A DNA stretch of 64,000 nucleotides from Bacillota bacterium. GTDB lineage: Bacteria; Bacillota; Sulfobacillia; JAJZYS01; JAJYTV01. The number at the start of each line of letters is the position of its first letter. The stretch's first letter is position 1. A program made the translations under genes and the position numbers. Below are positions 1-64,000 of the stretch, one piece after another. The stretch lies in NCBI GenBank assembly GCA_021799275.1, contig JAJZAT010000013.1, forward strand, positions 1 through 64,000, in the 5' to 3' direction. The notes under the pieces are model-generated. The model saw only the letters and a list, made by a program, of their open reading frames with translations. It was not told the DNA's origin and ran no database searches.

Positions 1-84
1 TCCGATCTCCCCCGCCGTCAGGTAGTAGGCCACCGCACGGCCCTCCCCTCTCCCGCCTGACATCTCCCGCGCCTTGGCCCGCAT
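1..84 (-). CDS. possible 5' end of a divergent gene (partial)
   Basis: Read on the minus strand, an ATG at 84-82 opens 28 codons without a stop to the window edge (start MRAKAREMSGG, then AVAYYLTAGEIG). A GGGGAG lies only 3 bases upstream of the ATG, which is closer than ideal. It would be transcribed divergently from ylbJ. I do not recognise the protein, and this GC-rich DNA has many spurious open frames, so the call rests only on the open frame and the divergent layout. Confidence 0.28.
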   Translation of the reverse strand, partial: MRAKAREMSGGRGEGRAVAYYLTAGEIG

Positions 85-123
85 ATGCTCCCCGGGGACA
101 ACATCCCGGTCGGAGGCGGTGCG

Positions 124-1344
124 GTGAAGGCGCGCTCTGCGTTGTTTCAGGGGTTCGTCGTACTCCTGCTCGTCGTCCTGATGATCGTGTTCTCGGAGCA
201 CGGCTTCCGCGCCTCCCAGGCGGGGCTCAAGCTGTTCTTCGACGTGGTGCTGCCTTCCCTGCTGCCCTTTTTCATCGTCTCGGACCTTCTCCTCGCCTAC
301 GGCGTCGTGCACTTCCTCGGCGAGCTCTTCGAGCCCTTGATGCGCCCGCTCTTCAATGTTCCCGGCGCCGGCTCGTTCGTGCTCTCCATGGGCCTTGCGG
401 CCGGCTACCCGATGGACGCCGTCATCACCGCGAAGTTTCGGCGCCAGGGGCTCTGCACGCGCGCGGAAGGCGAACGCATGCTCGCCTTCTCGAACACTGC
501 GGATCCACTCTTCATCTTTGGAGCCGTGGCCGTCGGCATGTTCGGCCTACCGGCGCTCGGCCTCACGCTGGCGGTGGCGCACTACCTCGGCGCCCTGCTC
601 GTCGGGCTCAGCTTCCGCGGTTGGGCCAGGCACGAAGACGCGGCCGCCCGCCTGGCCGCCGTCGCGCCCGAGACCGGCATCTGGCAGCGGGCGGTCCAGG
701 CGATGCTCAAGGCGCGCCGCGAGGACACGCGACCGCTCGGCATCGTGCTGCAGGACGCCATCCGCGACTCGGTGGCGACCCTCTTCCTGATCATGAGCTT
801 CATCGTGCTCTTCTCCGTGTTCATCCGGGTTCTGGACGCCACAGGCGCCATGGCGGTGCTGCTCTGGCCGCTCCGCCAACTGTTGCCGATCGTGGGCATC
901 GCCCCGGCGCTGGCCCACAGCATCGTACAAGGGCTGCTGGAGATCGACATCGGCACGGCCGCGGCCGCCAAGGCCCACGCGAGCCTCCTGCAGCAGGCGG
1001 TGGTTGTCTCGGCGATCATCGGCTGGTCCGGTCTCTCGGTGCAGGCGCAGGTGGCGGCCGTGCTGGCGGACACCGACATCCGCATGCGCCCCTACGTCTT
1101 CGCCCGCGTGCTGCACGCCTTCTACGCGGCCGTCCTGACGCTCTTTCTGCTGCCGCTATTGCAGGGTCGCCTCCTGCAGGCGTTCGCCATCGGTGGCGCG
1201 GCATCGCCGCCCGGCGACTTCAGCCACTTTCTCACGGCGGGCCTGGCACTCGCGGCCATCGGCGCCGTGGCGCCGCTTGTGGTCGGCGTGGCGGTGACCA
1301 TCGCGCGCGGGTTGCGGATCGTCCGCATGCATGTCGGCAGATAA
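124..1344 (+). CDS. ylbJ: sporulation integral membrane protein YlbJ
   Basis: Polytopic inner-membrane protein of the YlbJ/nucleoside-recognition (Gate) family. In Bacillus subtilis YlbJ is made in the mother cell under sigma-E and is needed for heat-resistant spores. The translation (406 aa) has about eight hydrophobic segments and the family blocks VVLPSLLPFFIVSDLL near residue 40 and GLAAGYPMDAVITAKFRRQG near residue 95; a second half repeats the pattern after residue 210. I place the start at GTG 124 rather than the upstream ATG 85, because a perfect GGAGG at 112-116 sits 7 bases before the GTG and the extra 13 residues are not membrane-like. Its presence is the best single sign that the host is a spore former. 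Family assignment is firm; the role here is inferred. Confidence 0.9.
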   Translation: MKARSALFQGFVVLLLVVLMIVFSEHGFRASQAGLKLFFDVVLPSLLPFFIVSDLLLAYGVVHFLGELFEPLMRPLFNVPGAGSFVLSMGLAAGYPMDAVITAKFRRQGLCTRAEGERMLAFSNTADPLFIFGAVAVGMFGLPALGLTLAVAHYLGALLVGLSFRGWARHEDAAARLAAVAPETGIWQRAVQAMLKARREDTRPLGIVLQDAIRDSVATLFLIMSFIVLFSVFIRVLDATGAMAVLLWPLRQLLPIVGIAPALAHSIVQGLLEIDIGTAAAAKAHASLLQQAVVVSAIIGWSGLSVQAQVAAVLADTDIRMRPYVFARVLHAFYAAVLTLFLLPLLQGRLLQAFAIGGAASPPGDFSHFLTAGLALAAIGAVAPLVVGVAVTIARGLRIVRMHVGR

Positions 1345-1370
1345 AAGGGGCAGGCCGAAGGCCTCGCCCC
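1341..1370 (-). terminator. intrinsic terminator of the SDR-folE-hemL-M20 operon
   Basis: On the minus strand GGGGC and AGGCC arms (1347-1356 with 1360-1370, one bulged base, GAA loop) form a ten-pair hairpin followed by CCCCTTTTAT, the classical stem plus U-tract. It lies about 50 bases past the M20 dipeptidase stop and just past the ylbJ stop, so it separates two convergent units. A second, overlapping hairpin is CCCCGC 1367-1372 with GCGGGG 1380-1385. Confidence 0.7.
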
Positions 1371-1417
1371 GCGCAGTTTGCGGGGTGGGGCGCGTCGTCT
1401 CCCGGGCGGCCCCAAGG

Positions 1418-2749
1418 CTAGCCCAGGCTTGAGATGACGTCGGCGACGGCTTGTGCGCCGAGCAGGAAATCCGCCTTGCGGATGTTCTCGTTCGGCGAGT
1501 GCGCCCGCGCGCCGTCGTAGCCGCAACCCATGCTGACGCAAGGGATGCCGAGTTGGCCCGCGACGGCGTGCATCGGCCCGGACCCGGCCGTGAGCGGCTG
1601 GTAGACGGGCGGCTTGCCATAAGTCTCCCGCACCGACCGGCGTACGGTCTCGACAAAGGGATGGCCCGGATCGCTCAGATACGGGAGCTCCCCGACCGTC
1701 ATCCGCGTTTCGACATCCGTGAAACCCTGCGCGTCGAGAAACCGGCGAAGTTCCGCGTAGATCGCCCTCGGGTCCTGGCCCGGCACCAGGCGGAAGTCCA
1801 GCTTCGCGCCGGCCTCCGCAGGCAGCACGGTCTTCGGACCCATGCCGGAGTAGCCGGCGCTGAGGCCGCAGATCGTGCAGGTGGGCTGCGTGTAGAGGTC
1901 GTGGACCGGCCTCGTCCCAGGACGGCGGCGCACTCCTTCCAGGGACGCGAGAACCGTCTCGGACTCGGCTTCGAGCGCCGCGATCGCCTCGAGCGCCGCG
2001 GGCGGCATGGGCTCCACCGTCGCGTGGAAACCTGGCACCGCCACGCTTCCCGCCGCGGGGCGGATCGCCGTGAGCGCCTCGAGGAGGCGCCAGGCCGGGT
2101 TCTCCGCGACCGGCGCGAGCGACGAGTGGAGGTCCCGGTCCGCGGTGCGCACCTCGAGGTCGACGTAGAGGATCCCCTTTACGCCGCCGGTGAGATCTGG
2201 CCGCCCGTCGCGATCGACCCCACCGGCCTCCCAGATGCAATAATCCGCGCGGATCTCCCCGAGGTGCCCTCGTACCTCCGCCTCGATCGAGGGGCTGCCG
2301 ATCTCCTCCTCCCCCTCTACGAGGAACGCGACCGAGACGGGGAGCTCGCCCGCGGCCTCGAGCGCGCGCACCGCGGCCACGCGCGCGATGAAGTCGCCCT
2401 TGTTGTCCGCGACGCCGCGGGCGATGAGCAGGCCGTCGCGCTCCGTGAGCTCGAAGGGTGGCGACGTCCAGAGGTCCAGGGGCTCCTCCGGCTGCACGTC
2501 GTAGTGGTCGTAGAACATCAGCGTCTCCGGTCGCAGGCCCTCGATCCGTCCGTAGACGAGCGGGTTGCCGTGGTCCGAGAACACCTGCACATCCGCCCCG
2601 AGCTCCCGCAAGAGACGTTCGACGAAGGCGGTGGCCTCCGCGATGCCGCGCCGCTGCGCGGCGACGCTGGGAATCGCGAGGTACGGCCTCAGGTCCTGGT
2701 CGATCGCCCTCTCGGCCTCACGCTCCACCTGCACGCTGCGTGCCACCAA
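1418..2749 (-). CDS. M20 family dipeptidase/metallopeptidase
   Basis: Predicted cytoplasmic di-zinc peptidase of the M20 family (CNDP/PepV-like), which hydrolyses dipeptides or N-acyl amino acids. The 443-aa length is normal. Visible active-site blocks in order are FYDHYDVQP (zinc His and following Asp), ARGVADNKGD (bridging Asp), and FLVEGEEEIGSPS (catalytic Glu then zinc Glu); a dimerisation lid follows, and SMGCGYDGARAHSPNE near the C-terminus supplies the last zinc His. The start is TTG 2749 with AGGGGGG about 5 bases upstream; GTG 2746 is an equal alternative. It is the last gene of the minus-strand run after hemL (45-base gap). One of several peptidases in the window, pointing to peptide use. 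The exact substrate cannot be read from sequence. Confidence 0.87.
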   Translation of the reverse strand: MVARSVQVEREAERAIDQDLRPYLAIPSVAAQRRGIAEATAFVERLLRELGADVQVFSDHGNPLVYGRIEGLRPETLMFYDHYDVQPEEPLDLWTSPPFELTERDGLLIARGVADNKGDFIARVAAVRALEAAGELPVSVAFLVEGEEEIGSPSIEAEVRGHLGEIRADYCIWEAGGVDRDGRPDLTGGVKGILYVDLEVRTADRDLHSSLAPVAENPAWRLLEALTAIRPAAGSVAVPGFHATVEPMPPAALEAIAALEAESETVLASLEGVRRRPGTRPVHDLYTQPTCTICGLSAGYSGMGPKTVLPAEAGAKLDFRLVPGQDPRAIYAELRRFLDAQGFTDVETRMTVGELPYLSDPGHPFVETVRRSVRETYGKPPVYQPLTAGSGPMHAVAGQLGIPCVSMGCGYDGARAHSPNENIRKADFLLGAQAVADVISSLG

Positions 2750-2794
2750 GGCACCCCCCTCTTGTCGAACCGGGATGGAAGTCGCCGGCGCGCC

Positions 2795-4090
2795 TCAGGC
2801 CGGCTGCCTGATGCGCCCGAATGCCCGCTCGGCCGCCCGGATCCCCTGGGAGACATCCTCCTCCGTATGCCCGAGCGTGACGAACCATGCCTCGTAGGGC
2901 GAGGGCGCGAGGTAGACGCCTTCTTCGAGCATCGCCCAGAAGAAGCGGCGGAAGGACTCCCGGTCGTGATCCTGGGCCTCCTCATAATTGCGTGGCGCCG
3001 CCCCCCGGAAGAAGAGCGTGAACATCGAGCCGAAGCGCGTCAGGGACGTGACGACACCCGCCCCTTCGGCTGCGCGCGTCACGCCCTCCGCAAGGCGTCG
3101 GCCCATCGCGTCGAGCCATGGATAGACGTCCGGCGCCGCAAGGATGTCGAGCGTCGCGATGCCCGCCGCAACCGACAGAGGATTGCCGGCCAGGGTGCCG
3201 GCCTGGAACATCGGCCCCAGCGGCGCGACGAGCGACATGAGCGAGCGGCTGCCGCCGTAGGCGCCAAGGGCGAGCCCGCCGCCGATCGCCTTGCCGAGGC
3301 AGACAAGGTCGGGCCTCAGGCCGAGCTGCGGCCCGATGATGCCGTAGCGCAGGCGGAAGCCGACGATCACCTCGTCGTCGATCACGAGCGCCCCGTGCCG
3401 ATGCGCGATCTCGCTGACGCCGGCGAGGTAGCCGCTCACGGGGCCGACGACGCCCATGTTGCCGGAGATCGGCTCGATCAGGACCGCGGCGATCCTGCCG
3501 CCTTCCGCCGCGAAGAGCTCCTCGAGGGCGCCAAGGTCATTGAAGGGCAGGCTGCGCACATCCTTGCGCACACCGCTCGGCACACCCTCCGAATCGTGGC
3601 CGCCCCCGGCCGTCGCCGCGCCCGACCCCGTATGGACCAGGACGGGGTCGGCATGTCCATGGTAGTTGCCGTCGAACTTGACAATGAGGTCCCGACCCGT
3701 CGCCGCCCGGGCCAGGCGGATCGCCGACATCACCGCCTCCGTGCCGGAGGAGACGAGCCGGACCTGGCCGAGTTCCGGGATCGCGGCGCAGAGTCGCTCC
3801 GCGAACTCCACCTCGCCAGGGCAGGGCGCGCCGAAGAGTGTGCCGTCTGCAAGCTGGCGTCCCACGCGCTCCAGCACGAGCGGGTGGCCGTGGCCCACGA
3901 CGTTGGGGCCGAAGGCGGCCAGGAACTCGATGTAGCTCCGCCCGTCGACGTCCTCGAACCGCCCGCCGTGCGCCGCCTGGACGAAGACCGGGGCGTCGCC
4001 GCCCATCGGGCGGAAGCTGCGGGCTGGCGAATTGACACCGCCCGCGATGACGGCCTGCGCCCGCCGCCAGAGCTCCTCGGAGGCGTTCAT
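2795..4090 (-). CDS. hemL: glutamate-1-semialdehyde 2,1-aminomutase
   Basis: PLP enzyme that converts glutamate-1-semialdehyde to 5-aminolevulinate in the C5 route to tetrapyrroles. The 431-aa protein has the family N-terminus (AGGVNSPARSFRPMGG), substrate and cofactor blocks (SSGTEAVMSAIRLARAAT; DEVIVGFR), the PLP lysine in CLGKAIGGGLALGAYGG, and the gating-loop region GTLAGNPLSVAAGIATL. Length and motifs are full, so activity is likely. Its ATG overlaps the folE stop by four bases (ATGA), indicating translational coupling. HemL normally sits with other hem genes; none is here, so pairing with a GTP cyclohydrolase and an SDR is unusual and may only reflect operon shuffling. Confidence 0.93.
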   Translation of the reverse strand: MNASEELWRRAQAVIAGGVNSPARSFRPMGGDAPVFVQAAHGGRFEDVDGRSYIEFLAAFGPNVVGHGHPLVLERVGRQLADGTLFGAPCPGEVEFAERLCAAIPELGQVRLVSSGTEAVMSAIRLARAATGRDLIVKFDGNYHGHADPVLVHTGSGAATAGGGHDSEGVPSGVRKDVRSLPFNDLGALEELFAAEGGRIAAVLIEPISGNMGVVGPVSGYLAGVSEIAHRHGALVIDDEVIVGFRLRYGIIGPQLGLRPDLVCLGKAIGGGLALGAYGGSRSLMSLVAPLGPMFQAGTLAGNPLSVAAGIATLDILAAPDVYPWLDAMGRRLAEGVTRAAEGAGVVTSLTRFGSMFTLFFRGAAPRNYEEAQDHDRESFRRFFWAMLEEGVYLAPSPYEAWFVTLGHTEEDVSQGIRAAERAFGRIRQPA

Positions 4091-4644
4091 CGCACCCTAC
4101 CCGCGAGCAGGGCCTGCAGCTGTCCGCGGCCGCTCTCCTCCAGGAATACCCCGCGCACGGCTGAAGTCACGGTCTCGCTGCCGAGGTTGCGCCCCTCGAT
4201 CATCTGCATGCAGAGCTGGCGCGCCCTGAGGGAGACGTAGACGCCCCGCGGGCGCAGAACGGCCTCGAGCGCGTCGGCGATCTCCTTGGTCAGGCGTTCC
4301 TGGATCTGCAGGCGGCGCGCGGCGACGTCCACGAGGTCGGCGAGCGAGCCGAAGCCCGCGATGCGCCCGCCATCCGGAAGGAAGGCGACGTCCGCGCTGC
4401 CGAAGAACGGCAGCAGGTGGTGCTCGCAGACCGAGAAGAAGGGCAGGTCGCGCAAGAGCACCATCTCGTCCGGTCCCTCGATGACCTCGATGACCTGCCG
4501 TGGATCGCGCATGTAACCTGAAAGCATCACCTGCGACGCCTCGGCCACCAGCCGTGGCGTGTCCTGGACACCGGGCCTATGGAGGTCCTCGCCGAGCCCT
4601 TGCAGCAGCAGGCGCACAGCCTCCTCGATCATGCCCTCGTTCAC
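4087..4644 (-). CDS. folE: GTP cyclohydrolase I (FolE) with His-to-Gln at a catalytic position
   Basis: Homolog of the zinc enzyme that opens GTP and recloses it to 7,8-dihydroneopterin triphosphate, first step of folate and biopterin synthesis. The zinc ligands are intact: VCEHHLLPFFG carries the Cys and His, and the third ligand is Cys145 in RQLCM. The family has Ala-x-His-x-Cys here (His179 in E. coli, needed for later steps of the reaction), but this protein reads Ala-Arg-Gln-Leu-Cys, codon CAG at 4216-4218. The rest (GSETVTSAVRGVF, QERLTKEIADAL) is normal. GTG 4644 is preferred because GGAGGG ends 7 bases upstream; the open frame continues to GTG 4659. It lies 22 bases after the SDR and overlaps hemL by 4. 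Family certain, activity in doubt. Confidence 0.88.
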   Translation of the reverse strand: MNEGMIEEAVRLLLQGLGEDLHRPGVQDTPRLVAEASQVMLSGYMRDPRQVIEVIEGPDEMVLLRDLPFFSVCEHHLLPFFGSADVAFLPDGGRIAGFGSLADLVDVAARRLQIQERLTKEIADALEAVLRPRGVYVSLRARQLCMQMIEGRNLGSETVTSAVRGVFLEESGRGQLQALLAGRVR

Positions 4645-4666
4645 CAATGTTCCCTCCACATATGGC

Positions 4667-5464
4667 TCAGCCGCGTCCCTTGTGGATCACGTCTAGCCCA
4701 CCGTCCACGGCAATGATGTTACCGGTGAGAAAGTCGGAGTCGTCCGCGAGCAGAAACTCGACAACCCTCGCGATGTCCTCGCCGCTGCCCGGTCGCCCGA
4801 TCGGCGCGGCGCCCTCGTCGGTCCCGCGCGCCTGGGTGATGGTGCCCTCCTTGAGCGGCCGCCTGATATCGCCGGGGCAGATCGCGTTCACGGTGATGCC
4901 ATAGGGCGCCTCTTCCTCGGCGAGGGATTTCGCAAGCGAGAGTACACCGCTCTTGGCCGCCGCGTAGACCGCCCGGCCAGGCCAGGCGGGCAATTCCGCC
5001 GCCTCGTCGAAGCCGAAGAAGATGAGCCTGCCGCCGCGCTGCGACCGCATGTCCTTAAGGAGCAGGTGCGCGTAGAGCATCGCGCTCCAGAGGTTCCCGT
5101 CGACGATCTCCCGCAGTTTCCCGATCTCCACGTCCGCGAACGCGGTTTGCGGCGTGAGAAAAGGACCCGCGGCATGCACGAAGGCCCATGGTACGCCGAA
5201 CCGGTGCCTATGGGCCTCGACCGACGCCCGCGCCGCCGCCTCCTCGCCCGCATCCGCGGCCAAAGTCAGAAGCTCCTGCCCCTGCCCCGTGGCCTGGGCG
5301 GCAAAGCTTTCGGCCTTCGCGTGCGCCGTGCGATGCGTGACGGTTACCCGGTAGCCGAGGGCGAGCAGCCGCTCGGCCACGGCGCGGCCGAGTCCCGAAA
5401 CGCCGCCGGTGATGAGGACGCTCCTCGGCTCCCCGAGGCGATCTCCTGCGCCGCAATCCGTCAA
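4667..5464 (-). CDS. short-chain dehydrogenase/reductase, possibly pteridine-related
   Basis: Cytoplasmic NAD(P)H-dependent SDR. The Rossmann glycine motif SVLITGGVSGLGRAVAERLL is near residue 17, an HAAGPF block follows, and the catalytic Tyr and Lys are in AVYAAAKSGVLSLAKSLA; the C-terminus FLTGNIIAVDGGLDV is typical. TTG 5464 is chosen (AAGG 7 bases upstream); it gives 265 aa with the Rossmann motif at the normal distance. A longer frame (ATG 5524) would add an untypical leader and crowd the divergent MFS gene. Being first in an operon with folE suggests a dihydropterin reductase (FolM or pteridine-reductase type), but this is inference from context; the sequence alone says only SDR. Confidence 0.82.
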   Translation of the reverse strand: MTDCGAGDRLGEPRSVLITGGVSGLGRAVAERLLALGYRVTVTHRTAHAKAESFAAQATGQGQELLTLAADAGEEAAARASVEAHRHRFGVPWAFVHAAGPFLTPQTAFADVEIGKLREIVDGNLWSAMLYAHLLLKDMRSQRGGRLIFFGFDEAAELPAWPGRAVYAAAKSGVLSLAKSLAEEEAPYGITVNAICPGDIRRPLKEGTITQARGTDEGAAPIGRPGSGEDIARVVEFLLADDSDFLTGNIIAVDGGLDVIHKGRG

Positions 5465-5492
5465 AGATCCACCTTCTTGCCCCACCGCCGTT

Positions 5493-5514
5493 TGCGGGAC
5501 TTCGACATCCCGCA
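5493..5514. promoter_or_regulatory. perfect inverted repeat between divergent SDR and MFS genes
   Basis: TGCGGGA at 5493-5499 and its exact complement TCCCGCA at 5508-5514 flank an 8-base centre, in the gap between the SDR start (5464) and the MFS start (5572). Position and symmetry suit a dimeric repressor operator controlling both genes; a short RNA hairpin in the MFS leader is the alternative. Confidence 0.35.
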
Positions 5515-5571
5515 GCGAATCCATGATAGCAGACGGTCCTCGGGCCGCCTTGTCACGGAGGCGAACGCCGC

Positions 5572-6771
5572 TTGCTCGGGGAACTCCGCGCCTACCCAAG
5601 GGCATTCTGGGTCCTCTTCTTCGGTCGGCTGCTCAACTCGATCGGAACGTCGATCGTCTTTCCCTTCCTGACCGTCTATCTCCACGACACGCTCAACGCC
5701 AACCTCGCCATGGTCGGTCTCGTGCTTCTGCTCCAAGGCATCGCGCAGGTGGTCGCCGTGAGCCTCGGCGGCCTGCTGTCGGACGCCTGGGGCCGCCTGC
5801 CGACGATGTTCCTGTCGCTTGGCGCCGGCGCCTTGGCAACCCTTAGCCTCGCCGTCATCGGGGCACCCGTCTGGATCGTCGTGCTCGTGGTGGTGCGCGG
5901 CGGGCTGATGCCGCTCTTCGACCCTGCGGCGCAGGCGTTCGTCGCCGACATCGTCCCGCGCGAGAACCTCTACCCCGCCTACTCGCTGCAACGCGTCGCC
6001 GGCAACGCGGGCATCATCCTCGGCCCGATGCTCGGCGCATTCCTGCTGCAGCACTCCTTCTCGATCCTGTTCCTCCTGAGCGGCGCCATCGCGCTTAGCT
6101 TCGGCATTCTCGCCTTCTGGCTGCTGCATGGCAGCGAGACCCGCGAGCACGGGAACACGGGCCCCGCGGGCCTCAGCCTCGCGCTCCTGCGGGATCCCTT
6201 CCTGCTCACCGTGACGGGCCTCTTCGCCATGGTCTCCCTCACCTACTCGCAGCTCTACTGGGTGGTCCCGGGCTACATGACCGTCTACCTCCACCTGCCC
6301 GCGTCGGACTTCGGCTTCCTCGCCGCGGAGAACGCGGTGCTCGTGGTGGCCTTGCAGATGCCGCTCGTGGCCCTCAGCCGCAACTGGCGGCCCGAGCGCG
6401 CGATCGCCATCGGGGCCGCGCTGTACGGTCTCGGCTTCCTGCTCATGGCGCCGCTCAGGGGGTTCCTGCCGTTCCTCCTGCCTGTCGCCGTGATCACGGT
6501 CGGCGAGGTGCTCCTGAGTCCGAGTATCACGAGCCTTGTCGCCTCCCGCGCCAGGCCCGAAGACCGCGGCAAGGCGATCGGCCTCGTCAGCCTCGCGAAC
6601 CGCTCCGGCTCCGCCGTCGGTCCGCTCGCCGGTGGCTCCCTCCTGACGGTCGGCGGCCCGTGGATGCTCTTCCCCGGCATCTTCGTGGTGGCGGTGCTGG
6701 CCACGCTTGGCTGGATCCGGCTCTTGCGCCTGCCGGAGCCTCAGGCGCAGACGGCGAACCTACCGTCCTGA
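5572..6771 (+). CDS. MFS transporter (drug/metabolite efflux type)
   Basis: Major facilitator protein of 399 aa with 12 predicted membrane segments. The N-terminal half has the FFGRLLNSIGTSIVFPFLTVYL opening and the MFS signature GGLLSDAWGRLPTM between segments 2 and 3; segment 5 carries QRVAGNAGIILGPMLGAFL, like the proton-antiport motif of drug exporters. The start TTG 5572 follows CGGAGG (5556-5561) by 10 bases. It is single, divergent from the SDR-folE operon, with an inverted repeat between them. Substrate unknown; efflux of small hydrophobic compounds is the usual family role. Confidence 0.85.
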   Translation: MLGELRAYPRAFWVLFFGRLLNSIGTSIVFPFLTVYLHDTLNANLAMVGLVLLLQGIAQVVAVSLGGLLSDAWGRLPTMFLSLGAGALATLSLAVIGAPVWIVVLVVVRGGLMPLFDPAAQAFVADIVPRENLYPAYSLQRVAGNAGIILGPMLGAFLLQHSFSILFLLSGAIALSFGILAFWLLHGSETREHGNTGPAGLSLALLRDPFLLTVTGLFAMVSLTYSQLYWVVPGYMTVYLHLPASDFGFLAAENAVLVVALQMPLVALSRNWRPERAIAIGAALYGLGFLLMAPLRGFLPFLLPVAVITVGEVLLSPSITSLVASRARPEDRGKAIGLVSLANRSGSAVGPLAGGSLLTVGGPWMLFPGIFVVAVLATLGWIRLLRLPEPQAQTANLPS

Positions 6772-6790
6772 GACGGCTGGCCATCGGCCG

Positions 6791-8023
6791 TCAGGGCGTG
6801 TTGGCCGTCCAGACCGATCGGGCGGGCAGACTCGGATCGCCATGTTGGAGACTCAGCATGTCGTGCACCCAGCTCCGCCCGTCGACGAAGGTCCGGCCGT
6901 AGATGTAGCCGCCAGCCCAGACAGGCGCGATCGTGTCGGTCTCGGGGTCGAAGCGCATCTGGATGAGATCGAGCCGCGAGCCGTCGCCCTGTGACCCAGC
7001 CAAGGCCTGTTGCCAGTAGACCGCCTGGCTCCCCGCGTCGACGAAACTCTCGATGTCCTGGTCGGCGAAGATTTGTGTCAAGGGCGTCCAGACGCCTTTC
7101 GTCTCGGACCAGTAGTAATCCGCCGAGGCGAGTCCGCTCGCGTCCAGGCCATCGTTCGTGTCGAAAAAACGCACTTCCAGTTCGAAGCCGCCCGCCGTGC
7201 GCGTCATCTGTCCGATCCAGGCCACGAGCGCGTGCTGACCCGCCTGAAGCCTCGGTACGTCGTGGAGGAAGATGGTGGGATAGCCCGGCAGCGACTTCGT
7301 GTCCACGCGATTGGCGATGACGCGTTGGCCAGCGTCGAAGCTGAGTTGATGCGCCGCCGCCGATGCGGTGCCCGGCGGGCGTACCCTGTCCTTCGGAAGC
7401 CAACCCGCCCATGCCGATGCCGCCACGGGACCATCGAGCCCTGTCCAGCGATGCGGCAGGACGGCGATCGTCTCCCGCCCGTCGAGGAGCGAGCCGCCCT
7501 TGGTCCGATAGGGTGTGTAGTAGATCGCCGTGGAACCTTGCGTCGCCTTCGGATTCAGGGTCTTCGTGCCGAGTTCGGGCCCGACCATGTTCTCAGGCCC
7601 GTGGGTTGGCGTCGCGAGCCATACCATGCCTCCGGCCAGTGGCAGGACGGCGATGTCCATGCCCACATAGGCCTTCGGCACCGCGTACCTGCGCCCGTTC
7701 ACGCTGAAGGTGCGCAGTTTGCCGAAAGGCATGCCCGCCCCCCAAAAGCCGTCCTGCGACACCCTGCCGAACCTCGCGGCGTAGATCAGGCTCGCCGGCC
7801 CGAACTGGTTCATCTGGACGGCCTCGTAGCTCCAGGGCGCGCGGACCTGCCGCACGCGGTGCAAGCCCTTTCGGTACTCGCGCCCGCCCGAAAACCAGAT
7901 GGCGTGGCCGTCAAAGCTGGTCACCATCCGCCGCGGCGCGGGCGATCTTGGCGGCGCCGCCTGACCGCACGACGCGAGCACGATGGTGGCCGCCGCGATC
8001 AGGGTCCATGCCGCGCTGCGCAA
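6791..8023 (-). CDS. lipoprotein of unknown function
   Basis: Secreted, lipid-anchored protein of 410 aa that I do not recognise. TTG 8023 is the likely start: GGGAGG lies 8 bases upstream, and the product then begins as a compact signal peptide ending in the lipobox LASC (Cys19). An upstream ATG at 8044 would add seven residues with no ribosome site of its own. After a short Pro/Ala-rich linker the mature part is soluble, rich in Trp, Gly and aromatic residues with alternating strand-like segments (for example GGMVWLATPTHGPENMVG, DADYYWSETKGVW-like blocks), suggesting a beta-rich extracellular domain. It sits convergent to the MFS gene with 19 bases between the stops. No partner is evident. 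Confidence 0.72.
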   Translation of the reverse strand: MRSAAWTLIAAATIVLASCGQAAPPRSPAPRRMVTSFDGHAIWFSGGREYRKGLHRVRQVRAPWSYEAVQMNQFGPASLIYAARFGRVSQDGFWGAGMPFGKLRTFSVNGRRYAVPKAYVGMDIAVLPLAGGMVWLATPTHGPENMVGPELGTKTLNPKATQGSTAIYYTPYRTKGGSLLDGRETIAVLPHRWTGLDGPVAASAWAGWLPKDRVRPPGTASAAAHQLSFDAGQRVIANRVDTKSLPGYPTIFLHDVPRLQAGQHALVAWIGQMTRTAGGFELEVRFFDTNDGLDASGLASADYYWSETKGVWTPLTQIFADQDIESFVDAGSQAVYWQQALAGSQGDGSRLDLIQMRFDPETDTIAPVWAGGYIYGRTFVDGRSWVHDMLSLQHGDPSLPARSVWTANTP

Positions 8024-8114
8024 CGGCGCCGCCTCCCAGACCATTTCCGGCTAGGAATTTCCACCCAGGGGCCTGGCGTCCCTGCCGGATCGCCCACTGC
8101 GACGGCCGTGAATG

Positions 8115-8148
8115 CCGCAAGCGCCGGCCACCTGGCCGGCGCTTGCGG
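8115..8148 (-). terminator. perfect 15-bp hairpin downstream of korB
   Basis: Arms 8115-8129 and 8134-8148 are perfect complements around an ACCT loop, starting 20 bases past the korB stop. No U-tract follows on the minus strand, so it could end transcription inefficiently or protect the 3' end of the korAB mRNA. Confidence 0.6.
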
Positions 8149-8167
8149 TTCGTGATGTGCAAAGGCC

Positions 8168-9040
8168 TCAGCGGTAGCTCGCGAGCAGCTCCAGGAAGTC
8201 GGCCTCCTCGAGGGCGATGTCCCGGCCCGCGAGCGGCTCCTCGGCAAACCCCGGCAAGGCGTCCTCGTACGCGACGGACCCGGGATCGTGGTAGATGAGA
8301 CCCGTGACGAGCTCCTCTCGCTCCAGCACGGCGGCGATCGCGCGACCGCGGCTGTCGGGCTCATACTCCGGGTCCTCGTCGAGGTCGTGCAGCATCTGCT
8401 TGTAGAAGTCGTAGGTGTTGATCTTGTTGTAGGTCACGCAGGGGCTCAGGACGTTGACGAACGCGAACCCGGGGTGCGCGATCGCACCCTCGATCAGGCG
8501 CGCCAGCTGCGCCTGGTTCGACGAGAAGCCCTGCGCGACGTAGGTCGCCCCCGCCGTGAGCGCGAGCGACAGCGGCCGCACCGGTGACTCGACGTTGCCG
8601 AACGGCGCCGCCTTCACCTTCTGCCCGTGGTCCGACGTCGGGGAATTCTGTCCCTTTGTCAGGCCGTAGATGTGGTTGTCCATCACGATGTACTTGACGC
8701 CGATGTTGCGCCGCACCGCGTGCACGAAGTGGTTCATGCCGATCGCGAAGCCGTCTCCGTCACCGCCCGCGGCGATCACGAGGAGATCGCGGTTCGCGAG
8801 CTTGACGCCGAGGGCGGACGGCAGGGTACGGCCGTGCACCACGTGGATGTTGTAAGAATTGATGTAGTTGCCCATCTTGCCGCTGCAGCCGATGCCAGCG
8901 ACGATGGCGACGCGGTGGGGCGGGATGCCGAGCTTCACGAGGGTCTTCTGCAGAGCGGCCAGCACGCCGAAGTCACCGCAGCCGGGGCACCACCAGGACT
9001 TCTCCGATGTCTTGTAATCCTGCAGCGTCACGGTTTCCAT
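8168..9040 (-). CDS. korB: 2-oxoacid:ferredoxin oxidoreductase, beta subunit
   Basis: Thiamine-diphosphate subunit of the oxygen-sensitive enzyme that decarboxylates 2-oxoglutarate or a related 2-oxoacid to the acyl-CoA and reduces ferredoxin. Key blocks are WWCPGCGDFGVLAALQ at the N-terminus, GIGCSGKMGNYINSYN, HGRTLPSALGVKLAN, and the TPP/Mg motif GGDGDGFAIGMNHFVHA with downstream DNHIYGLTKGQNSPTS. The 290-aa length is standard. ATG 9040 is preferred over GTG 9046 because GGAGGGGG is better spaced for it. It overlaps or abuts korA, so the two subunits are co-translated. The LPSALG and GLTKGQ blocks resemble 2-oxoglutarate enzymes, but the true substrate needs assay. Confidence 0.92.
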   Translation of the reverse strand: METVTLQDYKTSEKSWWCPGCGDFGVLAALQKTLVKLGIPPHRVAIVAGIGCSGKMGNYINSYNIHVVHGRTLPSALGVKLANRDLLVIAAGGDGDGFAIGMNHFVHAVRRNIGVKYIVMDNHIYGLTKGQNSPTSDHGQKVKAAPFGNVESPVRPLSLALTAGATYVAQGFSSNQAQLARLIEGAIAHPGFAFVNVLSPCVTYNKINTYDFYKQMLHDLDEDPEYEPDSRGRAIAAVLEREELVTGLIYHDPGSVAYEDALPGFAEEPLAGRDIALEEADFLELLASYR

Positions 9041-9042
9041 CG

Positions 9043-10785
9043 TCACACCCCCTCCTTGACCGACAGTTCCTGCACGGCGGCGACCACCCGCTGGGGTGAC
9101 AGCAGGGTGCCGTCGAAATGGAGGAGCGAGCGGTAGCGATCGTCCTCGAGGCCTGCGATGCGCATGAGCTGGCGCATCTCGCCGGTGGCGTTCTGCTCGG
9201 CGACCAGCACCTTGCCGGCGCCGCGCAAGGCGGCCGCCAGCGGGACGTCAGGCATCGGCCAGAGCTGGCGCACCTGGACGCGCCCGGCCCGAACGCCATC
9301 CTGGCGCAGCAGCTCGACGGCCTCGTCCACCGCCCCGACGATCGAGCCGAAGCAGACGATGACGACCTCCGCGTCGTCCGTGTGACTCGTCTCGATCGCG
9401 CCGGGCCGCGCGCGCAGGGGATCGAGCTTGCGGCTGCGCTTCTCCATCTGTGCGATCCGGTTCTGCGGCGCCTCCGACACCTTGCCCGACGACGCGTGCT
9501 CGACACCGGTCGCGAGGAACTGGCCCTTCGGCATCCCCGGCAGGGCGCGCGGCGAGATTCCGTCCTCGGTCAGGCGGTAGCGTTCAAACTCGCCCGTCAG
9601 GCGGTCGAGCTCCTCCTGAGCCACGATGGCGCCGCGATCGATCGCGTGTCCCTCAGGCGGCAGAGCCTCGACCGATTGCAGCCACTGCGCCAGGGCGAGG
9701 TCCGAGAGGACGATCACGGGGCACTGGTAGCGGTCGGCCAGGTTGAACGCCTCGAACCCGTCCGCGAAGGCCTGCACCGCCGTGCCCGGGGCGATCACGA
9801 TGCGCTGGCCCTCGCCATGCCCGCCGAAGACGGCGGCCAAGAGATCGGACTGCTCGTTCTTCGTCGGCATGCCTGTCGACGGCCCGACCCGCTGCGTGTC
9901 CACGACGACGGCCGGGATCTCCGCCATCGACGCGAGGCCGATGCCTTCCTGCATCAGGCTGAAGCCGGGACCCGACGTGGCCGTCATGGCGCGGGCCCCG
10001 GCGTAGTTGGCCCCGATCACGAGGGTGATCGCCGCGAGTTCGTCCTCCATCTGGCAGACCGCGCCGCCGAAGCGGGGGAAGAGTCCCGCGAGGTTTTCCA
10101 TGATGTCGGTCGCCGGCGTGATCGGATAGGCGGCCATGATGCGGCAGCCCGCGGCCAGGGCCCCGAGCGCCAGGCTGTCGTTGCCCGTCATGAGGTAGCG
10201 CTCACGCGGCCGCGGCGCGGGCAGGGCGAAGCGCCCCATAAGGCCCAGTTCCTCGATGAACGCGTGGCCGCGCCGCAAAGCCTCGACGTTCTGCAGGGCG
10301 ACCGTCTCGCCCTTGCGCTCAAACTTCTCGCGGGCATAGGCCTCGAACGCCTCGAGCGGCAGGCCGAAGAGCGCCGCGGACCCGCCCACCGCCACCATGT
10401 TGCGCACGACGGCTGCCCCGACCTCGCGGGCGATCTGCGTCAAGGGGATCTCGACGAGCCGCGCCTCGCAGCCGTCCGGCAACACGGGCTTCAGCTGGCT
10501 GTCCGCGAGCAGCGGCGCACCGGGCAGAAGCAGGTGAGCGTTGCGGTCGATCGTCTCCTGCGTCAAGGCGACCAGCACCTCGACATTGGCCTGGGGCGCA
10601 AGCACCCTATCGGCGGCGATGCGGACCGTGAAATTCGTATGCCCGCCCTTGATGCGCGAAGAAAAATGTCTGTAGCCGTAAATGCAATAACCCAGCCGGC
10701 TCAGGACGCGGCCGAAGACATCGCCGGTCGCGTCGATGCCTTCGCCCTGGTCGCCGCCAATCATCCATGCGAGCGACTTTGGCAA
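9043..10785 (-). CDS. korA: 2-oxoacid:ferredoxin oxidoreductase, fused gamma-alpha subunit
   Basis: Partner of korB. The 580-aa chain begins with the gamma domain (MIGGDQGEGIDATGDVFGRVLSRLG near residue 7, then YRHFSSRIKGGHTNF) and continues into the pyrimidine-binding alpha domain (AYPITPATDIMENLA, MEDELAAITLVIGANYAGARAMTATSGPGFSLMQE), ending in the CoA-transfer domain (VVIVCFGSIVGAVDEAVELL). This gamma-alpha fusion is the usual KorA layout. The start is TTG 10785, seven bases after AGGGGGG; a 21-residue upstream extension has no ribosome site. Transcribed divergently from a LysR regulator with a candidate operator between them. Supplies reduced ferredoxin and an acyl-CoA for the citric-acid cycle. 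Confidence 0.92.
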   Translation of the reverse strand: MPKSLAWMIGGDQGEGIDATGDVFGRVLSRLGYCIYGYRHFSSRIKGGHTNFTVRIAADRVLAPQANVEVLVALTQETIDRNAHLLLPGAPLLADSQLKPVLPDGCEARLVEIPLTQIAREVGAAVVRNMVAVGGSAALFGLPLEAFEAYAREKFERKGETVALQNVEALRRGHAFIEELGLMGRFALPAPRPRERYLMTGNDSLALGALAAGCRIMAAYPITPATDIMENLAGLFPRFGGAVCQMEDELAAITLVIGANYAGARAMTATSGPGFSLMQEGIGLASMAEIPAVVVDTQRVGPSTGMPTKNEQSDLLAAVFGGHGEGQRIVIAPGTAVQAFADGFEAFNLADRYQCPVIVLSDLALAQWLQSVEALPPEGHAIDRGAIVAQEELDRLTGEFERYRLTEDGISPRALPGMPKGQFLATGVEHASSGKVSEAPQNRIAQMEKRSRKLDPLRARPGAIETSHTDDAEVVIVCFGSIVGAVDEAVELLRQDGVRAGRVQVRQLWPMPDVPLAAALRGAGKVLVAEQNATGEMRQLMRIAGLEDDRYRSLLHFDGTLLSPQRVVAAVQELSVKEGV

Positions 10786-10827
10786 CGCGCAGCCCCCCCT
10801 GGCACCCAAGCGTACCCGATATCGACC

Positions 10828-10862
10828 TATAATAAAAGTGAACATCATGCATCCCCAGCATG
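10828..10862 (+). promoter_or_regulatory. lysR promoter -10 and LysR-type T-N11-A box
   Basis: A consensus TATAAT lies at 10828-10833 in the korA/lysR intergenic gap, with no convincing -35. At 10846-10862 the interrupted palindrome CATGC-N7-GCATG contains T(10848)-N11-A(10860), the standard LysR-family binding pattern. Such boxes usually serve both autoregulation and control of the divergent target, here korAB. Minus-strand TATTAT overlaps the same AT-rich spot. Confidence 0.5.
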
Positions 10863-10894
10863 TGTCTGGCGCATGACGAATGGAGGCCTAAACA

Positions 10895-11806
10895 ATGCTG
10901 CTGCGCCAGTTGCAGACATTCGCCTCGATTTTCGAGCTCGGCAGCCTGACCGCGGCGGCCGAACACCTGCATCTCTCGCAGCCCGCGGTGTCACGCCAGC
11001 TCATGGCGCTCGAAAAGGAGCTGGGCGTCGGGCTCTGCCTCAGGCGCGGCCACACCGTGCTGCCCACCCCGGCCGGAGAGGTGGTCTACGCCTACGCGCA
11101 GCGCCTCATGGCGCTGCAGCGCGACCTGTTCCAGCAGGTGGCCACCCTGGCGGCGCCGGGCGCCGGCAGCCTCACGCTCAGCTGCGTCGACACGGTCGCG
11201 GTCTACACCCTGCCGGACCTGCTGCAGGAGTTTCTCCGCGATCACCCCGCCGTGCAGGTCCATGTCCATACGCTGCCGACGCGCGCCGCGGTCGCGGAAG
11301 TGCTCCAGCTCGAGGCGGACCTCGCCCTCACCACCACGCCCGTGACCCATCCGCGCCTCAGCTGCCTGCCGCTCTTCGAGGACCCGGTCGTGCTGGTGGC
11401 GAGCCCCGCTTTCGCCGCGTCCCTGCCGCCGTCGCCCACGCTGCACGAGCTCCAGGACCTGCCCTTCATCGCCTACGAAGCCGGTACGCACCTCAGGGCG
11501 CTCGTGGACGCGGTGCTCGAGCAGCACGGCATCCGCCCGCGCATCGCGCTCGAGTTCGACGGGCACGGGGCTGTGCGCGAGGTGCTGCTGCGCGGTCTGG
11601 GGGTCGCGTTCGTCCCCCTCTCCACCGCCTGGGCGGATATCGACCAGGGCCTGCTCGTGCGCCTCGCCCCGGAGGGTCTGCCGGACCTGAGCCGCCAGAC
11701 GAGCCTCGTCCTGCCGCGCGAGGGAAGCCTCACGCCCGCGGCGAGGGCCTTCATCGACGTGGCCACGGCCCGGTTCACCCAAAGGAGAGGAACGGCAGGT
11801 CCGTGA
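10895..11806 (+). CDS. LysR family transcriptional regulator
   Basis: DNA-binding regulator of 303 aa. The N-terminal winged helix-turn-helix (residues 1-60: LRQLQTFASIFELGSLTAAAEHLHLSQPAVSRQLMALEK... ) is canonical, and the remaining part is the two-lobed effector domain (TLPDLLQEFLRDHPAVQVHV; YEAGTHLRALVDAVLEQHG; GHGAVREVLLRGLGVAFVP). ATG 10895 has GGAGG at 10882-10886. It is divergent from korAB with a LysR-type box between, so it most likely senses a metabolite linked to that oxidoreductase and controls both directions. CysB/CbbR-like subfamilies look similar at this level; the effector is unknown. Confidence 0.9.
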   Translation: MLLRQLQTFASIFELGSLTAAAEHLHLSQPAVSRQLMALEKELGVGLCLRRGHTVLPTPAGEVVYAYAQRLMALQRDLFQQVATLAAPGAGSLTLSCVDTVAVYTLPDLLQEFLRDHPAVQVHVHTLPTRAAVAEVLQLEADLALTTTPVTHPRLSCLPLFEDPVVLVASPAFAASLPPSPTLHELQDLPFIAYEAGTHLRALVDAVLEQHGIRPRIALEFDGHGAVREVLLRGLGVAFVPLSTAWADIDQGLLVRLAPEGLPDLSRQTSLVLPREGSLTPAARAFIDVATARFTQRRGTAGP

Positions 11807-11849
11807 TGCGAAGACTCTTGTCGGAGGCGACGCGCAGGAGGCTGGGAGT

Positions 11850-12578
11850 TTGAACGTCGTGGTGGTGCTGGCCGTGTTCGCCGCCTCGGGCGTGGAGTTC
11901 GTCGAAGCGTTGACGATCTTTCTCGCCGCGCGTTCCGTCGGCGGCTGGCGTCCCGCCATCTGGGGCACCATGGTCGCCCTGGTGGCCTTGGTGGCTCTGG
12001 TGGCGGCCTTGGGCTACGCCATCCTCGCCCTGTTCCCGATCGGCATCTTCCGTGCCCTGGTCGGACTGATCCTGCTCCTCTTCGGTCTCAAGTGGCTACG
12101 CAAGGCGGTCCTGCGCAGCAGCGGCCGCAAAGCCCTGCATGACGAGGCTTTGATCTACGAGCGCGAGGTGCAGCAACTCAGGCAGGCGTCGTCCCAGAAC
12201 ACGGACTCGCTGGCCTTCGCGACGGCCTTCAACGGCGTGCTGCTCGAGGGCAGCGAGGTCATCTTCATCGTTCTCACGCTCGGCGCCAACGCCGGCATGC
12301 TGCAGTCCGCCATCCTGGGCGCCGCGATCGCCTTCGTCGTGGTGGCGCTCGCGGGCGTGCTCCTGCGCACCCCGCTCAGCCGCGTGCCCGAGAACACGCT
12401 CAAGTGGATCGTCGGCATCATGCTGTCGGCCTTCGGCACGTTCTGGGCCGGCGAGGGCATCGGCGTGCACTGGTGGCGACAGGACGTCTCGATCGTCGTC
12501 CTGATCGTCCTCTTCGCGCTCATGAGCCTCGGGTTGCGCCGCTGGCTCGAACCCGGCACCAGCGAGAAAGCCGCGTAG
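11850..12578 (+). CDS. COG4280-type membrane protein with duplicated acidic membrane motif
   Basis: Integral membrane protein (242 aa, about seven segments) recognised as an uncharacterised conserved family often listed as COG4280. Two related segments carry buried acidic residues: SGVEFVEALTIFLAA near residue 14 and GVLLEGSEVIFIVLTLG near residue 130, each opening a half of the protein, as in transporters with inverted repeats (FTR1, GDT1, TerC). A conserved loop LKWLRKAVLRSSGRKALHDE follows segment 3. TTG 11850 has CAGGAGG 8 bases upstream. It follows lysR by 43 bases and precedes a small membrane protein, suggesting one plus-strand unit. A metal-ion or other cation transport role is a guess from motif layout. 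Confidence 0.72.
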   Translation: MNVVVVLAVFAASGVEFVEALTIFLAARSVGGWRPAIWGTMVALVALVALVAALGYAILALFPIGIFRALVGLILLLFGLKWLRKAVLRSSGRKALHDEALIYEREVQQLRQASSQNTDSLAFATAFNGVLLEGSEVIFIVLTLGANAGMLQSAILGAAIAFVVVALAGVLLRTPLSRVPENTLKWIVGIMLSAFGTFWAGEGIGVHWWRQDVSIVVLIVLFALMSLGLRRWLEPGTSEKAA

Positions 12579-12591
12579 GAGGGAACCCCCT

Positions 12592-12783
12592 TTGCGCAAG
12601 CTCTGGGATGTGATCGTCGACCTCGTCTACGAGGATGGCTTCCAGTTTCTCGGGCCGATCGTGGCGCTCGCGATCGTCTGGCTGGTCGCCAGGGTGACCC
12701 AGACATCGTGGCTCGGCGTCCTGCTCTTCGCCTTGATCGCCCTATCGCTTTACCTGAGCCTGCGCAGGGAACTGCGCGGCTAG
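12592..12783 (+). CDS. small membrane protein (63 aa)
   Basis: Short protein with two hydrophobic segments (LGPIVALAIVWLVARV and WLGVLLFALIALSLYLSL) separated by a short polar turn, and a basic C-terminus. TTG 12592 is preceded by a strong AGGAGGG. It lies 13 bases after the COG4280-type gene, so the two are probably co-translated and the small protein may be its accessory subunit. Its stop overlaps the stop of the convergent EamA gene by four bases. No known family recognised. Confidence 0.62.
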   Translation: MRKLWDVIVDLVYEDGFQFLGPIVALAIVWLVARVTQTSWLGVLLFALIALSLYLSLRRELRG

Positions 12784-13682
12784 ATCTCCGCCTCCCGCAC
12801 CGCCGGCTCGGCCAACGGTGCGGGCTCCGCGCTGCGCAAGGCCAGGACGACGCCCGCCACGATCAGGAGCGCCCCCGGCACAAGCCATGGGGAAAGCCTC
12901 TCGCCCAGCATGAGCACGCCTAGGATCGTGCCCACGATCGGCTGGACGAAGAGGAAGAGGCTCGCGTTTGCGGCGGGCATCTGTGTGAAGCCGTAGTTCC
13001 AGAGATACATCGCCACCGCCGTGGAGATGAAGCCGATGTAGGCGACGCCCAGGTAGAGCGGGACGCCGAAGTGGCTCCACGGCAGGCTCAGCACGCCGCC
13101 GCTGGCGGGCAGGAGCATGAGGAACGCGAAAAAGGTCGTCATGAAGCTGACGAACCAGAGCCCCTGGCGTCTCGCCAGGCGCCGGTTGAAGACCGTGTAG
13201 ACGGCCCAGGTCACGGCGGCCAGGATCAGCGTCAGGACGCCGCGGGGCGTCGCTCCACCCGCGGCGCCGGGGGCCATGACGATAACGGCTCCGAGCAAGG
13301 CGAGCGCCATGGCCGCGACCTGCGCGGGTTTCAGCCGCTCGCCCAGCACCGGCAGGGCGAGCAGGGCGATGAACGCCGGCGACGACGAGGTCACGAGCGC
13401 ACCGACGTGGGCGGACGACCAGAAGGTGCCGTAGAACTGCGCCACGAGCGAAAGCCCGAAACCCAGCGTGCCACTCAGGAGCGCGATGCCGTAGTCGCTG
13501 AGCCTGGGCCGCAGCGTGGGCCGGCGGTACAGGGGCAGCAGTACGAGCAGGGTCATGAGGAGCCGGATCTCGACGAGCGGCACGGGCGGAATCGAGTTCA
13601 GGACCACCCGGCTGACGACATAGACGCCGCCCCAGATGGCGGTCGCCAGGATCAGGGACGCGGCGCCACGGATGTTTGGCAC
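12780..13682 (-). CDS. EamA/DMT family exporter
   Basis: Ten-segment drug/metabolite transporter of 300 aa made of two EamA repeats (residues about 8-140 and 150-282). The repeat ends SSSPAFIALLALPVLGERLKPAQ and FVQPIVGTILGVLMLGERLSPW are diagnostic. Family members export amino acids, nucleobase-like compounds or toxins across the inner membrane. GTG 13682 has GGAGG about 11 bases upstream. It follows the channel/RCK gene by 24 bases and is the last gene of the minus-strand DUF3048-DUF72-channel-EamA run. Substrate unknown. Confidence 0.87.
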   Translation of the reverse strand: MPNIRGAASLILATAIWGGVYVVSRVVLNSIPPVPLVEIRLLMTLLVLLPLYRRPTLRPRLSDYGIALLSGTLGFGLSLVAQFYGTFWSSAHVGALVTSSSPAFIALLALPVLGERLKPAQVAAMALALLGAVIVMAPGAAGGATPRGVLTLILAAVTWAVYTVFNRRLARRQGLWFVSFMTTFFAFLMLLPASGGVLSLPWSHFGVPLYLGVAYIGFISTAVAMYLWNYGFTQMPAANASLFLFVQPIVGTILGVLMLGERLSPWLVPGALLIVAGVVLALRSAEPAPLAEPAVREAEI

Positions 13683-13706
13683 AGCTGCTCTATCCTCCAG
13701 GGGTTG

Positions 13707-14687
13707 TCAACTGATCAGCAGCGGAAGCTCCTGGGCCAATCGTTCCGGATCTCCCACGAGCAGCAGGATGTCGTCCGCCTCGATGAGGGTATCGCCGCCG
13801 ATGCCGGCCAGGAAGCGGCCTTGCCTCTTGACCGCCGCCACCGTGCCGGTAAAGCCGCCCGCCGCCACGTCGGCGATCGTCTTGCCGCAGAGCCGCGATC
13901 CCTCCGGCACGCGGATCTCCTCGACCGAACCGTCCTCCAGAAGTTCCACCATCGTCGGTCTCGTCAGGAACGCGGCCAGGTTCCTGCCCGCCGAGATCTC
14001 CGGCAGCACCACCCGCGTCGCGCCGGCGCGCTGCAGGAGTTCCGCCGCCCGAGACTCCGCCGCCCGTGCGGCGATCGGCAGGCCGGGTCGCAGGTCCCTC
14101 GCGAGGCTCACCACGTAAAGGTTCGCGGCGTCGTCCGGCAAGGCCGCGATCAGGCCGATGGCCCGGTCGAGGCCCGCCCGTTCCAGCGTGTCGCGATCGG
14201 TGGCGTCGCCGTGCAGACACTCGATGCCCTCCTGCTGGAGATCCATCGCGAGCTGCGGGTCGCGCTCGATCACGAGAACGGCCCTGCGTGCCGCCTGTAG
14301 CTCCCGTGCGGACCTGCGCCCCACCCGGCCGCCGCCGGCGACGATGACGTGCTGCTGCAAGCGCCTGAGCACCCTTTCCCTGCGCATGGTCTGGAAGTAC
14401 TCGACCCAGCCGAAGCCGGTCAGGCTGGCGACGGCCGCGACACCGATGACGATGCCCGAGATCACGGCCACCGCCACCCAGAGTTCCTGCGCGCCGCCTC
14501 GTATGGCAATCGCGGCGTCGCCCAGCGTGGTCATGGTCACGATGGTCATGTAGAGCGCGCGCCCGAACGCAACGTGGAAGACGGCGCCGCCCCAGATGCC
14601 CAGGCCGGCCAACAGCCCCAACAGCACCACACCGGCGCGCAGCACCGTGCGGCGCGCGGCATGGGCGGCTTCGCGCGTCTCCCGCAT
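13707..14687 (-). CDS. two-segment channel/RCK (TrkA-N) protein with deleted selectivity filter
   Basis: Looks like a Kch/MthK-type potassium channel: two membrane helices around a pore loop (residues about 10-100) followed by an RCK NAD-binding domain (HVIVAGGGRVGRRSARELQAA, near residue 110) and a TrkA-C domain (RVPEGSRLCGKTIADVAAGGFTG). The pore loop reads MTTLGDAA where channels have TTVGYGD, so the Tyr-Gly pair is missing (D57 follows G56 directly, codons near 14514-14525). Everything around it is intact, so the protein may gate a non-selective pore or act only as an NAD/nucleotide-responsive regulator. ATG 14687 has AGGAGG 6 bases upstream. Operon with DUF72 upstream and EamA downstream. 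Confidence 0.85.
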   Translation of the reverse strand: MRETREAAHAARRTVLRAGVVLLGLLAGLGIWGGAVFHVAFGRALYMTIVTMTTLGDAAIAIRGGAQELWVAVAVISGIVIGVAAVASLTGFGWVEYFQTMRRERVLRRLQQHVIVAGGGRVGRRSARELQAARRAVLVIERDPQLAMDLQQEGIECLHGDATDRDTLERAGLDRAIGLIAALPDDAANLYVVSLARDLRPGLPIAARAAESRAAELLQRAGATRVVLPEISAGRNLAAFLTRPTMVELLEDGSVEEIRVPEGSRLCGKTIADVAAGGFTGTVAAVKRQGRFLAGIGGDTLIEADDILLLVGDPERLAQELPLLIS

Positions 14688-14751
14688 CGCGGACCTCCTC
14701 TCGGCGCTCACTTCGCGCCGAGCGGGCAAGCTCCTGGCGCCGGACGCGATC

Positions 14752-15585
14752 TCAGGCGGGCCCGAAGAGGCCGTCCGTCTCCGCGGGGCCGGAAGCGAGG
14801 CCGAGCATGTCGCGCATCGTCAGGGCGCCGCGGATCGCAAAGTCGCCGTGGTTGTTGTTGAAGAGCACGTGCACCTCGCTCGCCGACTGGGCCATCGTCT
14901 CGGCGGTACGTCGCAGGGTCATCAGCTCCTCGGGGCTGTAGAGGTAGTAGAACCTGTCCTGCGAGGACTCGCCGCGCACGTACCAGGTCTCGGCGTTGCG
15001 CCCGTGCAGGCGCAGGATCGCGACATCGTCGGTCACCTCCGGCACCAGGGGCACGGTGCTCTGTCCCACCTGCGGCTCGTCCGCGACCACGTGCGCCGCG
15101 CCGATCTCGCGCAGGAGGGAGAAAAGTTCCTTCCCACCGTCCTGGTACCAGCTGCGGTTGCGCATCTCGACCGAGACGCCGAAGGGGCGCATTTCCTCCC
15201 TGAGGGCGCGGACCATGCCGATCGCCTCGTCGCCCAGCCGCAGCCACGGCGGAAACTGGAGTAGCACGGTCCCCATGCGGCCGCTGCGGTAGAAGGCGTC
15301 GAAGCGCTCCTTGAACTCGCGGCAGGCCGCGAGCTGCTCCGGGACGCCGATGCCCCGGACGTGACCCGTCATGCGCCGCTCCGCCTTGATGTCCATCGTG
15401 AAGCCGGCAGGCGTCGCCTCGACCCAGCGCTCGAGCGTCGAGGGGCGCGGCAGGCCGTAGAACGTCGAGTCCACCTCAACGAGGTCGAAGCGCCGCGCGT
15501 AGTAGGCGAGGCGCTCGGCCGGCGGCAGTGTCGGCGGATAGAAGCCCTCATGGTCGGTGAAGGCGCAGGTGCCGACCCGGATCAC
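14752..15585 (-). CDS. DUF72 (YecE family) protein
   Basis: TIM-barrel-like protein of the DUF72/YecE family, widespread but without a settled biochemical role. The 277-aa chain starts VIRVGTCAFTDHEGFYPP, then has the family blocks VDSTFYGLPRPSTLERW, FTMDIKAERRMTGH, LLQFPPWLR, VSVEMRNRSWYQ, and near the end the FNNNHGDFAIRGAL motif. GTG 15585 is chosen: it lies one base past the stop of the upstream DUF3048 gene, with AGGGG 6 bases before it; longer forms would overlap DUF3048 and lack homology. Translational coupling to DUF3048 is likely. Sequence context does not reveal the function. Confidence 0.87.
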   Translation of the reverse strand: MIRVGTCAFTDHEGFYPPTLPPAERLAYYARRFDLVEVDSTFYGLPRPSTLERWVEATPAGFTMDIKAERRMTGHVRGIGVPEQLAACREFKERFDAFYRSGRMGTVLLQFPPWLRLGDEAIGMVRALREEMRPFGVSVEMRNRSWYQDGGKELFSLLREIGAAHVVADEPQVGQSTVPLVPEVTDDVAILRLHGRNAETWYVRGESSQDRFYYLYSPEELMTLRRTAETMAQSASEVHVLFNNNHGDFAIRGALTMRDMLGLASGPAETDGLFGPA

Positions 15586-15586
15586 T

Positions 15587-16582
15587 TCAGGCCCCTGCTT
15601 GGAACGTGACCGGCGTGCCCAGGGGCACCATCTCGATCCAGGTCTGGCCCGCCGCGAAGGGCGCCGTCTTGCCGTTCGCCAGGTAGAAGTGGAACCCGCC
15701 CTGGCCGAACGTCCAGGTGATGTTCCGGCGCACGCCCTGCGACAGGATGTAGCCCTTGCCGCCGCCCGTGAGGTTGTAGTTGACCGCACCAGGGGTATAG
15801 GGATCAGGGTCGGCGAACTGCGGCACCATCGCGATCACCACGTTCTGGGCCGTCACCCTGTTCCCGGCCTGCGTAAAGACGTTGTTGCCGTCGATCTGGC
15901 GCTGGTAGAGACCGTTCTGCCAGACCCACCCCACCTGGTACACCCAGACGTTCGGCAGATTGGCGTAGGAGATCAGGGTGGAGGCCGTCGCCGTACCGGT
16001 CAGCTTGCCTTGCGGGAACGACGGGATGCCGGCGGGGGTGTAGCCGTCCTTCTGGATCCCCTGCTCGATCAGGTTCGTCGACGTGTAGAGGTTGTGCGGC
16101 ATCTGGCGGTCCGTGGAGCGCCAGAACCACTGGCCGGAACCGTAGATCTGGTCGAGGTTCTTGATCCCCAGAGGACCGATCGCCTTGAGAGCGTCGACGT
16201 TGCCGCCGGCGTGCGCCAGCGGCCAGGCGTAGGCCGCCGCCACGTTGTCGAAGTAGATGCGCGTGGAGCGCACCGGGCCGATCTTGGCAACGCTCTGGTG
16301 CCAGAAGACGGCTAGGTAGCGCGTGATGCCGCCTTCCGCCATGAACTCGAACACGAGATCCGCCTTCGAGATGCCGGACTGGGGCCACGCGGCCGGCTGG
16401 TTGTCGATCGTCACCGCGAACGCCGAGTAGAGGGTGTCGGGCGCCTTGGCCTTGGCCGTGGCGGTGGCTGGCTTCTTCTTCGTTACCGCCGGATGGGACT
16501 TCGGACTCGAGACATGCTGGGATGCGCCGCAGCCGGCAAGCAGCGTCATCACTGCCAGAGCGCCGATCCACCCTTTGCGCAA
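15587..16582 (-). CDS. DUF3048 (YerB-type) lipoprotein
   Basis: Secreted lipoprotein of 331 aa. TTG 16582 is the probable start: GGAGGT sits 6 bases upstream and the product begins directly as a signal peptide with lipobox LAGC (Cys18); the ATG seven codons earlier has no ribosome site. After a Lys/Ala/Thr-rich linker the DUF3048 domain starts with FAVTIDNQPAAWPQSGISKADLVFEFMAEGGITRYLAVF, and the DUF3048 C-terminal domain ends with the strand-rich TWTFGQGGFHFYLANGKTAPF. B. subtilis YerB is the known relative; its function is not established, though it is part of the Bacillota envelope repertoire. First gene of the run DUF3048-DUF72-channel-EamA. Confidence 0.87.
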   Translation of the reverse strand: MRKGWIGALAVMTLLAGCGASQHVSSPKSHPAVTKKKPATATAKAKAPDTLYSAFAVTIDNQPAAWPQSGISKADLVFEFMAEGGITRYLAVFWHQSVAKIGPVRSTRIYFDNVAAAYAWPLAHAGGNVDALKAIGPLGIKNLDQIYGSGQWFWRSTDRQMPHNLYTSTNLIEQGIQKDGYTPAGIPSFPQGKLTGTATASTLISYANLPNVWVYQVGWVWQNGLYQRQIDGNNVFTQAGNRVTAQNVVIAMVPQFADPDPYTPGAVNYNLTGGGKGYILSQGVRRNITWTFGQGGFHFYLANGKTAPFAAGQTWIEMVPLGTPVTFQAGA

Positions 16583-16693
16583 AATCGCACCTCCGACAGC
16601 CATTGCTCTTTAACCTGGAACGTCTGGCGTCTGTGACCGGTTGCCAGCGCGACACGGCACAAGTTTACCGCCTCTCGGCGGACGAGCATAGCG

Positions 16694-16721
16694 AAAACGG
16701 CCCCGGCTCGCGCCGGGGCCG
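16694..16721 (-). terminator. intrinsic terminator of acsA
   Basis: Minus-strand hairpin CGGCCCCGG / CCGGGGCCG (16698-16706 with 16713-16721, six-base loop) followed by TTTT at 16697-16694. It begins 12 bases past the acetyl-CoA synthetase stop and separates it from the DUF3048 operon. Confidence 0.8.
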
Positions 16722-16732
16722 CTTCGACCCGC

Positions 16733-18763
16733 TCAGCTGTGCATGGTGCGGATGATGTCGACCGTCTCCGGGTTCGACAGCGTCGTGACATCGCCGACGT
16801 CGCCGGTGTTGTTCGAGATCGCGGCCAGGATGCGGCGCATGATCTTGCCGCTGCGCGTCTTCGGCAGATCCGGCACGATGTAGACCGCGCGCGGGCGCGC
16901 GATCGGGCCGATCTCCTTGGCGATCGCCTCGGAGACGCGCTTCCTGAGTTCCTCGGTCGGCTCGATCCCAGGCTGCAGCGACACGTAGATCTCCGGCATG
17001 ATGCCCTTGATCTGGTCCTTGGCGGCGACCACCGCGGCCTCCACCACCTCCGGCACGGTCAGGGCCGCGGACTCGAGTTCCTTGGTGCCGAGCCGGTGGC
17101 CGGCCACGTTGATCACGTCGTCGATGCGGCCGAGGATCCGGTAGTAGCCGTCCGGGGCCTGCATCGCGCCGTCGCCGGCCATGTACGGCCAGTCCCGCCA
17201 GTCCGTGCTCTTCGGGTCCTTGTTGTACTTGGCGAAGTAGGTGCGCACGAAGCGCTCAGGGTCCTTCCAGATCGTCTGGAAGATGCCCGGCCAGGGGTTT
17301 TGGATGCAGATGTTGCCCGCCTTGTTCGAGCCCGCCGGGATCTCGTTGCCTTCCTCGTCGTAGATGATCGGGTGGATCCCGGGCAGGGCCGGCCCGGCGC
17401 TCCCCGGCTTCATCGGGTCGACGGCCGGGACCGTCGTGCAGAGGAACCCGCCGGTCTCGGTCTGCCACCACGTGTCGACGATGGCAGCCTCGCCCTTGCC
17501 GACGTTCTCGTAGTACCACTTCCACACGTCCGGCTCGATCGGCTCGCCGACGGTCGTCATGTGCTTGAAGTGGAAGTCGTACTTCTCGGGATTGCCGCCG
17601 CCCGCCTTGCGCAGTGCGCGGATCGACGTCGGCGACGTGTGGAAGATGTTCACGCCGAGTTCCTCGGCGACCCGCCAGGGACGGCTGGCGTCCGGATAGG
17701 TCGGCGTGCCCTCGTAGATCACGCTCGAGGCGGCGAGCGCCAAGGGGCCGTACACGATGTAGGAGTGGCCGGTGATCCAGCCGATGTCGGCCATGCACCA
17801 GTAGACATCCTCGGGATGAATGTCCTGGATCATCTTCGAGGTCCATGCCGCATAGGACAGGTACCCGCCGGTGCCGTGCTGGGCGCCCTTGGGCCGGCCG
17901 GTGGAGCCGCTGGTGTACATGAGGAACAAGGGGTCCTCGGCGTTCATCGACTCCGGCTGCACCCGCTGGCCGCGATACTGGCCAAGGAGGTCCTGCACGA
18001 TGTAGTCCCGCCCGTCCACCAGCGGCGTCGGCGAGGAGTAGCGACCCGGGTAGCGTTGCCAGACGAGAATCTTCTTGAGGGTGTGGCCCATCGCCTGGGC
18101 CTCCTGGAACGCGATGTCCGCCTTCTCCTTGTGGTCCAGCAGGGCGCCGTTGCGGTAGTAGCTGTCCATCGTGACCAGCACGTCGCTCTCCGAGTCGACG
18201 ATGCGCTCGGCGCATGCCTTGCCGCTGAAGCCGGCGAACACCACGGAATGGATGGCGCCAAGGCGAGCGCACGCGAGCATCGCGACCGGCAGGTCGGGCG
18301 TCATCGGCATGTGGATCGTCACGCGGTCGCCGCGCTTCACCCCCGCGAAATCGCGCAAAAGCGCCGCGAACTCGTTGACCCGTACCCACAGCTCCCGGTA
18401 GGTGACGTGCTCGATCCGCTCATTCTCCGGCTCCGGCACGAAATGTATGGCGGTCTTGTTGCTGTACCGCGAAAGGTGGCGATCGATGCAGTTGTAGCTC
18501 GCGTTTAGCTTGCCGCCGACGAACCAGCGGTAGAACGGGGCGTTCGAGGTGTCGAGCGTCTTCTCCCAGTACTTGTCCCAGGTGAGAAGGTCCGCGAATT
18601 CCTTGAAGTACTCCGGGAAGTTCTGCAGGCTGAAGCGCTCGCGGATGCCCGGGTCGGTGAGATTCGCCTGCGCCACGAACGTGAGTGGCGGATGGAAATA
18701 GGACTCTTCTCCCCAGTGGACTGCGATTTCGGCTTCGCTGACGCCAGTTTGCTCCTCGCTCAA
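16733..18763 (-). CDS. acsA: acetyl-CoA synthetase (AMP-forming)
   Basis: Activates acetate with ATP and CoA to acetyl-CoA through acetyl-AMP. The 676-aa chain has the full ANL-family set: FYRWFVGGKLNASYNCIDRHL, the P-loop-like YTSGSTGRPKGAQHGTGGY near residue 280, WWQTETGG near residue 430, the hinge region MAGDGAMQAPDGYYRILGRIDDVINVAGHRLGT, and the acetylatable lysine in PKTRSGKIMRR. TTG 18763 follows AAGGGGG by 7 bases. Length and motifs indicate a functional enzyme. It stands alone between its terminator and a 310-base divergent region shared with the sedolisin gene. Fits growth on acetate or scavenging of acetate released by other steps. Confidence 0.95.
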   Translation of the reverse strand: MSEEQTGVSEAEIAVHWGEESYFHPPLTFVAQANLTDPGIRERFSLQNFPEYFKEFADLLTWDKYWEKTLDTSNAPFYRWFVGGKLNASYNCIDRHLSRYSNKTAIHFVPEPENERIEHVTYRELWVRVNEFAALLRDFAGVKRGDRVTIHMPMTPDLPVAMLACARLGAIHSVVFAGFSGKACAERIVDSESDVLVTMDSYYRNGALLDHKEKADIAFQEAQAMGHTLKKILVWQRYPGRYSSPTPLVDGRDYIVQDLLGQYRGQRVQPESMNAEDPLFLMYTSGSTGRPKGAQHGTGGYLSYAAWTSKMIQDIHPEDVYWCMADIGWITGHSYIVYGPLALAASSVIYEGTPTYPDASRPWRVAEELGVNIFHTSPTSIRALRKAGGGNPEKYDFHFKHMTTVGEPIEPDVWKWYYENVGKGEAAIVDTWWQTETGGFLCTTVPAVDPMKPGSAGPALPGIHPIIYDEEGNEIPAGSNKAGNICIQNPWPGIFQTIWKDPERFVRTYFAKYNKDPKSTDWRDWPYMAGDGAMQAPDGYYRILGRIDDVINVAGHRLGTKELESAALTVPEVVEAAVVAAKDQIKGIMPEIYVSLQPGIEPTEELRKRVSEAIAKEIGPIARPRAVYIVPDLPKTRSGKIMRRILAAISNNTGDVGDVTTLSNPETVDIIRTMHS

Positions 18764-19073
18764 GTGGAGACCCCCTTCTTATGAGACGGAGACCCGCCGA
18801 CGTATCGACTTGAGCCAGCCGTCGGCATCGCTGCCCGCCGGAATCCGACCGGGCGCGTCAAAGGGCCGCAACTGCCTCGGGGTGAATCCCGACTGTCGCC
18901 GCCTCTCACCTTCCTTCGCGCACCATTGTTTCTCCCTGTTCGCCAGACATCCTCTTTCCACCATATTGCGTTTACGTCTCCGAAGACTCCGCCCGCCAAG
19001 GCACGAGCCCGCTCCATCGCGGCAGAGCCTGCGATCAGGGCGAGGCCGTCCACCAACGAGAGGATGTGGATCC
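18764..19073. other. divergent intergenic region acsA/sedolisin (310 bases)
   Basis: No gene is supported here. On the minus (acsA) side GGGTCTCC occurs twice, 16-20 bases and 5-12 bases or so before the start, and a 7-base inverted repeat GCCGACG (18796-18802) with CGTCGGC (18820-18826) lies in the acsA leader. I looked for riboswitch cores and saw none that is complete. No strong -35/-10 pair was found for either direction. Confidence 0.4.
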
Positions 19074-20537
19074 ATGCTGCGCGTTCCGATCACCGGCCAT
19101 CTGCCGACCCGGCCCCTGCCCGACCTGACCAAGGCACCGTCCGATCGGCAGATCGAACTGGATATCGTTCTGAAGCACAGCGGCCAGGAGCTGCCGGGCG
19201 GCGCGGTCGCCGCCCTGATCCGGCATTGCGGCGACCATGGCCTGCGACGGCCCGTTCTCGATCCTGACGCAGGGGTGCTCGAGACTGGGGGGAGCGTGGG
19301 CGCCGTCGCCGCGGCGTTCGACGTGCCTATGCTGCAGGACGGGGAGGGTGGGCTCTGGCCTGGCCGGGAACCCAGTCTGCCGCGTTCCCTGGCGGCCGAG
19401 GTGGCCGCTGTGGTCGGTCTGAGCTGGGAGCGGCCGGCACCTCGCCCAAGGTGCCATCCAGGCCCGGAGCAGCAGGCGGGAACCTTCGCAGGTTACAGGC
19501 CCTCGGACATCGCCCGGGCCTACGGCTACGCTGCGCTCCCTGCGGCGGGCCCCGCCCGCAAGGCGGTGCTGCTCGAGTTCTCGTCCGGCTTCCGCCAGGC
19601 GGACCTGGACCTCTTCTGCCACGAGATGGGCCTGCCGCGGCTCGTGCCCACCATCCTGCGCGTCGACCGGGGACAGCTCGACGCCGGCAACGAGCCCCAG
19701 GACGTCGAGGCCACGCTCGACCTCGAGTGGCTTTGGGCAGCCGCCCAGGGCGGAGTGGTCTATTTTGTCGAGTCGCCCGCCGGCACGACGAACGCCTCCT
19801 TCGCCGTGCACGTGATCGACGCTCTGCGCAAGGCCTTGTCCCTGGGGCCGGACGTCCTTTCGGTCAGCTACGGCGATGGCGAACTCTTCCTGCCGCCCGC
19901 GGTTCTGAAGGCGACGGATCTCCTGCTGGAGCGCCTGCTCTCGGCCGGCGCGGACACCTTCATCGCCTCCGGCGACCAGGGCGCTGCCGGCACCGCCGCT
20001 CCTCTGGCCCCCGCGACACGCCAGGTGGACTTCCCAGCCTCCTGCCCGCACGCCATCGCCGTCGGTGGAACCCACCTCGTACTGGGAGGTTCAGGTCTCG
20101 CGGAGACGGGCTGGACCGACACCGACCAGAACGGCGCGAGCGGTGGCGGCTTCAGCGCGGTCTTCCCCGCAACCGCCGCCCAAGAGCCTTTCCTGCCGGT
20201 CGGGGCGACGGGCCGCGGCGTCCCCGACATCGCCCTCGACGCGGACCCGCTGACAGGCTACCAGGTGGTGTTCCGGGCAGAGATCACGGTCGTGGGCGGC
20301 ACGTCGGTCGCTGCTCCCGTGGCCGCCGGAGCCAGCCTGCGGCTACGCGAGGCGCTCGGCGGCGGCACGTTCTGGTCCAGGATCTACAGCCTGCCGATGG
20401 ATGCCTTCCGCGACATCCTCGCGGGCGACAACAGCTACGGAGGCGTCCAGGGCTACTCTTGCGGTCCCGGTTGGGATCCCGTCACGGGGCGCGGCGCCCC
20501 TCTCTTCTCCGAGATCCTGCGTGCCCTGGGCGGCTGA
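19074..20537 (+). CDS. sedolisin (S53) serine-carboxyl protease
   Basis: Acid protease of the sedolisin/kumamolisin family. In 487 aa I see a short prodomain (about 1-130), then the catalytic domain starting near AGYRPSDIARAYGY. The triad is present: Glu212 and Asp216 in VEATLDLEW and Ser411 in GGTSVAAP, with the oxyanion Asp301 in IASGDQGAAG; the C-terminal calcium-site region DILAGDNSYGG...GWDPVTGRGAP is intact. The prodomain is shorter than the usual 170-190 residues and there is no signal peptide, so the route of export, or an intracellular role, is unclear. ATG 19074 follows GAGAGGA. Divergent from acsA. Family members work at acid pH, a hint about habitat. Confidence 0.88.
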   Translation: MLRVPITGHLPTRPLPDLTKAPSDRQIELDIVLKHSGQELPGGAVAALIRHCGDHGLRRPVLDPDAGVLETGGSVGAVAAAFDVPMLQDGEGGLWPGREPSLPRSLAAEVAAVVGLSWERPAPRPRCHPGPEQQAGTFAGYRPSDIARAYGYAALPAAGPARKAVLLEFSSGFRQADLDLFCHEMGLPRLVPTILRVDRGQLDAGNEPQDVEATLDLEWLWAAAQGGVVYFVESPAGTTNASFAVHVIDALRKALSLGPDVLSVSYGDGELFLPPAVLKATDLLLERLLSAGADTFIASGDQGAAGTAAPLAPATRQVDFPASCPHAIAVGGTHLVLGGSGLAETGWTDTDQNGASGGGFSAVFPATAAQEPFLPVGATGRGVPDIALDADPLTGYQVVFRAEITVVGGTSVAAPVAAGASLRLREALGGGTFWSRIYSLPMDAFRDILAGDNSYGGVQGYSCGPGWDPVTGRGAPLFSEILRALGG

Positions 20538-20540
20538 AAC

Positions 20541-20569
20541 TTTACTTGCCCACCCGGGCGGCGTATGCT
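20541..20569 (+). promoter_or_regulatory. sigma-A-like promoter for the Old Yellow Enzyme gene
   Basis: TTTACT (20541-20546) and TATGCT (20564-20569) are separated by exactly 17 bases and lie 26 bases before the ATG at 20595, directly after the sedolisin stop. Both hexamers match the vegetative consensus at most positions, so the gene probably has its own promoter. Confidence 0.6.
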
Positions 20570-20594
20570 GTCGCGCGTGGGAGGAATCGACCAA

Positions 20595-21611
20595 ATGCAC
20601 CTCTTCGACACTTTTTGCCAGCGCGGTCTCACCCTGCGCAACCGCATCGTCATGTCCCCGATGTGCCAGTACTCCGCCAGGGAGGACGGCACGATCACGG
20701 ACTGGCACCTGGTCCACTACGGTGCCCGCGCTGTCGGCGGCGTAGGCGCCATCATCGTCGAGATGAGCCAGGTGGCACCCGAAGGGCGCCTGAGCCCGGG
20801 CGACGTCGGCATCTGGGACGACGCGCAGGTCCCGGGCCTGCGCCACCTCGTCGAGTTCGTCCACGCCTACGGCGCAAAGATCGGCATCCAGCTCGGACAC
20901 GCGGGCCGCAAGGCCGACCCCGTGTACGACGCCGTCGGCCCCTCGGCGATCGCGTTCTCCGATCACTACCGCGTGCCCGAGGCCCTGGACCTCGCCGGCA
21001 TCGCCAGCATACGCGACGCCTACGTCGCGGCGGCTCGCCGCGCAGACGCCGCCGGTTTCGACTTCGTCGAACTGCACGGCGCCCACGGCTATCTCCTGCA
21101 CCAGTTCCTCTCTCCGCTCAGCAACCAGCGCACGGACGGCTACGGCGGCGACCTCAAGGGACGCCAGCGCCTGATGCTCGAGGTGGCCGAAGACGTCCGC
21201 TCCGCGCTGCCGGAGGAAAAACCCGTCTGGGCCAGACTCTCGATGCACGAGATCGGCGCTCCGGGCGGCTATCAGGTCGCGGATACGCTGGCGGTGGCGA
21301 AGGAGTTGCGGCTGCGCGGCGTCGACCTGATCGACTGCAGCACCGGCGGCAACGCCCAGACGGCCGAGGACGAGACACCAGGCTTCCGCCTGCCGCTCTC
21401 GGCGGCGGTGCGCGCCGCAGGCGTCCCGGCGATGCCGGTCGGCTGCATGGACCATGCGGCGCTCGCCGACGCCGCGGTCCTGAGCGGGCAGGCAGACCTC
21501 GTCTGCATCGCGCGCGGCCTCCTGCGCGACCCGCACTGGGCCCTGAGGGCCGAGCGCGAGCTCGACCTAGCGGCGACACCGCCGCGACAGTACCGCCGTG
21601 CCTACCTGTAA
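20595..21611 (+). CDS. Old Yellow Enzyme family oxidoreductase (YqjM-like)
   Basis: FMN enzyme that reduces activated C=C bonds with NAD(P)H. At 338 aa it has the same length as B. subtilis YqjM. Visible residues: the redox-tuning Cys24 in SPMCQYSA (YqjM class), the substrate His pair in HGAHGYLLHQFLSP, NQRTDGYGGDLKGR, and the FMN phosphate loop GCMDHAALADAAVLSGQADLVCIARGLLRDP. ATG 20595 has GGGAGG upstream and gives the natural N-terminus HLFDTFCQRGLTLRNRI. Likely role: stress or xenobiotic enone/nitro reduction; the physiological substrate is unknown. Preceded by its own promoter and followed by a HAD phosphatase gene 55 bases later. Confidence 0.92.
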   Translation: MHLFDTFCQRGLTLRNRIVMSPMCQYSAREDGTITDWHLVHYGARAVGGVGAIIVEMSQVAPEGRLSPGDVGIWDDAQVPGLRHLVEFVHAYGAKIGIQLGHAGRKADPVYDAVGPSAIAFSDHYRVPEALDLAGIASIRDAYVAAARRADAAGFDFVELHGAHGYLLHQFLSPLSNQRTDGYGGDLKGRQRLMLEVAEDVRSALPEEKPVWARLSMHEIGAPGGYQVADTLAVAKELRLRGVDLIDCSTGGNAQTAEDETPGFRLPLSAAVRAAGVPAMPVGCMDHAALADAAVLSGQADLVCIARGLLRDPHWALRAERELDLAATPPRQYRRAYL

Positions 21612-21666
21612 CCGTTAACCGGACGGGCACCACCGTCCGCCGATCCTCGCATGAGGAGGTGCGCTC

Positions 21667-22344
21667 CTGCGCGTCGCGTTCTTCGATCTCGACCGTACCC
21701 TGATCGACGGCTACGCGTACGCGCGCCTTCTGCGGCCGCTCTGGCGCCACCGTGTGCGCCGGAGCGGTCTCATGCTGCTGCTCGGGCGTCTTGTGCTGTC
21801 CCGTCTGACGCCCAGTACCGCCCTCAGCAGCTGGTGGCCGAAGGCATTCGCCCATTACCTCGGCGGCCTCGACCCTGACAAGCTCCAGTCCTTCGCCGAG
21901 GAGGCCGCGCAGGCGGTGGCGGCCGAGGTGCGGCCGCAGATGCGGGAGGCCTTGGCCGCCGAGCGTGACCGCGGCGCGGAGATCTGGCTCGTCAGCGCCA
22001 CCGTCGACCTGCTTGCGGACGCGGTGGCGAAGGCTTTCGGATTCGATGCCTGCGTCGCGACCCGCCTGGGCATGGCGGATGGGCGCTACGATGGCACCCT
22101 GGACGGTCCCGTCTGCCGGAGCGGCGAAAAGCTGCGGCGGGTGCAGGCAAGGCTTAGGGAGCTCGGACTCGACGCCGAGTGGCCGGCCTGCAGCTATTAC
22201 GCGGACGGCTACGAGGACCTTCCGCTGCTGGAGGCGGTGGGGCATCCGGTGGCGGTGCGTCCCGACGAGCGCCTCTTTGCGGTTGCGACGGCGCGCGGAT
22301 ACCCTGTCGTTGGTCCCAGACGCGGGCATCGCGCAGGCGGCTGA
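21667..22344 (+). CDS. HAD-IB family phosphatase with apparent CTG start
   Basis: SerB-like HAD hydrolase of 225 aa. Motif I (FFDLDRTLI) lies only 6 codons in; motif II is the Ser of WLVSATVDLLADAVA, the Lys of motif III falls in RSGEKLRRVQ, and motif IV is YADGYEDLPLLEAVG. In this frame a TGA at 21652-21654 is followed by no ATG, GTG or TTG before motif I, while CTG 21667 stands 7 bases after a perfect AGGAGGT (21654-21660). The first standard start (ATG 21754) would remove motif I and the enzyme would be dead. So CTG initiation is the simplest reading. Substrate (phosphoserine, phospholipid or other) cannot be told. Convergent with lutC, 8 bases apart. Confidence 0.82.
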   Translation: MRVAFFDLDRTLIDGYAYARLLRPLWRHRVRRSGLMLLLGRLVLSRLTPSTALSSWWPKAFAHYLGGLDPDKLQSFAEEAAQAVAAEVRPQMREALAAERDRGAEIWLVSATVDLLADAVAKAFGFDACVATRLGMADGRYDGTLDGPVCRSGEKLRRVQARLRELGLDAEWPACSYYADGYEDLPLLEAVGHPVAVRPDERLFAVATARGYPVVGPRRGHRAGG

Positions 22345-22352
22345 CACTTCCG

Positions 22353-22946
22353 TCAGCCGACGCCCTCTCCATCGTCCCAGACCAGCACCAGCACGTCGCC
22401 CGGGCCGTGCACGCCGATCGAGAGGTCGTTCTCGATATCGGCCGAACGGCTTGGGCCGCTGACGATGGCAAGCGAGCCGCCGGTCGGAGGATGCTCGAGG
22501 TAGTCCGCGAGGTCCCAGACGATGCGGGACGCCGACACCAGGACCGCGATGCGGGGCGGCACGAGTGTCGCCGTGAGCGGCGACGCCGGGCGACGCACGA
22601 AGCACATGCTGCCGGTGCGGGCCAGGGCGCCGTCCGCCAGGGCAACGCCCCAGTCGGCGGCGAAGGGCTCCTCGACCATCACCGCTTCGAGGTCGGCGCT
22701 GAGGGCGAGAACCGGCTCCTCGCCGCCGCGCAGGACGGTCCCCTGCCCCACTTCCTGCAGCAGGGTTCGCCGCAGCTCCGCAAGGCTGCCCAGGGCAACG
22801 CGGCAGCCTGCCTTGGCAGCCATCTCCCTGAAGGCCCGCACGAGGTCCGCAGGGGGAGACGGCAGTTCGGGTGCCGCCTGCTCCGCTGGCAGGTGGCTAC
22901 CCGCCGGACGACTGCGCAGCCGCTCGAGAAACTCCTCGCGCCTCAC
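22353..22946 (-). CDS. lutC: lactate utilization protein LutC (LUD domain)
   Basis: Third component of the LutABC system that oxidises L-lactate to pyruvate in Bacillota. The 197-aa chain is a single LUD domain ending GTRTGSMCF-type block (here ADGALARTGSMCF), LVPPRIAVLVSASRIVWDLADYL, and the strongly conserved SGPSRSADIENDLSIGVHGPGDVLVLV. GTG 22946 overlaps the lutA stop (GTGA), so the genes are translationally coupled; longer reading frames upstream run antisense to lutA homology and are not real. Gene order here is lutB-lutA-lutC rather than the A-B-C of B. subtilis. LutC has no metal motif and its mechanistic part is not known. Confidence 0.9.
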   Translation of the reverse strand: MRREEFLERLRSRPAGSHLPAEQAAPELPSPPADLVRAFREMAAKAGCRVALGSLAELRRTLLQEVGQGTVLRGGEEPVLALSADLEAVMVEEPFAADWGVALADGALARTGSMCFVRRPASPLTATLVPPRIAVLVSASRIVWDLADYLEHPPTGGSLAIVSGPSRSADIENDLSIGVHGPGDVLVLVWDDGEGVG

Positions 22947-23662
22947 TTGCCCACCCCCGCCCGATCGAGCAGCACGCTGAGGTGCATCGGCTCGGGGCGC
23001 TTGCCGCCCTTGGCGGCGATCCGGCCGCCAAGCTGCATCAGGCAGCCCTGGTCGCTCGCGACCAGGATGTCGGGCTCGGGGCTGCCGAGGTCCTGCAGCT
23101 TCTCGTCCGCCATGGCGATCGAGAGCTCCGGGAAGTGGACGGCGAAGGTGCCGCCGAAGCCGCAGCAGAGCTGCGGCTCGCGAAAGGTGAGGAGTTCGAG
23201 GCCCTCGATGCCGGAGAGGAGTTCCTTGGCGCGGTCCCCTTGGTGCAGCCAGTGCGAGAGGTGGCAGGACTCGTGGTAGATCGCCTTGGCGTCGAAGTGC
23301 CCTTTCGGTGCCCTGAGGCCCTCGACGTCGAGCAGGAACTGGCTCATCTCGTAGGTGTGCTCCGCGAGCCGGCGCGCTTCGCCGTCCTCGCCGAAGAACT
23401 GCGCAAGGCCGTGCCGCAGCATGGCGACGCAGGAGCCCGACGGCGCCACCACCGCCTCGCTTCCTCGGAACTTGTCGAGGTAGGCCGCGATGAACGGCTT
23501 GGCCTCCTCCTGGAAGCCGCTGTTGTAGGCTGGCTGACCGCAACAGCTCTGCTCCGGCAGCTCGATTTCGTGGCCGAGCCGCCGCAAGACCCGTGCCGTC
23601 GAGAGCACCGCCTGCTGCGCGAAGAGGTCGCCAAGACACGTGGTGAAGAGTCTGACGCGCAC
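22943..23662 (-). CDS. lutA: lactate utilization protein LutA (CCG-domain heterodisulfide-type subunit)
   Basis: Iron-sulfur oxidoreductase subunit of LutABC with two cysteine-rich CCG domains: ELPEQSCCGQPAYNSG near residue 40 and LTFREPQLCCGFGGTFAVHFPELS near residue 165, plus APSGSCVAM and YHESCHLSHW that complete each cluster site. These bind the non-cubane [4Fe-4S] clusters seen in heterodisulfide-reductase-type proteins. The 239-aa length is normal. GTG 23662 lies two bases after the lutB stop, with AGAGGCGG just upstream. Acts with LutB and LutC to pass lactate electrons to the respiratory chain. Confidence 0.92.
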   Translation of the reverse strand: MRVRLFTTCLGDLFAQQAVLSTARVLRRLGHEIELPEQSCCGQPAYNSGFQEEAKPFIAAYLDKFRGSEAVVAPSGSCVAMLRHGLAQFFGEDGEARRLAEHTYEMSQFLLDVEGLRAPKGHFDAKAIYHESCHLSHWLHQGDRAKELLSGIEGLELLTFREPQLCCGFGGTFAVHFPELSIAMADEKLQDLGSPEPDILVASDQGCLMQLGGRIAAKGGKRPEPMHLSVLLDRAGVGK

Positions 23663-23663
23663 G

Positions 23664-25049
23664 CTACCGCCTCTCTTCGATCAGTCCTTCACGCCGCAAG
23701 AGCTCTCCGACGCGTACCGTCGCGACGGGCGGCAGACGCCGACCCGAGGTCCACGCCCTGAGCTGCGGCACGCCGCCGCCTACGCGCAGGGCGCCGCGCA
23801 TCAGGCCGCGCACCAGCCGGTAGCGCCTGGGCGGCGTCCAGGCACGCCGCAAGGCCCGGAACGCCGCATGCTCCGACGGAAAGGCAACCCCGCGCGCCAC
23901 CGCCCTGGCCCGCAAGGCCACCAGATGCTCGTGCAGGTGGATGCCCACGGGACAGACGTCCGAGCATGCCCCGCACAACGAGCTCAGGAAGGGAAGCGCC
24001 TGCGCTGCAGGATCGGGGCGCAGGAGCGGTGTCAGGACGGCGCCGATCGGACCCGAGTAGACGGAGCCGTAGGCGTGTCCGCCGGTCTGTCGGTAGACCG
24101 GGCAGATGTCGAGGCAGGCGCCGCAGCGGATACAGGCCAGAACCTCCTCGTAAGGGCCGCCGAGGATCTCGCTGCGCCCGGCGTCCATCAGGACGACGTG
24201 CACCTCCCGCGGCCCTTCCTCGCCATCCTTCGCCGGTCCGCGCACGATCGAGACATAGCTCGTGATCAGCTGGCCGGTCGCCGCCACCGGCAGGATGCGC
24301 AGGGCGTCGGCCATGTCCGAGAAGCTGCGCACCAGCTTCTCGACCCCTACGAGCGCGACGTGCACCTTGGGCAGCGTCGTGCACATGCGCCCGTTGCCCT
24401 CGTTGGTCACGAGCACCACGGCGCCCTCGCTGGCAACCAGGAAGTTGCCGCCCGAGATGCCGAGGTCCGCCTCCCGGAACTCCTCCCGCAGGCGCTCGCG
24501 CGCGAACGAGGTCAGGGAGGGCGTGTCCTTCGCGATCTCCCGGCCGGCCTCGCGGCTGAAGAGGCCCGCGATCTCGTCGCGCGCCATATGGAGGCACGGC
24601 GCCACGATGTGCGACGGCCTCTGGCCCGCGAGCTGGACGATGTACTCGCCGAGGTCGGTCTCGAGCACCTGCATGCCTTCGGCTGCCAGGTGCCGGTTGA
24701 GCTCGACCTCTTCCGTCGCCATGGACTTGGACTTCACGATGCGCCTGGCGTCGTGGCGCTTCGCGATCTCGGCGACGATCGCCACGGCCTCGGCCGCATC
24801 GGCCGCCGTGTGCACGATGATGCCATGGCGCTCCGCCTCTGCGATGAACTGCTCCGCAAGATCCGCGAGGCCCCGGACCGACCGCAGGCGCGCCGCCCTG
24901 GCCCGGGCCTTGTAAAGAGCCCTGAGCTCCGGCGACAGCGCGGCGAGGGCGGCGTAGCTGTGGCGGTCCACCGAACGCGCCACCGCCTCGTGCAGGCCAC
25001 GGTTCGCCACCGCCTGCGCCACCTGGCCGGCGAGTTCCTGCGTTTCCAT
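23664..25049 (-). CDS. lutB: lactate utilization iron-sulfur protein LutB
   Basis: 461-aa component with an N-terminal LUD domain (residues about 60-290: KSKSMATEEVELNRHL, LGISGGNFLVASEGAVVLVTNEGNGRM) followed by a ferredoxin-like region with two cluster motifs, CIRCGACLDICPVY and CGACSDVCPVGI. This arrangement matches LutB of B. subtilis. ATG 25049 is preferred over the in-frame TTG at 25070, because that TTG lies inside the GGAGGAGG that serves as ribosome site. First gene of lutB-lutA-lutC; a decayed HAD gene lies upstream. Electron carrier between lactate oxidation and quinone; enables growth on lactate. Confidence 0.93.
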   Translation of the reverse strand: METQELAGQVAQAVANRGLHEAVARSVDRHSYAALAALSPELRALYKARARAARLRSVRGLADLAEQFIAEAERHGIIVHTAADAAEAVAIVAEIAKRHDARRIVKSKSMATEEVELNRHLAAEGMQVLETDLGEYIVQLAGQRPSHIVAPCLHMARDEIAGLFSREAGREIAKDTPSLTSFARERLREEFREADLGISGGNFLVASEGAVVLVTNEGNGRMCTTLPKVHVALVGVEKLVRSFSDMADALRILPVAATGQLITSYVSIVRGPAKDGEEGPREVHVVLMDAGRSEILGGPYEEVLACIRCGACLDICPVYRQTGGHAYGSVYSGPIGAVLTPLLRPDPAAQALPFLSSLCGACSDVCPVGIHLHEHLVALRARAVARGVAFPSEHAAFRALRRAWTPPRRYRLVRGLMRGALRVGGGVPQLRAWTSGRRLPPVATVRVGELLRREGLIEERR

Positions 25050-25088
25050 GCGCCTGGCCTCCTCCTGCAAGCTAAGGGCGCAGCGTGG

Positions 25089-25450
25089 CTATGAGGCGCA
25101 GGGGATGCCTGAGCAGGCGAGGCCCGTCAGGATGTCCCCCACGACGACGTCGGCCGCCTGCGCCGTGTCACCGGCGAGGCCTCCGGCCCCAGCGCCGCGA
25201 CGCCGAGGCGGGCCCGCCGCAGCCTGGCGGCATCGTTGCGCCCGTTGCCGATGGCGACGCACGTTTCTGCGCCCAATTGGGCTACGTACGCCTCCTTCTC
25301 CGCTCCCAGACCGATCGGTACCGCCTTGACCCCGAGCGCCTCCTCGACGGCCGGCAGGCCGTCGTGGGTTCCCGCACGGGTGCCATTCAGGTCGAGACGG
25401 AGGTGCCTCAGTGTCCAGCGCGATCCGTCGGGCCACTCAACCGCGGTCAC
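25089..25450 (-). pseudogene. decayed HAD family (soluble P-type ATPase-like) gene
   Basis: Frame one starts at GTG 25450, overlapping the molybdenum-hydroxylase stop (GTGA), and encodes HLRLDLNGT (motif I of the DLNGT type), then THDGLPAVEEALG, EKEAYVAQLGAE and VAIGNGRNDAARLRRARLGVAALGPEA. The family continues with an AADVVV motif; it is here too (QAADVVVGDILTGL) but in another frame, down to the TAG at 25089. About 35-40 residues normally found between motif I and the THG block are missing. So an internal deletion plus a frameshift near 25170 have probably inactivated it. Sequencing error could explain the frameshift but not the deletion. Confidence 0.6.
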
Positions 25451-27672
25451 TGCCCCTCTCCGGACATCGCCCGCAGGACGGCTTCCGGCCGCAGCGGCAG
25501 TTCCCGCACCCGGGCGCCCGTCGCGTCCGCCACCGCGTTGACGACCGCGGCGGCGCCCGGCACCGCCGGCGGCTCGCCGACGCCCTTGGCGCCGAAGGGG
25601 CCCTGCTCGGACGGCACCTCGACGAGCGCCACCTCGATCGGCGGCACATCGCTCGCGCGCGGAAGAGCATAGTCGAGGAAGCTCGCGCTCAGAAGCTGGC
25701 CCGAGTCGCCCCAGCGCATCTCCTCGCCCAGGGCCCGCCCGATCGACTGGGCAACGCCGCCTCGGATCTGGCCCTCGACGGCCATCGGGTTGATGGTCCG
25801 CCCGACGTCCTGCACGGCGAGGTAGCCGATCGGTTGCACCTCGCCCGTGCGGCGGTCGACGCGCACGCGCGCCACATGGGCCGCGAAGCCCGGCGCGCCC
25901 CGCTTGATCGCGATGCGCCCGCGGCCGACGAGCGGCGCCGCCGTACCACCATAGGCGGTGGTGCGCCGGGCGAGATCGGCCACGTTGACGCTGCGGCTCG
26001 GGGCGCCCCGGACGAAGACGCGGCCGTCGGACATGTCGAGGTCGGAAGCCGACGCTTCGAGCTCCTGGGCCGCCATTTCGAGGACCTGCTGGCGCGCGTC
26101 CTGTGCCGCCTGCAGCACGGCGCTGCCTACCGTGAACGTGATCTTGCTGCCACCGCTCGACCCCGAGTACGGGGCGGTGTCGGTGTCGCCCGCCTTCACC
26201 GCCACGGCGTTCGTGCCGACGCCGAAGACCTCGGCAGCGATCTGCGCGAAGGTGGTGTTGGTGCCGGTGATGTCCACCGAGCCCACCTGCACCGTGATGC
26301 TGCCGTCGCCGTTGATGCGGCAGGCAGCCGCGGCCGGCTCCGTCCCGCTCGGCCAGCCCCCCGCCGCCACGCCGTAGCCCTCGTCCTCGCCCTTCTTGCG
26401 CTCCTGCCAGAACGGGTGACTGCGCGCCGTCTCGAGCACCTCCAGGAGCCCGATGCGCGCCCAGGGGGCGCCGTTCGCGCGCGGGTCGCCCTTCTGCACC
26501 GCGGAGCGCAGCCTGAACTCGAAGGGATCCTGGCCCAGCTTGCGTGCCAGTTCGTCCATCGCCGACTCGAGCGCGAAGAACGCCTGCGGCGCTCCGGGCG
26601 CGCGATAGGCGCCGGTCGGCGTCTTGTGCGTCAGCACCTCGACGCCGTCCACCAGCAGGTGCGGCACGCGATAGGTCGAGCCCAGCATCATCGCGGCGAT
26701 GCCGACCGTGCCGTCCTCCTGTGCTCCGGCGTCCATCAGGAGGTCGGCCTGCAAAGCGGTGAGCGTGCCGTCGCTGCGCGCCCCGATGCGCACGTCGATC
26801 TCGGCAAACGTTCCCGGCCTGCTCTGCAGGAAGTCGGTGCTGCGGCTCAGGACCATGCGCACGGGCTGGCCGGTACGCAGCGCGAGCGCCGCGACCACCG
26901 GCTCAAGCTTGACGAACTTGGCGCCGAAGCCCCCGCCCACCGTCATCGCGACGACGCGCACCCGGTGCTCGGGCAGGCCGAGCATCGAGCAGACCTCCTC
27001 GCGCACGGCGAACTGCCCCTGCGTCGTCGTGTAGATCGTCAGGCTGTCGCTGTCCGGCACGGCGACCGACGCGTGCGGCTCGAGATAGCCCTGGTAGAGC
27101 GCGGGAATCCGGTAGCGCTGCGCGACGACCACATCGGCGAGGCGCATGCCCTCGTCGATGTTGCCGCGCGCGAAGTGCGACTCGCCGCAAACGTTCACGC
27201 GGGCGGAGCTGGCGTGCTGGGCGGCGTCCGCGCCGTGGGCGCCGGCGTCCGCCCGCTGGGACCGCAGTTCGTCCGGCAGCACCTTCGCGGCGTCGGCCCG
27301 CAGAGCCAGGCGAGGGTCGACGATGGCTGGCAGCCGCTCGTAGCGCACGCGCACGGCCTCAGCCGCGTCGGCGGCGGCCCGCCGGTCGTCCGCGACCACC
27401 ACGGCCACCGGCTGTCCCGCGTAGAACACCTCACCCTTGGCCAAGAGACCCAGGGTCCCAATGTCGTCCGCCGTAAAGACGCCCACGACCCCCGGCATCG
27501 CCTGGGCCGCCGAGCTGTCGACCGACGTCACCCGCGCGTGCGCGTAGGGGCTCGTGACAAACTCGGCATGCAAAGCCCCCGACAGGCGCACGTCCGCCGC
27601 GTAGGCCGTCCGTCCGCTTGCCTTGTCCCCGCCCTCGAGCCGCCGCTGGGCCACGCCAATGGCTCCTGACAA
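25447..27672 (-). CDS. molybdenum hydroxylase large subunit (xanthine dehydrogenase/CoxL family)
   Basis: Molybdopterin-binding catalytic subunit of a xanthine dehydrogenase/aldehyde oxidase/CO-dehydrogenase-type enzyme (741 aa). Domain order: a/b hammerhead (residues 10-120, GRTAYAADVRLSGALHAEF), Moco domain 1 (VGGGFGAKF; THKTPTGAYRAPGAPQ), Moco domain 2 (SGSSGGSKITFTVGSAV; QDVGRTINPMAVEGQIRGG), and the catalytic Glu in FGAKGVGEPP near the C-terminus. It lacks the AYxCSFR loop of true form I CO dehydrogenase. TTG 27672 follows GGGGAG by 8 bases. The FAD and 2Fe-2S subunits that normally accompany it are absent nearby; only CoxG lies upstream. Substrate unknown. Confidence 0.87.
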   Translation of the reverse strand: MSGAIGVAQRRLEGGDKASGRTAYAADVRLSGALHAEFVTSPYAHARVTSVDSSAAQAMPGVVGVFTADDIGTLGLLAKGEVFYAGQPVAVVVADDRRAAADAAEAVRVRYERLPAIVDPRLALRADAAKVLPDELRSQRADAGAHGADAAQHASSARVNVCGESHFARGNIDEGMRLADVVVAQRYRIPALYQGYLEPHASVAVPDSDSLTIYTTTQGQFAVREEVCSMLGLPEHRVRVVAMTVGGGFGAKFVKLEPVVAALALRTGQPVRMVLSRSTDFLQSRPGTFAEIDVRIGARSDGTLTALQADLLMDAGAQEDGTVGIAAMMLGSTYRVPHLLVDGVEVLTHKTPTGAYRAPGAPQAFFALESAMDELARKLGQDPFEFRLRSAVQKGDPRANGAPWARIGLLEVLETARSHPFWQERKKGEDEGYGVAAGGWPSGTEPAAAACRINGDGSITVQVGSVDITGTNTTFAQIAAEVFGVGTNAVAVKAGDTDTAPYSGSSGGSKITFTVGSAVLQAAQDARQQVLEMAAQELEASASDLDMSDGRVFVRGAPSRSVNVADLARRTTAYGGTAAPLVGRGRIAIKRGAPGFAAHVARVRVDRRTGEVQPIGYLAVQDVGRTINPMAVEGQIRGGVAQSIGRALGEEMRWGDSGQLLSASFLDYALPRASDVPPIEVALVEVPSEQGPFGAKGVGEPPAVPGAAAVVNAVADATGARVRELPLRPEAVLRAMSGEGQ

Positions 27673-27709
27673 GTAGAGGTCTCCCCTTTCCGTCTCGCGA
27701 TCAAGCGGT

Positions 27710-28147
27710 CTAAAGTGCCTGCGCCTCGCGTCCGATCCCCTCGCAGAATTGGCGCACCAGCAGCGTCGCCACACCGGCGGCGACCCGCTGGCCAAGCGCC
27801 GCCAGCGGTCCCCCAAGTTCGCTCTCCGCCGAGTAGGCGATCCCCGTCCCCTCGTCCGACGCCGTGAACTCGGTGTGCACGGTCGCCTCGACGAACCCCC
27901 GCGGCGCCTCAAGCGCGATCTCGAAGTCGAACAGCCGCCCTGGCTCATGGCGCAGAATGCGGATGGCGCCCTGATAGATGCCGCGCACCGCCGCGACCCC
28001 GATCGAAATCTCGATGCGATAGCCGTCCGCTTCGGGTTCGAGCAGGCGGCAGCCCGGCAGGCTGCGCTGCAGCATCGCCGGATCCGAAAGAACCCTGCCC
28101 ACGGCCTCAGGCTGCGCCTTGACGCTCGCCTTGCCGCTGATCTCCAC
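27710..28147 (-). CDS. CoxG-type SRPBCC protein
   Basis: Small SRPBCC/START-fold protein of the CO-dehydrogenase subunit G (CoxG) family, 145 aa: MEISGKASVKAQPEAVGRVLSDPAMLQRSLPGC opening, LGGPLAALGQRVAAGVATLLVRQFCEGI closing helix. In carboxydotrophs CoxG helps assembly or membrane attachment of the enzyme. ATG 28147 is preceded by a GGGAGGG-like run in the gap. It lies 38 bases upstream of the molybdenum-hydroxylase large subunit in the same direction and most likely serves that enzyme. It lacks the C-terminal membrane helix of the longer CoxG forms. Confidence 0.82.
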   Translation of the reverse strand: MEISGKASVKAQPEAVGRVLSDPAMLQRSLPGCRLLEPEADGYRIEISIGVAAVRGIYQGAIRILRHEPGRLFDFEIALEAPRGFVEATVHTEFTASDEGTGIAYSAESELGGPLAALGQRVAAGVATLLVRQFCEGIGREAQAL

Positions 28148-28233
28148 AAGATTCCCTCCCAGTGACCGACAAAGAGGCCGGCCGACGGCCGGCTGCAGTC
28201 TTCGCTGCCTGGACGGTGCGAACCTGCCGCCCA

Positions 28234-28529
28234 GAGGCGTGAAAGGCGATCATGTGCCAGCACGGCCAGATATACCGTTCCCGTAGCGACAGGGCGTCCA
28301 TCGCAGCTCGCCCGCACCGCGCAGACAAAGCGGCCGCTTACCTGGCGCAGCAGCTCCGCCTCCACCCGGACCTCGCCACCAAGAGGCGCCTCGCCACCCA
28401 TTCGAGATGGTATACGAGCGACCACGTCGAGAGCACCGGGTGGATCGGCCGGTCGCCGAAGCGGGCGAGCATGCCCTCCTCCACCCGGAACACCATCTTC
28501 TCCCGGCTGTCGGGCGGGAGCTCCCTCAC
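28234..28529 (-). pseudogene. hot-dog thioesterase remnant
   Basis: GTG 28529 overlaps the end of paaD and opens a frame with ELPPDSREKMVFRVEEGMLARFGDRP, then VLSTWSLVYHLEWVARR, matching the N-terminal half of small acyl-CoA thioesterases of the fluoroacetyl-CoA thioesterase type. The frame then degenerates and stops at 28338. The C-terminal half (LGGEVRVEAELLRQ, FVCAVRASCDGRPVATGTVYLAVL) is present in another frame immediately after. About 20-25 residues between the halves appear lost. A thioesterase at the end of a phenylacetate operon would make sense for release of stalled CoA thioesters, so this is read as a recently broken operon member. Family call moderate. Confidence 0.55.
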
Positions 28530-28530
28530 C

Positions 28531-28980
28531 TCAAAGCGCCTTCATCTGCTCGAACGGGTTGTGGCAGGCATCGCAGTAGTAGACGGAGCGGCAGCGCGTC
28601 GGCCCGAAGGCGGACGCCACGCGCGTGGCGTTCGACCCGCAGTAGGGGCAGGCAGGAGCTGTCCCCGGCGGCGCGATGCCGAAACTCTGCAGGGCCAGCC
28701 TGCCCCGCTCGCTGATCCTGGACGTGTTCCAGACGGGGTCCAGGGAGAACGTGACCTCCACCTCGGTGACGCCAGGCAGAGCCGCAACGCGGCTGCGCAC
28801 CGCCTCAGCCATGAAGCCGAGCGCCGGGCAGCCGCTGAAGGTGGGCAGCAGCCCCACCATGACCTTTCCGTCGCAAACCGCGATCTCGTCCACGATGCCG
28901 AGGTCGACGATGCTGAGCACGGGGATCTCGGGATCGTGCACCCCCTGAAGCGCGTGCCGCACTTCCGCCTCGTTCGGCAA
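28531..28980 (-). CDS. paaD: phenylacetate degradation protein PaaD
   Basis: PaaD of the phenylacetyl-CoA 1,2-epoxidase system, thought to act in iron-sulfur/di-iron maturation (MIP18/DUF59 fold). The 149-aa chain has the DUF59 part EVRHALQGVHDPEIPVLSIVDLGIV, LLPTFSGCPALGFMAEAVRSRVAAL, and a C-terminal zinc-ribbon-like CPYCGSNATRVASAFGPTRCRSVYYCDACHNPFEQMK. TTG 28980 is preferred (AAAGGGGG 7-8 bases upstream); GTG 28998 overlapping the paaC stop is an alternative. Fourth gene of paaABCD. Full-length and probably functional. Confidence 0.88.
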   Translation of the reverse strand: MPNEAEVRHALQGVHDPEIPVLSIVDLGIVDEIAVCDGKVMVGLLPTFSGCPALGFMAEAVRSRVAALPGVTEVEVTFSLDPVWNTSRISERGRLALQSFGIAPPGTAPACPYCGSNATRVASAFGPTRCRSVYYCDACHNPFEQMKAL

Positions 28981-28994
28981 CTCCCCGCCCCCTT

Positions 28995-29741
28995 TCACCA
29001 GACGGCCTTCGGATCGCTGCGCCAGACCTCGCCCATGGTATCGAGGAGTTGACGCAGCTCCGGCGTGTGGTCCCCCTCCCGCCCGCTGGGGCCGGACCTG
29101 CTGGGTGTAAAAGTCAGTCCGTACGGCCTGACCGCCTCCTGAATGCGTGTGACGAAGCGGCCCCAGAGGTGCGACGGCTCCTCGGGCAGGATGCCCGCAC
29201 GCACCAGGGCGCCCTCCCAGGCGAGCGGCCGGAACAGATCGAAACTGTCCGCCGCGACCCGGTCCAGGGCGTGCTGCAGGCGCATCGCCGCCTCGTGGCC
29301 GCCGCTCGCGAGCGCCTGGATCCACGTCCGGCCGTGCTCCAGATGGTAGCGCTCCTCGCGCCGGATGCGCTCGGCGAGGGCCCTGAACGCACCTTCGCCC
29401 GACTGGAGCCACTGGGCCGTGCGCAAGTCGTCCGCCAGGTCGTAGACGAAGTGTCGCGCGACGCTGTAGGCCCAGTCCCCGTTCGGGCGCTCCACCAGGA
29501 CCGCGTTGCGCATCATCTCGGGGCCACGCCCGAAAGCGAGCACGTCGGGCGACTTACCGCCCAGGGCCTCGACAAGACCGAACAAAAGCTGCGCGTGGGC
29601 GAGTTCGTCCTGCGCGATCGACGCGAACGCGACATCCTCCTCGATCAGCGGCGCGAACGCGCACCACTCCGAGTCGCGATGGCCAAGGACTAGCTCGTCG
29701 TCGGCAAGCGTCCGGACATACTCGCGCAGGACGGCACGCAT
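28995..29741 (-). CDS. paaC: phenylacetyl-CoA epoxidase subunit PaaC
   Basis: Structural ferritin-like subunit that pairs with PaaA in the multicomponent phenylacetyl-CoA 1,2-epoxidase. The helical chain shows DDELVLGHRDSEWCAFAPLIEEDVAFASIAQDELAHAQLLFGLV, RRERYHLEHG-like (here RREERYHLEHGRTW) and a tail ending GEVWRSDPKAVW. ATG 29741 gives 248 aa, the same length as E. coli PaaC; AGGGGG lies 12 bases upstream. A GTG at about 29769 overlapping the paaB end is a second possibility. Third gene of the operon, after paaB. Confidence 0.88.
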   Translation of the reverse strand: MRAVLREYVRTLADDELVLGHRDSEWCAFAPLIEEDVAFASIAQDELAHAQLLFGLVEALGGKSPDVLAFGRGPEMMRNAVLVERPNGDWAYSVARHFVYDLADDLRTAQWLQSGEGAFRALAERIRREERYHLEHGRTWIQALASGGHEAAMRLQHALDRVAADSFDLFRPLAWEGALVRAGILPEEPSHLWGRFVTRIQEAVRPYGLTFTPSRSGPSGREGDHTPELRQLLDTMGEVWRSDPKAVW

Positions 29742-29757
29742 GCCCGCGTCGAGCCCC

Positions 29758-30060
29758 CTACCGATCTCCACCCTGTTCGCCCCCGAACTGCTTCCACTTT
29801 TCGACGGTGGATCGGTAGCCGCTGCCGAGCCGATAGCTGCGCGGCTGCGCCGGGCCCAGCACCTCGCCGGCCCGGGGGGCGACATGGACGCTCAGGCGCG
29901 GAACCACCCAGAGTTCGATGTACTCGGAACGCCGGCAGAAAAGCTCCCGGGCCAGCACCATCGCAAGTTCGGGATCCGCCGCCTGGAGGCTCCCGGCGTG
30001 ACAGACGGCGGCTCCCGGCTTCGTGAGGCCGAACACCTCGAACACCTCGAGATCAGCCAC
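29758..30060 (-). CDS. paaB: phenylacetyl-CoA epoxidase subunit PaaB
   Basis: Small subunit of the epoxidase (100 aa; family about 95). It starts ADLEVFEVFGLTKPGAAVCHAGSLQAADPELAMVLARELFCRR, with the typical ELWVVPR strand and a positively charged tail. PaaB bridges PaaAC heterodimers into the active complex. GTG 30060 has GGGAGGCGG upstream. 16 bases after paaA. Confidence 0.9.
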   Translation of the reverse strand: MADLEVFEVFGLTKPGAAVCHAGSLQAADPELAMVLARELFCRRSEYIELWVVPRLSVHVAPRAGEVLGPAQPRSYRLGSGYRSTVEKWKQFGGEQGGDR

Positions 30061-30076
30061 GTCTGCCGCCTCCCGG

Positions 30077-30994
30077 CTAGGCCGCGCTATCGCGCCGCAT
30101 CGCGGCGACGACCCAGCTGTGCTCCGCGCGGCTGAGACGCCTGAGTGACAGGCGCTCCACGGTCTGCAAACCGCCGCCCCTGATCACCCGCCAGAATTCA
30201 TCCCAGTCGGGATCGCCGTAGAGCCAGTTGCCGCTCGCCTCGTCGAGGCGCAACTCCGGATCGGGGATGACGAGTCCGAGACGCTGGATCTTCGGCACGT
30301 ACTTGCGCAGGAAGCCCTGCCTCAGAGCCTCGTTCGACGCGGTGCGGATGCGCCACCTGAACGCGTCGCTGTTCGTACCCTCGCCAGGCGGGCCGAAGAA
30401 ATGCAGGAGCGGCCGCCACCACCGCGCCAGCGCGTCCTGCAGCATCGCCCGCTGCGCCGGCGTCCCCGCGGCGAGCGTCAAGACGATATCCTCGCCGTGC
30501 TTGAGGTGCACCGCCTCCTCCGCGCAAATCCTGCGCAGGATCCGGGCGTACGGCGCGTAGCTCGTCTTGAGGAGCGCCCCTTGCGTCTCGAGCGCCGCGC
30601 CGTCCACGAGCCAGGCGATGATGCCGACGTCGGCCCAGGTCGGGGCCGGATAGCTGAACACGTTGTGGAACTTCGCCCTGCCCTCGATCAGGTCGTCCAG
30701 CATGTCCTGGCGCGTGATGCCGAAAGGGGCCGCGAGATCCTCCGCCACGCGGTAGATCATCTGGGCGTGGCCAATTTCGTCCTGGACCTTGGAGAGTATC
30801 GCGAGCTTGCGGCCCAGCCCCGGGGCCCGCGGGATCCACTCACGTTCCGGCAGGGCGCCCATGAGTTCGGAGTTCGCGTGGGTCACGATCAGCCTCAGGC
30901 ACTGCCGACGGTAGGCGTCGGGCATGAAGTCGTCGGCTTCGACCAGTTCGCCACGCGCGATCCTCGCCTCGAAGTCCTTAAGGTCCATGTCCAT
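30077..30994 (-). CDS. paaA: phenylacetyl-CoA epoxidase catalytic subunit PaaA
   Basis: Di-iron catalytic subunit that adds one oxygen atom to the ring of phenylacetyl-CoA, the key step of aerobic hybrid phenylacetate breakdown. The 305-aa chain carries both iron-ligand helices: LSKVQDEIGHAQMIYRVAED (E-x2-H) and ICAEEAVHLKHGEDIVL (E-x2-H equivalent), with the upstream Glu in HANSELMGALPEREW. ATG 30994 follows AGGGAGGGGG. First of paaABCD, behind a recognisable promoter at 31081-31110. The reductase PaaE and downstream enzymes PaaG, PaaZ, PaaJ, PaaK are not in this window, so the pathway must be completed elsewhere. Confidence 0.93.
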   Translation of the reverse strand: MDMDLKDFEARIARGELVEADDFMPDAYRRQCLRLIVTHANSELMGALPEREWIPRAPGLGRKLAILSKVQDEIGHAQMIYRVAEDLAAPFGITRQDMLDDLIEGRAKFHNVFSYPAPTWADVGIIAWLVDGAALETQGALLKTSYAPYARILRRICAEEAVHLKHGEDIVLTLAAGTPAQRAMLQDALARWWRPLLHFFGPPGEGTNSDAFRWRIRTASNEALRQGFLRKYVPKIQRLGLVIPDPELRLDEASGNWLYGDPDWDEFWRVIRGGGLQTVERLSLRRLSRAEHSWVVAAMRRDSAA

Positions 30995-31080
30995 CGCGCC
31001 CCCTCCCTGTCGGCACCAGATTTCGCAACCAACCCTGTACGGATGGCCTATGGTATACGGACAGTCGGCCCTTTGTACCT

Positions 31081-31110
31081 ATCCTAGCGGCCCTGGCCGG
31101 ACGCCGTCAA
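31081..31110 (-). promoter_or_regulatory. candidate paaA promoter
   Basis: On the minus strand TTGACG (31110-31105) and TAGGAT (31086-31081) are 18 bases apart, about 87 bases upstream of paaA. Between promoter and gene a TACGGA direct repeat occurs at 31038-31043 and 31056-31061 (18-base period), a possible operator. The region is shared with the divergent aldolase gene. Confidence 0.5.
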
Positions 31111-31200
31111 CGGTTGGCATTGTGCTGCAGGAAATGGCGCGTCCAGGCATAAATGTGCGTGTTGAAGCACAACACTGTGGTACCTGAGGAGGGTCCTCCC

Positions 31201-32280
31201 ATGAAGTTCGCCTTTCACGGAAGTCCCCAGGACTCGTGTATGGCGACTTTTGCCAAACGTCTTACGGCGGCCATGCAGGATTCCGGCCACGAACCGAGCG
31301 CGCCGGTGCCCGGCGTGGGGCTCGTGTTCAGCCATGTGGATCCTGAGCACATCCGGCCCTTCCGCAGGCACGCGCAGGCGACCTACATCATTGCGCTCCT
31401 GCGCCTCCCGGAGCGCCCGGACGACTTCCTGCGGGCCGCCTATCCATACATGATCCGCTCGCTTGCGAACCTCCTGATCGCCGTCGTCGGTCCGGAGGCG
31501 GAGGAAGAGACGTACTTCCTGACGCTCGAGCGCGGCTATTATCGCATCGCTCCCCAGCTCGATCCCGCGGTTCACATGCAGGAGGTTGTGCGCCGCCTGA
31601 CGCCGCTCGCGACCTCCCACCTGATCATCGACAACGTCTTCGAGCAGGACCTCGAACCGGAGCTCTGGCAGGGCGACGAGCACACGGCGGAACTCGGGCG
31701 CGCAGGCGAGATCCTCGACGCGTGGAATCTCCTGCCGGCCCCGTTCCCCATGCAGGAGATCCTCTCGCCGGACGACTTCCGTCACGTGCAGCGCCTCTAC
31801 CAGATCGGCGGCCTGAGCTACGGCAACCTCAGTCAGCGTCGCGACCGCCGCCGCTACTGGATGTCCGCCAGCGGCGTGAACAAGGCTCACCTGCACGACG
31901 TCGGCCAGGAGATCCTGATGGTCAAGGACTTCGACGAGGGGCAGAAGGCCATGCGTCTCTCCGTACCGCCCGAGATCAAACCCCGCCGCGTCTCTGTCGA
32001 CGCGATCGAGCACTTCAAGATCTACCGCGAGCACCCAGAGGTCGGGGCGATCATGCACGTGCACGCCTGGATGGAGGGGATTCCCTCGACGGATGTCAAC
32101 TACCCCTGCGGCACCATCGAGCTGGCGACCGCCGTTGCGGACCTCGTCCGCCGCTCGCCCGATCCCTCGCGGGCGGTGGTGGGTCTGCGCAACCACGGCA
32201 TGACCATCACGGGACGCAGCCTCGACGACATCATGGAGCGCGTCGACGGCAAGATTCTGCCGCAGGTGCCGATGTCCTGA
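31201..32280 (+). CDS. class II aldolase/adducin domain protein with unknown N-terminal domain
   Basis: 359-aa protein. Residues about 200-359 are a class II aldolase/adducin domain: GGLSYGNLSQRRDRRRYWMSASGVNKAHL, the zinc pair in AIMHVHAWMEGIP and the third zinc His in VVGLRNHGMTITG. The first 190 residues (FAFHGSPQDSCMATFAKRL...; ATYIIALLRLPERPDDFLRAAYPYMIRSLANLLIAVVG) match nothing I know and are about as long as the aldolase part. ATG 31201 has GAGGAGGG upstream. The stop overlaps the ATG of a zinc alcohol dehydrogenase, so the two are coupled and may form or cleave a sugar-like aldol and handle the product. Divergent from paaA. Substrate unknown. Confidence 0.8.
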   Translation: MKFAFHGSPQDSCMATFAKRLTAAMQDSGHEPSAPVPGVGLVFSHVDPEHIRPFRRHAQATYIIALLRLPERPDDFLRAAYPYMIRSLANLLIAVVGPEAEEETYFLTLERGYYRIAPQLDPAVHMQEVVRRLTPLATSHLIIDNVFEQDLEPELWQGDEHTAELGRAGEILDAWNLLPAPFPMQEILSPDDFRHVQRLYQIGGLSYGNLSQRRDRRRYWMSASGVNKAHLHDVGQEILMVKDFDEGQKAMRLSVPPEIKPRRVSVDAIEHFKIYREHPEVGAIMHVHAWMEGIPSTDVNYPCGTIELATAVADLVRRSPDPSRAVVGLRNHGMTITGRSLDDIMERVDGKILPQVPMS

Positions 32281-33491
32281 TGCAGCCAAAGGCCACGGGG
32301 CTCGTCTACCGCGTCTCGATCCCCCGCTACCTGCTCGGGCGTGCCTTTGGCCCGGCCTGGCCCTGGCTGCTCTACGGCCCCCTGTCGTCGATCGGCCTGC
32401 AGCAGCGCCCCCTGCCCGAGCCGCCGGAGGGCGACTGGCTCGAACTGAAGACGCGGCTCTGCGGCATCTGCGGATCGGACATCTCCCTCCTGCGCGGCAA
32501 GTCCAGTCCTGCCCTCTCGCCGTTCCACTCCTTCCCGGCCGTGCTCGGCCACGAGGTGCTGGCCGAGGTCGCCGGTCCGACGGGCGACGCGCTCGCCGGG
32601 CGCAGGGTCGTCGTCGATCCCGTCATCTCGTGCGAGATGCGCGGCCTGGAGCCATGCCCGGCCTGTGCCGCGGGACAGAGCCAGCAGTGCCGGCGCCGTG
32701 GAGAGCGGGACGGGCTCGGTCCCGGCACGCTCGTCGGCTACCACAGCCAGCTGCCTGGCGGGTTCGGCGAACGGCTCTACGCCCACCGCAGCCAGGTCTA
32801 TCCGGTGCCTGAAAGCGTGCCGGACGATCGAGCGGTGCTGGCGGAGCCATACGCGATCGCGCTGCATGCGGTCCTGCGCAGCCTGCCGCCCCAGGGTGCC
32901 AAGATCCTCGTCCTGGGTGGCGGCGCGATCGGCCTTCTCACGGTCGCCGCTCTGCGGCGCCACACGGACGCCGAGATCCACCTCGTCGCGCGCCACCCGC
33001 ATCAGCGCAAACTGGGGCTCGAACTTGGCGCGACGCGGGCCTATGGGGCACCGGGCGCCAGCGTCGCGGTGCAGGCGGCCGTCGACGCGCAGCTGCTGCG
33101 TCCTCTGATGGGGCCACCCGTGTTCAGCGACGGCTTCGACTACGTCTACGACTGCATCGGCTCAGAGGAGAGCCTGCGCGACAGCCTGAGGGTCACGCGC
33201 CACGGCGGCAAGCTCGTGCTGCTCGGCACGGCGGGGCCCGTCGACGTGGACTGGTCGTTCGTCTGGGCGAACGAGCTCGACCTGATCGGCTGCTTCGGCT
33301 ACGGCCGGGAATCCGACGGGCGCCACACCTTCGCCTGGGCGCTCGACGACTTCGCCGTCCCGGAGGGAGAGGTCTTTGAGCGTCTGATCACGGACCGCTA
33401 CCGCCTGAAGGACTACCGCCAGGCGGTGCGCCGTCAGCTCGTGGCAGGACCGAACCGTCCGGTCAAGGCCGTCTTCGACTTCCGCTCCTGA
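32280..33491 (+). CDS. zinc-dependent alcohol dehydrogenase (MDR family)
   Basis: 403-aa medium-chain dehydrogenase. Catalytic zinc residues: Cys in TRLCGICGSDIS and His-Glu in LGHEVLAEV; structural zinc loop CEMRGLEPCPACAAGQSQQC; NAD-binding Rossmann motif ILVLGGGAIGLLTVAAL near residue 220. ATG 32280 shares one base with the stop of the aldolase gene (TGATG), so the pair is translationally coupled. The chain is longer than the usual 340-370 aa, with an N-terminal extension of about 45 residues before the GroES-like fold. A role in oxidising an alcohol or reducing an aldehyde made by the upstream aldolase is inferred from coupling. A strong hairpin terminator follows. Confidence 0.87.
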   Translation: MQPKATGLVYRVSIPRYLLGRAFGPAWPWLLYGPLSSIGLQQRPLPEPPEGDWLELKTRLCGICGSDISLLRGKSSPALSPFHSFPAVLGHEVLAEVAGPTGDALAGRRVVVDPVISCEMRGLEPCPACAAGQSQQCRRRGERDGLGPGTLVGYHSQLPGGFGERLYAHRSQVYPVPESVPDDRAVLAEPYAIALHAVLRSLPPQGAKILVLGGGAIGLLTVAALRRHTDAEIHLVARHPHQRKLGLELGATRAYGAPGASVAVQAAVDAQLLRPLMGPPVFSDGFDYVYDCIGSEESLRDSLRVTRHGGKLVLLGTAGPVDVDWSFVWANELDLIGCFGYGRESDGRHTFAWALDDFAVPEGEVFERLITDRYRLKDYRQAVRRQLVAGPNRPVKAVFDFRS

Positions 33492-33503
33492 CCCGAGCGA
33501 CAG

Positions 33504-33536
33504 ACAGGCGCGCAGAGTGGATCTGCGCGCCTGTCC
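33504..33536 (+). terminator. perfect 14-bp hairpin after the aldolase-dehydrogenase pair
   Basis: Arms 33504-33517 and 33523-33536 pair perfectly around GTGGA, starting 13 bases past the dehydrogenase stop. The downstream CTGTTG is only weakly U-rich. Confidence 0.65.
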
Positions 33537-33618
33537 TGTTGCCCAGGGGTCCATGTGGCACATCGGGGAGCTTCTGGGCCGCACGCGCAACAGGCCGCCG
33601 AGAGACCACCTTTGCGGC

Positions 33619-35625
33619 CTAAGGCACCTGGCGCCAACTGGCGCCGCCGTCGGTCGTGCACAGGAGATGGCCGTCGCCCGACCAGAGGTACGCGACCTTC
33701 GCGCTCACGGGATCGATGCCCGCGAGCCCTGGGGCCTTCTCCGGCCACGTCCATACCCGAACGCTGCGAGCGGCCGGGCCCAGCACGTAGATCTGCAGCG
33801 TCGGCAGGCTGGCAGGAAAGAAACTGAGCCAGAGGCTGTCGCCGCCGCCGTCGGCGGACGTGAGCATGGCCGGGGGAAGTTTGTACTTCTCGCCACGGGT
33901 CGGCGGCGCGAGCCGCATGATCAGTTCTTGGGCCAGGCTGCCGAGCCCCGGGTCGGCAAGGCTCGCCGCGCAGACGGCGGCCGGCATGCCCTGCCGGGCG
34001 GCGGCGCGCCACGTCCTCCCGCCGTCGCGGGTGGCGTAGTCCCGCTGGCCATGTGGCCCGCTCACCGCGGCGCAGCCCAAGCTCGCGGACGCGAAGCTGA
34101 TGCCGCTCACACCGTATCCTTGGCTGGGAAGCCGGACCTCTCGCCACGCACGGCCTCCGTCGCTCGAGGTGTAGAGGGCCTGATGCTGGTCATAGGGCTG
34201 GGACGCCGCGACCAGGTACAGTACGCCCTTGCGGGGTACCGCCAGCGGGTCGTACGACGCGGATGGAGCCAGGTCCTTCGGCAGTTCGCCGACCGCCCGC
34301 CAGGTGGCGCCGCCGTCCTGCGTCGCCAGCACCTCCCGGGCGTGACCGGACCACCCGACACCGTAACCCGAACGTTCGCTAGTGAAGTGCACCGCATACG
34401 GCGTCGTGGGTCCGAAGAGGCGGACCGCACGCCAGGTCCGCCCTGCGTCGGACGAGACCTGCACCTGCGCCTGATCGCCGGCGGCGGCCCCGATGGGGGT
34501 GACGCGGGCGGACATGAGCCAGAGGAGACTGGGGCTCGGCATGCTCATGGTGAGGTTGCTGGGCGTGGCACCCGGGATCGCGGACGAAACCTGTTGCCAG
34601 CTGCGACCGCCGTCGCTGGTGCTGTCGAGAAGGACGGTGCCGGTGCCGCTGCCGCATGCCCAGCAGGTACCCAGCATGACGGCGTGCTCCTTGTCGGTGG
34701 CGGCGAGCGGCCCCGGACCCAGGCCGGGTCCGGGGGTGACGCCGCTCGGATTGCCCGGTGCCGGCCCGCCACCTGCGGTCGGGCGGGCGAGCACCGGTGC
34801 CCAGGTGCGGCCGTAGTCCCCGCTGCGCAAGACGGTGTAGGACGCCTGCGACATGCCGACGCCGCCCAGGGCGACGATCCAGGCACCGCCATCGGGCGTG
34901 CACGTCAGCGTGGCGCCGTAGCCGCCAGGCACCGGCGAGGCTTTGGACCAGGTGCTTCCGCCGTCCACCGTGTAGGCCAGCGTCAAGCCGTTCGGGGCGT
35001 AGAGGGCGGCGGCACCTTGCTGCGGGCTGAAAAAGCAGGCCGCCAGCAAAGGCTGCCCCGGCTCCGCCCGCCATGTGCGCCCGCCGTCGGCCGTGTGCAG
35101 GACGCGAAGCCCCTTGGGCGTCGCGCCGTTTGGCCCGATGGGCCCCAGGCGGCCGCTGGGACGCAACGCGACGCCGGTCTGCGGCGTGAAGAACTGCACG
35201 GACTCGAGCGCTGTGCTGTCGACGAAGTGCCAGGTCGAGCCGTCACTCGTCGCGAGGAGCCCCTTGTTCGTGGCGGCGAACGCCTGATGGGCGGACAAGA
35301 CGGAGAAACTTTTGACGGTGGCGTTGCCGGTGTACGAGGTATGCCAGGTCCGGCCCCCGTCCGATGTGGCGAGCAGGGCACCCTGTCCGCCTGCCCAGCC
35401 GTGGTCCAGGTCCGCGAAGCCGATCGCGCCCAGCTGCGGCGGCACCCCCGGCACGGTCGCAACGCGGACGGCTCGCGCTTTCATCTTGAGTACGGCCTGG
35501 AGGTCAAGGGGCTTGCCGGGGGTCGCGCGGGGAGCGCCGCAAGCCGTGAGGGCCAAAGCGCAGAGGGTCATGCCCGCGAGGGAGACTCGGGCCCTCGCGC
35601 CTACCCGGAGCGCAACCTCCCGCAT
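33619..35625 (-). CDS. BNR/Asp-box repeat lipoprotein (Ycf48/sortilin-like propeller)
   Basis: Exported protein of 668 aa: signal peptide with lipobox LTAC (Cys29), then a long beta-propeller made of Asp-box repeats. At least eight copies of the S/T-x-D-x-G-x-T-W pattern are visible (ATSDGGRTW, HTADGGRTW, YTVDGGSTW, STSDGGRSW, VSSDAGRTW, ATQDGGATW, TSSDGGRAW, ATRDGGRTW, CTTDGGASW). Such propellers occur in sialidases, Ycf48 photosystem factors and many uncharacterised surface proteins; no glycosidase active site is visible. ATG 35625 is preferred to GTG 35634 on spacing to the G-rich ribosome site. Single gene; probably a surface binding protein. Confidence 0.85.
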   Translation of the reverse strand: MREVALRVGARARVSLAGMTLCALALTACGAPRATPGKPLDLQAVLKMKARAVRVATVPGVPPQLGAIGFADLDHGWAGGQGALLATSDGGRTWHTSYTGNATVKSFSVLSAHQAFAATNKGLLATSDGSTWHFVDSTALESVQFFTPQTGVALRPSGRLGPIGPNGATPKGLRVLHTADGGRTWRAEPGQPLLAACFFSPQQGAAALYAPNGLTLAYTVDGGSTWSKASPVPGGYGATLTCTPDGGAWIVALGGVGMSQASYTVLRSGDYGRTWAPVLARPTAGGGPAPGNPSGVTPGPGLGPGPLAATDKEHAVMLGTCWACGSGTGTVLLDSTSDGGRSWQQVSSAIPGATPSNLTMSMPSPSLLWLMSARVTPIGAAAGDQAQVQVSSDAGRTWRAVRLFGPTTPYAVHFTSERSGYGVGWSGHAREVLATQDGGATWRAVGELPKDLAPSASYDPLAVPRKGVLYLVAASQPYDQHQALYTSSDGGRAWREVRLPSQGYGVSGISFASASLGCAAVSGPHGQRDYATRDGGRTWRAAARQGMPAAVCAASLADPGLGSLAQELIMRLAPPTRGEKYKLPPAMLTSADGGGDSLWLSFFPASLPTLQIYVLGPAARSVRVWTWPEKAPGLAGIDPVSAKVAYLWSGDGHLLCTTDGGASWRQVP

Positions 35626-35691
35626 GACCTCCACCCCCTACGGCGAGTTTACACGCACGAACGGACGGACGGCTCGATCCGACACGGGTGC

Positions 35692-35970
35692 CTACCGCGC
35701 AGACGCGCGGCGCACCCCGTGCCGGACCAGCAGGCCGATCTGGACGAGGCCGAGCCCGAAGAACAGCACCCCGACCGAAAAGAGTCCCGCAACCGCCAGA
35801 TAGGCGCTGAGCACCAGGCCGACGGGAAGCACGTACCAACGCCCTAAACTCCGTCCGAGCCAGGTGAGCGCGACGTCCGCCGCCATCATGCCCCAGATGA
35901 TGTACGCGGGGGGCCAGGGCACGCAGACGCCCAGCACCGTCAGCCCGTAGCAGTACGTGGCAAGCACCAC
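35692..35970 (-). CDS. small membrane protein (92 aa), hypothetical
   Basis: Three hydrophobic segments separated by short loops (VLGVCVPWPPAYIIWGMMAADVALTWLG; YVLPVGLVLSAYLAVAGLF; SVGVLFFGLGLVQIGLLVRHG) with a basic tail. GTG 35970 lacks a well spaced ribosome site, so the start is uncertain. It lies between the alpha/beta hydrolase and the BNR lipoprotein, all on the minus strand. Hydrophobicity pattern supports a real membrane protein; no family recognised. Confidence 0.48.
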   Translation of the reverse strand: MVLATYCYGLTVLGVCVPWPPAYIIWGMMAADVALTWLGRSLGRWYVLPVGLVLSAYLAVAGLFSVGVLFFGLGLVQIGLLVRHGVRRASAR

Positions 35971-36037
35971 CTCTCACGCAATCGCGAGACTGCCAAAGCG
36001 TATGGAGCGCGTGGCTAGAGAGCACGTCGAAGCCGCT

Positions 36038-36910
36038 TCAGTGGAGAAACTCCCCGATCACCGCCCGGAACGCCTCCTGCTCCTCCAGGTGCGGGTAGTG
36101 ATTGCTCTCCTCGAAGAGGGCGAGTCGGGAACCCGGTATGAGCCGGTGGATCTCCTCGGAGCACCAGGCTGGACACTGGACATCATGCCGCCCGACCGCC
36201 ACCAGCGTTGGGATGCGGATCAGCCCCAGACTTGCGCGCAGGTCGAACGCGGGGTAGTCGATTCGCGAGAAATGGTCGAGCCTAGGGACGGCCATCATCT
36301 TAGAGACGTCCCCGCGGAAGTACTCGCCGTAGCGCTCGGGATGGTGGAGCGAGAGCGCGGTGCGTCTGGCCGTGAGGCGCGCCCGCTCTTCGTCGGAGAG
36401 GCCCGGCGCCTTCAGCCGTTCGATCAGGTCCTGCATCTCCTGAAAGCGCGGGTGCCCGGGATGATAGATGCAGTCGGGGCCTTGGTTGTACCTGCGCGAG
36501 GCCGCCGCGCCCACCACGACGAGACGCCTGAGCGCGGACTGGGCATGCACCGCGTAGTGCAGGCCCAGCATGCCGCCCGTCGAGTGGCCGGCGAAATCCC
36601 ACCCGTCCAAGCCCAGTTCCGACCGGATGGACTCGAGATCCGCCACCGCAGCGGTCATGCCGAGTTCCTCGGGATCCCCGGACCAGTCCGATCCACCCGC
36701 GCCGCGCAGGTTCACGAGGAAGACCTCGCGCAAAGGGGCGAAGGCGGCCGCAAAGCGGTCGCCTGTCGCGTTGTAGGCCGAGTAGAGATGCGTCACCGCG
36801 AGCGGTTGTCCGCTGCCCCGCCGGAAGATCTCAAACCGTCCGCGCGGCGTCCGGACGATCTCCCGCCGCCACGGACCGGGAACGTCGGATGGGGCGCCCG
36901 GCCGCGCCAC
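36038..36910 (-). CDS. alpha/beta hydrolase (proline iminopeptidase-like)
   Basis: Soluble alpha/beta-fold hydrolase of 290 aa. The nucleophile elbow is FAGHSTGGMLGL (Ser after His, near residue 110), the oxyanion region is THLYSAYNATGDRF, the acid lies in LVAVGRHDVQCPAW, and the catalytic His in FEESNHYPHLEE. The cap region (YNQGPDCIYHPGHPRFQEMQDLIERL) resembles proline iminopeptidases (S33), which remove N-terminal Pro. Starting at GTG 36910, five bases past the pepF stop, it is co-transcribed with oligoendopeptidase F, which supports a peptide-trimming role. Esterase or haloalkane dehalogenase-like activity remains possible. Confidence 0.82.
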   Translation of the reverse strand: MARPGAPSDVPGPWRREIVRTPRGRFEIFRRGSGQPLAVTHLYSAYNATGDRFAAAFAPLREVFLVNLRGAGGSDWSGDPEELGMTAAVADLESIRSELGLDGWDFAGHSTGGMLGLHYAVHAQSALRRLVVVGAAASRRYNQGPDCIYHPGHPRFQEMQDLIERLKAPGLSDEERARLTARRTALSLHHPERYGEYFRGDVSKMMAVPRLDHFSRIDYPAFDLRASLGLIRIPTLVAVGRHDVQCPAWCSEEIHRLIPGSRLALFEESNHYPHLEEQEAFRAVIGEFLH

Positions 36911-36915
36911 GGTCG

Positions 36916-38715
36916 CTAGTTCCGCCCGGCGAGGTCGTCGACCACCGCCTGGAAACTCGCGAGGCCATGCCCCAGCGTGGACTCCTCCATCAGGTCGACG
37001 CCGGCACGCTCAAGAATCGGCAAGGGATCGTCGCCGCCGCCAGAGCCGAGGAACCGGAGGTAGCGCTCGGCCGCCTGGGGTCCCTCGCGCAGCACCGCCT
37101 GCGAGAGCGCGGCGGCCGCGATGAAGCCCGTGGCGTACTGGAAGACGTAGTAGCCCATGTAGAAGTGGGGGATCCTCGCCCACTCGAACGTCCCCGCCTC
37201 GTCGATCTCGAGGTCCGGTCCGTAGTAGAGCCTCAGGAGGTCGCCGTAGGTCTCCTGCAGGAATTCCGCCGTCAGGGCGCCTCCCGCCTCCACCCGCTCG
37301 TGCGCCTTGAGTTCGAACTCGGCGAAGAGGGTCTGGCGGAAGACGGTTCCGAGGAACTTCTGCGCGAGGTCGTCCCGGAGATCGGTCTGCTCGAGCTCGT
37401 TGGTCGTGGTGCGCAGAAGGTGCTGCAGCAGCAGGTGCTCGTTCGTCGTGGACGCGATCTCCGCGAGGAAGATCGGGTACTGGGCGTTGCGGAACGTCTG
37501 GCCCTCGCGCGAGAGGATGGAGTGCATGGAGTGCCCGGCCTCGTGCACCAGCGTGAAGACGCTGTCGCGGGTGCCGGTGAAACTCATCAGGATGTACGGG
37601 TGCACGTCGTAGACGTCCATCGAGTACGCGCCGGATCGCTTGCCCTGGTTCTCGTACACGTCGACGAAGCGGTCGTTTAGGATGTGCGAGAGTCCCTCGA
37701 GGTAGTGGTCGCCGAGCGGACTGAGGCCCGCCCGCGCCATCGCCTGCGCCTCCTGCCAGCTGTAGTGCTTCTCCGGGAGATCGAGCACCGGCGGGTAGAG
37801 GTCGTAGAAGTGCATCCGGTCGACACCCAGCTTCCCGCCGCGCCAGGCCACGTAGCGGTGCAGGGAGGGAAGCGCCGCGTGCACGGCGTCGATCAGGCGG
37901 AAGTAGAGCTCGCGCGGCAGGTTGCGCCCGTCGAGGGCGGCCTCCAGAGCCGAAGGGTAGTGCCGTACGCGCGCGGCCGTCACGGCGGTGCGCATCTGCT
38001 GGTCCAAGGTCGCGGCGAAGGTGTGGCGGTGTTCCTCGTAGGCCTTGTGCATGTTGAGGTACGCCGTCTGACGCAGCCGCCGATCCCGGGATTCCATGTA
38101 CTGGCCGTAGCGGCCGTGGCTCAGCGGCATCGGCTCGCTCCCGCTCGTCTCCGCGTCCTTGAACCGCAGGTCGGCGTTCGCCAGCTGTCCCGCGATCGTG
38201 TCGGCGTTGCCGAGGACCGGCGAGAACGCGGCGAGGAGGGCCTCCTCCCCTGGCGCCAGGACATGCCGGCGCTGCCGCTCGATCTCCTTCAGGGTGTGGG
38301 CGTAATCCTTCAGTTCCGGCGTCGCGCGCCGCATCGCGTCGAGCCGCCCACCCGGCAGCGCGACGAGCTCCGGCACCAGGAACGCCGTGGCCTCGCCGGC
38401 CTGCGCCGCGAGGGCCTGGGCTTTCGCCACCATCTCGGTGCCCTTCGGATCCTGCGTGTCCTGGTCGTGGTGGAACATGCCGTACGCCCAAATCCGCTCC
38501 AGGCGCCGCCCGATCTCGTCCTCCGCCCGCAGCGCGGCGAGCACCCGCCCGCCGCTCTCGCCGAGCGTGCCCCGGAACGCTTCAAACCCGCCGCAGAGTT
38601 CCGAAACCTCTCCGAGCGCGGCCTGCCAAGCCTCGTAGCTCGGGTAGAGGTCCTGCAGGTTCCACTGCAGGGCGGGATCCATCTCGTTTCGCTTCCTGAC
38701 CTCGACTGTCGCCAT
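36916..38715 (-). CDS. pepF: oligoendopeptidase F (M3B)
   Basis: Cytoplasmic zinc peptidase that cuts peptides of about 5-20 residues. The 599-aa chain has the M3 zinc site VFTLVHEAGHSMHS with the distal Glu in FLAEIASTTNEHLL, and the family end blocks FEWARIPHFYMGYYVFQYATGF and RFLGSGGGDDPLPILERAGVD. ATG 38715 stands 6 bases after GGAGG; the open frame runs further upstream but overlaps the divergent threonine dehydratase gene and has no homology. First of a two-gene operon with the alpha/beta hydrolase. Part of the window's large peptidase set. Confidence 0.94.
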   Translation of the reverse strand: MATVEVRKRNEMDPALQWNLQDLYPSYEAWQAALGEVSELCGGFEAFRGTLGESGGRVLAALRAEDEIGRRLERIWAYGMFHHDQDTQDPKGTEMVAKAQALAAQAGEATAFLVPELVALPGGRLDAMRRATPELKDYAHTLKEIERQRRHVLAPGEEALLAAFSPVLGNADTIAGQLANADLRFKDAETSGSEPMPLSHGRYGQYMESRDRRLRQTAYLNMHKAYEEHRHTFAATLDQQMRTAVTAARVRHYPSALEAALDGRNLPRELYFRLIDAVHAALPSLHRYVAWRGGKLGVDRMHFYDLYPPVLDLPEKHYSWQEAQAMARAGLSPLGDHYLEGLSHILNDRFVDVYENQGKRSGAYSMDVYDVHPYILMSFTGTRDSVFTLVHEAGHSMHSILSREGQTFRNAQYPIFLAEIASTTNEHLLLQHLLRTTTNELEQTDLRDDLAQKFLGTVFRQTLFAEFELKAHERVEAGGALTAEFLQETYGDLLRLYYGPDLEIDEAGTFEWARIPHFYMGYYVFQYATGFIAAAALSQAVLREGPQAAERYLRFLGSGGGDDPLPILERAGVDLMEESTLGHGLASFQAVVDDLAGRN

Positions 38716-38763
38716 GTCAAGCCTCCTCCATCCCTTGCTAGGATTCTTCCACCAACTGTCCAT

Positions 38764-38797
38764 GCATCCTGCGTCGCCTCCGGCAGGATGCGGCGAC
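38764..38797 (+). promoter_or_regulatory. two overlapping, mutually exclusive hairpins in the threonine dehydratase leader
   Basis: GCATCCTGC (38764-38772) pairs perfectly with GCAGGATGC (38783-38791), nine bases. The loop begins with GTCGCC (38773-38778), which pairs perfectly with GGCGAC (38792-38797) directly after the first stem. Both stems cannot form fully at once, which is the logic of an attenuator or riboswitch-like switch. It lies 66 bases before the start codon. No known riboswitch class fits what I see. Confidence 0.45.
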
Positions 38798-38820
38798 CCC
38801 CGCGAGAAGTCTTGGAGCAA

Positions 38821-38865
38821 CACCCCGAAGGGAGGTGGCGCGCCGATCCAGCGCGCCCGGCCATG
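38821..38865 (+). promoter_or_regulatory. ribosome binding site with hairpin between Shine-Dalgarno and start codon
   Basis: GGAGG (38831-38835) is 27 bases from ATG 38863, too far by itself. Between them GGCGCGC (38837-38843) and GCGCGCC (38851-38857) form a perfect seven-pair stem with a 7-base loop, bringing the effective gap to 6 bases. The Shine-Dalgarno can also be sequestered by CACCCC (38821-38826) pairing with GG and GGTG around a bulged A. These two local folds compete at one base, a possible on/off control. Confidence 0.5.
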
Positions 38866-39816
38866 GCTAACGCTCCAGTACCATCGCTGTCGAGCATCGA
38901 GGAAGCCGCCCGGCTGATCGCGCCCGTTCTGTTGCCGACACCGCTTCTCCCCGCGCGCGCCGACGGACTCCAGGGCCTCCGCCTCAAGCCGGAGAACCTG
39001 CAGCGCACCGGCTCCTTCAAGATCCGCGGCGCCTACCACAAGCTGACCCGCTCCCTCGAGGACGCGAAGGCGCACGGCGTCGTGGCCTATTCGTCCGGCA
39101 ACCATGGCCAGGCCGTGGCCTGCGCCGCCGCCATGCTCGGCTGCCGGGCCACGATCGTGATGCCCGAGGGCGGCGTCGTCGAGAAGCGCCTCGGCGTCGA
39201 AGCCTACGGCGGCAAGGTTGTGCTGTGCCAGGGAGGTTCCGACGAGCGGCGGCGGATCGCCGAGGAACTGGCCGCGAGCGACGGTCTCGTGCTGGTCCCG
39301 CCCTACGACGACATCGACATCGTCCAGGGACAGGCCAGCGTCGGGCTCGAGATCGCGAGGGCGTTTCCCGACGTGCGCCAGGTGCTCGTGCCGGTCGGCG
39401 GCGGCGGTCTTTTGAGCGGAAGCGCCAGCGCCTTGAAGGCGATCCTGCCGGGCGTCCGGGTGGTCGGCGTCGAGCCCGAAGGTGCCAACGACCTCTACCT
39501 CGGTTTCGCCCGCGGCGAGCACGTCTCGCTCGACACGATCGACACCGCCGCCGACGGCCTGCGCACGCAGTCGGTCGGCAACGTCAACTACGCGATCCTG
39601 AAGGCCACGGTGGATGAGGTGGTCACCGTGTCCGAGGAGGAGATTCTCGCGGCCGTGCGGGCCCTGCTCTGGCGCGAGAAGCTGGTCGTGGAGCCTTCGG
39701 GGGCCGTCGCCTATGCCGCGTTCATGTCCGGCAAGGTCGCTCGGGACCTGCCGAGCGCCGCCGTGCTCTCGGGCGGCAACATCTCCCGCGACTACATGCG
39801 TCGGGTCGTCGGCTGA
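38863..39816 (+). CDS. threonine/serine dehydratase, PLP type II, without regulatory domain
   Basis: 317-aa PLP enzyme of the threonine dehydratase family, deaminating Thr to 2-oxobutyrate and/or Ser to pyruvate. The PLP lysine is in GSFKIRGAYHKL, the substrate loop is SSGNHGQAVACAAA, the phosphate-binding loop is VGGGGLLSGSASAL, and the cofactor-ring Ser lies in LSGGNISRDYM. There is no C-terminal ACT-like regulatory domain, so it is of the short catabolic type. ATG 38863 is the only start near the homology; its ribosome site is separated by a hairpin. It opens an operon with an EamA exporter and a CBS-ACT protein, which could supply regulation in trans. Thr versus Ser preference is not readable. 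Confidence 0.9.
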   Translation: MANAPVPSLSSIEEAARLIAPVLLPTPLLPARADGLQGLRLKPENLQRTGSFKIRGAYHKLTRSLEDAKAHGVVAYSSGNHGQAVACAAAMLGCRATIVMPEGGVVEKRLGVEAYGGKVVLCQGGSDERRRIAEELAASDGLVLVPPYDDIDIVQGQASVGLEIARAFPDVRQVLVPVGGGGLLSGSASALKAILPGVRVVGVEPEGANDLYLGFARGEHVSLDTIDTAADGLRTQSVGNVNYAILKATVDEVVTVSEEEILAAVRALLWREKLVVEPSGAVAYAAFMSGKVARDLPSAAVLSGGNISRDYMRRVVG

Positions 39817-39818
39817 AC

Positions 39819-40754
39819 GTGCCGGGGAGCGTCCGCGGCATCCTGCTCGTGTTCCTCGCGGCGAGCCTCTGGGGCCTCAGCGGCACGGCCGCGCAGCTGC
39901 TCTTCACCCATGACGGCTTCTCGCCGCTCTTCCTCGTGGTCGTGCGGCTCTGGGGCGCCGCCGTGATCCTCATGCTGGCCCTCGCGCTGCGCGGGCCGAG
40001 GCGTCTTGCGGTCCCGTGGCCAGATCTCGGCCGCCTCGTGATCTTCGGCCTCTTCGGCTTCCTGCTCGTGCAGTTTTCCTACTTCTTCGCGATCGCGCGC
40101 ATCGGCGTCGCCATGGCGACCTTCCTGCAGTACCTGGCCCCATCGCTGATCGCGCTCTTCTTCGTCGTCAGCGAGCGGCGCGCCCCGGCGCCGACCGAGG
40201 CGCTGGCCCTCGTTCTGGCCCTCGGCGGCACGATTCTGCTCGTGCTCGGCCACGGCGGCCTGAGTCTCGAGCCGATCGGTCTCCTCTTCGGACTCCTCTC
40301 GGCGTTCAGCCTCGCCTTCTACACGATCTATCCCAGCGGTCTCATACGCCGGCGCGGCGCCTTCGTCACCACGGCCTACGGCTTCCTCTTCGGGGCCGTC
40401 GCCGCCAGCGTTCCCTGGCCGCTCTGGCTTCACGGCATCGGCCAGGTGACGGCGGGCAGCCTACTTCTCATCGCCTTTGTCGTTGTGCTCGGCACCTTGG
40501 TGCCGTTTGCCCTGTACATCTATGCCCTGACCCACGTGCGCCCCACCGTCGTCGGCATCGCGGCGACGGCCGAGCCGCTGTCGGCCGCGGTCAGCGCGTT
40601 CCTCGTGCTGGGTCAGGCCCTGACCTGGCCACAATACGTCGGCGGCGCGCTGATCTTGGGCGCGATGCTGGCCCTTGCGCGGCAAAACGGCAGGAGCGAG
40701 GCCGGCGAAGCAGAACCCACCCCAGTAACCGCAGGCGGGAGGCCTGATGCCTGA
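39819..40754 (+). CDS. EamA/DMT family exporter
   Basis: 311-aa transporter with ten membrane segments in two EamA repeats (residues about 7-140 and 153-285). Repeat ends are FLQYLAPSLIALFFVVSERRAP and GIAATAEPLSAAVSAFLVLGQALTWPQ. GTG 39819 lies two bases after the dehydratase stop, and its own stop overlaps the ATG of the CBS-ACT gene, so all three are translationally linked. Family members such as RhtA export threonine and homoserine; export of an amino acid or 2-oxoacid related to the upstream dehydratase is a reasonable inference but not shown by sequence. Confidence 0.87.
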   Translation: MPGSVRGILLVFLAASLWGLSGTAAQLLFTHDGFSPLFLVVVRLWGAAVILMLALALRGPRRLAVPWPDLGRLVIFGLFGFLLVQFSYFFAIARIGVAMATFLQYLAPSLIALFFVVSERRAPAPTEALALVLALGGTILLVLGHGGLSLEPIGLLFGLLSAFSLAFYTIYPSGLIRRRGAFVTTAYGFLFGAVAASVPWPLWLHGIGQVTAGSLLLIAFVVVLGTLVPFALYIYALTHVRPTVVGIAATAEPLSAAVSAFLVLGQALTWPQYVGGALILGAMLALARQNGRSEAGEAEPTPVTAGGRPDA

Positions 40755-41362
40755 TGTTGCTCGGAGCCCTGATGCTGCCTCTGGACCGCTCGCTGATTTC
40801 CCCCGTGGCAACGCTTGGTGAAGCCTACACGCATCTCCTGGACGCGCAGCTCACGTGCCTTGTGCTCGACGAGCAGCCGCGCGGGCGCATCGTGCGCATG
40901 CGCAGCATTCTCGAACACCTTGCCGGCTCCGTGATGCACGGCATGAAGGCCGACCCCGACCGCCCGATCGCCACGATCGCGGAACACGTCGAGACTTTGC
41001 CCGAGTCCGCGCCCATCGAACTCGCGGCCAAGGCGCTCTGGCGCCGGCCGAGCCGGGCCGTGCTGGTGGCGGACGGACAGGGCGACGTGGTCGGCCTGCT
41101 CGGCTGGCCGCAGCTCAATCACTTCTTCGACGAGATCCTCGACATCGACTACGCGACCCGCCTGCATTTCCACGTCGGCGACCGTCCGGGCGAGATGGCC
41201 CGCGCCCTCGCGGCGGTGGCGGGGGCGGGCGCCAACGTGCAGGCCACGTACCTCTCGCATCCGCACGGCGACCAGCGCTTCGGCACCATCTACGTGCCGG
41301 ACGAAGCGGCCGTATCCGCCCGTGACGCCCTCAAGGGGGCGGGCTTCCGCCTGATCGACTGA
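40754..41362 (+). CDS. CBS-pair plus ACT domain protein
   Basis: 202-aa soluble protein. The first 135 residues form two CBS motifs (SPVATLGEAYTHLLDAQLTCLVLDEQPRGRIVRM and ESAPIELAAKALWRRPSRAVLVADGQGDVVGLLGW), which usually bind adenine nucleotides; residues 140-202 form an ACT domain (RLHFHVGDRPGEMARALAAVAGAGANVQATYLS), which usually binds amino acids. The layout resembles AcuB. ATG 40754 overlaps the exporter stop; ATG 40772 after CGGAG is an alternative. Its place after a dehydratase that lacks an ACT domain suggests a trans-acting energy and amino-acid sensor for that enzyme or exporter. This is inference from context. Confidence 0.82.
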   Translation: MLLGALMLPLDRSLISPVATLGEAYTHLLDAQLTCLVLDEQPRGRIVRMRSILEHLAGSVMHGMKADPDRPIATIAEHVETLPESAPIELAAKALWRRPSRAVLVADGQGDVVGLLGWPQLNHFFDEILDIDYATRLHFHVGDRPGEMARALAAVAGAGANVQATYLSHPHGDQRFGTIYVPDEAAVSARDALKGAGFRLID

Positions 41363-41376
41363 ACGCGATCCCGTGC

Positions 41377-41410
41377 CAGGGCGCCCGTGGCAAAAGCCGC
41401 GGGCGCCCTG
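41377..41410. terminator. bidirectional hairpin between convergent operons
   Basis: CAGGGCGCCCG (41377-41387) pairs perfectly with CGGGCGCCCTG (41400-41410), loop TGGCAAAAGC-like. It lies between the stop of the CBS-ACT gene and the stop of the M32 carboxypeptidase gene. No U-tract on either side. Confidence 0.55.
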
Positions 41411-41435
41411 ATTCCGCGTCTGCGCCCGGTCTCGA

Positions 41436-42938
41436 TCAGAGACCGTAGAGCTCGCTGAACTTGCCCTCGATATAGGCGAGGTACGGACGGGTGGTGAGTC
41501 CCTGCCCGGTCGCCTTGCGCAGGAAGCCGTCCGTCGTTTCGCGCGAGCCGAGCTGGTGCAGCTCCCGGCGCAGGAAGCCGAGCAGCGGCGCGAAGTCGCC
41601 CTGGGCGATGCGCTCCGGCAGGTCCCCGATCGTCCGCCCGGCCGCTTCCCAGACCTGGGCCGATACGACGTTGCCCACGCTGTAGCCGATGAAGCCACCC
41701 AGGCCGCCCGTCCAGTGGATGTCCTGCAGGGCTCCCACGAGATCGTCGGGCGGCACGACGCCGAGGTATTCCTGCATCTTCGCCCGCCAGGCCTCCGGCA
41801 CGTCCCGTGCGGCGAGCTCGCCCCGCATCAGGGCCCGCTCGACCTCGAAGCGCACCGCGATGTGCAGGTTGTAGGTCACCTCGTCCGCGTCGACGCGGAT
41901 CAGCGAAGGTTCGACGTAGTTGACGGCCCGGTATATGTCCTCGACGCTCACCTGACCGAACTGGCTGGGGAACGCGGCCTGCGCCTTGGGCAGGAAGTAG
42001 CGCCAGAAGGGGCGCGAACGGCCGACGAGATTCTCCCATAGGCGCGACTGGGACTCGTGCACGCCGCTGGAGATGGCCTGCCCGAGGGGCGTGCGCGCCC
42101 ACTCGGCGGGGAGTCCCTGCTCGTAGAGCCCGTGTCCGCCCTCGTGCAAGGTGCTGAAGAACGCGGACGCGAACGTGTCCTCGCTGATGCGCGTGGTGAT
42201 GCGGACGTCGCCGACGCCGAACGAGGTCGTGAAGGGGTGGATCGAGCGGTCCTGGCGGCCGCGGCTGAAGTCGAAGCCGAAGGCCGTGATCGCCTCGAGG
42301 CCGAGCCGCCACTGCGTCTCGTCGGCGAAGTGGCCGTAGAGGATGCTGCGGTCGACCCGCTCCTTGTGCTCGGCGATCGCCTCCACGAGCGGCACAAGGC
42401 TCGCCTTGAGCTCCCCGAGCAGGTCGGCGGCGACCTTCGTCGTCATGCCGGGTTCGGACAGGTCGAGCAGGGCGTCGTACGACTCCTCGGGGTAGCCGAG
42501 CGCCTCGGCGATCTCGCGGCTCAGGTCGACCATCTTCGCGAACGCGGGCGCGAACACCGAGAAGTCCTTCGCGGCCCGGGCGGCCACCCAGGACTCGTAC
42601 GCCTCCGTCGTGAGGCGCATCTGCCGCGCGACGAGCTCCTGCGGCAGCTTCGTCGCCTGGTCGTAGGCGCGCTGCACCGTGCGCAGGAGGGCGTGCCGGA
42701 CATCACCTTCGGGCGCACCCCGCACCTCCTCGGCGAACGCCCGCAGGACGTCGCCGAACTCGGGGCTCACGAGCCGCTCGTGCGCCAGCGACGCGAGGGT
42801 GGCCAGCTGCTCGCCGCGGCCCTGGTTGCCGCCCTGCGGCATGTAGGTCATCTGGTCCCAGCCGAGCACGGCCGCCGCGCGCTCGATGTCGTCGATCTCG
42901 AGAAGCCGCTTCGTCAACTCCGCAAGCCGATCTGTCAA
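41436..42938 (-). CDS. M32 family carboxypeptidase (Taq type)
   Basis: Cytoplasmic metallocarboxypeptidase that removes C-terminal residues. The M32 signature is complete: STLHEGGHGLYEQG (HExxH zinc site), GVHESQSRLWENLVGRS, and IRVDADEVTYNLHIAVRFEVERAL. The start TTG 42938 gives 500 aa, typical for the family, and has AAGGGG 8 bases upstream; an in-frame ATG at 43013 would add 25 non-homologous residues and overlap the divergent zinc-ribbon gene. Many Taq-type enzymes are from thermophiles, mildly consistent with the habitat guess. Single gene. Confidence 0.92.
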   Translation of the reverse strand: MTDRLAELTKRLLEIDDIERAAAVLGWDQMTYMPQGGNQGRGEQLATLASLAHERLVSPEFGDVLRAFAEEVRGAPEGDVRHALLRTVQRAYDQATKLPQELVARQMRLTTEAYESWVAARAAKDFSVFAPAFAKMVDLSREIAEALGYPEESYDALLDLSEPGMTTKVAADLLGELKASLVPLVEAIAEHKERVDRSILYGHFADETQWRLGLEAITAFGFDFSRGRQDRSIHPFTTSFGVGDVRITTRISEDTFASAFFSTLHEGGHGLYEQGLPAEWARTPLGQAISSGVHESQSRLWENLVGRSRPFWRYFLPKAQAAFPSQFGQVSVEDIYRAVNYVEPSLIRVDADEVTYNLHIAVRFEVERALMRGELAARDVPEAWRAKMQEYLGVVPPDDLVGALQDIHWTGGLGGFIGYSVGNVVSAQVWEAAGRTIGDLPERIAQGDFAPLLGFLRRELHQLGSRETTDGFLRKATGQGLTTRPYLAYIEGKFSELYGL

Positions 42939-43005
42939 GCCGGTCGCCCCTTCCGCTTGCCTTGCTTCCCGACCCGGGATACCTTCGACAGGAGAGGTGC
43001 GAGAC

Positions 43006-43173
43006 GTGTCCATCGAACTGCCAGGCCCTGAGACACCGCATCCCGAAGCCCCGCCTGCGCTCTCGCCAGGTCAGCTTTGCCCCAACTGCCAGCTCGCGCG
43101 CCTCGTCGCGGAGCCGCGCGGTCAGGTGAGCTGCCCGCTCTGCGGCTTCACGACCGCTCCGCCCTGCACCTGA
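43006..43173 (+). CDS. zinc-ribbon miniprotein (55 aa)
   Basis: Short protein: an acidic Pro-rich first half (VSIELPGPETPHPEAPPAL) followed by a zinc-ribbon pair, LCPNCQLARLV and VSCPLCGFTTAPPC. GTG 43006 has GGAGAGG 8 bases upstream; an upstream in-frame GTG at 42997 is inside that site. It diverges from the M32 carboxypeptidase gene, 67 bases away. Zinc ribbons this small often work as nucleic-acid or protein adaptors. Function unknown. Confidence 0.6.
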   Translation: MSIELPGPETPHPEAPPALSPGQLCPNCQLARLVAEPRGQVSCPLCGFTTAPPCT

Positions 43174-43182
43174 TGAGGCGTC

Positions 43183-43226
43183 GGTCGGCCGTGCGCCGAC
43201 CAGAGTTCTTCCGCCCCGCCGGGGCG
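43183..43226 (+). terminator. two hairpins after the zinc-ribbon gene
   Basis: GGTCGGC (43183-43189) pairs with GCCGACC (43195-43201), followed by AGAGTTCTTCC; a second hairpin CGCCCC (43212-43217) pairs with GGGGCG (43221-43226). They lie between convergent genes and may serve both directions. No strong U-tract. Confidence 0.4.
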
Positions 43227-43258
43227 ATCCCCTGCCGAGGGAACGCCCCTGGGCCCGC

Positions 43259-44299
43259 CTAGCGTTGCCCGAGCAGCCTCAGCGTCTCCTCGAGCGGCAG
43301 CGCGGGCACGACGCGCCCGAGCCGCCCGCGGGTGGTCTCCGCCATCGCGAGCGCGTTGAGAATGGCCTCTTCCGTCGCCTCCGCCACCGCGTGGAACGCG
43401 GCGCTCGCCAGGCGCCCGCCGTCTAGGTGCGCCGGCCTCGCGTCTGCAGCGGTCGAGAAGGCGATCGCGATGTCGCCGCTCCCGTGCGACGCGACCGACC
43501 CCAGGCGCGCGAGCCCGAAGGCCGTCCGCCGCGCCAGGCGCTCGAGCGAGCGGGCATCCCAGGGCAGGTCGGTCGCGACGACCATGATGATCGAGCCGTC
43601 GGGAGGCCGGAAGTCTAGAGGCCGCAGGTGACGCCCAAGAGGCACGCCCAGGATGGTGAGGTCCTCGGCGGAACCGAAGTTCGCCTGCACGAGAACCCCC
43701 ACGGTGCAGCCGCTGCTCCCGACGAGCCGCGACGCTGTGCCGATGCCGCCCTTCCAGCCGCAGCAGATCATGCCCCGGCCACCCCCGACCGCGCCCTCTG
43801 GCACCGGTCCGGAAACGGCGGCCTCGATGGCCGCGAGCGCGTGCTCCGGGCGGACCGCCAGCTGGCGCAGGTCGTTGAGGTAGCCGTCGTTGCACTCCCC
43901 CGCCACGACGTTCGGCGTTGGCAGTCCGTTGCCGACGCCGGGTTCCTGCTGCATCAGATAGCGGATGCCACCCTCGAGGGCGGCCCCCACGGCGAACGTG
44001 TTGGTCAGCAGGATCGGCGCCTCGAGCTCGCCGAGCTCGTCGACCTGCACGAGCCCCGCCGTCTTGCCGAAGCCGTTGATGACGTGGCTTGCCGCCCGCA
44101 GCTTGGTGGCTGGCATCGCCCCCCCATGCGGCACGATGGCCGTCACGCCGGTGCAGATGGAATCTCCGCCGCCCTCCTGTCCCAAGGTCACGTGCCCCAC
44201 CCGCACCCCCTGGACATCGGTGATGGCGTTCCACGGGCCCGGCTGCAGCACGCCGACCGGCACGCCAAGCTCGCGCAGCCTCTTCCTGACCTCGGCCAT
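43259..44299 (-). CDS. P1 family peptidase (DmpA/BapA-type, self-cleaving)
   Basis: N-terminal-nucleophile hydrolase of the DmpA family (D-aminopeptidase/beta-peptidyl aminopeptidase), 346 aa. The opening NAITDVQGVRVGHVTL, the TNTFAVGAALEGG and GMICCGWKGGIGTASR blocks and TVGVLVQANFG are typical. The self-cleavage and catalytic site is DGSIIMVVATDLPWDARSLERLARR, with the nucleophile Ser236 after Gly235, so a precursor is expected to split there into two chains. ATG 44299 follows a GGAGGGAGAG run. Downstream of addA on the same strand but 35 bases away. Substrates may include D-amino-acid or beta-peptides. Confidence 0.9.
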   Translation of the reverse strand: MAEVRKRLRELGVPVGVLQPGPWNAITDVQGVRVGHVTLGQEGGGDSICTGVTAIVPHGGAMPATKLRAASHVINGFGKTAGLVQVDELGELEAPILLTNTFAVGAALEGGIRYLMQQEPGVGNGLPTPNVVAGECNDGYLNDLRQLAVRPEHALAAIEAAVSGPVPEGAVGGGRGMICCGWKGGIGTASRLVGSSGCTVGVLVQANFGSAEDLTILGVPLGRHLRPLDFRPPDGSIIMVVATDLPWDARSLERLARRTAFGLARLGSVASHGSGDIAIAFSTAADARPAHLDGGRLASAAFHAVAEATEEAILNALAMAETTRGRLGRVVPALPLEETLRLLGQR

Positions 44300-44334
44300 C
44301 TCAGGCTCTCCCTCCGGCGGTCTTCGTTCGCTCT

Positions 44335-47300
44335 CTACCCGACCGCCACCGCGACGCCCGGCGTGAGGAAGTAGAGGAGCCCCTTGGCCTCCACCCCCGC
44401 GATCGCCGCGATCGCCCGGCGGTAGACGTCGATCTGGCCCCGGTAGGCCTGCGCCGCTTCCGCCACCTGGTCCTTGGTCACGTGGTCGGTCTTGAAGTCG
44501 ACAATCAGCCAGCCTTCCTCGTCCTCGAGCAGCAGATCGATCTTGCCCTGCAGCACCGTCCCGCCCGACGGGTCCGGGCGTCCATCAGGATCCGCGAGCA
44601 CGCTGAAGGCGAGTTCCCGCTCGAGACGTCCGGCTCCCCGGATGCGCGCCGCCGTCCCTGACGCGAGGAAGCGCTCCACCGCCCGCAGGTCCACCGCCCC
44701 GGCCGCGGCACGCGGCAGGAGCCCGCGCGCGATCAGGTCGTCGAGCGCGTCGCCGAGGTGCGGCGGCGGCTCCCGCAGATCAATGCACTCGAGCAGGCGA
44801 TGGGTGTACACGCCCGCGGCGCGCGCCGCGGCCGGTGAGCGGGCGCCGCGCTGGCTGCGCCGCGTGCGCAGGATGGCGCCGTAGCCCTGTCCGGCCTCGG
44901 CGAGAGAGCTCGCGCTGACGCGGAGCGGCCAGGCGGCGGGCAACGGAGCCGCTCTGTCCGGCAGGGCGGCGAACTCCGCCACCGCCCTGGCCCCAGCGAA
45001 GTCCTCGAGCACCCGCGGCTCCCGAACTGCAGGGCCTTCCGCTCCCGCCACCACCTCCCACTTGACGGGCAATCCCTCATCGGCGAGAGGTGCCTCGAGC
45101 CAGTCCAGGGCACACCTTGCGGTCCTGAGCCGGGCGGGATGGAGAGGCCCCTGGGCGCCGCTCGGCGCCGCGGACGACGTCAGGTAGAGACGGTCGCGGG
45201 CGCGGGTCAGAGCCACGTAGAGCAGACGGATCTCCTCGGAGCGGTCCGCTTTGCGCTCCTCGGCCTCGATCGCCTGCCAGAACGCGGTCGGGTGCAGGCC
45301 GCCCTCGTCGTCGACGAAGGCGGCCGCCAGGCCGAGCTCGCGGTGCAGCCGGATCCGCTCGCGCTCCTGGGCGCCGCCAAGGCGCCTGCCGAGGCCGGCG
45401 ACGAAGACGATCGGGAACTCGAGCCCCTTGCTGCGATGGATGCTGGTGACGCGGACGGCGTCGCCGAGGTCGACGTCGGGCGGCGCGAGATCGAGATGCT
45501 GGCGGCTCAGTTCCTCGAAGGTGGCGAGAAAGCTCCCGAGCGCAGCCGCCCCCTGGCGCACGGCCCGCTGCGCCGCCTCCTGGAAGGCGAGCACGTCGCG
45601 CCGCCGCTGGGCACCGCGCGGCAGCCCCGCCACGTGGGCCGCATACTCCGTGTCGCGCAGCAGTTGCTCAACGAGGCGATCGAGAGGCATCGAGAGGGAC
45701 CACCGGCGCCAGAGCTCGATCCGCTCCACGACGTCCCGCATGCGGCCATCGTCCGCCGCGAGCCGTCGAAGTCCATGCCAGAGCGGCTCCTTCTGGGCGG
45801 CCTCACGGATGCGCAGCACCTCCTGAAGACTGCAGGCGAACCACGGCGCGCGCAAGGTCACGAAGAGGTCCCAATCACGCTCGGGCAGTTCGACGGTCCG
45901 CAGCAGCGCCGTCAGCGTCTGCAGCTCGAGCCCGCCCAGGTAGCCCTCATTGCGCTGGATCAGCGCCGGCACGCCGCGGAGCGCGAAGGCGTCGTCGAAC
46001 TGGGCCGCCGCTCCCTGCAGCCCGCGCAGGAGGACCGCGCAGTCGGCGAAGCGCACCGGCCGCACCCGCCCGAGAGCCGGGTCCCAGACGGGATGGCGCG
46101 CCTCCACTAGCCGCCCGATCTCGCGCGCGATCCACGCGGCTTCCCGCCCTAAGGCCGACGGCTCCTCCGCTCCCTCCTCGGCCTCCGCTCCCTGGACGAA
46201 GACGAAGCGCACACGGGGATCGGGATCCGGCGGCAAGGTCTTGGCATCGCGCCCGGCCTTGAGTTCCGCGCGCTCGTCGTAGAGCGGGGAATCCTCCTCC
46301 CGCATCAGTTCCCGGAAGACGGCGTTCACCACGTCCACGATCTCGGTCCGGCTGCGGAAGTTGAGCCTCAGCTGCAGGGCGGCGTCGCGCCCTGCAGCCT
46401 CGCGCTCTCGGCTGAGAAAGATGCCGGGCGCGGCGTGCCGAAAGCCGTAGATGCTCTGCTTGACGTCACCCACCGCGAAGAGATTGCCGCCTCGGCCAAG
46501 CCGCGAGACCTGATCGACGATCGCGGCCTGCAGCGGATTGACATCCTGGAACTCGTCCACCAGCACCTCGGCGAAGCGCTGGCGCAGCGCCTGCGCGACC
46601 GAGCCGCCCCGAGAGACCAGCAGGCGATGGGCCTCCTGCTCGAGGTCCGCGAAGTCGAGGGCCTGCCTTTGCCGCTTGAGTCGCCGGTAATCGTCCATCG
46701 CGGCGGAGAGCAGAGCGACAAAGTCCCTGAGAATCGCCTCCGTCGCACGGGCGCGCCGGGCTACCTCCGCCTCGTCGAGGCTGGCGAGGCCCTTTGCCAG
46801 TTGCCCGAGCTGCTTCTTCGCCTGGTCGCGCAGCCGGCGGGCCACCCTCCGTTGCGGCTGGCTGTTGCCCGCGAGGCTAGCAAAGGCCGCGAGGGCCGCG
46901 ATTCGGGATCGGTGCTCTGCCCAGTCGAGTCGCCCGCCGCTGGTCGCCGTCTCGCGTTCCACCGCCTCCAGTTCGAGGGCCGCGGCGTACGCCGTCTCCC
47001 CCTCCGCCCGACGGGCCGCGTCGGCTGCCTGCCGCAGGAGGCTCGCCGCCTCCTCCACCCGCCTGAGGTCGTCCTCCATCACCCGCCTGAGGGCGGCCTG
47101 GTGCTCCGTCTCGAGCGAGTGGCCCTTGAGCGCGTCCTGGAGATAGCCCTCGGGATCCGGCAGCGTGTCGAGGAATTTGAGAGCGCGAAGCAGCGCCTCG
47201 CGCAGGCCGTCGTCTTCGCCCATGCCGCCGAAGTAGGCTACAAGCCGCGCCATGCCGCTCCGCTCCGCGTATGCCGACGCGAGCGTCCCGTCCAGGGCCT

Positions 47301-47703
47301 GCCGCCGCAGGATCTCGGTCTGGCGCTCGTCCATCAGGCCCGCCTCGGGGTCGAGGCCTGCCGCCTGCCACTCCTCCTTGAGGAGGCGCAGGCAGAAGCC
47401 GTGGATGGTGGAGATGTGCGCGAGCGGCAGACGCTCGCTCTGCGCCTTGGCTCTCTCGTCGCCCGCGAGCGCACGCTGCGCGAGCTCGGCCGAGATGCGC
47501 AGCCGCATCTCGAGTGCCGCCTTTTCGGTGAAGGTGACGAGCAGGAAGCGGTCGATGTCCAAGGGATCTTCCTCGGCGAGGCAGCGCCGGACCACCCGCT
47601 CACTCAGGGTGGTCGTCTTGCCTGCCCCTGCCGCCGCGGACACGAGGACGCTGCCGCCGCTGAAGGCGCACGCCGCCTCCTGCTCAGTCGTCAGCCGCGC
47701 CAT
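44335..47703 (-). CDS. addA: AddA helicase-nuclease subunit
   Basis: Large subunit of the AddAB complex, which unwinds and trims double-strand breaks for RecA loading. 1122 aa: UvrD-type helicase with Walker A SAAAGAGKTTTLSERV (Lys29), Walker B EVLVDEFQDVNPLQAAIV, motif VTSIHRSKGLEFPIVFVAGLG and RLLYVALTRARDRLYL; the C-terminal RecB-type nuclease has WLIVDFKTDHVT then QAYRGQIDVYRRAI. ATG 47703 follows GGAGG by 8-9 bases and overlaps the addB end by 20 bases, so translation is coupled. Length is a little shorter than B. subtilis AddA. Together with addB this is the Bacillota form of end processing. Confidence 0.93.
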   Translation of the reverse strand: MARLTTEQEAACAFSGGSVLVSAAAGAGKTTTLSERVVRRCLAEEDPLDIDRFLLVTFTEKAALEMRLRISAELAQRALAGDERAKAQSERLPLAHISTIHGFCLRLLKEEWQAAGLDPEAGLMDERQTEILRRQALDGTLASAYAERSGMARLVAYFGGMGEDDGLREALLRALKFLDTLPDPEGYLQDALKGHSLETEHQAALRRVMEDDLRRVEEAASLLRQAADAARRAEGETAYAAALELEAVERETATSGGRLDWAEHRSRIAALAAFASLAGNSQPQRRVARRLRDQAKKQLGQLAKGLASLDEAEVARRARATEAILRDFVALLSAAMDDYRRLKRQRQALDFADLEQEAHRLLVSRGGSVAQALRQRFAEVLVDEFQDVNPLQAAIVDQVSRLGRGGNLFAVGDVKQSIYGFRHAAPGIFLSREREAAGRDAALQLRLNFRSRTEIVDVVNAVFRELMREEDSPLYDERAELKAGRDAKTLPPDPDPRVRFVFVQGAEAEEGAEEPSALGREAAWIAREIGRLVEARHPVWDPALGRVRPVRFADCAVLLRGLQGAAAQFDDAFALRGVPALIQRNEGYLGGLELQTLTALLRTVELPERDWDLFVTLRAPWFACSLQEVLRIREAAQKEPLWHGLRRLAADDGRMRDVVERIELWRRWSLSMPLDRLVEQLLRDTEYAAHVAGLPRGAQRRRDVLAFQEAAQRAVRQGAAALGSFLATFEELSRQHLDLAPPDVDLGDAVRVTSIHRSKGLEFPIVFVAGLGRRLGGAQERERIRLHRELGLAAAFVDDEGGLHPTAFWQAIEAEERKADRSEEIRLLYVALTRARDRLYLTSSAAPSGAQGPLHPARLRTARCALDWLEAPLADEGLPVKWEVVAGAEGPAVREPRVLEDFAGARAVAEFAALPDRAAPLPAAWPLRVSASSLAEAGQGYGAILRTRRSQRGARSPAAARAAGVYTHRLLECIDLREPPPHLGDALDDLIARGLLPRAAAGAVDLRAVERFLASGTAARIRGAGRLERELAFSVLADPDGRPDPSGGTVLQGKIDLLLEDEEGWLIVDFKTDHVTKDQVAEAAQAYRGQIDVYRRAIAAIAGVEAKGLLYFLTPGVAVAVG

Positions 47704-50578
47704 CGTCCAGCACCTCCTGCGTGGCCTTCCCCAGCCGCCGGTAACCGTCGCGCCCAGGCACATGCCGGCAGGCCGGGCGCAGTCCGCAACCGTCGCATGC
47801 CGTCTGCCGTCCGAGCGCATACGGCGACGGCGCCCAGTGGCCCTCCTGCGCCTGCTGCGCCAAACGGCCGAGGGTTCGTTCCACATGGCGGAGCAGGCTC
47901 TGCCAGCGGGCTTCAGGCAGGGCCCAGGCCGAGTCGCGCAAACCGCCGTCCTTCTTGCGGCGCAAGGGGTGGAAGGGAGAGCCGCCGTCCGGCTCCTCGC
48001 GATCCATGGCCTCGATGAGACCCGGGTCCGAGAGAAAGAGACCCTGCGGGCGCTGCTGGCGCCATACGCCATCGGGATCGTCGTCGTCCTCGTCATGCAC
48101 CCAGCTCTGCCCGAGGCGCACCGGCCAGTACGTCATGGCGACCGGTCGGCCCCCGCCCTGGGCCGCCGCGAGGGCATAGGCGCCGATCTGCAGGTCGAGG
48201 CCGTGGTAGACGCGCGCGAAGCTGAACGGCTGCCGCCTGCGCACCTTGTAGTCGACGACGCGTACCCACCCGTCCTGCCGGTCGAGGCGGTCGATGCGAC
48301 CCTCGATCAGGACTTCCCGGCCATCGTCCAGGCGCACGGCCAGCGCCGGCAGCTCGCCGCGGCGGCCGAACGCCACCTCCCGCCCTGCCGCGTGGAAGCC
48401 CGAGCGCCTGCCCTCTTCCCAGACAAGCCTCGCCGTGCGCAGCACCTCCGCGGCAAGTTCGTCCCTGAGACTGCGCCCCTGCGGCGTGTCCTTGGGCAGG
48501 ACGCCGATCTGCTCGGCCGCCTGCTCCACCAGTTGCGCGACGATACCCGGCTGCGCCGCGCCCGGAGGGGCGAGCTCCGGCAGTTCCCTCAGCACCTGGT
48601 GCACCAGGGCGCCGCGGGCAGCCCGATCGAATCCCGTCCTCTGCTCCGGCTCGATGCGCACCACGTCATGCGCGAAGGCGGTGAATGGACACGCCGCCCG
48701 GCGCTCCAATGCCGTGACCGTGAAGGGTCCCGCGAGGGCTTCGAGCCGTTCTTCCTCCGGAGTTCCGGCGAGTCCGCCAAGATGAGCCCCCTGCCCGCAG
48801 GCCTCGGCGTGCGCCGCGAGCAAGGCGAGCGGCAGGGCGGCGTCGGCGCCGATGTCGCGCGCCCGGCCCGCAGCCTGCGCCAACAGTTCCCCGGCCTCCT
48901 GGCGGCTGAGGGCGACCCGAGAAACCTCAGCCGGCGCGGCGGGCATGAGCGGCAGAGGCTCGCCGATCTGGCGCAGCCGGATGCTGGCGGCCTGCACGCC
49001 ACCTTCCGCGTCGATCTCGGCGTAGCTCATGTAGAGGCCGCGCGTCGCTGCTCCGAGCGCGGCCTCTACCGCCTTGAGGCTTCGTCGCCTGCGCTCGGCA
49101 AGCGGCTCCTGGAGCGGCGCGCCCCGCTGCTCGCAGCGTTGGATCTCACCGGCCCTGAGCAGGCTCGGCGAGGATGCGAACGCGGGAAACCTCCCCTCCG
49201 CGAGGCCCAGGAGAAGAACATGTCCGGCCTCGAGGCCGTACATCTCCCCGACCGGAACGACGCGCACCGCGTCGCCCCTTGGCTGGTACTCGGGCCTTGC
49301 GGCCTCAAGCGCGTCCTCTAGGAGGCGCAGTGCGAGCGAACGCTCGAGCGGCCCTGGGCCAGCGACGGTAGCGACCGCGTCCAGCTGCTCGCCGAAGGAC
49401 CGCAGGATCTGCCGCTGACGGGCGAGCTCCGACAGGCCGAGCCGGCCTTCGAGGTCCCACGCCTCGAGGAGCGACACGAGAGCGGCACGGTGCTCCTCGA
49501 ACAGGCCCTGGCGCGGCCAGTGCCCCGCCGCCTCGTCGATCTGCGCCAGAAAGGCGGCCGCTTCCTCGGAAGGGCCCCTGCCGTCGCGCAGATGGGCAAG
49601 GAGGCTGTCGCGCAAGGGGCCCGGACCCGGCGCAACGCCGCTGCCGGCGATGGCTAGGAGTCCCTCCTGCCGTCGGCCCCGCAGCACGTCCAGGAGTCCG
49701 CCGAGGCAGAGCCGGATGGGCTCTCCCTGGACATCGCCGGGCCCCGCGTCGACGGCGATCCCCGCTTCCTCGAGGGCGGCACGCAGCAGGACGGACTGCA
49801 GCGAAAAGTCGCCGCAGCCGATGAGGATATCGCCAGGCCGCAGGCCGTCGCGCACGAGATCGAGGCAGTGCCTCGCCGCTGCCCGGGCCTCGGTCCGCAC
49901 GTCCGGTGCCGCGCGCACCTCGACCGTCACCCCTGGCTGCGGACCCTCCCCGAGCCCCTCGGCCAGATCCGCCAAATAGCCGCGGTGCAGCAGCTCCGAA
50001 CGCAGCGCCGCTTCCGGCGCACGCAGCGGCCCTTCGGGCCAGAAGACGCTCGAAGGCTCCCAGGCGACGCGGTCCAGGAGCTCCGCCGCCCGCCAGAGGA
50101 GGCGGGGTTCCGGCGCGAGCCCGGCTTCGGCGGCCAGATCGACGATCCGGTCCTGGACACTTTGCAAGGCGGCGAAGGTCTCGGCCCCCAGCACCTCGGC
50201 GGCGGCCAGCGGCAGGTTCGGGCCCTGCCACCACGCCGCCTCGAGCGTGCCGAGAAGCAGCGACTCCGCCCCCGCACGTCCTCCCGCCGCGCCCCGGAAC
50301 ACCTGCAAGGCGCCGCTTCGGTCGGCGACGACGCGCAAGAGTGCACGCAGTTGCGCGCGCGACAGGGCGGCCGCGGGCTCCCCGCACGCGGCCAAAATGT
50401 CCGCGGCCAGCCGGGCCGGTGTCTCCACGCGCAGCCGCAGGCTGCCCCCGCCGAGCGCGGCCAGCGTCTCGCGTTCCCAGAGCAGGGTGGCGGCCGGCGC
50501 GGTGACGAGCCGCACCGGCGGGCCGAAGGGATCCCCTGCCAGCCTGCGAACCAGTCGGCTTCTCAGATCACCCTGCAC
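47684..50578 (-). CDS. addB: AddB-type nuclease subunit with degenerate Walker A
   Basis: 964-aa partner of AddA. The C-terminal nuclease is intact: EGRIDRLDRQDGWVRVVDYKVRRRQPF (PD-(D/E)xK, Asp and Lys visible) and the iron-sulfur staple formed by Cys in RRAACPFTAFAHD and by TACDGCGLRPACRHV (C-x2-C-x5-C). The N-terminal ATP site is not: where AddB proteins have a GxxGSGKT loop, this one reads VRLVTAPAATLLWERETL. So it is probably a nuclease/structural subunit without nucleotide binding. GTG 50578 has GGAGGGG 7 bases upstream. Stop overlaps the addA start region. Divergent from ilvE. Confidence 0.85.
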   Translation of the reverse strand: MQGDLRSRLVRRLAGDPFGPPVRLVTAPAATLLWERETLAALGGGSLRLRVETPARLAADILAACGEPAAALSRAQLRALLRVVADRSGALQVFRGAAGGRAGAESLLLGTLEAAWWQGPNLPLAAAEVLGAETFAALQSVQDRIVDLAAEAGLAPEPRLLWRAAELLDRVAWEPSSVFWPEGPLRAPEAALRSELLHRGYLADLAEGLGEGPQPGVTVEVRAAPDVRTEARAAARHCLDLVRDGLRPGDILIGCGDFSLQSVLLRAALEEAGIAVDAGPGDVQGEPIRLCLGGLLDVLRGRRQEGLLAIAGSGVAPGPGPLRDSLLAHLRDGRGPSEEAAAFLAQIDEAAGHWPRQGLFEEHRAALVSLLEAWDLEGRLGLSELARQRQILRSFGEQLDAVATVAGPGPLERSLALRLLEDALEAARPEYQPRGDAVRVVPVGEMYGLEAGHVLLLGLAEGRFPAFASSPSLLRAGEIQRCEQRGAPLQEPLAERRRRSLKAVEAALGAATRGLYMSYAEIDAEGGVQAASIRLRQIGEPLPLMPAAPAEVSRVALSRQEAGELLAQAAGRARDIGADAALPLALLAAHAEACGQGAHLGGLAGTPEEERLEALAGPFTVTALERRAACPFTAFAHDVVRIEPEQRTGFDRAARGALVHQVLRELPELAPPGAAQPGIVAQLVEQAAEQIGVLPKDTPQGRSLRDELAAEVLRTARLVWEEGRRSGFHAAGREVAFGRRGELPALAVRLDDGREVLIEGRIDRLDRQDGWVRVVDYKVRRRQPFSFARVYHGLDLQIGAYALAAAQGGGRPVAMTYWPVRLGQSWVHDEDDDDPDGVWRQQRPQGLFLSDPGLIEAMDREEPDGGSPFHPLRRKKDGGLRDSAWALPEARWQSLLRHVERTLGRLAQQAQEGHWAPSPYALGRQTACDGCGLRPACRHVPGRDGYRRLGKATQEVLDDGAADD

Positions 50579-50721
50579 CTTTGTACCCCTCCAGTTTCGG
50601 GGTTCGCCCCGCCGAGGAAGGCACCTGCCGTCCTCAGGAAGCGACCGGTGCAAAGTGGTAAGCTAGGCGTGGACCTTGGGGGGAGTACCCATCCGCTTTC
50701 GCGCGCAGGAGGTCTGCACAG

Positions 50722-51594
50722 TTGAGCCAGAAGATATTTCTCGACGGCAAGTTCGTGCCCCGGGAAGAGGCGAAGGTCTCGGTCTTCGACCACGGTCTGC
50801 TGTACGGCGACGGCGTGTTCGAGGGCATCCGCGTCTACGACGGTGTCATCTTCAAGCTTGAAGAGCATCTTGCGAGGCTATATGCCTCCGCCAAGACCAT
50901 CATGCTGGACATTCCCCAGACCCGGGACGAGATGCGCGAGATCGTGCGCCAGAGCTGCATCGAGAACGGGCTCAGGGACGCCTACATCCGCCTCGTAGTC
51001 ACGCGCGGCCCGGGAGACCTCGGGCTCGACCCGCGCAAGTGCGACGGCGCGACGGTTATCGTGATCGCGGACAGGATCTCGCTCTACCCGCCCGAGCTGT
51101 ACGAGCGCGGCATGAGCATCGGCACGGGCTCCATCCGCCGTTCGCGGGCAGAAATCATCAATCCGCAGGTCAAGTCGCTCAACTACCTGAACAACATCCT
51201 CGCCAAGCTTGAAGCCAACCAGCACGGCTGGGGCGAGGTCCTGATGCTGAGCGAGGAAGGCTTCGTGGCCGAGTGCAGCGCGGACAACATCTTCATGGTG
51301 CGCGAAGGCGTGCTCGTCACCCCCGCCGCCCATCTCGGCATCCTGCTCGGCATCACGCGCCGGACCGTCATGGACCTCGCGCGGCAGGCCGGCTTCGAGG
51401 TGGTGGAGACGACGTTCACCCGCCACGAGCTTTGGAACGCGGATGAGGCGTTCCTCACCGGCTCGGCGGCGGAGATCGTGCCGGTGACGAAGGTCGACGA
51501 GCGTGTTGTCGGTCAAGGTAAGCCGGGGCCCCTCACGCAGGAACTCATGCGACTCTTCCGCGCCTACGCCCCGACCAACGGCGTCAGGCTCTGA
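50722..51594 (+). CDS. ilvE: branched-chain amino acid aminotransferase (class IV)
   Basis: PLP class IV aminotransferase of 290 aa interconverting Val, Leu, Ile and their 2-oxoacids. It starts IFLDGKFVPREEAKVSVFDHGLLYGDGVFEGIRVY, carries the PLP lysine in NPQVKSLNYLNNILAKLEA, the ECSADNIFMV block, and the phosphate-binding LLGITRRTVMDLA and FLTGSAAEIVPV. TTG 50722 follows AGGAGG by 9 bases. D-amino-acid and aminodeoxychorismate lyase relatives are close, but SLNYLNN and the size favour ilvE. Single gene with its own strong terminator; divergent from addB. Confidence 0.9.
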   Translation: MSQKIFLDGKFVPREEAKVSVFDHGLLYGDGVFEGIRVYDGVIFKLEEHLARLYASAKTIMLDIPQTRDEMREIVRQSCIENGLRDAYIRLVVTRGPGDLGLDPRKCDGATVIVIADRISLYPPELYERGMSIGTGSIRRSRAEIINPQVKSLNYLNNILAKLEANQHGWGEVLMLSEEGFVAECSADNIFMVREGVLVTPAAHLGILLGITRRTVMDLARQAGFEVVETTFTRHELWNADEAFLTGSAAEIVPVTKVDERVVGQGKPGPLTQELMRLFRAYAPTNGVRL

Positions 51595-51600
51595 CCTATC

Positions 51601-51647
51601 AGCGCAGGGACCGTCCCGCAGCGCGCGGGACGGTCCCTGCGCTTTTT
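51601..51647 (+). terminator. strong intrinsic terminator of ilvE
   Basis: A perfect 19-base-pair stem (51601-51619 with 51625-51643, loop AGCGC) is followed by TTTT to 51647, six bases past the ilvE stop. One of the best terminators in the window. Confidence 0.9.
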
Positions 51648-51678
51648 GGAGACCTGCCGCCACCCGGGCCGACGATGC

Positions 51679-52404
51679 TCATTCGGCGAATCGCGGCCTC
51701 GTGTCGAGGAGCCAGGAGAGGTCCGACCCGACCGCGCGTTCCTCGGGGGCCTGCCCTCGCAGGAAGAGCCGTGCGCCTGCGGCCCCGCCGAGCACCGCTC
51801 GCTCGCCGGTGACGCGCAGCCAGGAACCTTCGCGCAGGCCGAGCACAGGGACATCGTTCTCCTCGAGGAACTGCAGCAGGCGCTCCTCGCGCGTCTCGCC
51901 CATATGGGTGCTCCCCGGCTGCGGATCGACGTAGTGCGGATTGATCTGGAACGGGATCAGGCCGATGGCGGCGAAGGACCCAGGCTCCACGATCGGCATG
52001 TCGTTGGTCGTCCGGATCGTAGGGCAGGCGACATTGGACCCGGCGCTGGCTCCAAGGTACGGGGTACCCTGGCTCACCTGCGTCCGAATGGGATCGAGTG
52101 CGCCCAGGTCGCGCAACGCGCGCACGAGCCGGAACGTGTTGCCGCCGCCGACGAAGATCGCCTCGGCCGCACGCACGGCGGCAGGCAGGTCCTGCTGGCG
52201 GTGGGCCCCCTCGACATCAATGCCCAGAGGCGCCATCGCCTCCTGCATCCGCCGGGTGTAGGCGTCATGGTCTTTGCCGGCGAACGGCAAGAAGAGTATC
52301 CGCCTGCGCCCGCCCATGACCGAAGCGATCTCCTCGCGGGCGTGCTCCAGGAAGCCGCGTCCGAACACGTAGGAATTCGACATGAGCAGCAGTTCACGTG
52401 GCAT
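51679..52404 (-). CDS. pepE: peptidase E (alpha-aspartyl dipeptidase, S51)
   Basis: Serine peptidase that hydrolyses Asp-X dipeptides, 241 aa. Diagnostic blocks are EAIFVGGGNTFRLVRAL, the nucleophile elbow YLGASAGSNVACPTIRTTNDMPI, and the His in FQINPHYVDPQPGSTHMGETRE. ATG 52404 follows a G-rich AGGGTGGGG. It lies 67 bases downstream of upp on the same strand. Adds to the peptide-using enzyme set; recycles aspartyl dipeptides. Confidence 0.9.
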   Translation of the reverse strand: MPRELLLMSNSYVFGRGFLEHAREEIASVMGGRRRILFLPFAGKDHDAYTRRMQEAMAPLGIDVEGAHRQQDLPAAVRAAEAIFVGGGNTFRLVRALRDLGALDPIRTQVSQGTPYLGASAGSNVACPTIRTTNDMPIVEPGSFAAIGLIPFQINPHYVDPQPGSTHMGETREERLLQFLEENDVPVLGLREGSWLRVTGERAVLGGAAGARLFLRGQAPEERAVGSDLSWLLDTRPRFAE

Positions 52405-52471
52405 GGGACCCCACCCTCTCTCTCGGCGCTCGCCGGTGGGATGATCGGCAGCGCCTTGCAGCGCGCCCCGC

Positions 52472-53098
52472 CTAGAGCGTTCCGAACAGCCGGTCGCCCG
52501 CGTCGCCGAGGCCCGGCACGATGTAGGCATCCTGGTTCAGGTGGCTATCGAGCGCCGCCCCGAACATCGGCACGTCGGGATGCGCCGCCGCGACGGCCCG
52601 AACACCTTCGGGCGCCGCCACAAGGCAGATGAGGCGCAGGCTTCTCACGCCGACGGATTTGAGCAGGTCGAGCCCCGCCACCGCCGAACCGCCGGTCGCG
52701 AGCATCGGATCGAGCAGCAGGACGTCGCGCCCGGCGATGTCTGCCGGAAGCTTGCGGTAATACTCAACCGGCTGGTGGGTCTCATGGTCGCGGTAGAGTC
52801 CGATGTGCCCGACCGACGCCTCCGGCATCACCCGCAGGATGCCGTCGGACATGCCGAGGCCCGCGCGCAGGATCGGCACCAGGACCGGCTGGCCGTTCCT
52901 CAGCCGGACGCCGCTCGCGGCCGCGACCGGCGTCTGGACGCTGACGGTCTCGAGGGGCAGGTCGCGCAGTGCCTCGTACGCCAGCAGCACCGACACCTCG
53001 GCCAGCAGGGCGCGGAACTCCTTCGGGCTCGTCGAGACGTCGCGCAGCAGGCGGAGCTTCTCCTGCACGAGCGGGTGGTCGACCGGCGTGAACTCCAA
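52472..53098 (-). CDS. upp: uracil phosphoribosyltransferase
   Basis: Salvage enzyme that makes UMP from uracil and PRPP. 208 aa with [53 protein letters not shown], the PRPP loop [23 protein letters not shown], and the uracil-binding end [20 protein letters not shown] 53098 is 6 bases past AAGGAGGT. In many Bacillota upp neighbours a uracil permease; here permeases of the APC family are near, not uracil types. Full-length and surely functional. Confidence 0.95.
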
Positions 53099-53186
53099 GA
53101 GGGGACCTCCTTAGGGCTTGGCCGAATGGGGGACGTCGATTTCTGTCGGAAAGTTTACCACGCAGGTGATGGCTTCCTGCCGAGCC

Positions 53187-54473
53187 TCAGGCCCGAAAGA
53201 GCGGTGGCGCGTCGCGGCGGTCCCTGCGCGCCAGGTGGAGCCCCGCTCCGATCGCCGCCAGCACGAGCGGGTACACGGCTCCCCACCCGAGGAACGGCAG
53301 CGTGCCAAGGCAGACGAGCATGGCAACGAGCGCGACGGCGCGCTCGCGGGGGACCGTCAGCAGCCGTAGCGCGGACGCCATCGCCAGAACGTACAGCGCG
53401 ATGAAGACGGCCGACGACCAGGCGACCAGCCGCTCGAGCCCGACCGGATGCAGGGCTTCCAGCGTCAGCACCAGCCCGAAGACCAGCGCGAGCGTCCAGA
53501 CTGCCCGCAGGGGCGTGCGGGTGCCCGGGTGCAGGCGCGCGAAGAAGGCGGGGAAGTCCCCTGCCCTCGCCTGGGCGTAGACGAGCCGCACAAACCCCCC
53601 GACGTAGGCGTGGATGGTACCGTAGGTGACGAGCAGGGCGAGCAGGGATGTCGCAAGAACGCCGACGCGCCCGCCGCCCTGGCCAAGCATCACGGAGAGG
53701 GCGTCGCGGCTGCCGCTCCCCGCATAAGCGCCTGTGCCCACCGTGACCACCGCAAGCAGGATGTAGAGGGCGTCGATCACGACGATGCTGAGGATCATCG
53801 CGCGACGCAGGTCCCGCTCGGGGTCCGCGAACTCCTCCGCGTAGTTCGCCACCGCCTCCCAGCCGACGAAGGCCCAGAAGAGGAGCGCCAGGTCCAGGCC
53901 GACCGGCATGAGCCCGTGCGGCAGGACCGGCGTGAAGCGGCTGAGGCGCAGATGCATGAATCCGACGGCGACGGCCGCGAGCAAGAGCGCCGCGATCAGA
54001 CCGACCACCGCGCCCGCCGCCCGACCGGAGATCTCGACGCCGAGCGCGTTCAACAGGACGGCCAGGGCCAGGAGCGCCGCGGCGATCAGGAGCGTCGTCA
54101 GGTGCGAGAGGCCGAACGCCGCCGCCAGATAGCCGGCGCCGATCAGCGCCGCGATCGGGGCGCCAAGCGGAACGGTGCCGAGAAAGAGCCAGCCGGCCGC
54201 GGCACCGCCTGCGGGCCCAAAGGCCGCGCGCGCGAACGCTGCGATGCCGCCGGCGTCCGGGATGCGCGTCGAAAGGCGCGCCAGGGTGAACGCGAGCGGC
54301 ACGATCAAAAGACCCATCGCGACCCACGCCAGGATGCCGCCCGGCCCCGCCTCCTGTGCCGTCAGGGCGGGCAGGTAGAGCACGCCCGACCCAAGCACGG
54401 ACGCCACCGTCAGCGCGGCCCCCTCGCGCCACCCGAGTACCCTTCTCAGGCCCTGACTCTCCTCCGCCGCCAG
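53187..54473 (-). CDS. APC family amino acid permease, probable CTG start
   Basis: Amino acid/polyamine transporter with about twelve membrane segments. The conserved start of the family (LRRVLGWREGAALTVASVLGSGV, first helix) begins upstream of the first ATG/GTG/TTG in frame (GTG 54407), which would cut into helix 1. Reading back, a stop (TAG) precedes and only CTG codons are available: CTG 54473 with GGAGG (54487-54483) 9 bases upstream, or CTG 54449. I take 54473 (428 aa). Other blocks: FWAFVGWEAVANYAEEFADPERDLRRA and the late FGLVLTLEALHPVGLERLVAW. Substrate unknown; YjeH-like exporters are close in appearance. Confidence 0.78.
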   Translation of the reverse strand: MAAEESQGLRRVLGWREGAALTVASVLGSGVLYLPALTAQEAGPGGILAWVAMGLLIVPLAFTLARLSTRIPDAGGIAAFARAAFGPAGGAAAGWLFLGTVPLGAPIAALIGAGYLAAAFGLSHLTTLLIAAALLALAVLLNALGVEISGRAAGAVVGLIAALLLAAVAVGFMHLRLSRFTPVLPHGLMPVGLDLALLFWAFVGWEAVANYAEEFADPERDLRRAMILSIVVIDALYILLAVVTVGTGAYAGSGSRDALSVMLGQGGGRVGVLATSLLALLVTYGTIHAYVGGFVRLVYAQARAGDFPAFFARLHPGTRTPLRAVWTLALVFGLVLTLEALHPVGLERLVAWSSAVFIALYVLAMASALRLLTVPRERAVALVAMLVCLGTLPFLGWGAVYPLVLAAIGAGLHLARRDRRDAPPLFRA

Positions 54474-54518
54474 TTCCGATCGCCTCCCGCACCAAGGCTA
54501 GCAGAGCCGGCGGCGCTG

Positions 54519-55409
54519 TCAATCGGCGGGTGCCGCGGGCCGGTCGGCCGCCCTGCCCGTGCCCACGCGGACGATGCGCGGACTCGCCCGGTAGCTGTCG
54601 ACGCCCATGTCGAACCGCTCCAGCCGCCCGTCGGGCCATTCCCTCTCCAGCCAGGAGTGGACGACGACGCCCTCCTGGCCTGGCGCGTCGACCTCCTCCT
54701 TGCCCTTGGGCAGGTCCGGGTCGGAGTTGCGGATCGTGTAGAAGGGGAAGCGCCGCAGTTCCTTGTGGATCCAGCGCACCTCCGGCGGCTGACGGGTGCC
54801 ATAGAATTCCGCCGTCACGCGGCCGCCCGTAGCCCGGGTGACGAGGCGCAGCGGGCCGCCCGTGTCGTTGCGGATGCGCAGGTCGAGGGCGCCGTACGAG
54901 ATCGTCGCGTCCTCGCCGGGCAGAAGGTACGGCACCGTAAGGCCGTGCTGGTGGCGCTCCTCGATGTCGAGCCCCGCCCGCAGGGCCGCTTCGTAGATGG
55001 TCGTGGCGACCTGGCAGACTCCGCCGCCGTACCCCGGTACGATGCGGTCGCCGATAAAGACGCGCCCGACCTTGTAGCCGCGGGCCCTGCTGGACTCACC
55101 CAACTGGCCGTTGAACGAGAAGACGCCGCCCGGCGGAATCAAGGTCCCGCACAGGCGTTTCGACGCGAGGGCCATGTTGAAGTTGCGCCCGGGCGCCGAC
55201 GTCGGATAGTCGGTCGTCATGTGCCCGATCAGACCCCAGGCCGTGCCGGGGTCGTCCGGCTGCCCAGGCCCGCAGGCAGGCTCGGCCTGCGCAGGGGAAC
55301 CTGTGACGGCCACCGACGGCGCCGCACCGCCGGCTGGAGCGGTCGCGAAGCGGGGCGGCCAAAGGGAGAGCAGCAAAAGCGCCAAAAAGGGCCAGGACGC
55401 GTGCGGCAT
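54519..55409 (-). CDS. VanW family secreted protein
   Basis: Exported VanW-domain protein of 296 aa. ATG 55409 has GGAGG 8 bases upstream and begins a signal peptide (MPHASWPFLALLLLSLWPPRFATA); GTG three codons earlier lies on the ribosome site. The VanW domain is visible as NFNMALASKRLCGTLIPPGGVFSFNGQLGE, YKVGRVFIGDRIVPGYGGGVCQVATTIYEAALRAGL and NDTGGPLRLVTRATGGRVTAEFYGT. A Lys/Glu-rich C-terminal tail follows. VanW occurs in some glycopeptide-resistance clusters but mostly as a general envelope protein in Bacillota; no resistance genes are near, so resistance is not implied. Confidence 0.87.
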   Translation of the reverse strand: MPHASWPFLALLLLSLWPPRFATAPAGGAAPSVAVTGSPAQAEPACGPGQPDDPGTAWGLIGHMTTDYPTSAPGRNFNMALASKRLCGTLIPPGGVFSFNGQLGESSRARGYKVGRVFIGDRIVPGYGGGVCQVATTIYEAALRAGLDIEERHQHGLTVPYLLPGEDATISYGALDLRIRNDTGGPLRLVTRATGGRVTAEFYGTRQPPEVRWIHKELRRFPFYTIRNSDPDLPKGKEEVDAPGQEGVVVHSWLEREWPDGRLERFDMGVDSYRASPRIVRVGTGRAADRPAAPAD

Positions 55410-55454
55410 GGGGGCCACCTCCGCGTCTTAGCATCACCAAGTTTGTCCTGGGGC

Positions 55455-56042
55455 TCAGTCCGCGAGTTCCACCTTGTCGATAGCGCCCACGGCCGGCCTG
55501 TCCACGAGCACTTCGCAGGCCGCACGGCGGACCACCTGCGCCACGTTGCGGCTCATTTCCTCGCCCGGCCGCCGCTGCTTGGCGTCGAGGCCGAGCACGA
55601 TGAGATCCGCGTGGCGCTCGCGCGCGACGCGCAAAATGCCCTCCCACGCGCTGCGGGCCGGGACGATGACACCCTTGGACTCGAGCCCGTGCGTCTCGCA
55701 GATTGTCACGCCGACCGCGATCGACGCCTCACCCTTCTCGCGCTGGTTCGGCATGGCCGCGTCCAACGGCAGCGACAGCGGCACTTCCACCACGTGCACG
55801 AGCACGATCTCCGCCTGCTGCGGCTCCGCCAGCCGGCATGCAAGTTCCACGGCGCGCTCGGACGACATGGCCGCGACGACCGGCACCACCACCGTGCGCA
55901 ACTGGTTCACGGTGCGGCGGATCTTCGCCACTTCGTAGGGCAGCTGGCGCGGCACACGGAACATCCAACGGAAGACGAGCGTGAGGAGAACGAGGAAGAC
56001 GATGGCGATGGCCGTGCCGAGAACGCCGACGTGAAGCGCCAT
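55455..56042 (-). CDS. membrane-anchored universal stress (USP) domain protein
   Basis: 195 aa: one N-terminal membrane helix (VGVLGTAIAIVFLVLLTLVF) followed by a cytoplasmic USP fold (residues 45-185): RTVVVPVVAAMSSERAVELACRLAE, EIVLVHVVEVPL, ADLIVLGLDAKQRRPGEEMSRNVAQVVRRAACEVLVDRP. The nucleotide loop normally G-x2-G-x9-G-S/T is altered here. ATG 56042 has GGAGGAGC upstream. It follows a 56-aa membrane protein and an APC permease with overlaps or one-base gaps, so the three are a single translation unit. USP partners of transporters often sense nucleotides and tune uptake; here the anchor would hold it at the permease. The function is inferred. Confidence 0.85.
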   Translation of the reverse strand: MALHVGVLGTAIAIVFLVLLTLVFRWMFRVPRQLPYEVAKIRRTVNQLRTVVVPVVAAMSSERAVELACRLAEPQQAEIVLVHVVEVPLSLPLDAAMPNQREKGEASIAVGVTICETHGLESKGVIVPARSAWEGILRVARERHADLIVLGLDAKQRRPGEEMSRNVAQVVRRAACEVLVDRPAVGAIDKVELAD

Positions 56043-56043
56043 C

Positions 56044-56214
56044 TCAGCTGCTCCTCCGCCGGGCGTCGTAGAGGCGGGCGACGCCGAGCGCCATAAAAAG
56101 GACGCCGAAGAGGTCGTAGAGCAGGCTGCCGTGCTCCACGATGCCGCGCACCAGGATGATCAGGCCGAGCACGAGGGCAACGAGGCCGATCGCCACGACG
56201 AAGCCGCGCTTCAT
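56044..56214 (-). CDS. 56-aa membrane protein in a permease/USP operon
   Basis: Short protein with two hydrophobic helices (FVVAIGLVALVLGLIILV and LLYDLFGVLFMALGVARLY) and a basic tail RRRSS. Its ATG overlaps the permease stop by four bases (ATGA), and its TGA is one base before the USP start. Below the usual length for automatic calling, but hydrophobicity, codon use and tight coupling support it. Likely an accessory subunit of the APC permease or of the USP protein. Confidence 0.7.
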   Translation of the reverse strand: MKRGFVVAIGLVALVLGLIILVRGIVEHGSLLYDLFGVLFMALGVARLYDARRRSS

Positions 56215-57779
56215 GTGCTCTGGCCCCCTCTGGCGGCCTTGTCCGCGAGGGCCTGTTCATACTCCGCCAGGAGCTCGAACTCCTCGGCCTCGCGCAGGGT
56301 GTGCCGCTGCTGCGCCTCCCAGTCGCGCGGCAGGGCGCGCCACGGCGGCAAGCCCGCCTTGCGGCGGTAGATGTAGTAGAAGAGCAGCATGACGAGCACC
56401 CAGGCGGGACCCGCGATGCGGCCGATCGCGTGGGTCAGGATGACCTCGAAGAGGATGGTTCCGACGCCGAGGAAACCGATCACGGCCAGGATCGGGAATG
56501 AGATCCTGGGCGCCCCATCGTCCTGACCCTTCAAGGCGATGTTGAGCGGCATGCGGTACGGACGCGGCGTGAAGGGGTCCTTGAAGCGCAGCACGATCAG
56601 CGAGATGAAGACGAGAAGGTAGCCGAACGTGGCGCCGAAGGCGTACATGTTCGCGAGCGTGTTCATCGCGCCTCCCGAGAGGAAGGCGAGAATCGCCTGC
56701 ACCACCGCGACCCCCGAGAACACGATGATCGTGCGGTACGGCGTGTGGTAGCGCGGATGCACGGCCGAGAACCATTCAGGCAGCAGCTGGAACGTGCTCA
56801 TCGAGTAGGTGAGACGCGACGCGCTCATGACGCCAGAGTTCGAGGAGATGAGCACGATGACGCCGCCGATCAGGGCCGTCATCGGTGCGGCGATGGCGCC
56901 GATGATCGGGATCTTCTGCGCCACGATGGCGATCGGATCGCCGGCGTGCGCGCCGAGCACCTGCCAGGGCAGCAGGCCCATGCCGAGCACCGAGAACGCG
57001 AGCGCGAAGATGAGGACGTTCAGCACGAGCGAGATCGACGTTCTCGGGACGATCGTCGCCGGTCGTCTCGTCTCCTGCGACACCTGCGAGATCGACTCGA
57101 GCCCGACGAACGAGATGATGGCAAGCGAAGAGCCGTACATGAAGTTGTGCATGTCCGGAAACTGCAGGCGCATCTGCAAAAGCATCTGGTTAGGATCCCA
57201 CGCGAAGACGAAGCCGAAGATGACGATGACGACCTGGCCGATAATGGCGACAACGCCCAGCACCTCGTTGATGCGCGACGAGATCTTGATGCCGACGTAG
57301 TTGATGGCGATCAGGAAGCCGATGATGACCAGGGTCTCGACGAGCCAAAGCACGTTGACACCGACGAAGGGGCCGATATTCACCACAAAGGACTGGATGT
57401 TGACGCCGAGCGACGGCAGAAAGAAGTTGAAGTAGCCGGACGAGGAGACGGCGAAAAGCGAGATGTCGATCGTATAGTCGAGCAGCAGCGCGGAACCGCA
57501 GACGAAGCCCCAGACGTCGCCAAGCCCGCGCAGCGTGAAGTACTGGCCGCCACCGGCCACCGGATAGCTCGAAGCTAGTTCCGTGTAGGCCAGACCGACC
57601 AGCAGATAGACGATCCCCGCCACGGCGAAAGCGACGGGCGTCGCGCCCATGGCGGCGCCAGCCACGAGGCCGAGCGCCGTGTAGATGTCGGCGCCGACAT
57701 CCGCGTAGCCCCACATGAAGGAACCCCAGACGGTAACGTCGCGGCGTAACGCGTTGCCGGCTTCTTCGGGCTGACCCAC
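56211..57779 (-). CDS. APC family amino acid permease
   Basis: 522-aa transporter with about twelve membrane segments. The first helix opens with ALRRDVTVWGSFMWGYADVGADIYTALGLVAGAAMGATP, the GLAYTELASSYPVAGGGQYFTLRGLGDVWGF motif (helix 3) is typical, and IISFVGLESISQVSQETRRPATIVPRTS marks the conserved loop after helix 6. The C-terminal 70 residues are hydrophilic. GTG 57779 follows GGGGAGG; the in-frame extension upstream lacks homology. First gene of a unit with the 56-aa protein and the USP protein, expressed from a promoter at 57818-57846. Probably amino-acid uptake. Confidence 0.88.
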   Translation of the reverse strand: MGQPEEAGNALRRDVTVWGSFMWGYADVGADIYTALGLVAGAAMGATPVAFAVAGIVYLLVGLAYTELASSYPVAGGGQYFTLRGLGDVWGFVCGSALLLDYTIDISLFAVSSSGYFNFFLPSLGVNIQSFVVNIGPFVGVNVLWLVETLVIIGFLIAINYVGIKISSRINEVLGVVAIIGQVVIVIFGFVFAWDPNQMLLQMRLQFPDMHNFMYGSSLAIISFVGLESISQVSQETRRPATIVPRTSISLVLNVLIFALAFSVLGMGLLPWQVLGAHAGDPIAIVAQKIPIIGAIAAPMTALIGGVIVLISSNSGVMSASRLTYSMSTFQLLPEWFSAVHPRYHTPYRTIIVFSGVAVVQAILAFLSGGAMNTLANMYAFGATFGYLLVFISLIVLRFKDPFTPRPYRMPLNIALKGQDDGAPRISFPILAVIGFLGVGTILFEVILTHAIGRIAGPAWVLVMLLFYYIYRRKAGLPPWRALPRDWEAQQRHTLREAEEFELLAEYEQALADKAARGGQST

Positions 57780-57817
57780 GAGACCCCTCCCCTGGCGACC
57801 CGGAAAGGACCTCCAAT

Positions 57818-57846
57818 ACACTACACTGCATGCCTGCGGGCCGCAA
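57818..57846 (-). promoter_or_regulatory. promoter of the permease-USP operon
   Basis: On the minus strand TTGCGG (57846-57841), a 17-base spacer and TAGTGT (57823-57818), about 38 bases before GTG 57779. The 218-base gap to the divergent asnB-type gene holds no other gene; nothing equally clear was found for the plus direction. Confidence 0.5.
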
Positions 57847-57997
57847 GCGTGCAATCCGTCAGCCCAGGTCCGCTACCGCGTGTGAAGACGCCTACATAGG
57901 GCGACCATGGCGCTGCGGAGATGCGCATTTTACCGCTAAGCGCTATCCTGGATGGGACCTGCCATCTTGCAGGATACATTGGGAGGGATTCTTCGCC

Positions 57998-60604
57998 GTG
58001 TGCGGTATCGCCGGCTTCTTCGGCCCTCCGGACCATGAGCTGCTCGAGCGCATGAACGCGGCGATCTGGCATCGCGGTCCCGACGACCACGGCTTCAGCG
58101 AGAGTCCCGCCATGAGCATCGGCATGCGCCGCCTGAGCATCATCGACGTCCAGGGCGGGCACCAGCCGATGGAGACGGAGGACGGGCAGGTCCGCCTCGT
58201 GTACAACGGCGAGATCTACAATTACCGCGATGTGCGCGCGGAACTGATCGAGAAGGGCCGCCGCTTCCATACCGAATGCGACACCGAAGTGCTCCTGCAG
58301 GCCTACGCCGAGTGGGGCACAGACTGCTTTCGGCGCCTGAACGGCATGTGGGCGGCGGCCATCGCCGACCTGCGCGAGGACCGCCTCGTGCTCTGCCGTG
58401 ACCATTTCGGCATCAAGCCGCTCTACTACGCCCGAGCCGGCGAGCGCATCCTGTTCGCCTCGGAGGTCAAGTCGCTCTGGCAGGACCCGGCATTGCCGCG
58501 CGCCGTCAACGAGCAGATGGTCTTCGAGTACCTGGTGCAGGGCCTCCACGACCACAGCCCCGAGACGTTCTTTCAGGGCGTCCGCCACGTGCCCGCCGCG
58601 AGCTACATCGTGATCCAGGACGGTAGGATCGAAGACCCCGTGAGCTACTGGCAGCCTCAGCTCCGCCGCGACGGCGCGATGACGCCGGAGGCCTTCCACG
58701 ACCTTTTCAAAAAGTCGGTCGCGCGCCGCCTCGTGAGCGACGTACCGGTGGGCGCGGCGCTTTCGGGCGGCCTCGACTCGACGACCATCGTCGCGCTGAT
58801 GACAGACCTCCTGCGTGAGCACCTGCCGGACGCCGCGTCGCTGCGCGGCCACGTCAAGACTTTCTCCGCCGTATTCGACGGCGACCCCATCGACGAGCGT
58901 GCCTACATCGAGGAGGCGATCGCCAAGACGGGCGCCGACACGACCTACACCAGCCCGAGCTCCCAGACTTTCGTCGACGAGATGGAAGACATGGTCTGGC
59001 ACCTCGACGAGCCCGTCGTCAGCACCGGCCCCTACGCGCAGTGGTGCGTGATGCGCACCGCAAAGGAGCAGGTCAAGGTGGTTCTGGACGGGCAGGGCGG
59101 CGACGAGCTCCTGGCCGGCTACGTGCCGTACCAGATGGTCTACCTGCGCCAGCTCTGGCGTCAGCGCAAGCTCGGCAGGCTGTTGCGCGAAGCCGTGCTT
59201 GCCCGCGACGTGATCTGGCCCGTCGTGCGCCGGACTTTGCGCCAGCGTAAGGGCGCCATACCGGCGCGTTCGCTGCTCAAGGACGCCTTCCTCGCCGCCC
59301 ACCACCCGGCCCTGGACACCAGGCCCGACGACAACCTCAAGGAACGTCTCAGGCAGGATCTCACCACCTACAGCCTGCCTGCCCTCCTGCGCTACGAGGA
59401 CCGCAACTCGATGGCCCACTCGATCGAGTCGCGGGTCCCCTACCTCGATCAGGAACTCGTCGAAGCCATCCTCGGCCTGCCCGACGGCGAGATCATCCGC
59501 GACGGCTGGAGCCGCATCATCCTGCGCGAATCGATGCGCCGCCTCCTGCCGGACAGGATCCGCCTGCGCCGCTGGAAGGTGGGCTTCACGACGCCGGAGT
59601 CACGCTGGCTTTTCGCCCGCCGCGCGGTGTTCGAGAGCCTGTTCCGCTCGCCGCTCTTCCAGAGCCGGCCATACTGGCAGGGAGCTCGCATCGCCCAGGC
59701 CTTCCGCGACGCGGCACAGGGACGCGCGCCCTCGAGCCTCCTCTTCTGGCGCGTGATCAACGTCGAACTCTGGCTGCGCGTCTTCTTCGAGGGGGGCGGA
59801 CGCTCCACCGAGGCTGGCACGCACTTCACGGAGGTCGGCGACCGCCGCTTCGCCGAGGCGGCCAGCGAGGCCGCGAAGGCGGCTTTCGCCCGCTACCGGC
59901 CCAACTGGGGCCGCCACCTCTTCGCGGGCGCCAAGGGACAGGTTTTCCTGCGCGCCCCCGTCAAGACACCGCTCGTCGAAAAGGGCGACGACCTCCAGGC
60001 CATCGTGCGCGACGCGGTGGCGGGCGATCTCCAGCCGGGGGACGTCATTGCCATCAGCGAGAAGATCGTCGCGATCAGCCAGGGACGCTCCTACCCGGTG
60101 GCCGAGATCCATCCCCGCCCCTTGGCCCGCTTCCTCACGCGGTTCGTCCGCAAGACGCCGCACGGCATCGGCCTCGGCATCCCCGAGACGATGGAGCTCG
60201 CGGTGCGCGAGGTAGGTGCCAGCCGCATCCTGTTCGCGGCGGCTGTAGCGGCCCTCGCCCGGGTCTTCGGCAGGAAGGGCGTCTTCTACGACCTCCTGGG
60301 TCCTCAGGCCTCGGCGATCGACGGACCGACGCGCGGCACCATCCCGCCCTACAACACGCACGCCAAGCTGGCGCCCCTGAACCCCGACGGCGCGGCGAAG
60401 GATCTTGCCGCCGCCCTCGGCGAGGGCATCGGCGTCGCGATCATCGACGCGAACGACATCTCGGTGAACATCCTGGGCGCGACGCCCGACGTCGACCGCG
60501 AACTCGTGCGGCATCTCCTCTTCGACAACCCCCTTGGGCAGGGTCACGAGCAGACGCCGGTCGCGCTCCTGCGTCGCGTCGGCGAGGTGCAGGAGATCGC
60601 CTGA
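57998..60604 (+). CDS. asnB: asparagine synthetase B fused to a CofE-like (F420-0:gamma-glutamyl ligase) domain
   Basis: One uninterrupted 868-aa frame. Residues 1-215 are a class II glutaminase (nucleophile Cys2 in VCGIAGFFG, then RRLSIIDVQGGHQP, YNGEIYNY); 240-610 an asparagine-synthetase ATP-pyrophosphatase (PVGAALSGGLDSTTIVAL, DGQGGDELLAGYVPY, DRNSMAHSIESRVPYLD, WKVGFTTPESRW). A 40-residue linker leads to residues 655-868, which look like the CofE/PF01996 gamma-glutamyl-ligase family: VKTPLVEKGDDLQAIV, GDVIAISEKIVAISQGR, GPTRGTIPPYNTHAKLAPLNPDGAAKDLAAAL, AIIDANDISVNILG. GTG 57998 follows GGGAGGG by 10 bases. Joining an amide-forming enzyme to a glutamyl ligase is unusual; the product is unknown. 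Confidence 0.88.
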   Translation: MCGIAGFFGPPDHELLERMNAAIWHRGPDDHGFSESPAMSIGMRRLSIIDVQGGHQPMETEDGQVRLVYNGEIYNYRDVRAELIEKGRRFHTECDTEVLLQAYAEWGTDCFRRLNGMWAAAIADLREDRLVLCRDHFGIKPLYYARAGERILFASEVKSLWQDPALPRAVNEQMVFEYLVQGLHDHSPETFFQGVRHVPAASYIVIQDGRIEDPVSYWQPQLRRDGAMTPEAFHDLFKKSVARRLVSDVPVGAALSGGLDSTTIVALMTDLLREHLPDAASLRGHVKTFSAVFDGDPIDERAYIEEAIAKTGADTTYTSPSSQTFVDEMEDMVWHLDEPVVSTGPYAQWCVMRTAKEQVKVVLDGQGGDELLAGYVPYQMVYLRQLWRQRKLGRLLREAVLARDVIWPVVRRTLRQRKGAIPARSLLKDAFLAAHHPALDTRPDDNLKERLRQDLTTYSLPALLRYEDRNSMAHSIESRVPYLDQELVEAILGLPDGEIIRDGWSRIILRESMRRLLPDRIRLRRWKVGFTTPESRWLFARRAVFESLFRSPLFQSRPYWQGARIAQAFRDAAQGRAPSSLLFWRVINVELWLRVFFEGGGRSTEAGTHFTEVGDRRFAEAASEAAKAAFARYRPNWGRHLFAGAKGQVFLRAPVKTPLVEKGDDLQAIVRDAVAGDLQPGDVIAISEKIVAISQGRSYPVAEIHPRPLARFLTRFVRKTPHGIGLGIPETMELAVREVGASRILFAAAVAALARVFGRKGVFYDLLGPQASAIDGPTRGTIPPYNTHAKLAPLNPDGAAKDLAAALGEGIGVAIIDANDISVNILGATPDVDRELVRHLLFDNPLGQGHEQTPVALLRRVGEVQEIA

Positions 60605-60660
60605 GCGGACCCTACCTTCGACTCCGAAGGAGCGGCCCAGGATGACAGCTTAGGAGGCAG

Positions 60661-61110
60661 GTGACCGTATTGGACCGGCACATCGTCTCATCCGGTGTCG
60701 TGGTCGTCGAGAATTCCTCTGTCTTGCTGGTGGCGGAACGCGGACGGTGGGGGCTGCCGAAGGGCGGCGTGGAGCCGGATGAGCCTCTCATCACCACGGC
60801 AATCCGCGAGGCCCGGGAGGAAACCGGACTCGTCGTCGAGGTTCGCGGCCTCGCGTTCGTGACGGAGTTCAGGCGAAGCGAGTGGAACGAACATCACGTG
60901 CAGATGTACTTTGCGGCACAGGTTGCCGGAGGCTCACTTCTGCCGCGGGACCCCGATGGAATCGTCAGGGAAGCCCGGTTTGTCCCCGTAGACGCTCTGC
61001 GCCACTATCTCAAGTTTCGTCCACGTCTTCTGCCACTCGAACAGTGGTTGGCGGATGGGGTAGCTCGCCATCATTACTTCGATCTGGACATCGAACCCGT
61101 GGAAGTCTGA
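60661..61110 (+). CDS. Nudix hydrolase
   Basis: 149-aa Nudix protein that hydrolyses a nucleoside diphosphate linked to another group. The Nudix box is complete: KGGVEPDEPLITTAIREAR followed by EETGLVVEV, giving G-x5-E-x7-REUxEExGU. The fold starts VVVVENSSVLLVAERGRWGLPKGG. GTG 60661 lies close to AGGAGG (3 bases); TTG 60670 is the alternative with long spacing. It follows the AsnB fusion gene by 56 bases with only a weak 6-pair hairpin between, so co-transcription is possible. Substrate not readable. GC content looks slightly below its neighbours. Confidence 0.85.
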   Translation: MTVLDRHIVSSGVVVVENSSVLLVAERGRWGLPKGGVEPDEPLITTAIREAREETGLVVEVRGLAFVTEFRRSEWNEHHVQMYFAAQVAGGSLLPRDPDGIVREARFVPVDALRHYLKFRPRLLPLEQWLADGVARHHYFDLDIEPVEV

Positions 61111-61147
61111 CCACCGAGCTCTTGTCGCTTGCGCCCCCGCACGCTCG

Positions 61148-61187
61148 CGAAGGAAGACCGCCCCCACGCGGGGGCGGTCTTCCTTCG
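61148..61187. terminator. perfect 18-bp bidirectional terminator hairpin
   Basis: Arms 61148-61165 and 61170-61187 pair perfectly around an ACGC loop, between the convergent Nudix and S9 peptidase genes; it starts two bases beyond the S9 stop. The plus side continues CTTCAG, the minus side CGAGCG, so U-tracts are poor but the stem is very stable. Confidence 0.75.
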
Positions 61188-61189
61188 CT

Positions 61190-63172
61190 TCAGTCCTCAC
61201 TGTACAGATAGCGGCGATACCAGCGCACGATCTCCTTCAGGCGGTGCACCCTGTGCCAGGGCTTGCCGCCGCGGTTCATGCCGTGGAACTCGTCCGGGTA
61301 GCGCACGAAGCGCACAGGTGCCTTGCCGAGCCACTTCACCGCCGTGTAGAGGATCATGCCCTGCTCGATCGGGCAACGCAGGTCCCCTTCCTGGTTTTCG
61401 ATCAGGAGTGGCGTCACGATGTTGTCGACGTAGGTGATCGGGCTTTGCTGGCGGTACCATGCGGCATCGCGCCACGGCGGCACGCCGCCCGCCCGGTCGA
61501 TCCAGCCCCAGCCGCCGTCGCCGCTGCCGAACATCGCCTGCCAGTCCACCACCGAGCGGCCGCTCACGGCGGCCTTGAAGCGGTCAGTGTGGCCAACGAT
61601 CCAGTTGGTCATGTAGCCGCCGTAGGAGCCGCCGCCGACGCCCAGCCGGTCCGCGTCGATGAAGGAGTGGTGGGCGATCGCGGCGTCGAGCCCGAGGTAG
61701 ATGTCCTTGAGGTCGAGGTTGCCCCACTCGCGCTGGATGGCGCGGCAGAACTCGAAGCCATAGCCCTGGCTGCCGCGCGGGTTCGTGTAGACGACGCCGA
61801 AGCCCTGGGCCGCGAGCAGCTGCACCTCGAAGAAGTAGGTGTGGGCGTACATGCTCATGGGGCCGCCGTGGATCATGAGAACGGTCGGCGCCTTGCCGGA
61901 GGCCGGAGGAGTCAGCGGCGGCACAACCCAGGTGTCCACCTTGTGCCCCTCGCCGTCCTCGGCCTGGAAGAACTCCGTCTCCGCAAGCTCGAACTGCGCG
62001 AAGAAGTCGTGGTTGAGGTCCGTAAGCCGCTCGAGCCGGCCGTTCTCGAGGAGGTAGACGTTGCCCGGATCCCCGAGGTTCGAGATGAGGAGGGCGATGC
62101 GGCCGCCTTCGCGCGCCACGCTGTAGCCGTAGACGACGTGGCGTCCCTCGGTCTTGGGCTCCACGCGCCCGTCCGGGTGGAACAGGCCGAGTTGGCAGGT
62201 GCCCTCGTCGCTGTAGATGCCGTAGACGCCCTGACCATCCGCGGCCCAGCTGAGCCCCGCGAAGCCGGATGCGGGCACGTCGCTGATCGCCGCGTTGCCG
62301 AGCGTGCGGTCGAAGTCCGGCGCGGCCGCTCGCCGGTCCTGGCCGTCGAGTCCAGCGACGTAGAGGCGCGTATTGTCGTAGCCCATCTCCTTGGGGTCCG
62401 ACATGGCGATCGCGAGGCTCTGCGCACCCGCCGCGAAGCCCTCGACGCCCACAGGGGCGATCTCCTCCGCGTCACCGCCCTCGACGCCGATCCGGTAGAG
62501 GCTGAGGTCGAAGAGCTCCCGATCGTAGTCCTCGCCACGGCGGGAGAGGAAGTAGATCGACCTGCCATCCGCAGCGAAGCCGATGTCATGCACGCGGTAG
62601 GGCGGGAAGGTGAGCGCCAAAGGCGCCGACCCCTCGCAGGCCTTGATCGTGCAGAGGCAAGGGGGATCCTTGAAGTAGCCTTCGCCGTCCAGCTTGTGCG
62701 CGAGCTCCTCGATGACCTTCACGTCGGCCGTGAAGCGGCGCTCGGGGTCCTTCTCCTCGGGCCGCGGCTCGGTCTGCAGACCCTCGCGGCCAAGTGGTGT
62801 CGTGAACGCGATCAGGCGCCCGTCCGGCGACCAGGTATAGTCCGAGACGCCGCCGGCGACGCGGGTCAGCTGCCAGGCTTCGCCGCCCGAGAGCGGCAGG
62901 ATCCAGACCTGCGTCTCCTGCTTGCCCTTGCGCAGGAACGCAAGGCGTGAGCCGTCCGGGGAAAACTGTGGCCTCTTGTCCCGCTCGCCCGTCGTCAGGT
63001 CCCACGGCGCATGACCCGGCCGGATGCCGCGGATGCGGCTACGCGTCTCGTTGGTCTCCGGATTCTGATGGACCTCCTCGTACGCGATCAGCCCACCGTC
63101 GGGCGAGATCTCGACATTCGCCCCAAGGCGGATGCGCAGGATGTCCTGGGCGGTTACCGGTGCTTTAGGCAC
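61190..63172 (-). CDS. S9 family prolyl oligopeptidase/acylaminoacyl peptidase
   Basis: 660-aa serine peptidase. The N-terminal 390 residues are a beta-propeller of the TolB/WD40-like kind (repeats ISPDGGLIAYEE, FSPDGSRLAFLRKG, WSPDGRLIAFTT); the C-terminal alpha/beta hydrolase has the oxyanion HGGPMSMYAHTYFFEVQLLAAQGFGVVYTNPRGSQGYG, nucleophile GGGSYGGYMTNW, acid in NQEGDLRCPIEQG and His in YPDEFHGMNRGGKP. This layout is that of acylaminoacyl peptidases. GTG 63172 follows GGGAGG by 8 bases; no signal peptide, so cytoplasmic. Releases blocked N-terminal residues or short peptides. Confidence 0.93.
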   Translation of the reverse strand: MPKAPVTAQDILRIRLGANVEISPDGGLIAYEEVHQNPETNETRSRIRGIRPGHAPWDLTTGERDKRPQFSPDGSRLAFLRKGKQETQVWILPLSGGEAWQLTRVAGGVSDYTWSPDGRLIAFTTPLGREGLQTEPRPEEKDPERRFTADVKVIEELAHKLDGEGYFKDPPCLCTIKACEGSAPLALTFPPYRVHDIGFAADGRSIYFLSRRGEDYDRELFDLSLYRIGVEGGDAEEIAPVGVEGFAAGAQSLAIAMSDPKEMGYDNTRLYVAGLDGQDRRAAAPDFDRTLGNAAISDVPASGFAGLSWAADGQGVYGIYSDEGTCQLGLFHPDGRVEPKTEGRHVVYGYSVAREGGRIALLISNLGDPGNVYLLENGRLERLTDLNHDFFAQFELAETEFFQAEDGEGHKVDTWVVPPLTPPASGKAPTVLMIHGGPMSMYAHTYFFEVQLLAAQGFGVVYTNPRGSQGYGFEFCRAIQREWGNLDLKDIYLGLDAAIAHHSFIDADRLGVGGGSYGGYMTNWIVGHTDRFKAAVSGRSVVDWQAMFGSGDGGWGWIDRAGGVPPWRDAAWYRQQSPITYVDNIVTPLLIENQEGDLRCPIEQGMILYTAVKWLGKAPVRFVRYPDEFHGMNRGGKPWHRVHRLKEIVRWYRRYLYSED

Positions 63173-63254
63173 GCAAAACGCCTCCCTGACTCAGGAACAA
63201 GAGCGCCTTCGTCCAAGCGGGGCGCGGTTCCTGCCGGGAGGTGGGCTGCGAAAC

Positions 63255-64000
63255 TCAGAAGTGCTCGGCGAGCCAGGCGTGGACCTCGGGCACGCGCCGG
63301 GCGTAGAGCGTGAGGTGACCGTCGACGTCCGAGAGGTGGCGCTCGGCTCCCGGGACGGCGTCGGCGATGCGCAGGCCGTGCGCGAACGGCACCATCAGGT
63401 CGTGCCGTCCCTGCCAGACCTGCAAGGGCACCCGGATCTCGCCGAGCGCGAAGCCCCAGGGCCGCGTGAACGCGAGGTCGTCGTCGAGCCAGCCGTAGAA
63501 CCCGGTTTCAAGACCATCCCGCATCGTCTGCACAAGTTCCCGGCCGAACTCGCCCGTGAACACGGCGCGGTCTTCTGGGCTCAGGAGGGTATGCATCGCC
63601 TCGACGGCCTCCTCGACGCTTGCCTCCTTGAGGCCCTTCATCGCCTGCTCGAGGTAGGCCGTCAAGGTGTCCTCGCCCGCCAGCGCGGCCGAGAACTCGT
63701 CCATGTTGTCCTGGCCCATGCCTGTCATGAAGTCCTGCCCCATGGTGTCGTAGGGGGCGACTGCCGCGAAGGACGCCGCGGCGACGATGCGGTCGGGAAG
63801 CAGGGCGGCGCAGGCGAGCGCGTGCGGCCCGCCGCCCGAGATGCCCCAGGTGGCGAACCGGTCCGCGCCAAGATGATCGGCGATCGCGGCGGCGTCCGCC
63901 GCGGCCTGGGCCACGTCGCGCCCCCTGAGGCGCGTCGACCGCCCGTACCCCGGACGGCTGTAGCTCGCGAGCCGCAGGTGGCGCGCCTCGGCGTCGATCA
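63255..64000 (-). CDS. alpha/beta hydrolase (5' end beyond the window)
   Basis: Partial gene whose first codons lie past position 64000. In the visible part the frame runs LASYSRPGYGRSTRLRGRDVAQAAADAAAIADHLG, then the nucleophile elbow FATWGISGGGPHALACAALLPD, the acid in LQVWQGRHDLMVPFAHG and the final His in LSDVDGHLTLYARR. GTG 63914 is internal, not the start, since homology (the PGYGRS turn) continues upstream. Resembles the general alpha/beta hydrolase group that includes haloperoxidase-like and esterase enzymes. 82 bases downstream of the S9 peptidase start on the same strand side; not clearly an operon. Confidence 0.82.
   Translation of the reverse strand, partial: IDAEARHLRLASYSRPGYGRSTRLRGRDVAQAAADAAAIADHLGADRFATWGISGGGPHALACAALLPDRIVAAASFAAVAPYDTMGQDFMTGMGQDNMDEFSAALAGEDTLTAYLEQAMKGLKEASVEEAVEAMHTLLSPEDRAVFTGEFGRELVQTMRDGLETGFYGWLDDDLAFTRPWGFALGEIRVPLQVWQGRHDLMVPFAHGLRIADAVPGAERHLSDVDGHLTLYARRVPEVHAWLAEHF

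Follow-up and report, generated by a model that had tools for sequence, protein, structure and literature searches.

The fused gene and its layout

Within the window, by which we mean the whole 64,000-nucleotide stretch of DNA that was analysed, an uninterrupted frame that starts at a GTG codon encodes a protein of 868 residues, beginning (M)CGIAGFFG, in which an amidotransferase resembling asparagine synthetase (AsnB) is joined to a C-terminal domain resembling CofE. The stop-to-stop frame that surrounds the gene corresponds to 955 amino acids. The gene, its presumed ribosome binding site and the regions of its product are as follows:

57998..60604, plus strand: fusion gene, AsnB-like amidotransferase and CofE-like domain, 868 aa (open frame; Pfam and NCBIfam matches; one frame in 45 loci)
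57981..57987, plus strand: Shine-Dalgarno-like GGGAGGG, ending 10 nt before the GTG (direct sequence reading)
57998..58477, plus strand: N-terminal Ntn glutaminase domain with Cys2 as nucleophile (GATase_7 at residues 44-160; invariant columns)
58694..59779, plus strand: ATP-pyrophosphatase synthetase domain with the SGGLDS loop (residues 256-261), Lys527, and Gln366 within DGQGGDE (Asn_synthase at residues 233-594; alignments)
59780..59932, plus strand: variable linker, about residues 595-645 (gappy alignment region; frame under selection)
59933..60601, plus strand: CofE-like domain, about residues 646-868 (PF01996; fold; alignment)

In Pfam, the Asn_synthase match has an E-value of 1e-75, and the F420_ligase family (PF01996) is matched at residues 655-815 with 52 bits against a cut-off of 25, this last match covering only positions 2-146 of the 218 in the profile, or approximately two thirds. 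A model of the full-length protein (pLDDT 89.9, pTM 0.90) resembles E. coli AsnB in its N-terminal part (1ct9, Z 37.7) and CofE across residues 648-862 (Z 13.3). A preliminary description of this locus had named a complete asparagine synthetase fused to a CofE-like domain, and had pointed to Cys2 and to an SGGLDST motif in the former; both of those elements are present in the sequence, and the fusion and the two folds are borne out, but the phrase ‘complete asparagine synthetase’ has become doubtful, given that an invariant glutamine takes the place of a glutamate. A scan for promoters and terminators and a search for repeats at the gene yielded nothing of note.

Reality and distribution of the fusion

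When 84,980 species genomes were scanned for relatives, 80 loci emerged, 45 of which contain an uninterrupted frame of 855-990 amino acids that spans both domains. The metagenome-assembled genomes (MAGs) that bear the fusion are labelled as Bacillota, Actinomycetota (including Thermoleophilia and Acidimicrobiaceae), Dormibacterota, Chloroflexota and Ca. Roizmanbacteria, and an even sample of the class to which the host of the window belongs contains the full-length protein in 20 of 151 genomes. The family is also kept in genomes of only 0.7-1.2 Mb, in two cases as the sole AsnB-family protein. Two independent MAGs at 96% identity possess the identical single frame, and changes at third codon positions predominate in the N-terminal part, the linker and the C-terminal part alike.

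The fusion is therefore real, and not an artefact of sequencing. The existence of split versions in three loci (L054, L055 and L057) aside, no support was found for a sequencing frameshift having joined two genes, an explanation whose probability we consider negligible and which was rejected, since the same single frame recurs in 45 loci, most of them from independent assemblies, and since purifying selection acts on the frame through the linker. The continuity of the frame, which the preliminary description had put forward for checking, is thereby confirmed. The fusion is no oddity of one genome, but represents a conserved family, old and widespread, that is found in at least five phyla.

In the three split loci the domains are encoded by separate genes that lie approximately 5 nucleotides apart (L055) or overlap (L054 and L057). 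A tree of 47 CofE-like domains places the fusions and split copies in one clade (95/99), apart from the stand-alone copies, with the split pairs of L055 and L057 branching with the Roizmanbacteria fusions. Separate, adjacent homologues had been named beforehand as an observation that would speak against the fusion, and they do occur; but the genes concerned touch or overlap one another, and their place in the tree is inside the fusion clade, so that they support a functional partnership rather than refute it. The partnership of the two halves is conserved, whether they are fused or split.

The AsnB-like half

The glutaminase residues (Cys2, N70-G71-E72 and D95) are invariant in 39 fusions, as are the residues of the SGGxDS pyrophosphate loop (S256-S261). 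The synthetase motif reads [DN]GQ[GA]xDE in every readable member, and Gln366, invariant in 39 of 39 fusions, aligns with Glu364 of human asparagine synthetase (ASNS), where the E. coli motif is SGEGSDE; the glutamate that is essential in asparagine synthetases is thus absent from the fusion. Since both the E364A and E364Q variants of the human enzyme are inactive on aspartate (PMC6748925), the invariance of Gln366 indicates that the fusion probably does not act on that substrate. Two other AsnB-family proteins of the host genome retain the glutamate (SGESADE and SGEGADE).

When compared with the asparagine synthase family TIGR01536 of NCBIfam, the fusion scores 442 bits against a cut-off of 267, and in 13 of the 29 carrier genomes the fusion, or the AsnB half of a split pair, is the only protein assigned to that family. 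In 12 of those 13 no asparaginyl-tRNA synthetase (AsnRS) was found above the curated cut-off, a count that is limited by the incompleteness of MAGs and that, within this limit, argues against a housekeeping supply of asparagine. The host genome itself has an AsnRS.

AsnB-like proteins that display the DGQGxDE motif and lack a CofE-like domain, and thus represent an AsnB subfamily in which glutamine replaces the catalytic glutamate, occur at loci L056-L082 in archaea (Methanoregula and others) and in bacteria; many of them lie among genes for glycosyltransferases and nucleotide-sugar metabolism.

The CofE-like domain

An AlphaFold2 model of residues 641-868 (pLDDT 93.3) superimposes on Af-CofE (2phn) with a Z score of 15.5 over 184 residues, at 3.2 A and 22% identity; the next, unrelated chain reaches a Z score of only 3.8, leaving Af-CofE as the only confident match. 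The PF01996 fold that had been claimed for residues 655-868, and that structural modelling was to confirm or overturn, is therefore recovered. Because the structural match stops at residue 222 of Af-CofE, the arginine of that enzyme that stacks on the F420 ring (Arg234; PMC10861534) is without a counterpart in the fusion. At the level of sequence, a phmmer search of the PDB with a stand-alone paralogue produced chance matches only, and a profile of 47 family members was needed to reach 2phn (E 5e-7); that same profile, when compared with a profile of nine true CofE/FbiB proteins, gave an hhalign probability of 98%.

The signature motifs of CofE are almost entirely absent from the family. Each of the five is present in 9 of 9 true CofE/FbiB proteins taken from the carrier genomes, and the corresponding counts among the 47 family members are zero for VSKxEG, HGFxCAN[AS]G[VI]DxSN, SDTFGRxWRxG and DExAxAxExxMxK, and one for DxRG. 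The family possesses motifs of its own ([IVL]D[GD], Dx[NS]D and NPx[GA][QN]), which are found in 47 of 47 members. The score of the fusion against F420_cofE (TIGR01916) is 33.3 bits, as compared to a cut-off of 180.65 and to 284 bits for the true CofE of one carrier genome. On these comparisons the domain is not a CofE, but forms a separate subfamily with the CofE fold.

The charged residues R697, D775, D817 and D820 are invariant and common to the fusions and their stand-alone relatives, as is the conservation of N844 and P845. D817 aligns with the aspartate of the DT motif of CofE, and the N-terminal half of the domain aligns as well; the placement by hhalign of D775 relative to the aspartate of GVDxSN is uncertain by about 4 residues. 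The conserved charged residues suggest a working site, but the domain, having lost the signature motifs of CofE, may lack ligase activity or any catalysis.

Relationship to coenzyme F420

For the host genome, genome-wide statements rest on family searches, which found no convincing CofD, but only a 28-bit match to TIGR01819 in a protein of another PF01933 branch. The preliminary remark that the window contains no other F420 genes can thus be extended, in the case of CofD, to the whole genome. CofD is encoded by 12 of the 29 carrier genomes (nine scoring above the curated cut-off, two slightly under it, and one cut by a contig end), and all 12 encode, beside CofD, a second and canonical PF01996 protein (CofE/FbiB, 191-251 bits); in no case does CofD lie beside the fusion. 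The other 17 carriers, including the host and the small-genome carriers, are without a convincing CofD, yet keep the fusion or the split pair. These two patterns show that F420 ligation in these organisms is not the task of the C-terminal domain.

The fusion almost certainly does not act on F420, as the preliminary description had suspected and as both the co-occurrence of CofD with CofE and the loss of the CofE motifs now bear out. That the domain glutamylates F420-0 or another deazaflavin would agree with its CofE fold and with a PF01996 match above the gathering cut-off; it is nevertheless a very improbable reading, considering that the host and 16 other carriers are without a convincing CofD, that a separate canonical CofE/FbiB is present wherever CofD is strong, that the F420-stacking Arg234 (PMC10861534) has no equivalent, and that the TIGR01916 score is 33 bits against 181. 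A role in F420 synthesis was rejected on the grounds of that co-occurrence and motif loss.

Genomic neighbourhood and stand-alone relatives

The genes that immediately flank the fusion in the window are:

60661..61110, plus strand: NUDIX hydrolase, 56 bp downstream of the fusion, and present there in the genome of the window alone
56211..57854, minus strand: APC-type amino-acid permease, divergent, a conserved neighbour in close relatives only

The NUDIX hydrolase, which is not next to the fusion in other loci, is for that reason probably not part of its system. In close relatives the fusion is accompanied by amino-acid permeases, by a universal stress protein and by a VanW-like protein; across phyla the fusion loci have no neighbour in common, their surroundings varying by lineage, and a search among them for a conserved operon from which the substrate could be read was negative. 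A class A penicillin-binding protein lies downstream in Dormibacterota/Chloroflexota loci (L018; L025 and L049 have this gene cluster too). Roizmanbacteria-like loci have LysM/LemA/M48 genes together with gatA/gatCAB near the fusion. Such proximity to gatA/gatCAB is seen in small-genome loci and one Bacillota MAG, and gatCAB or gatA is nearby in L045, L047, L055 and L057.

Farther from the fusion in the window, the VanW-like protein that is conserved upstream in close relatives contains a G5 domain (54519-55418, minus strand), and a peptidase of family S51 (PF03575, E 3.5e-57) is encoded at 51679-52530 on the minus strand, which by its motif resembles a dipeptidase E (Asp-X dipeptidase).

Besides the fusion, the host genome encodes a stand-alone protein of this CofE-like subfamily, whose gene directly follows a GT2 glycosyltransferase gene on the same strand and converges with a gene for an N-acetylmuramoyl-L-alanine amidase. 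In other families of the host's class, Amidase_3 directly adjoins the stand-alone copy in four loci (L110, L111, L112 and L116). There are also stand-alone CofE-like proteins that have no AsnB partner, which implies a function of the domain itself.

A second and different type of fusion was found in L124 (7096-8754, plus strand), where Amidase_3 (N-acetylmuramoyl-L-alanine amidase) and the CofE-like domain share one frame of 553 amino acids.

Comparison with known systems

The fusion has the Cys2 Ntn glutaminase, the SGGLDS PP-loop and the overall fold of AsnB (TIGR01536; 1ct9, 6gq3), and differs from it in the substitution of Gln366 for the essential glutamate, in an aspartate (Asp364) at the position of the ribose-binding serine, and in the added domain. 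That added domain has the fold of CofE/FbiB (PF01996, TIGR01916; 2phn, 7uld), with which its N-terminal half and its DT-motif aspartate align, and differs in lacking the signature motifs and the C-terminal end that bears the F420-stacking arginine, and in being unlinked to F420 genes. Another CofE-related ligase that has been proposed to act outside F420, the putative folate gamma-glutamate ligase TIGR04132, also matches a true CofE, weakly; the fusion gave no match to it at E-values up to 0.01.

Several systems display a comparable logic. In the synthesis of NAGGN (N-acetylglutaminylglutamine amide), the amidotransferase AsnO and the ligase Ngg form a separate pair, and thus likewise bring a peptide ligase and an amidotransferase to bear on a single small acceptor (PMC8070244); Ngg, however, belongs to another protein family, and the fusion scores 313 bits against the TIGR03104 cut-off of 570. 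WbpS/WbqG (eps_aminotran_1, TIGR03108) are AsnB-like amidotransferases that form uronamides, and so use a substrate other than aspartate (PMC7468200); the fusion reaches 368 bits against that family's cut-off of 817, and lies outside glycan clusters in the window. The AsnB/LtsA relatives that amidate the mDAP of peptidoglycan have an extra loop in the substrate site (PMC8554201) and no CofE-like domain.

A literature search for the domain pair found no description in open papers, a result that does not prove that none exists, and the only paper found that contains ‘PF01996’ concerns F420.

Proposed function and alternative explanations

The reading that we tentatively prefer is that of a conserved bifunctional enzyme that acts on a carboxylate acceptor, neither F420 nor free aspartate. 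Sequence and model show that a glutaminase of the Ntn type and an ATP-pyrophosphatase loop, both intact, share one chain with a domain of the CofE fold. The glutaminase would free ammonia from glutamine, and the ammonia would be channelled to the synthetase site, where the carboxylate of a non-aspartate acceptor would be adenylated and converted to an amide; the CofE-like site, using a nucleotide, metal and (by homology) acyl-phosphate chemistry, would ligate an amino acid onto a carboxylate of that acceptor. The original suggestion that one acceptor is both amidated and glutamylated is supported as far as two putative sites, one amidating and one ligating, are concerned; as the domain is not a true CofE, gamma-glutamyl transfer in particular is suggested by its fold only. 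Counting against this explanation are, above all, the lost CofE motifs, as the C-terminal domain may not be catalytic at all, and also the proximity of gatA/gatCAB, which would fit asparagine metabolism as well.

Two other explanations assign the C-terminal domain a non-catalytic role, for which the loss of the CofE signatures speaks in both cases. The protein might be an asparagine synthetase that carries a regulatory, nucleotide- or amino-acid-sensing, or dimerising appendage. The score against TIGR01536, far above the equivalog cut-off, the gat genes near four of the loci, and the presence in the host of an AsnRS, which creates a need for free asparagine, all favour that explanation; we nonetheless judge it unlikely, if a serious contender, because the essential glutamate is replaced by an invariant glutamine, because the two glutamate-type paralogues of the host can supply asparagine, because 12 sole-AsnB carriers without an AsnRS over the cut-off have no obvious need of free asparagine for translation, and because charged residues common to the stand-alone copies argue against a bare scaffold. 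Alternatively, the protein might be an amidotransferase for a non-aspartate acceptor (such as a uronic acid or diaminopimelate) that the C-terminal domain only binds, an arrangement for which WbpS (PMC7468200) and the mDAP-amidating AsnB (PMC8554201) are precedents, and with which the DGQGxDE relatives that occur in glycan loci without the extra domain are in agreement; the stand-alone proteins without an AsnB partner, and hence with a function of their own, count against this explanation, which we judge rather unlikely.

With no conserved operon across phyla, the acceptor of the preferred bifunctional enzyme is a guess. A precursor of the cell envelope or peptidoglycan is weakly indicated as the leading candidate, mainly by the context of the stand-alone paralogues (which adjoin Amidase_3 or are fused to it, or have GT2 as a neighbour), with further hints in the class A penicillin-binding protein downstream of some fusions and in the DGQGxDE relatives at glycosyltransferase loci; a small amide-capped peptide, such as an osmolyte, would be the next choice. 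In its most specific form, the proposal would be of a hitherto undescribed bifunctional enzyme by which a single envelope acceptor (for example, a peptidoglycan or lipid-linked precursor) is both amidated and extended by an amino acid. The CofE fold would then have a new branch unconnected with F420, whose stand-alone relatives are paired with, and once fused to, an N-acetylmuramoyl-L-alanine amidase; stated so narrowly, the proposal is rather improbable.

The names that domain libraries give such proteins, asparagine synthase and F420-0 ligase, are probably both mistaken. In that event the number of F420 ligases in databases is too high, and an amide-forming chemistry that is widespread goes unseen. 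The family persists in genomes of 0.7-1.2 Mb, which suggests that its product may be of importance to those cells, and through its C-terminal domain one can examine what the CofE fold is capable of in the absence of F420.

Further occurrences of the CofE-like domain

A divergent CofE-like domain ends a TPR-repeat protein, in one frame, in L123 (1393-2814, minus strand). Genomes of the same genus (L121:8755-12474 and L122:7395-10380; G001:C162 and G005:C137) contain two to three successive stand-alone copies, not all of full length, a pattern that resembles duplication and decay.
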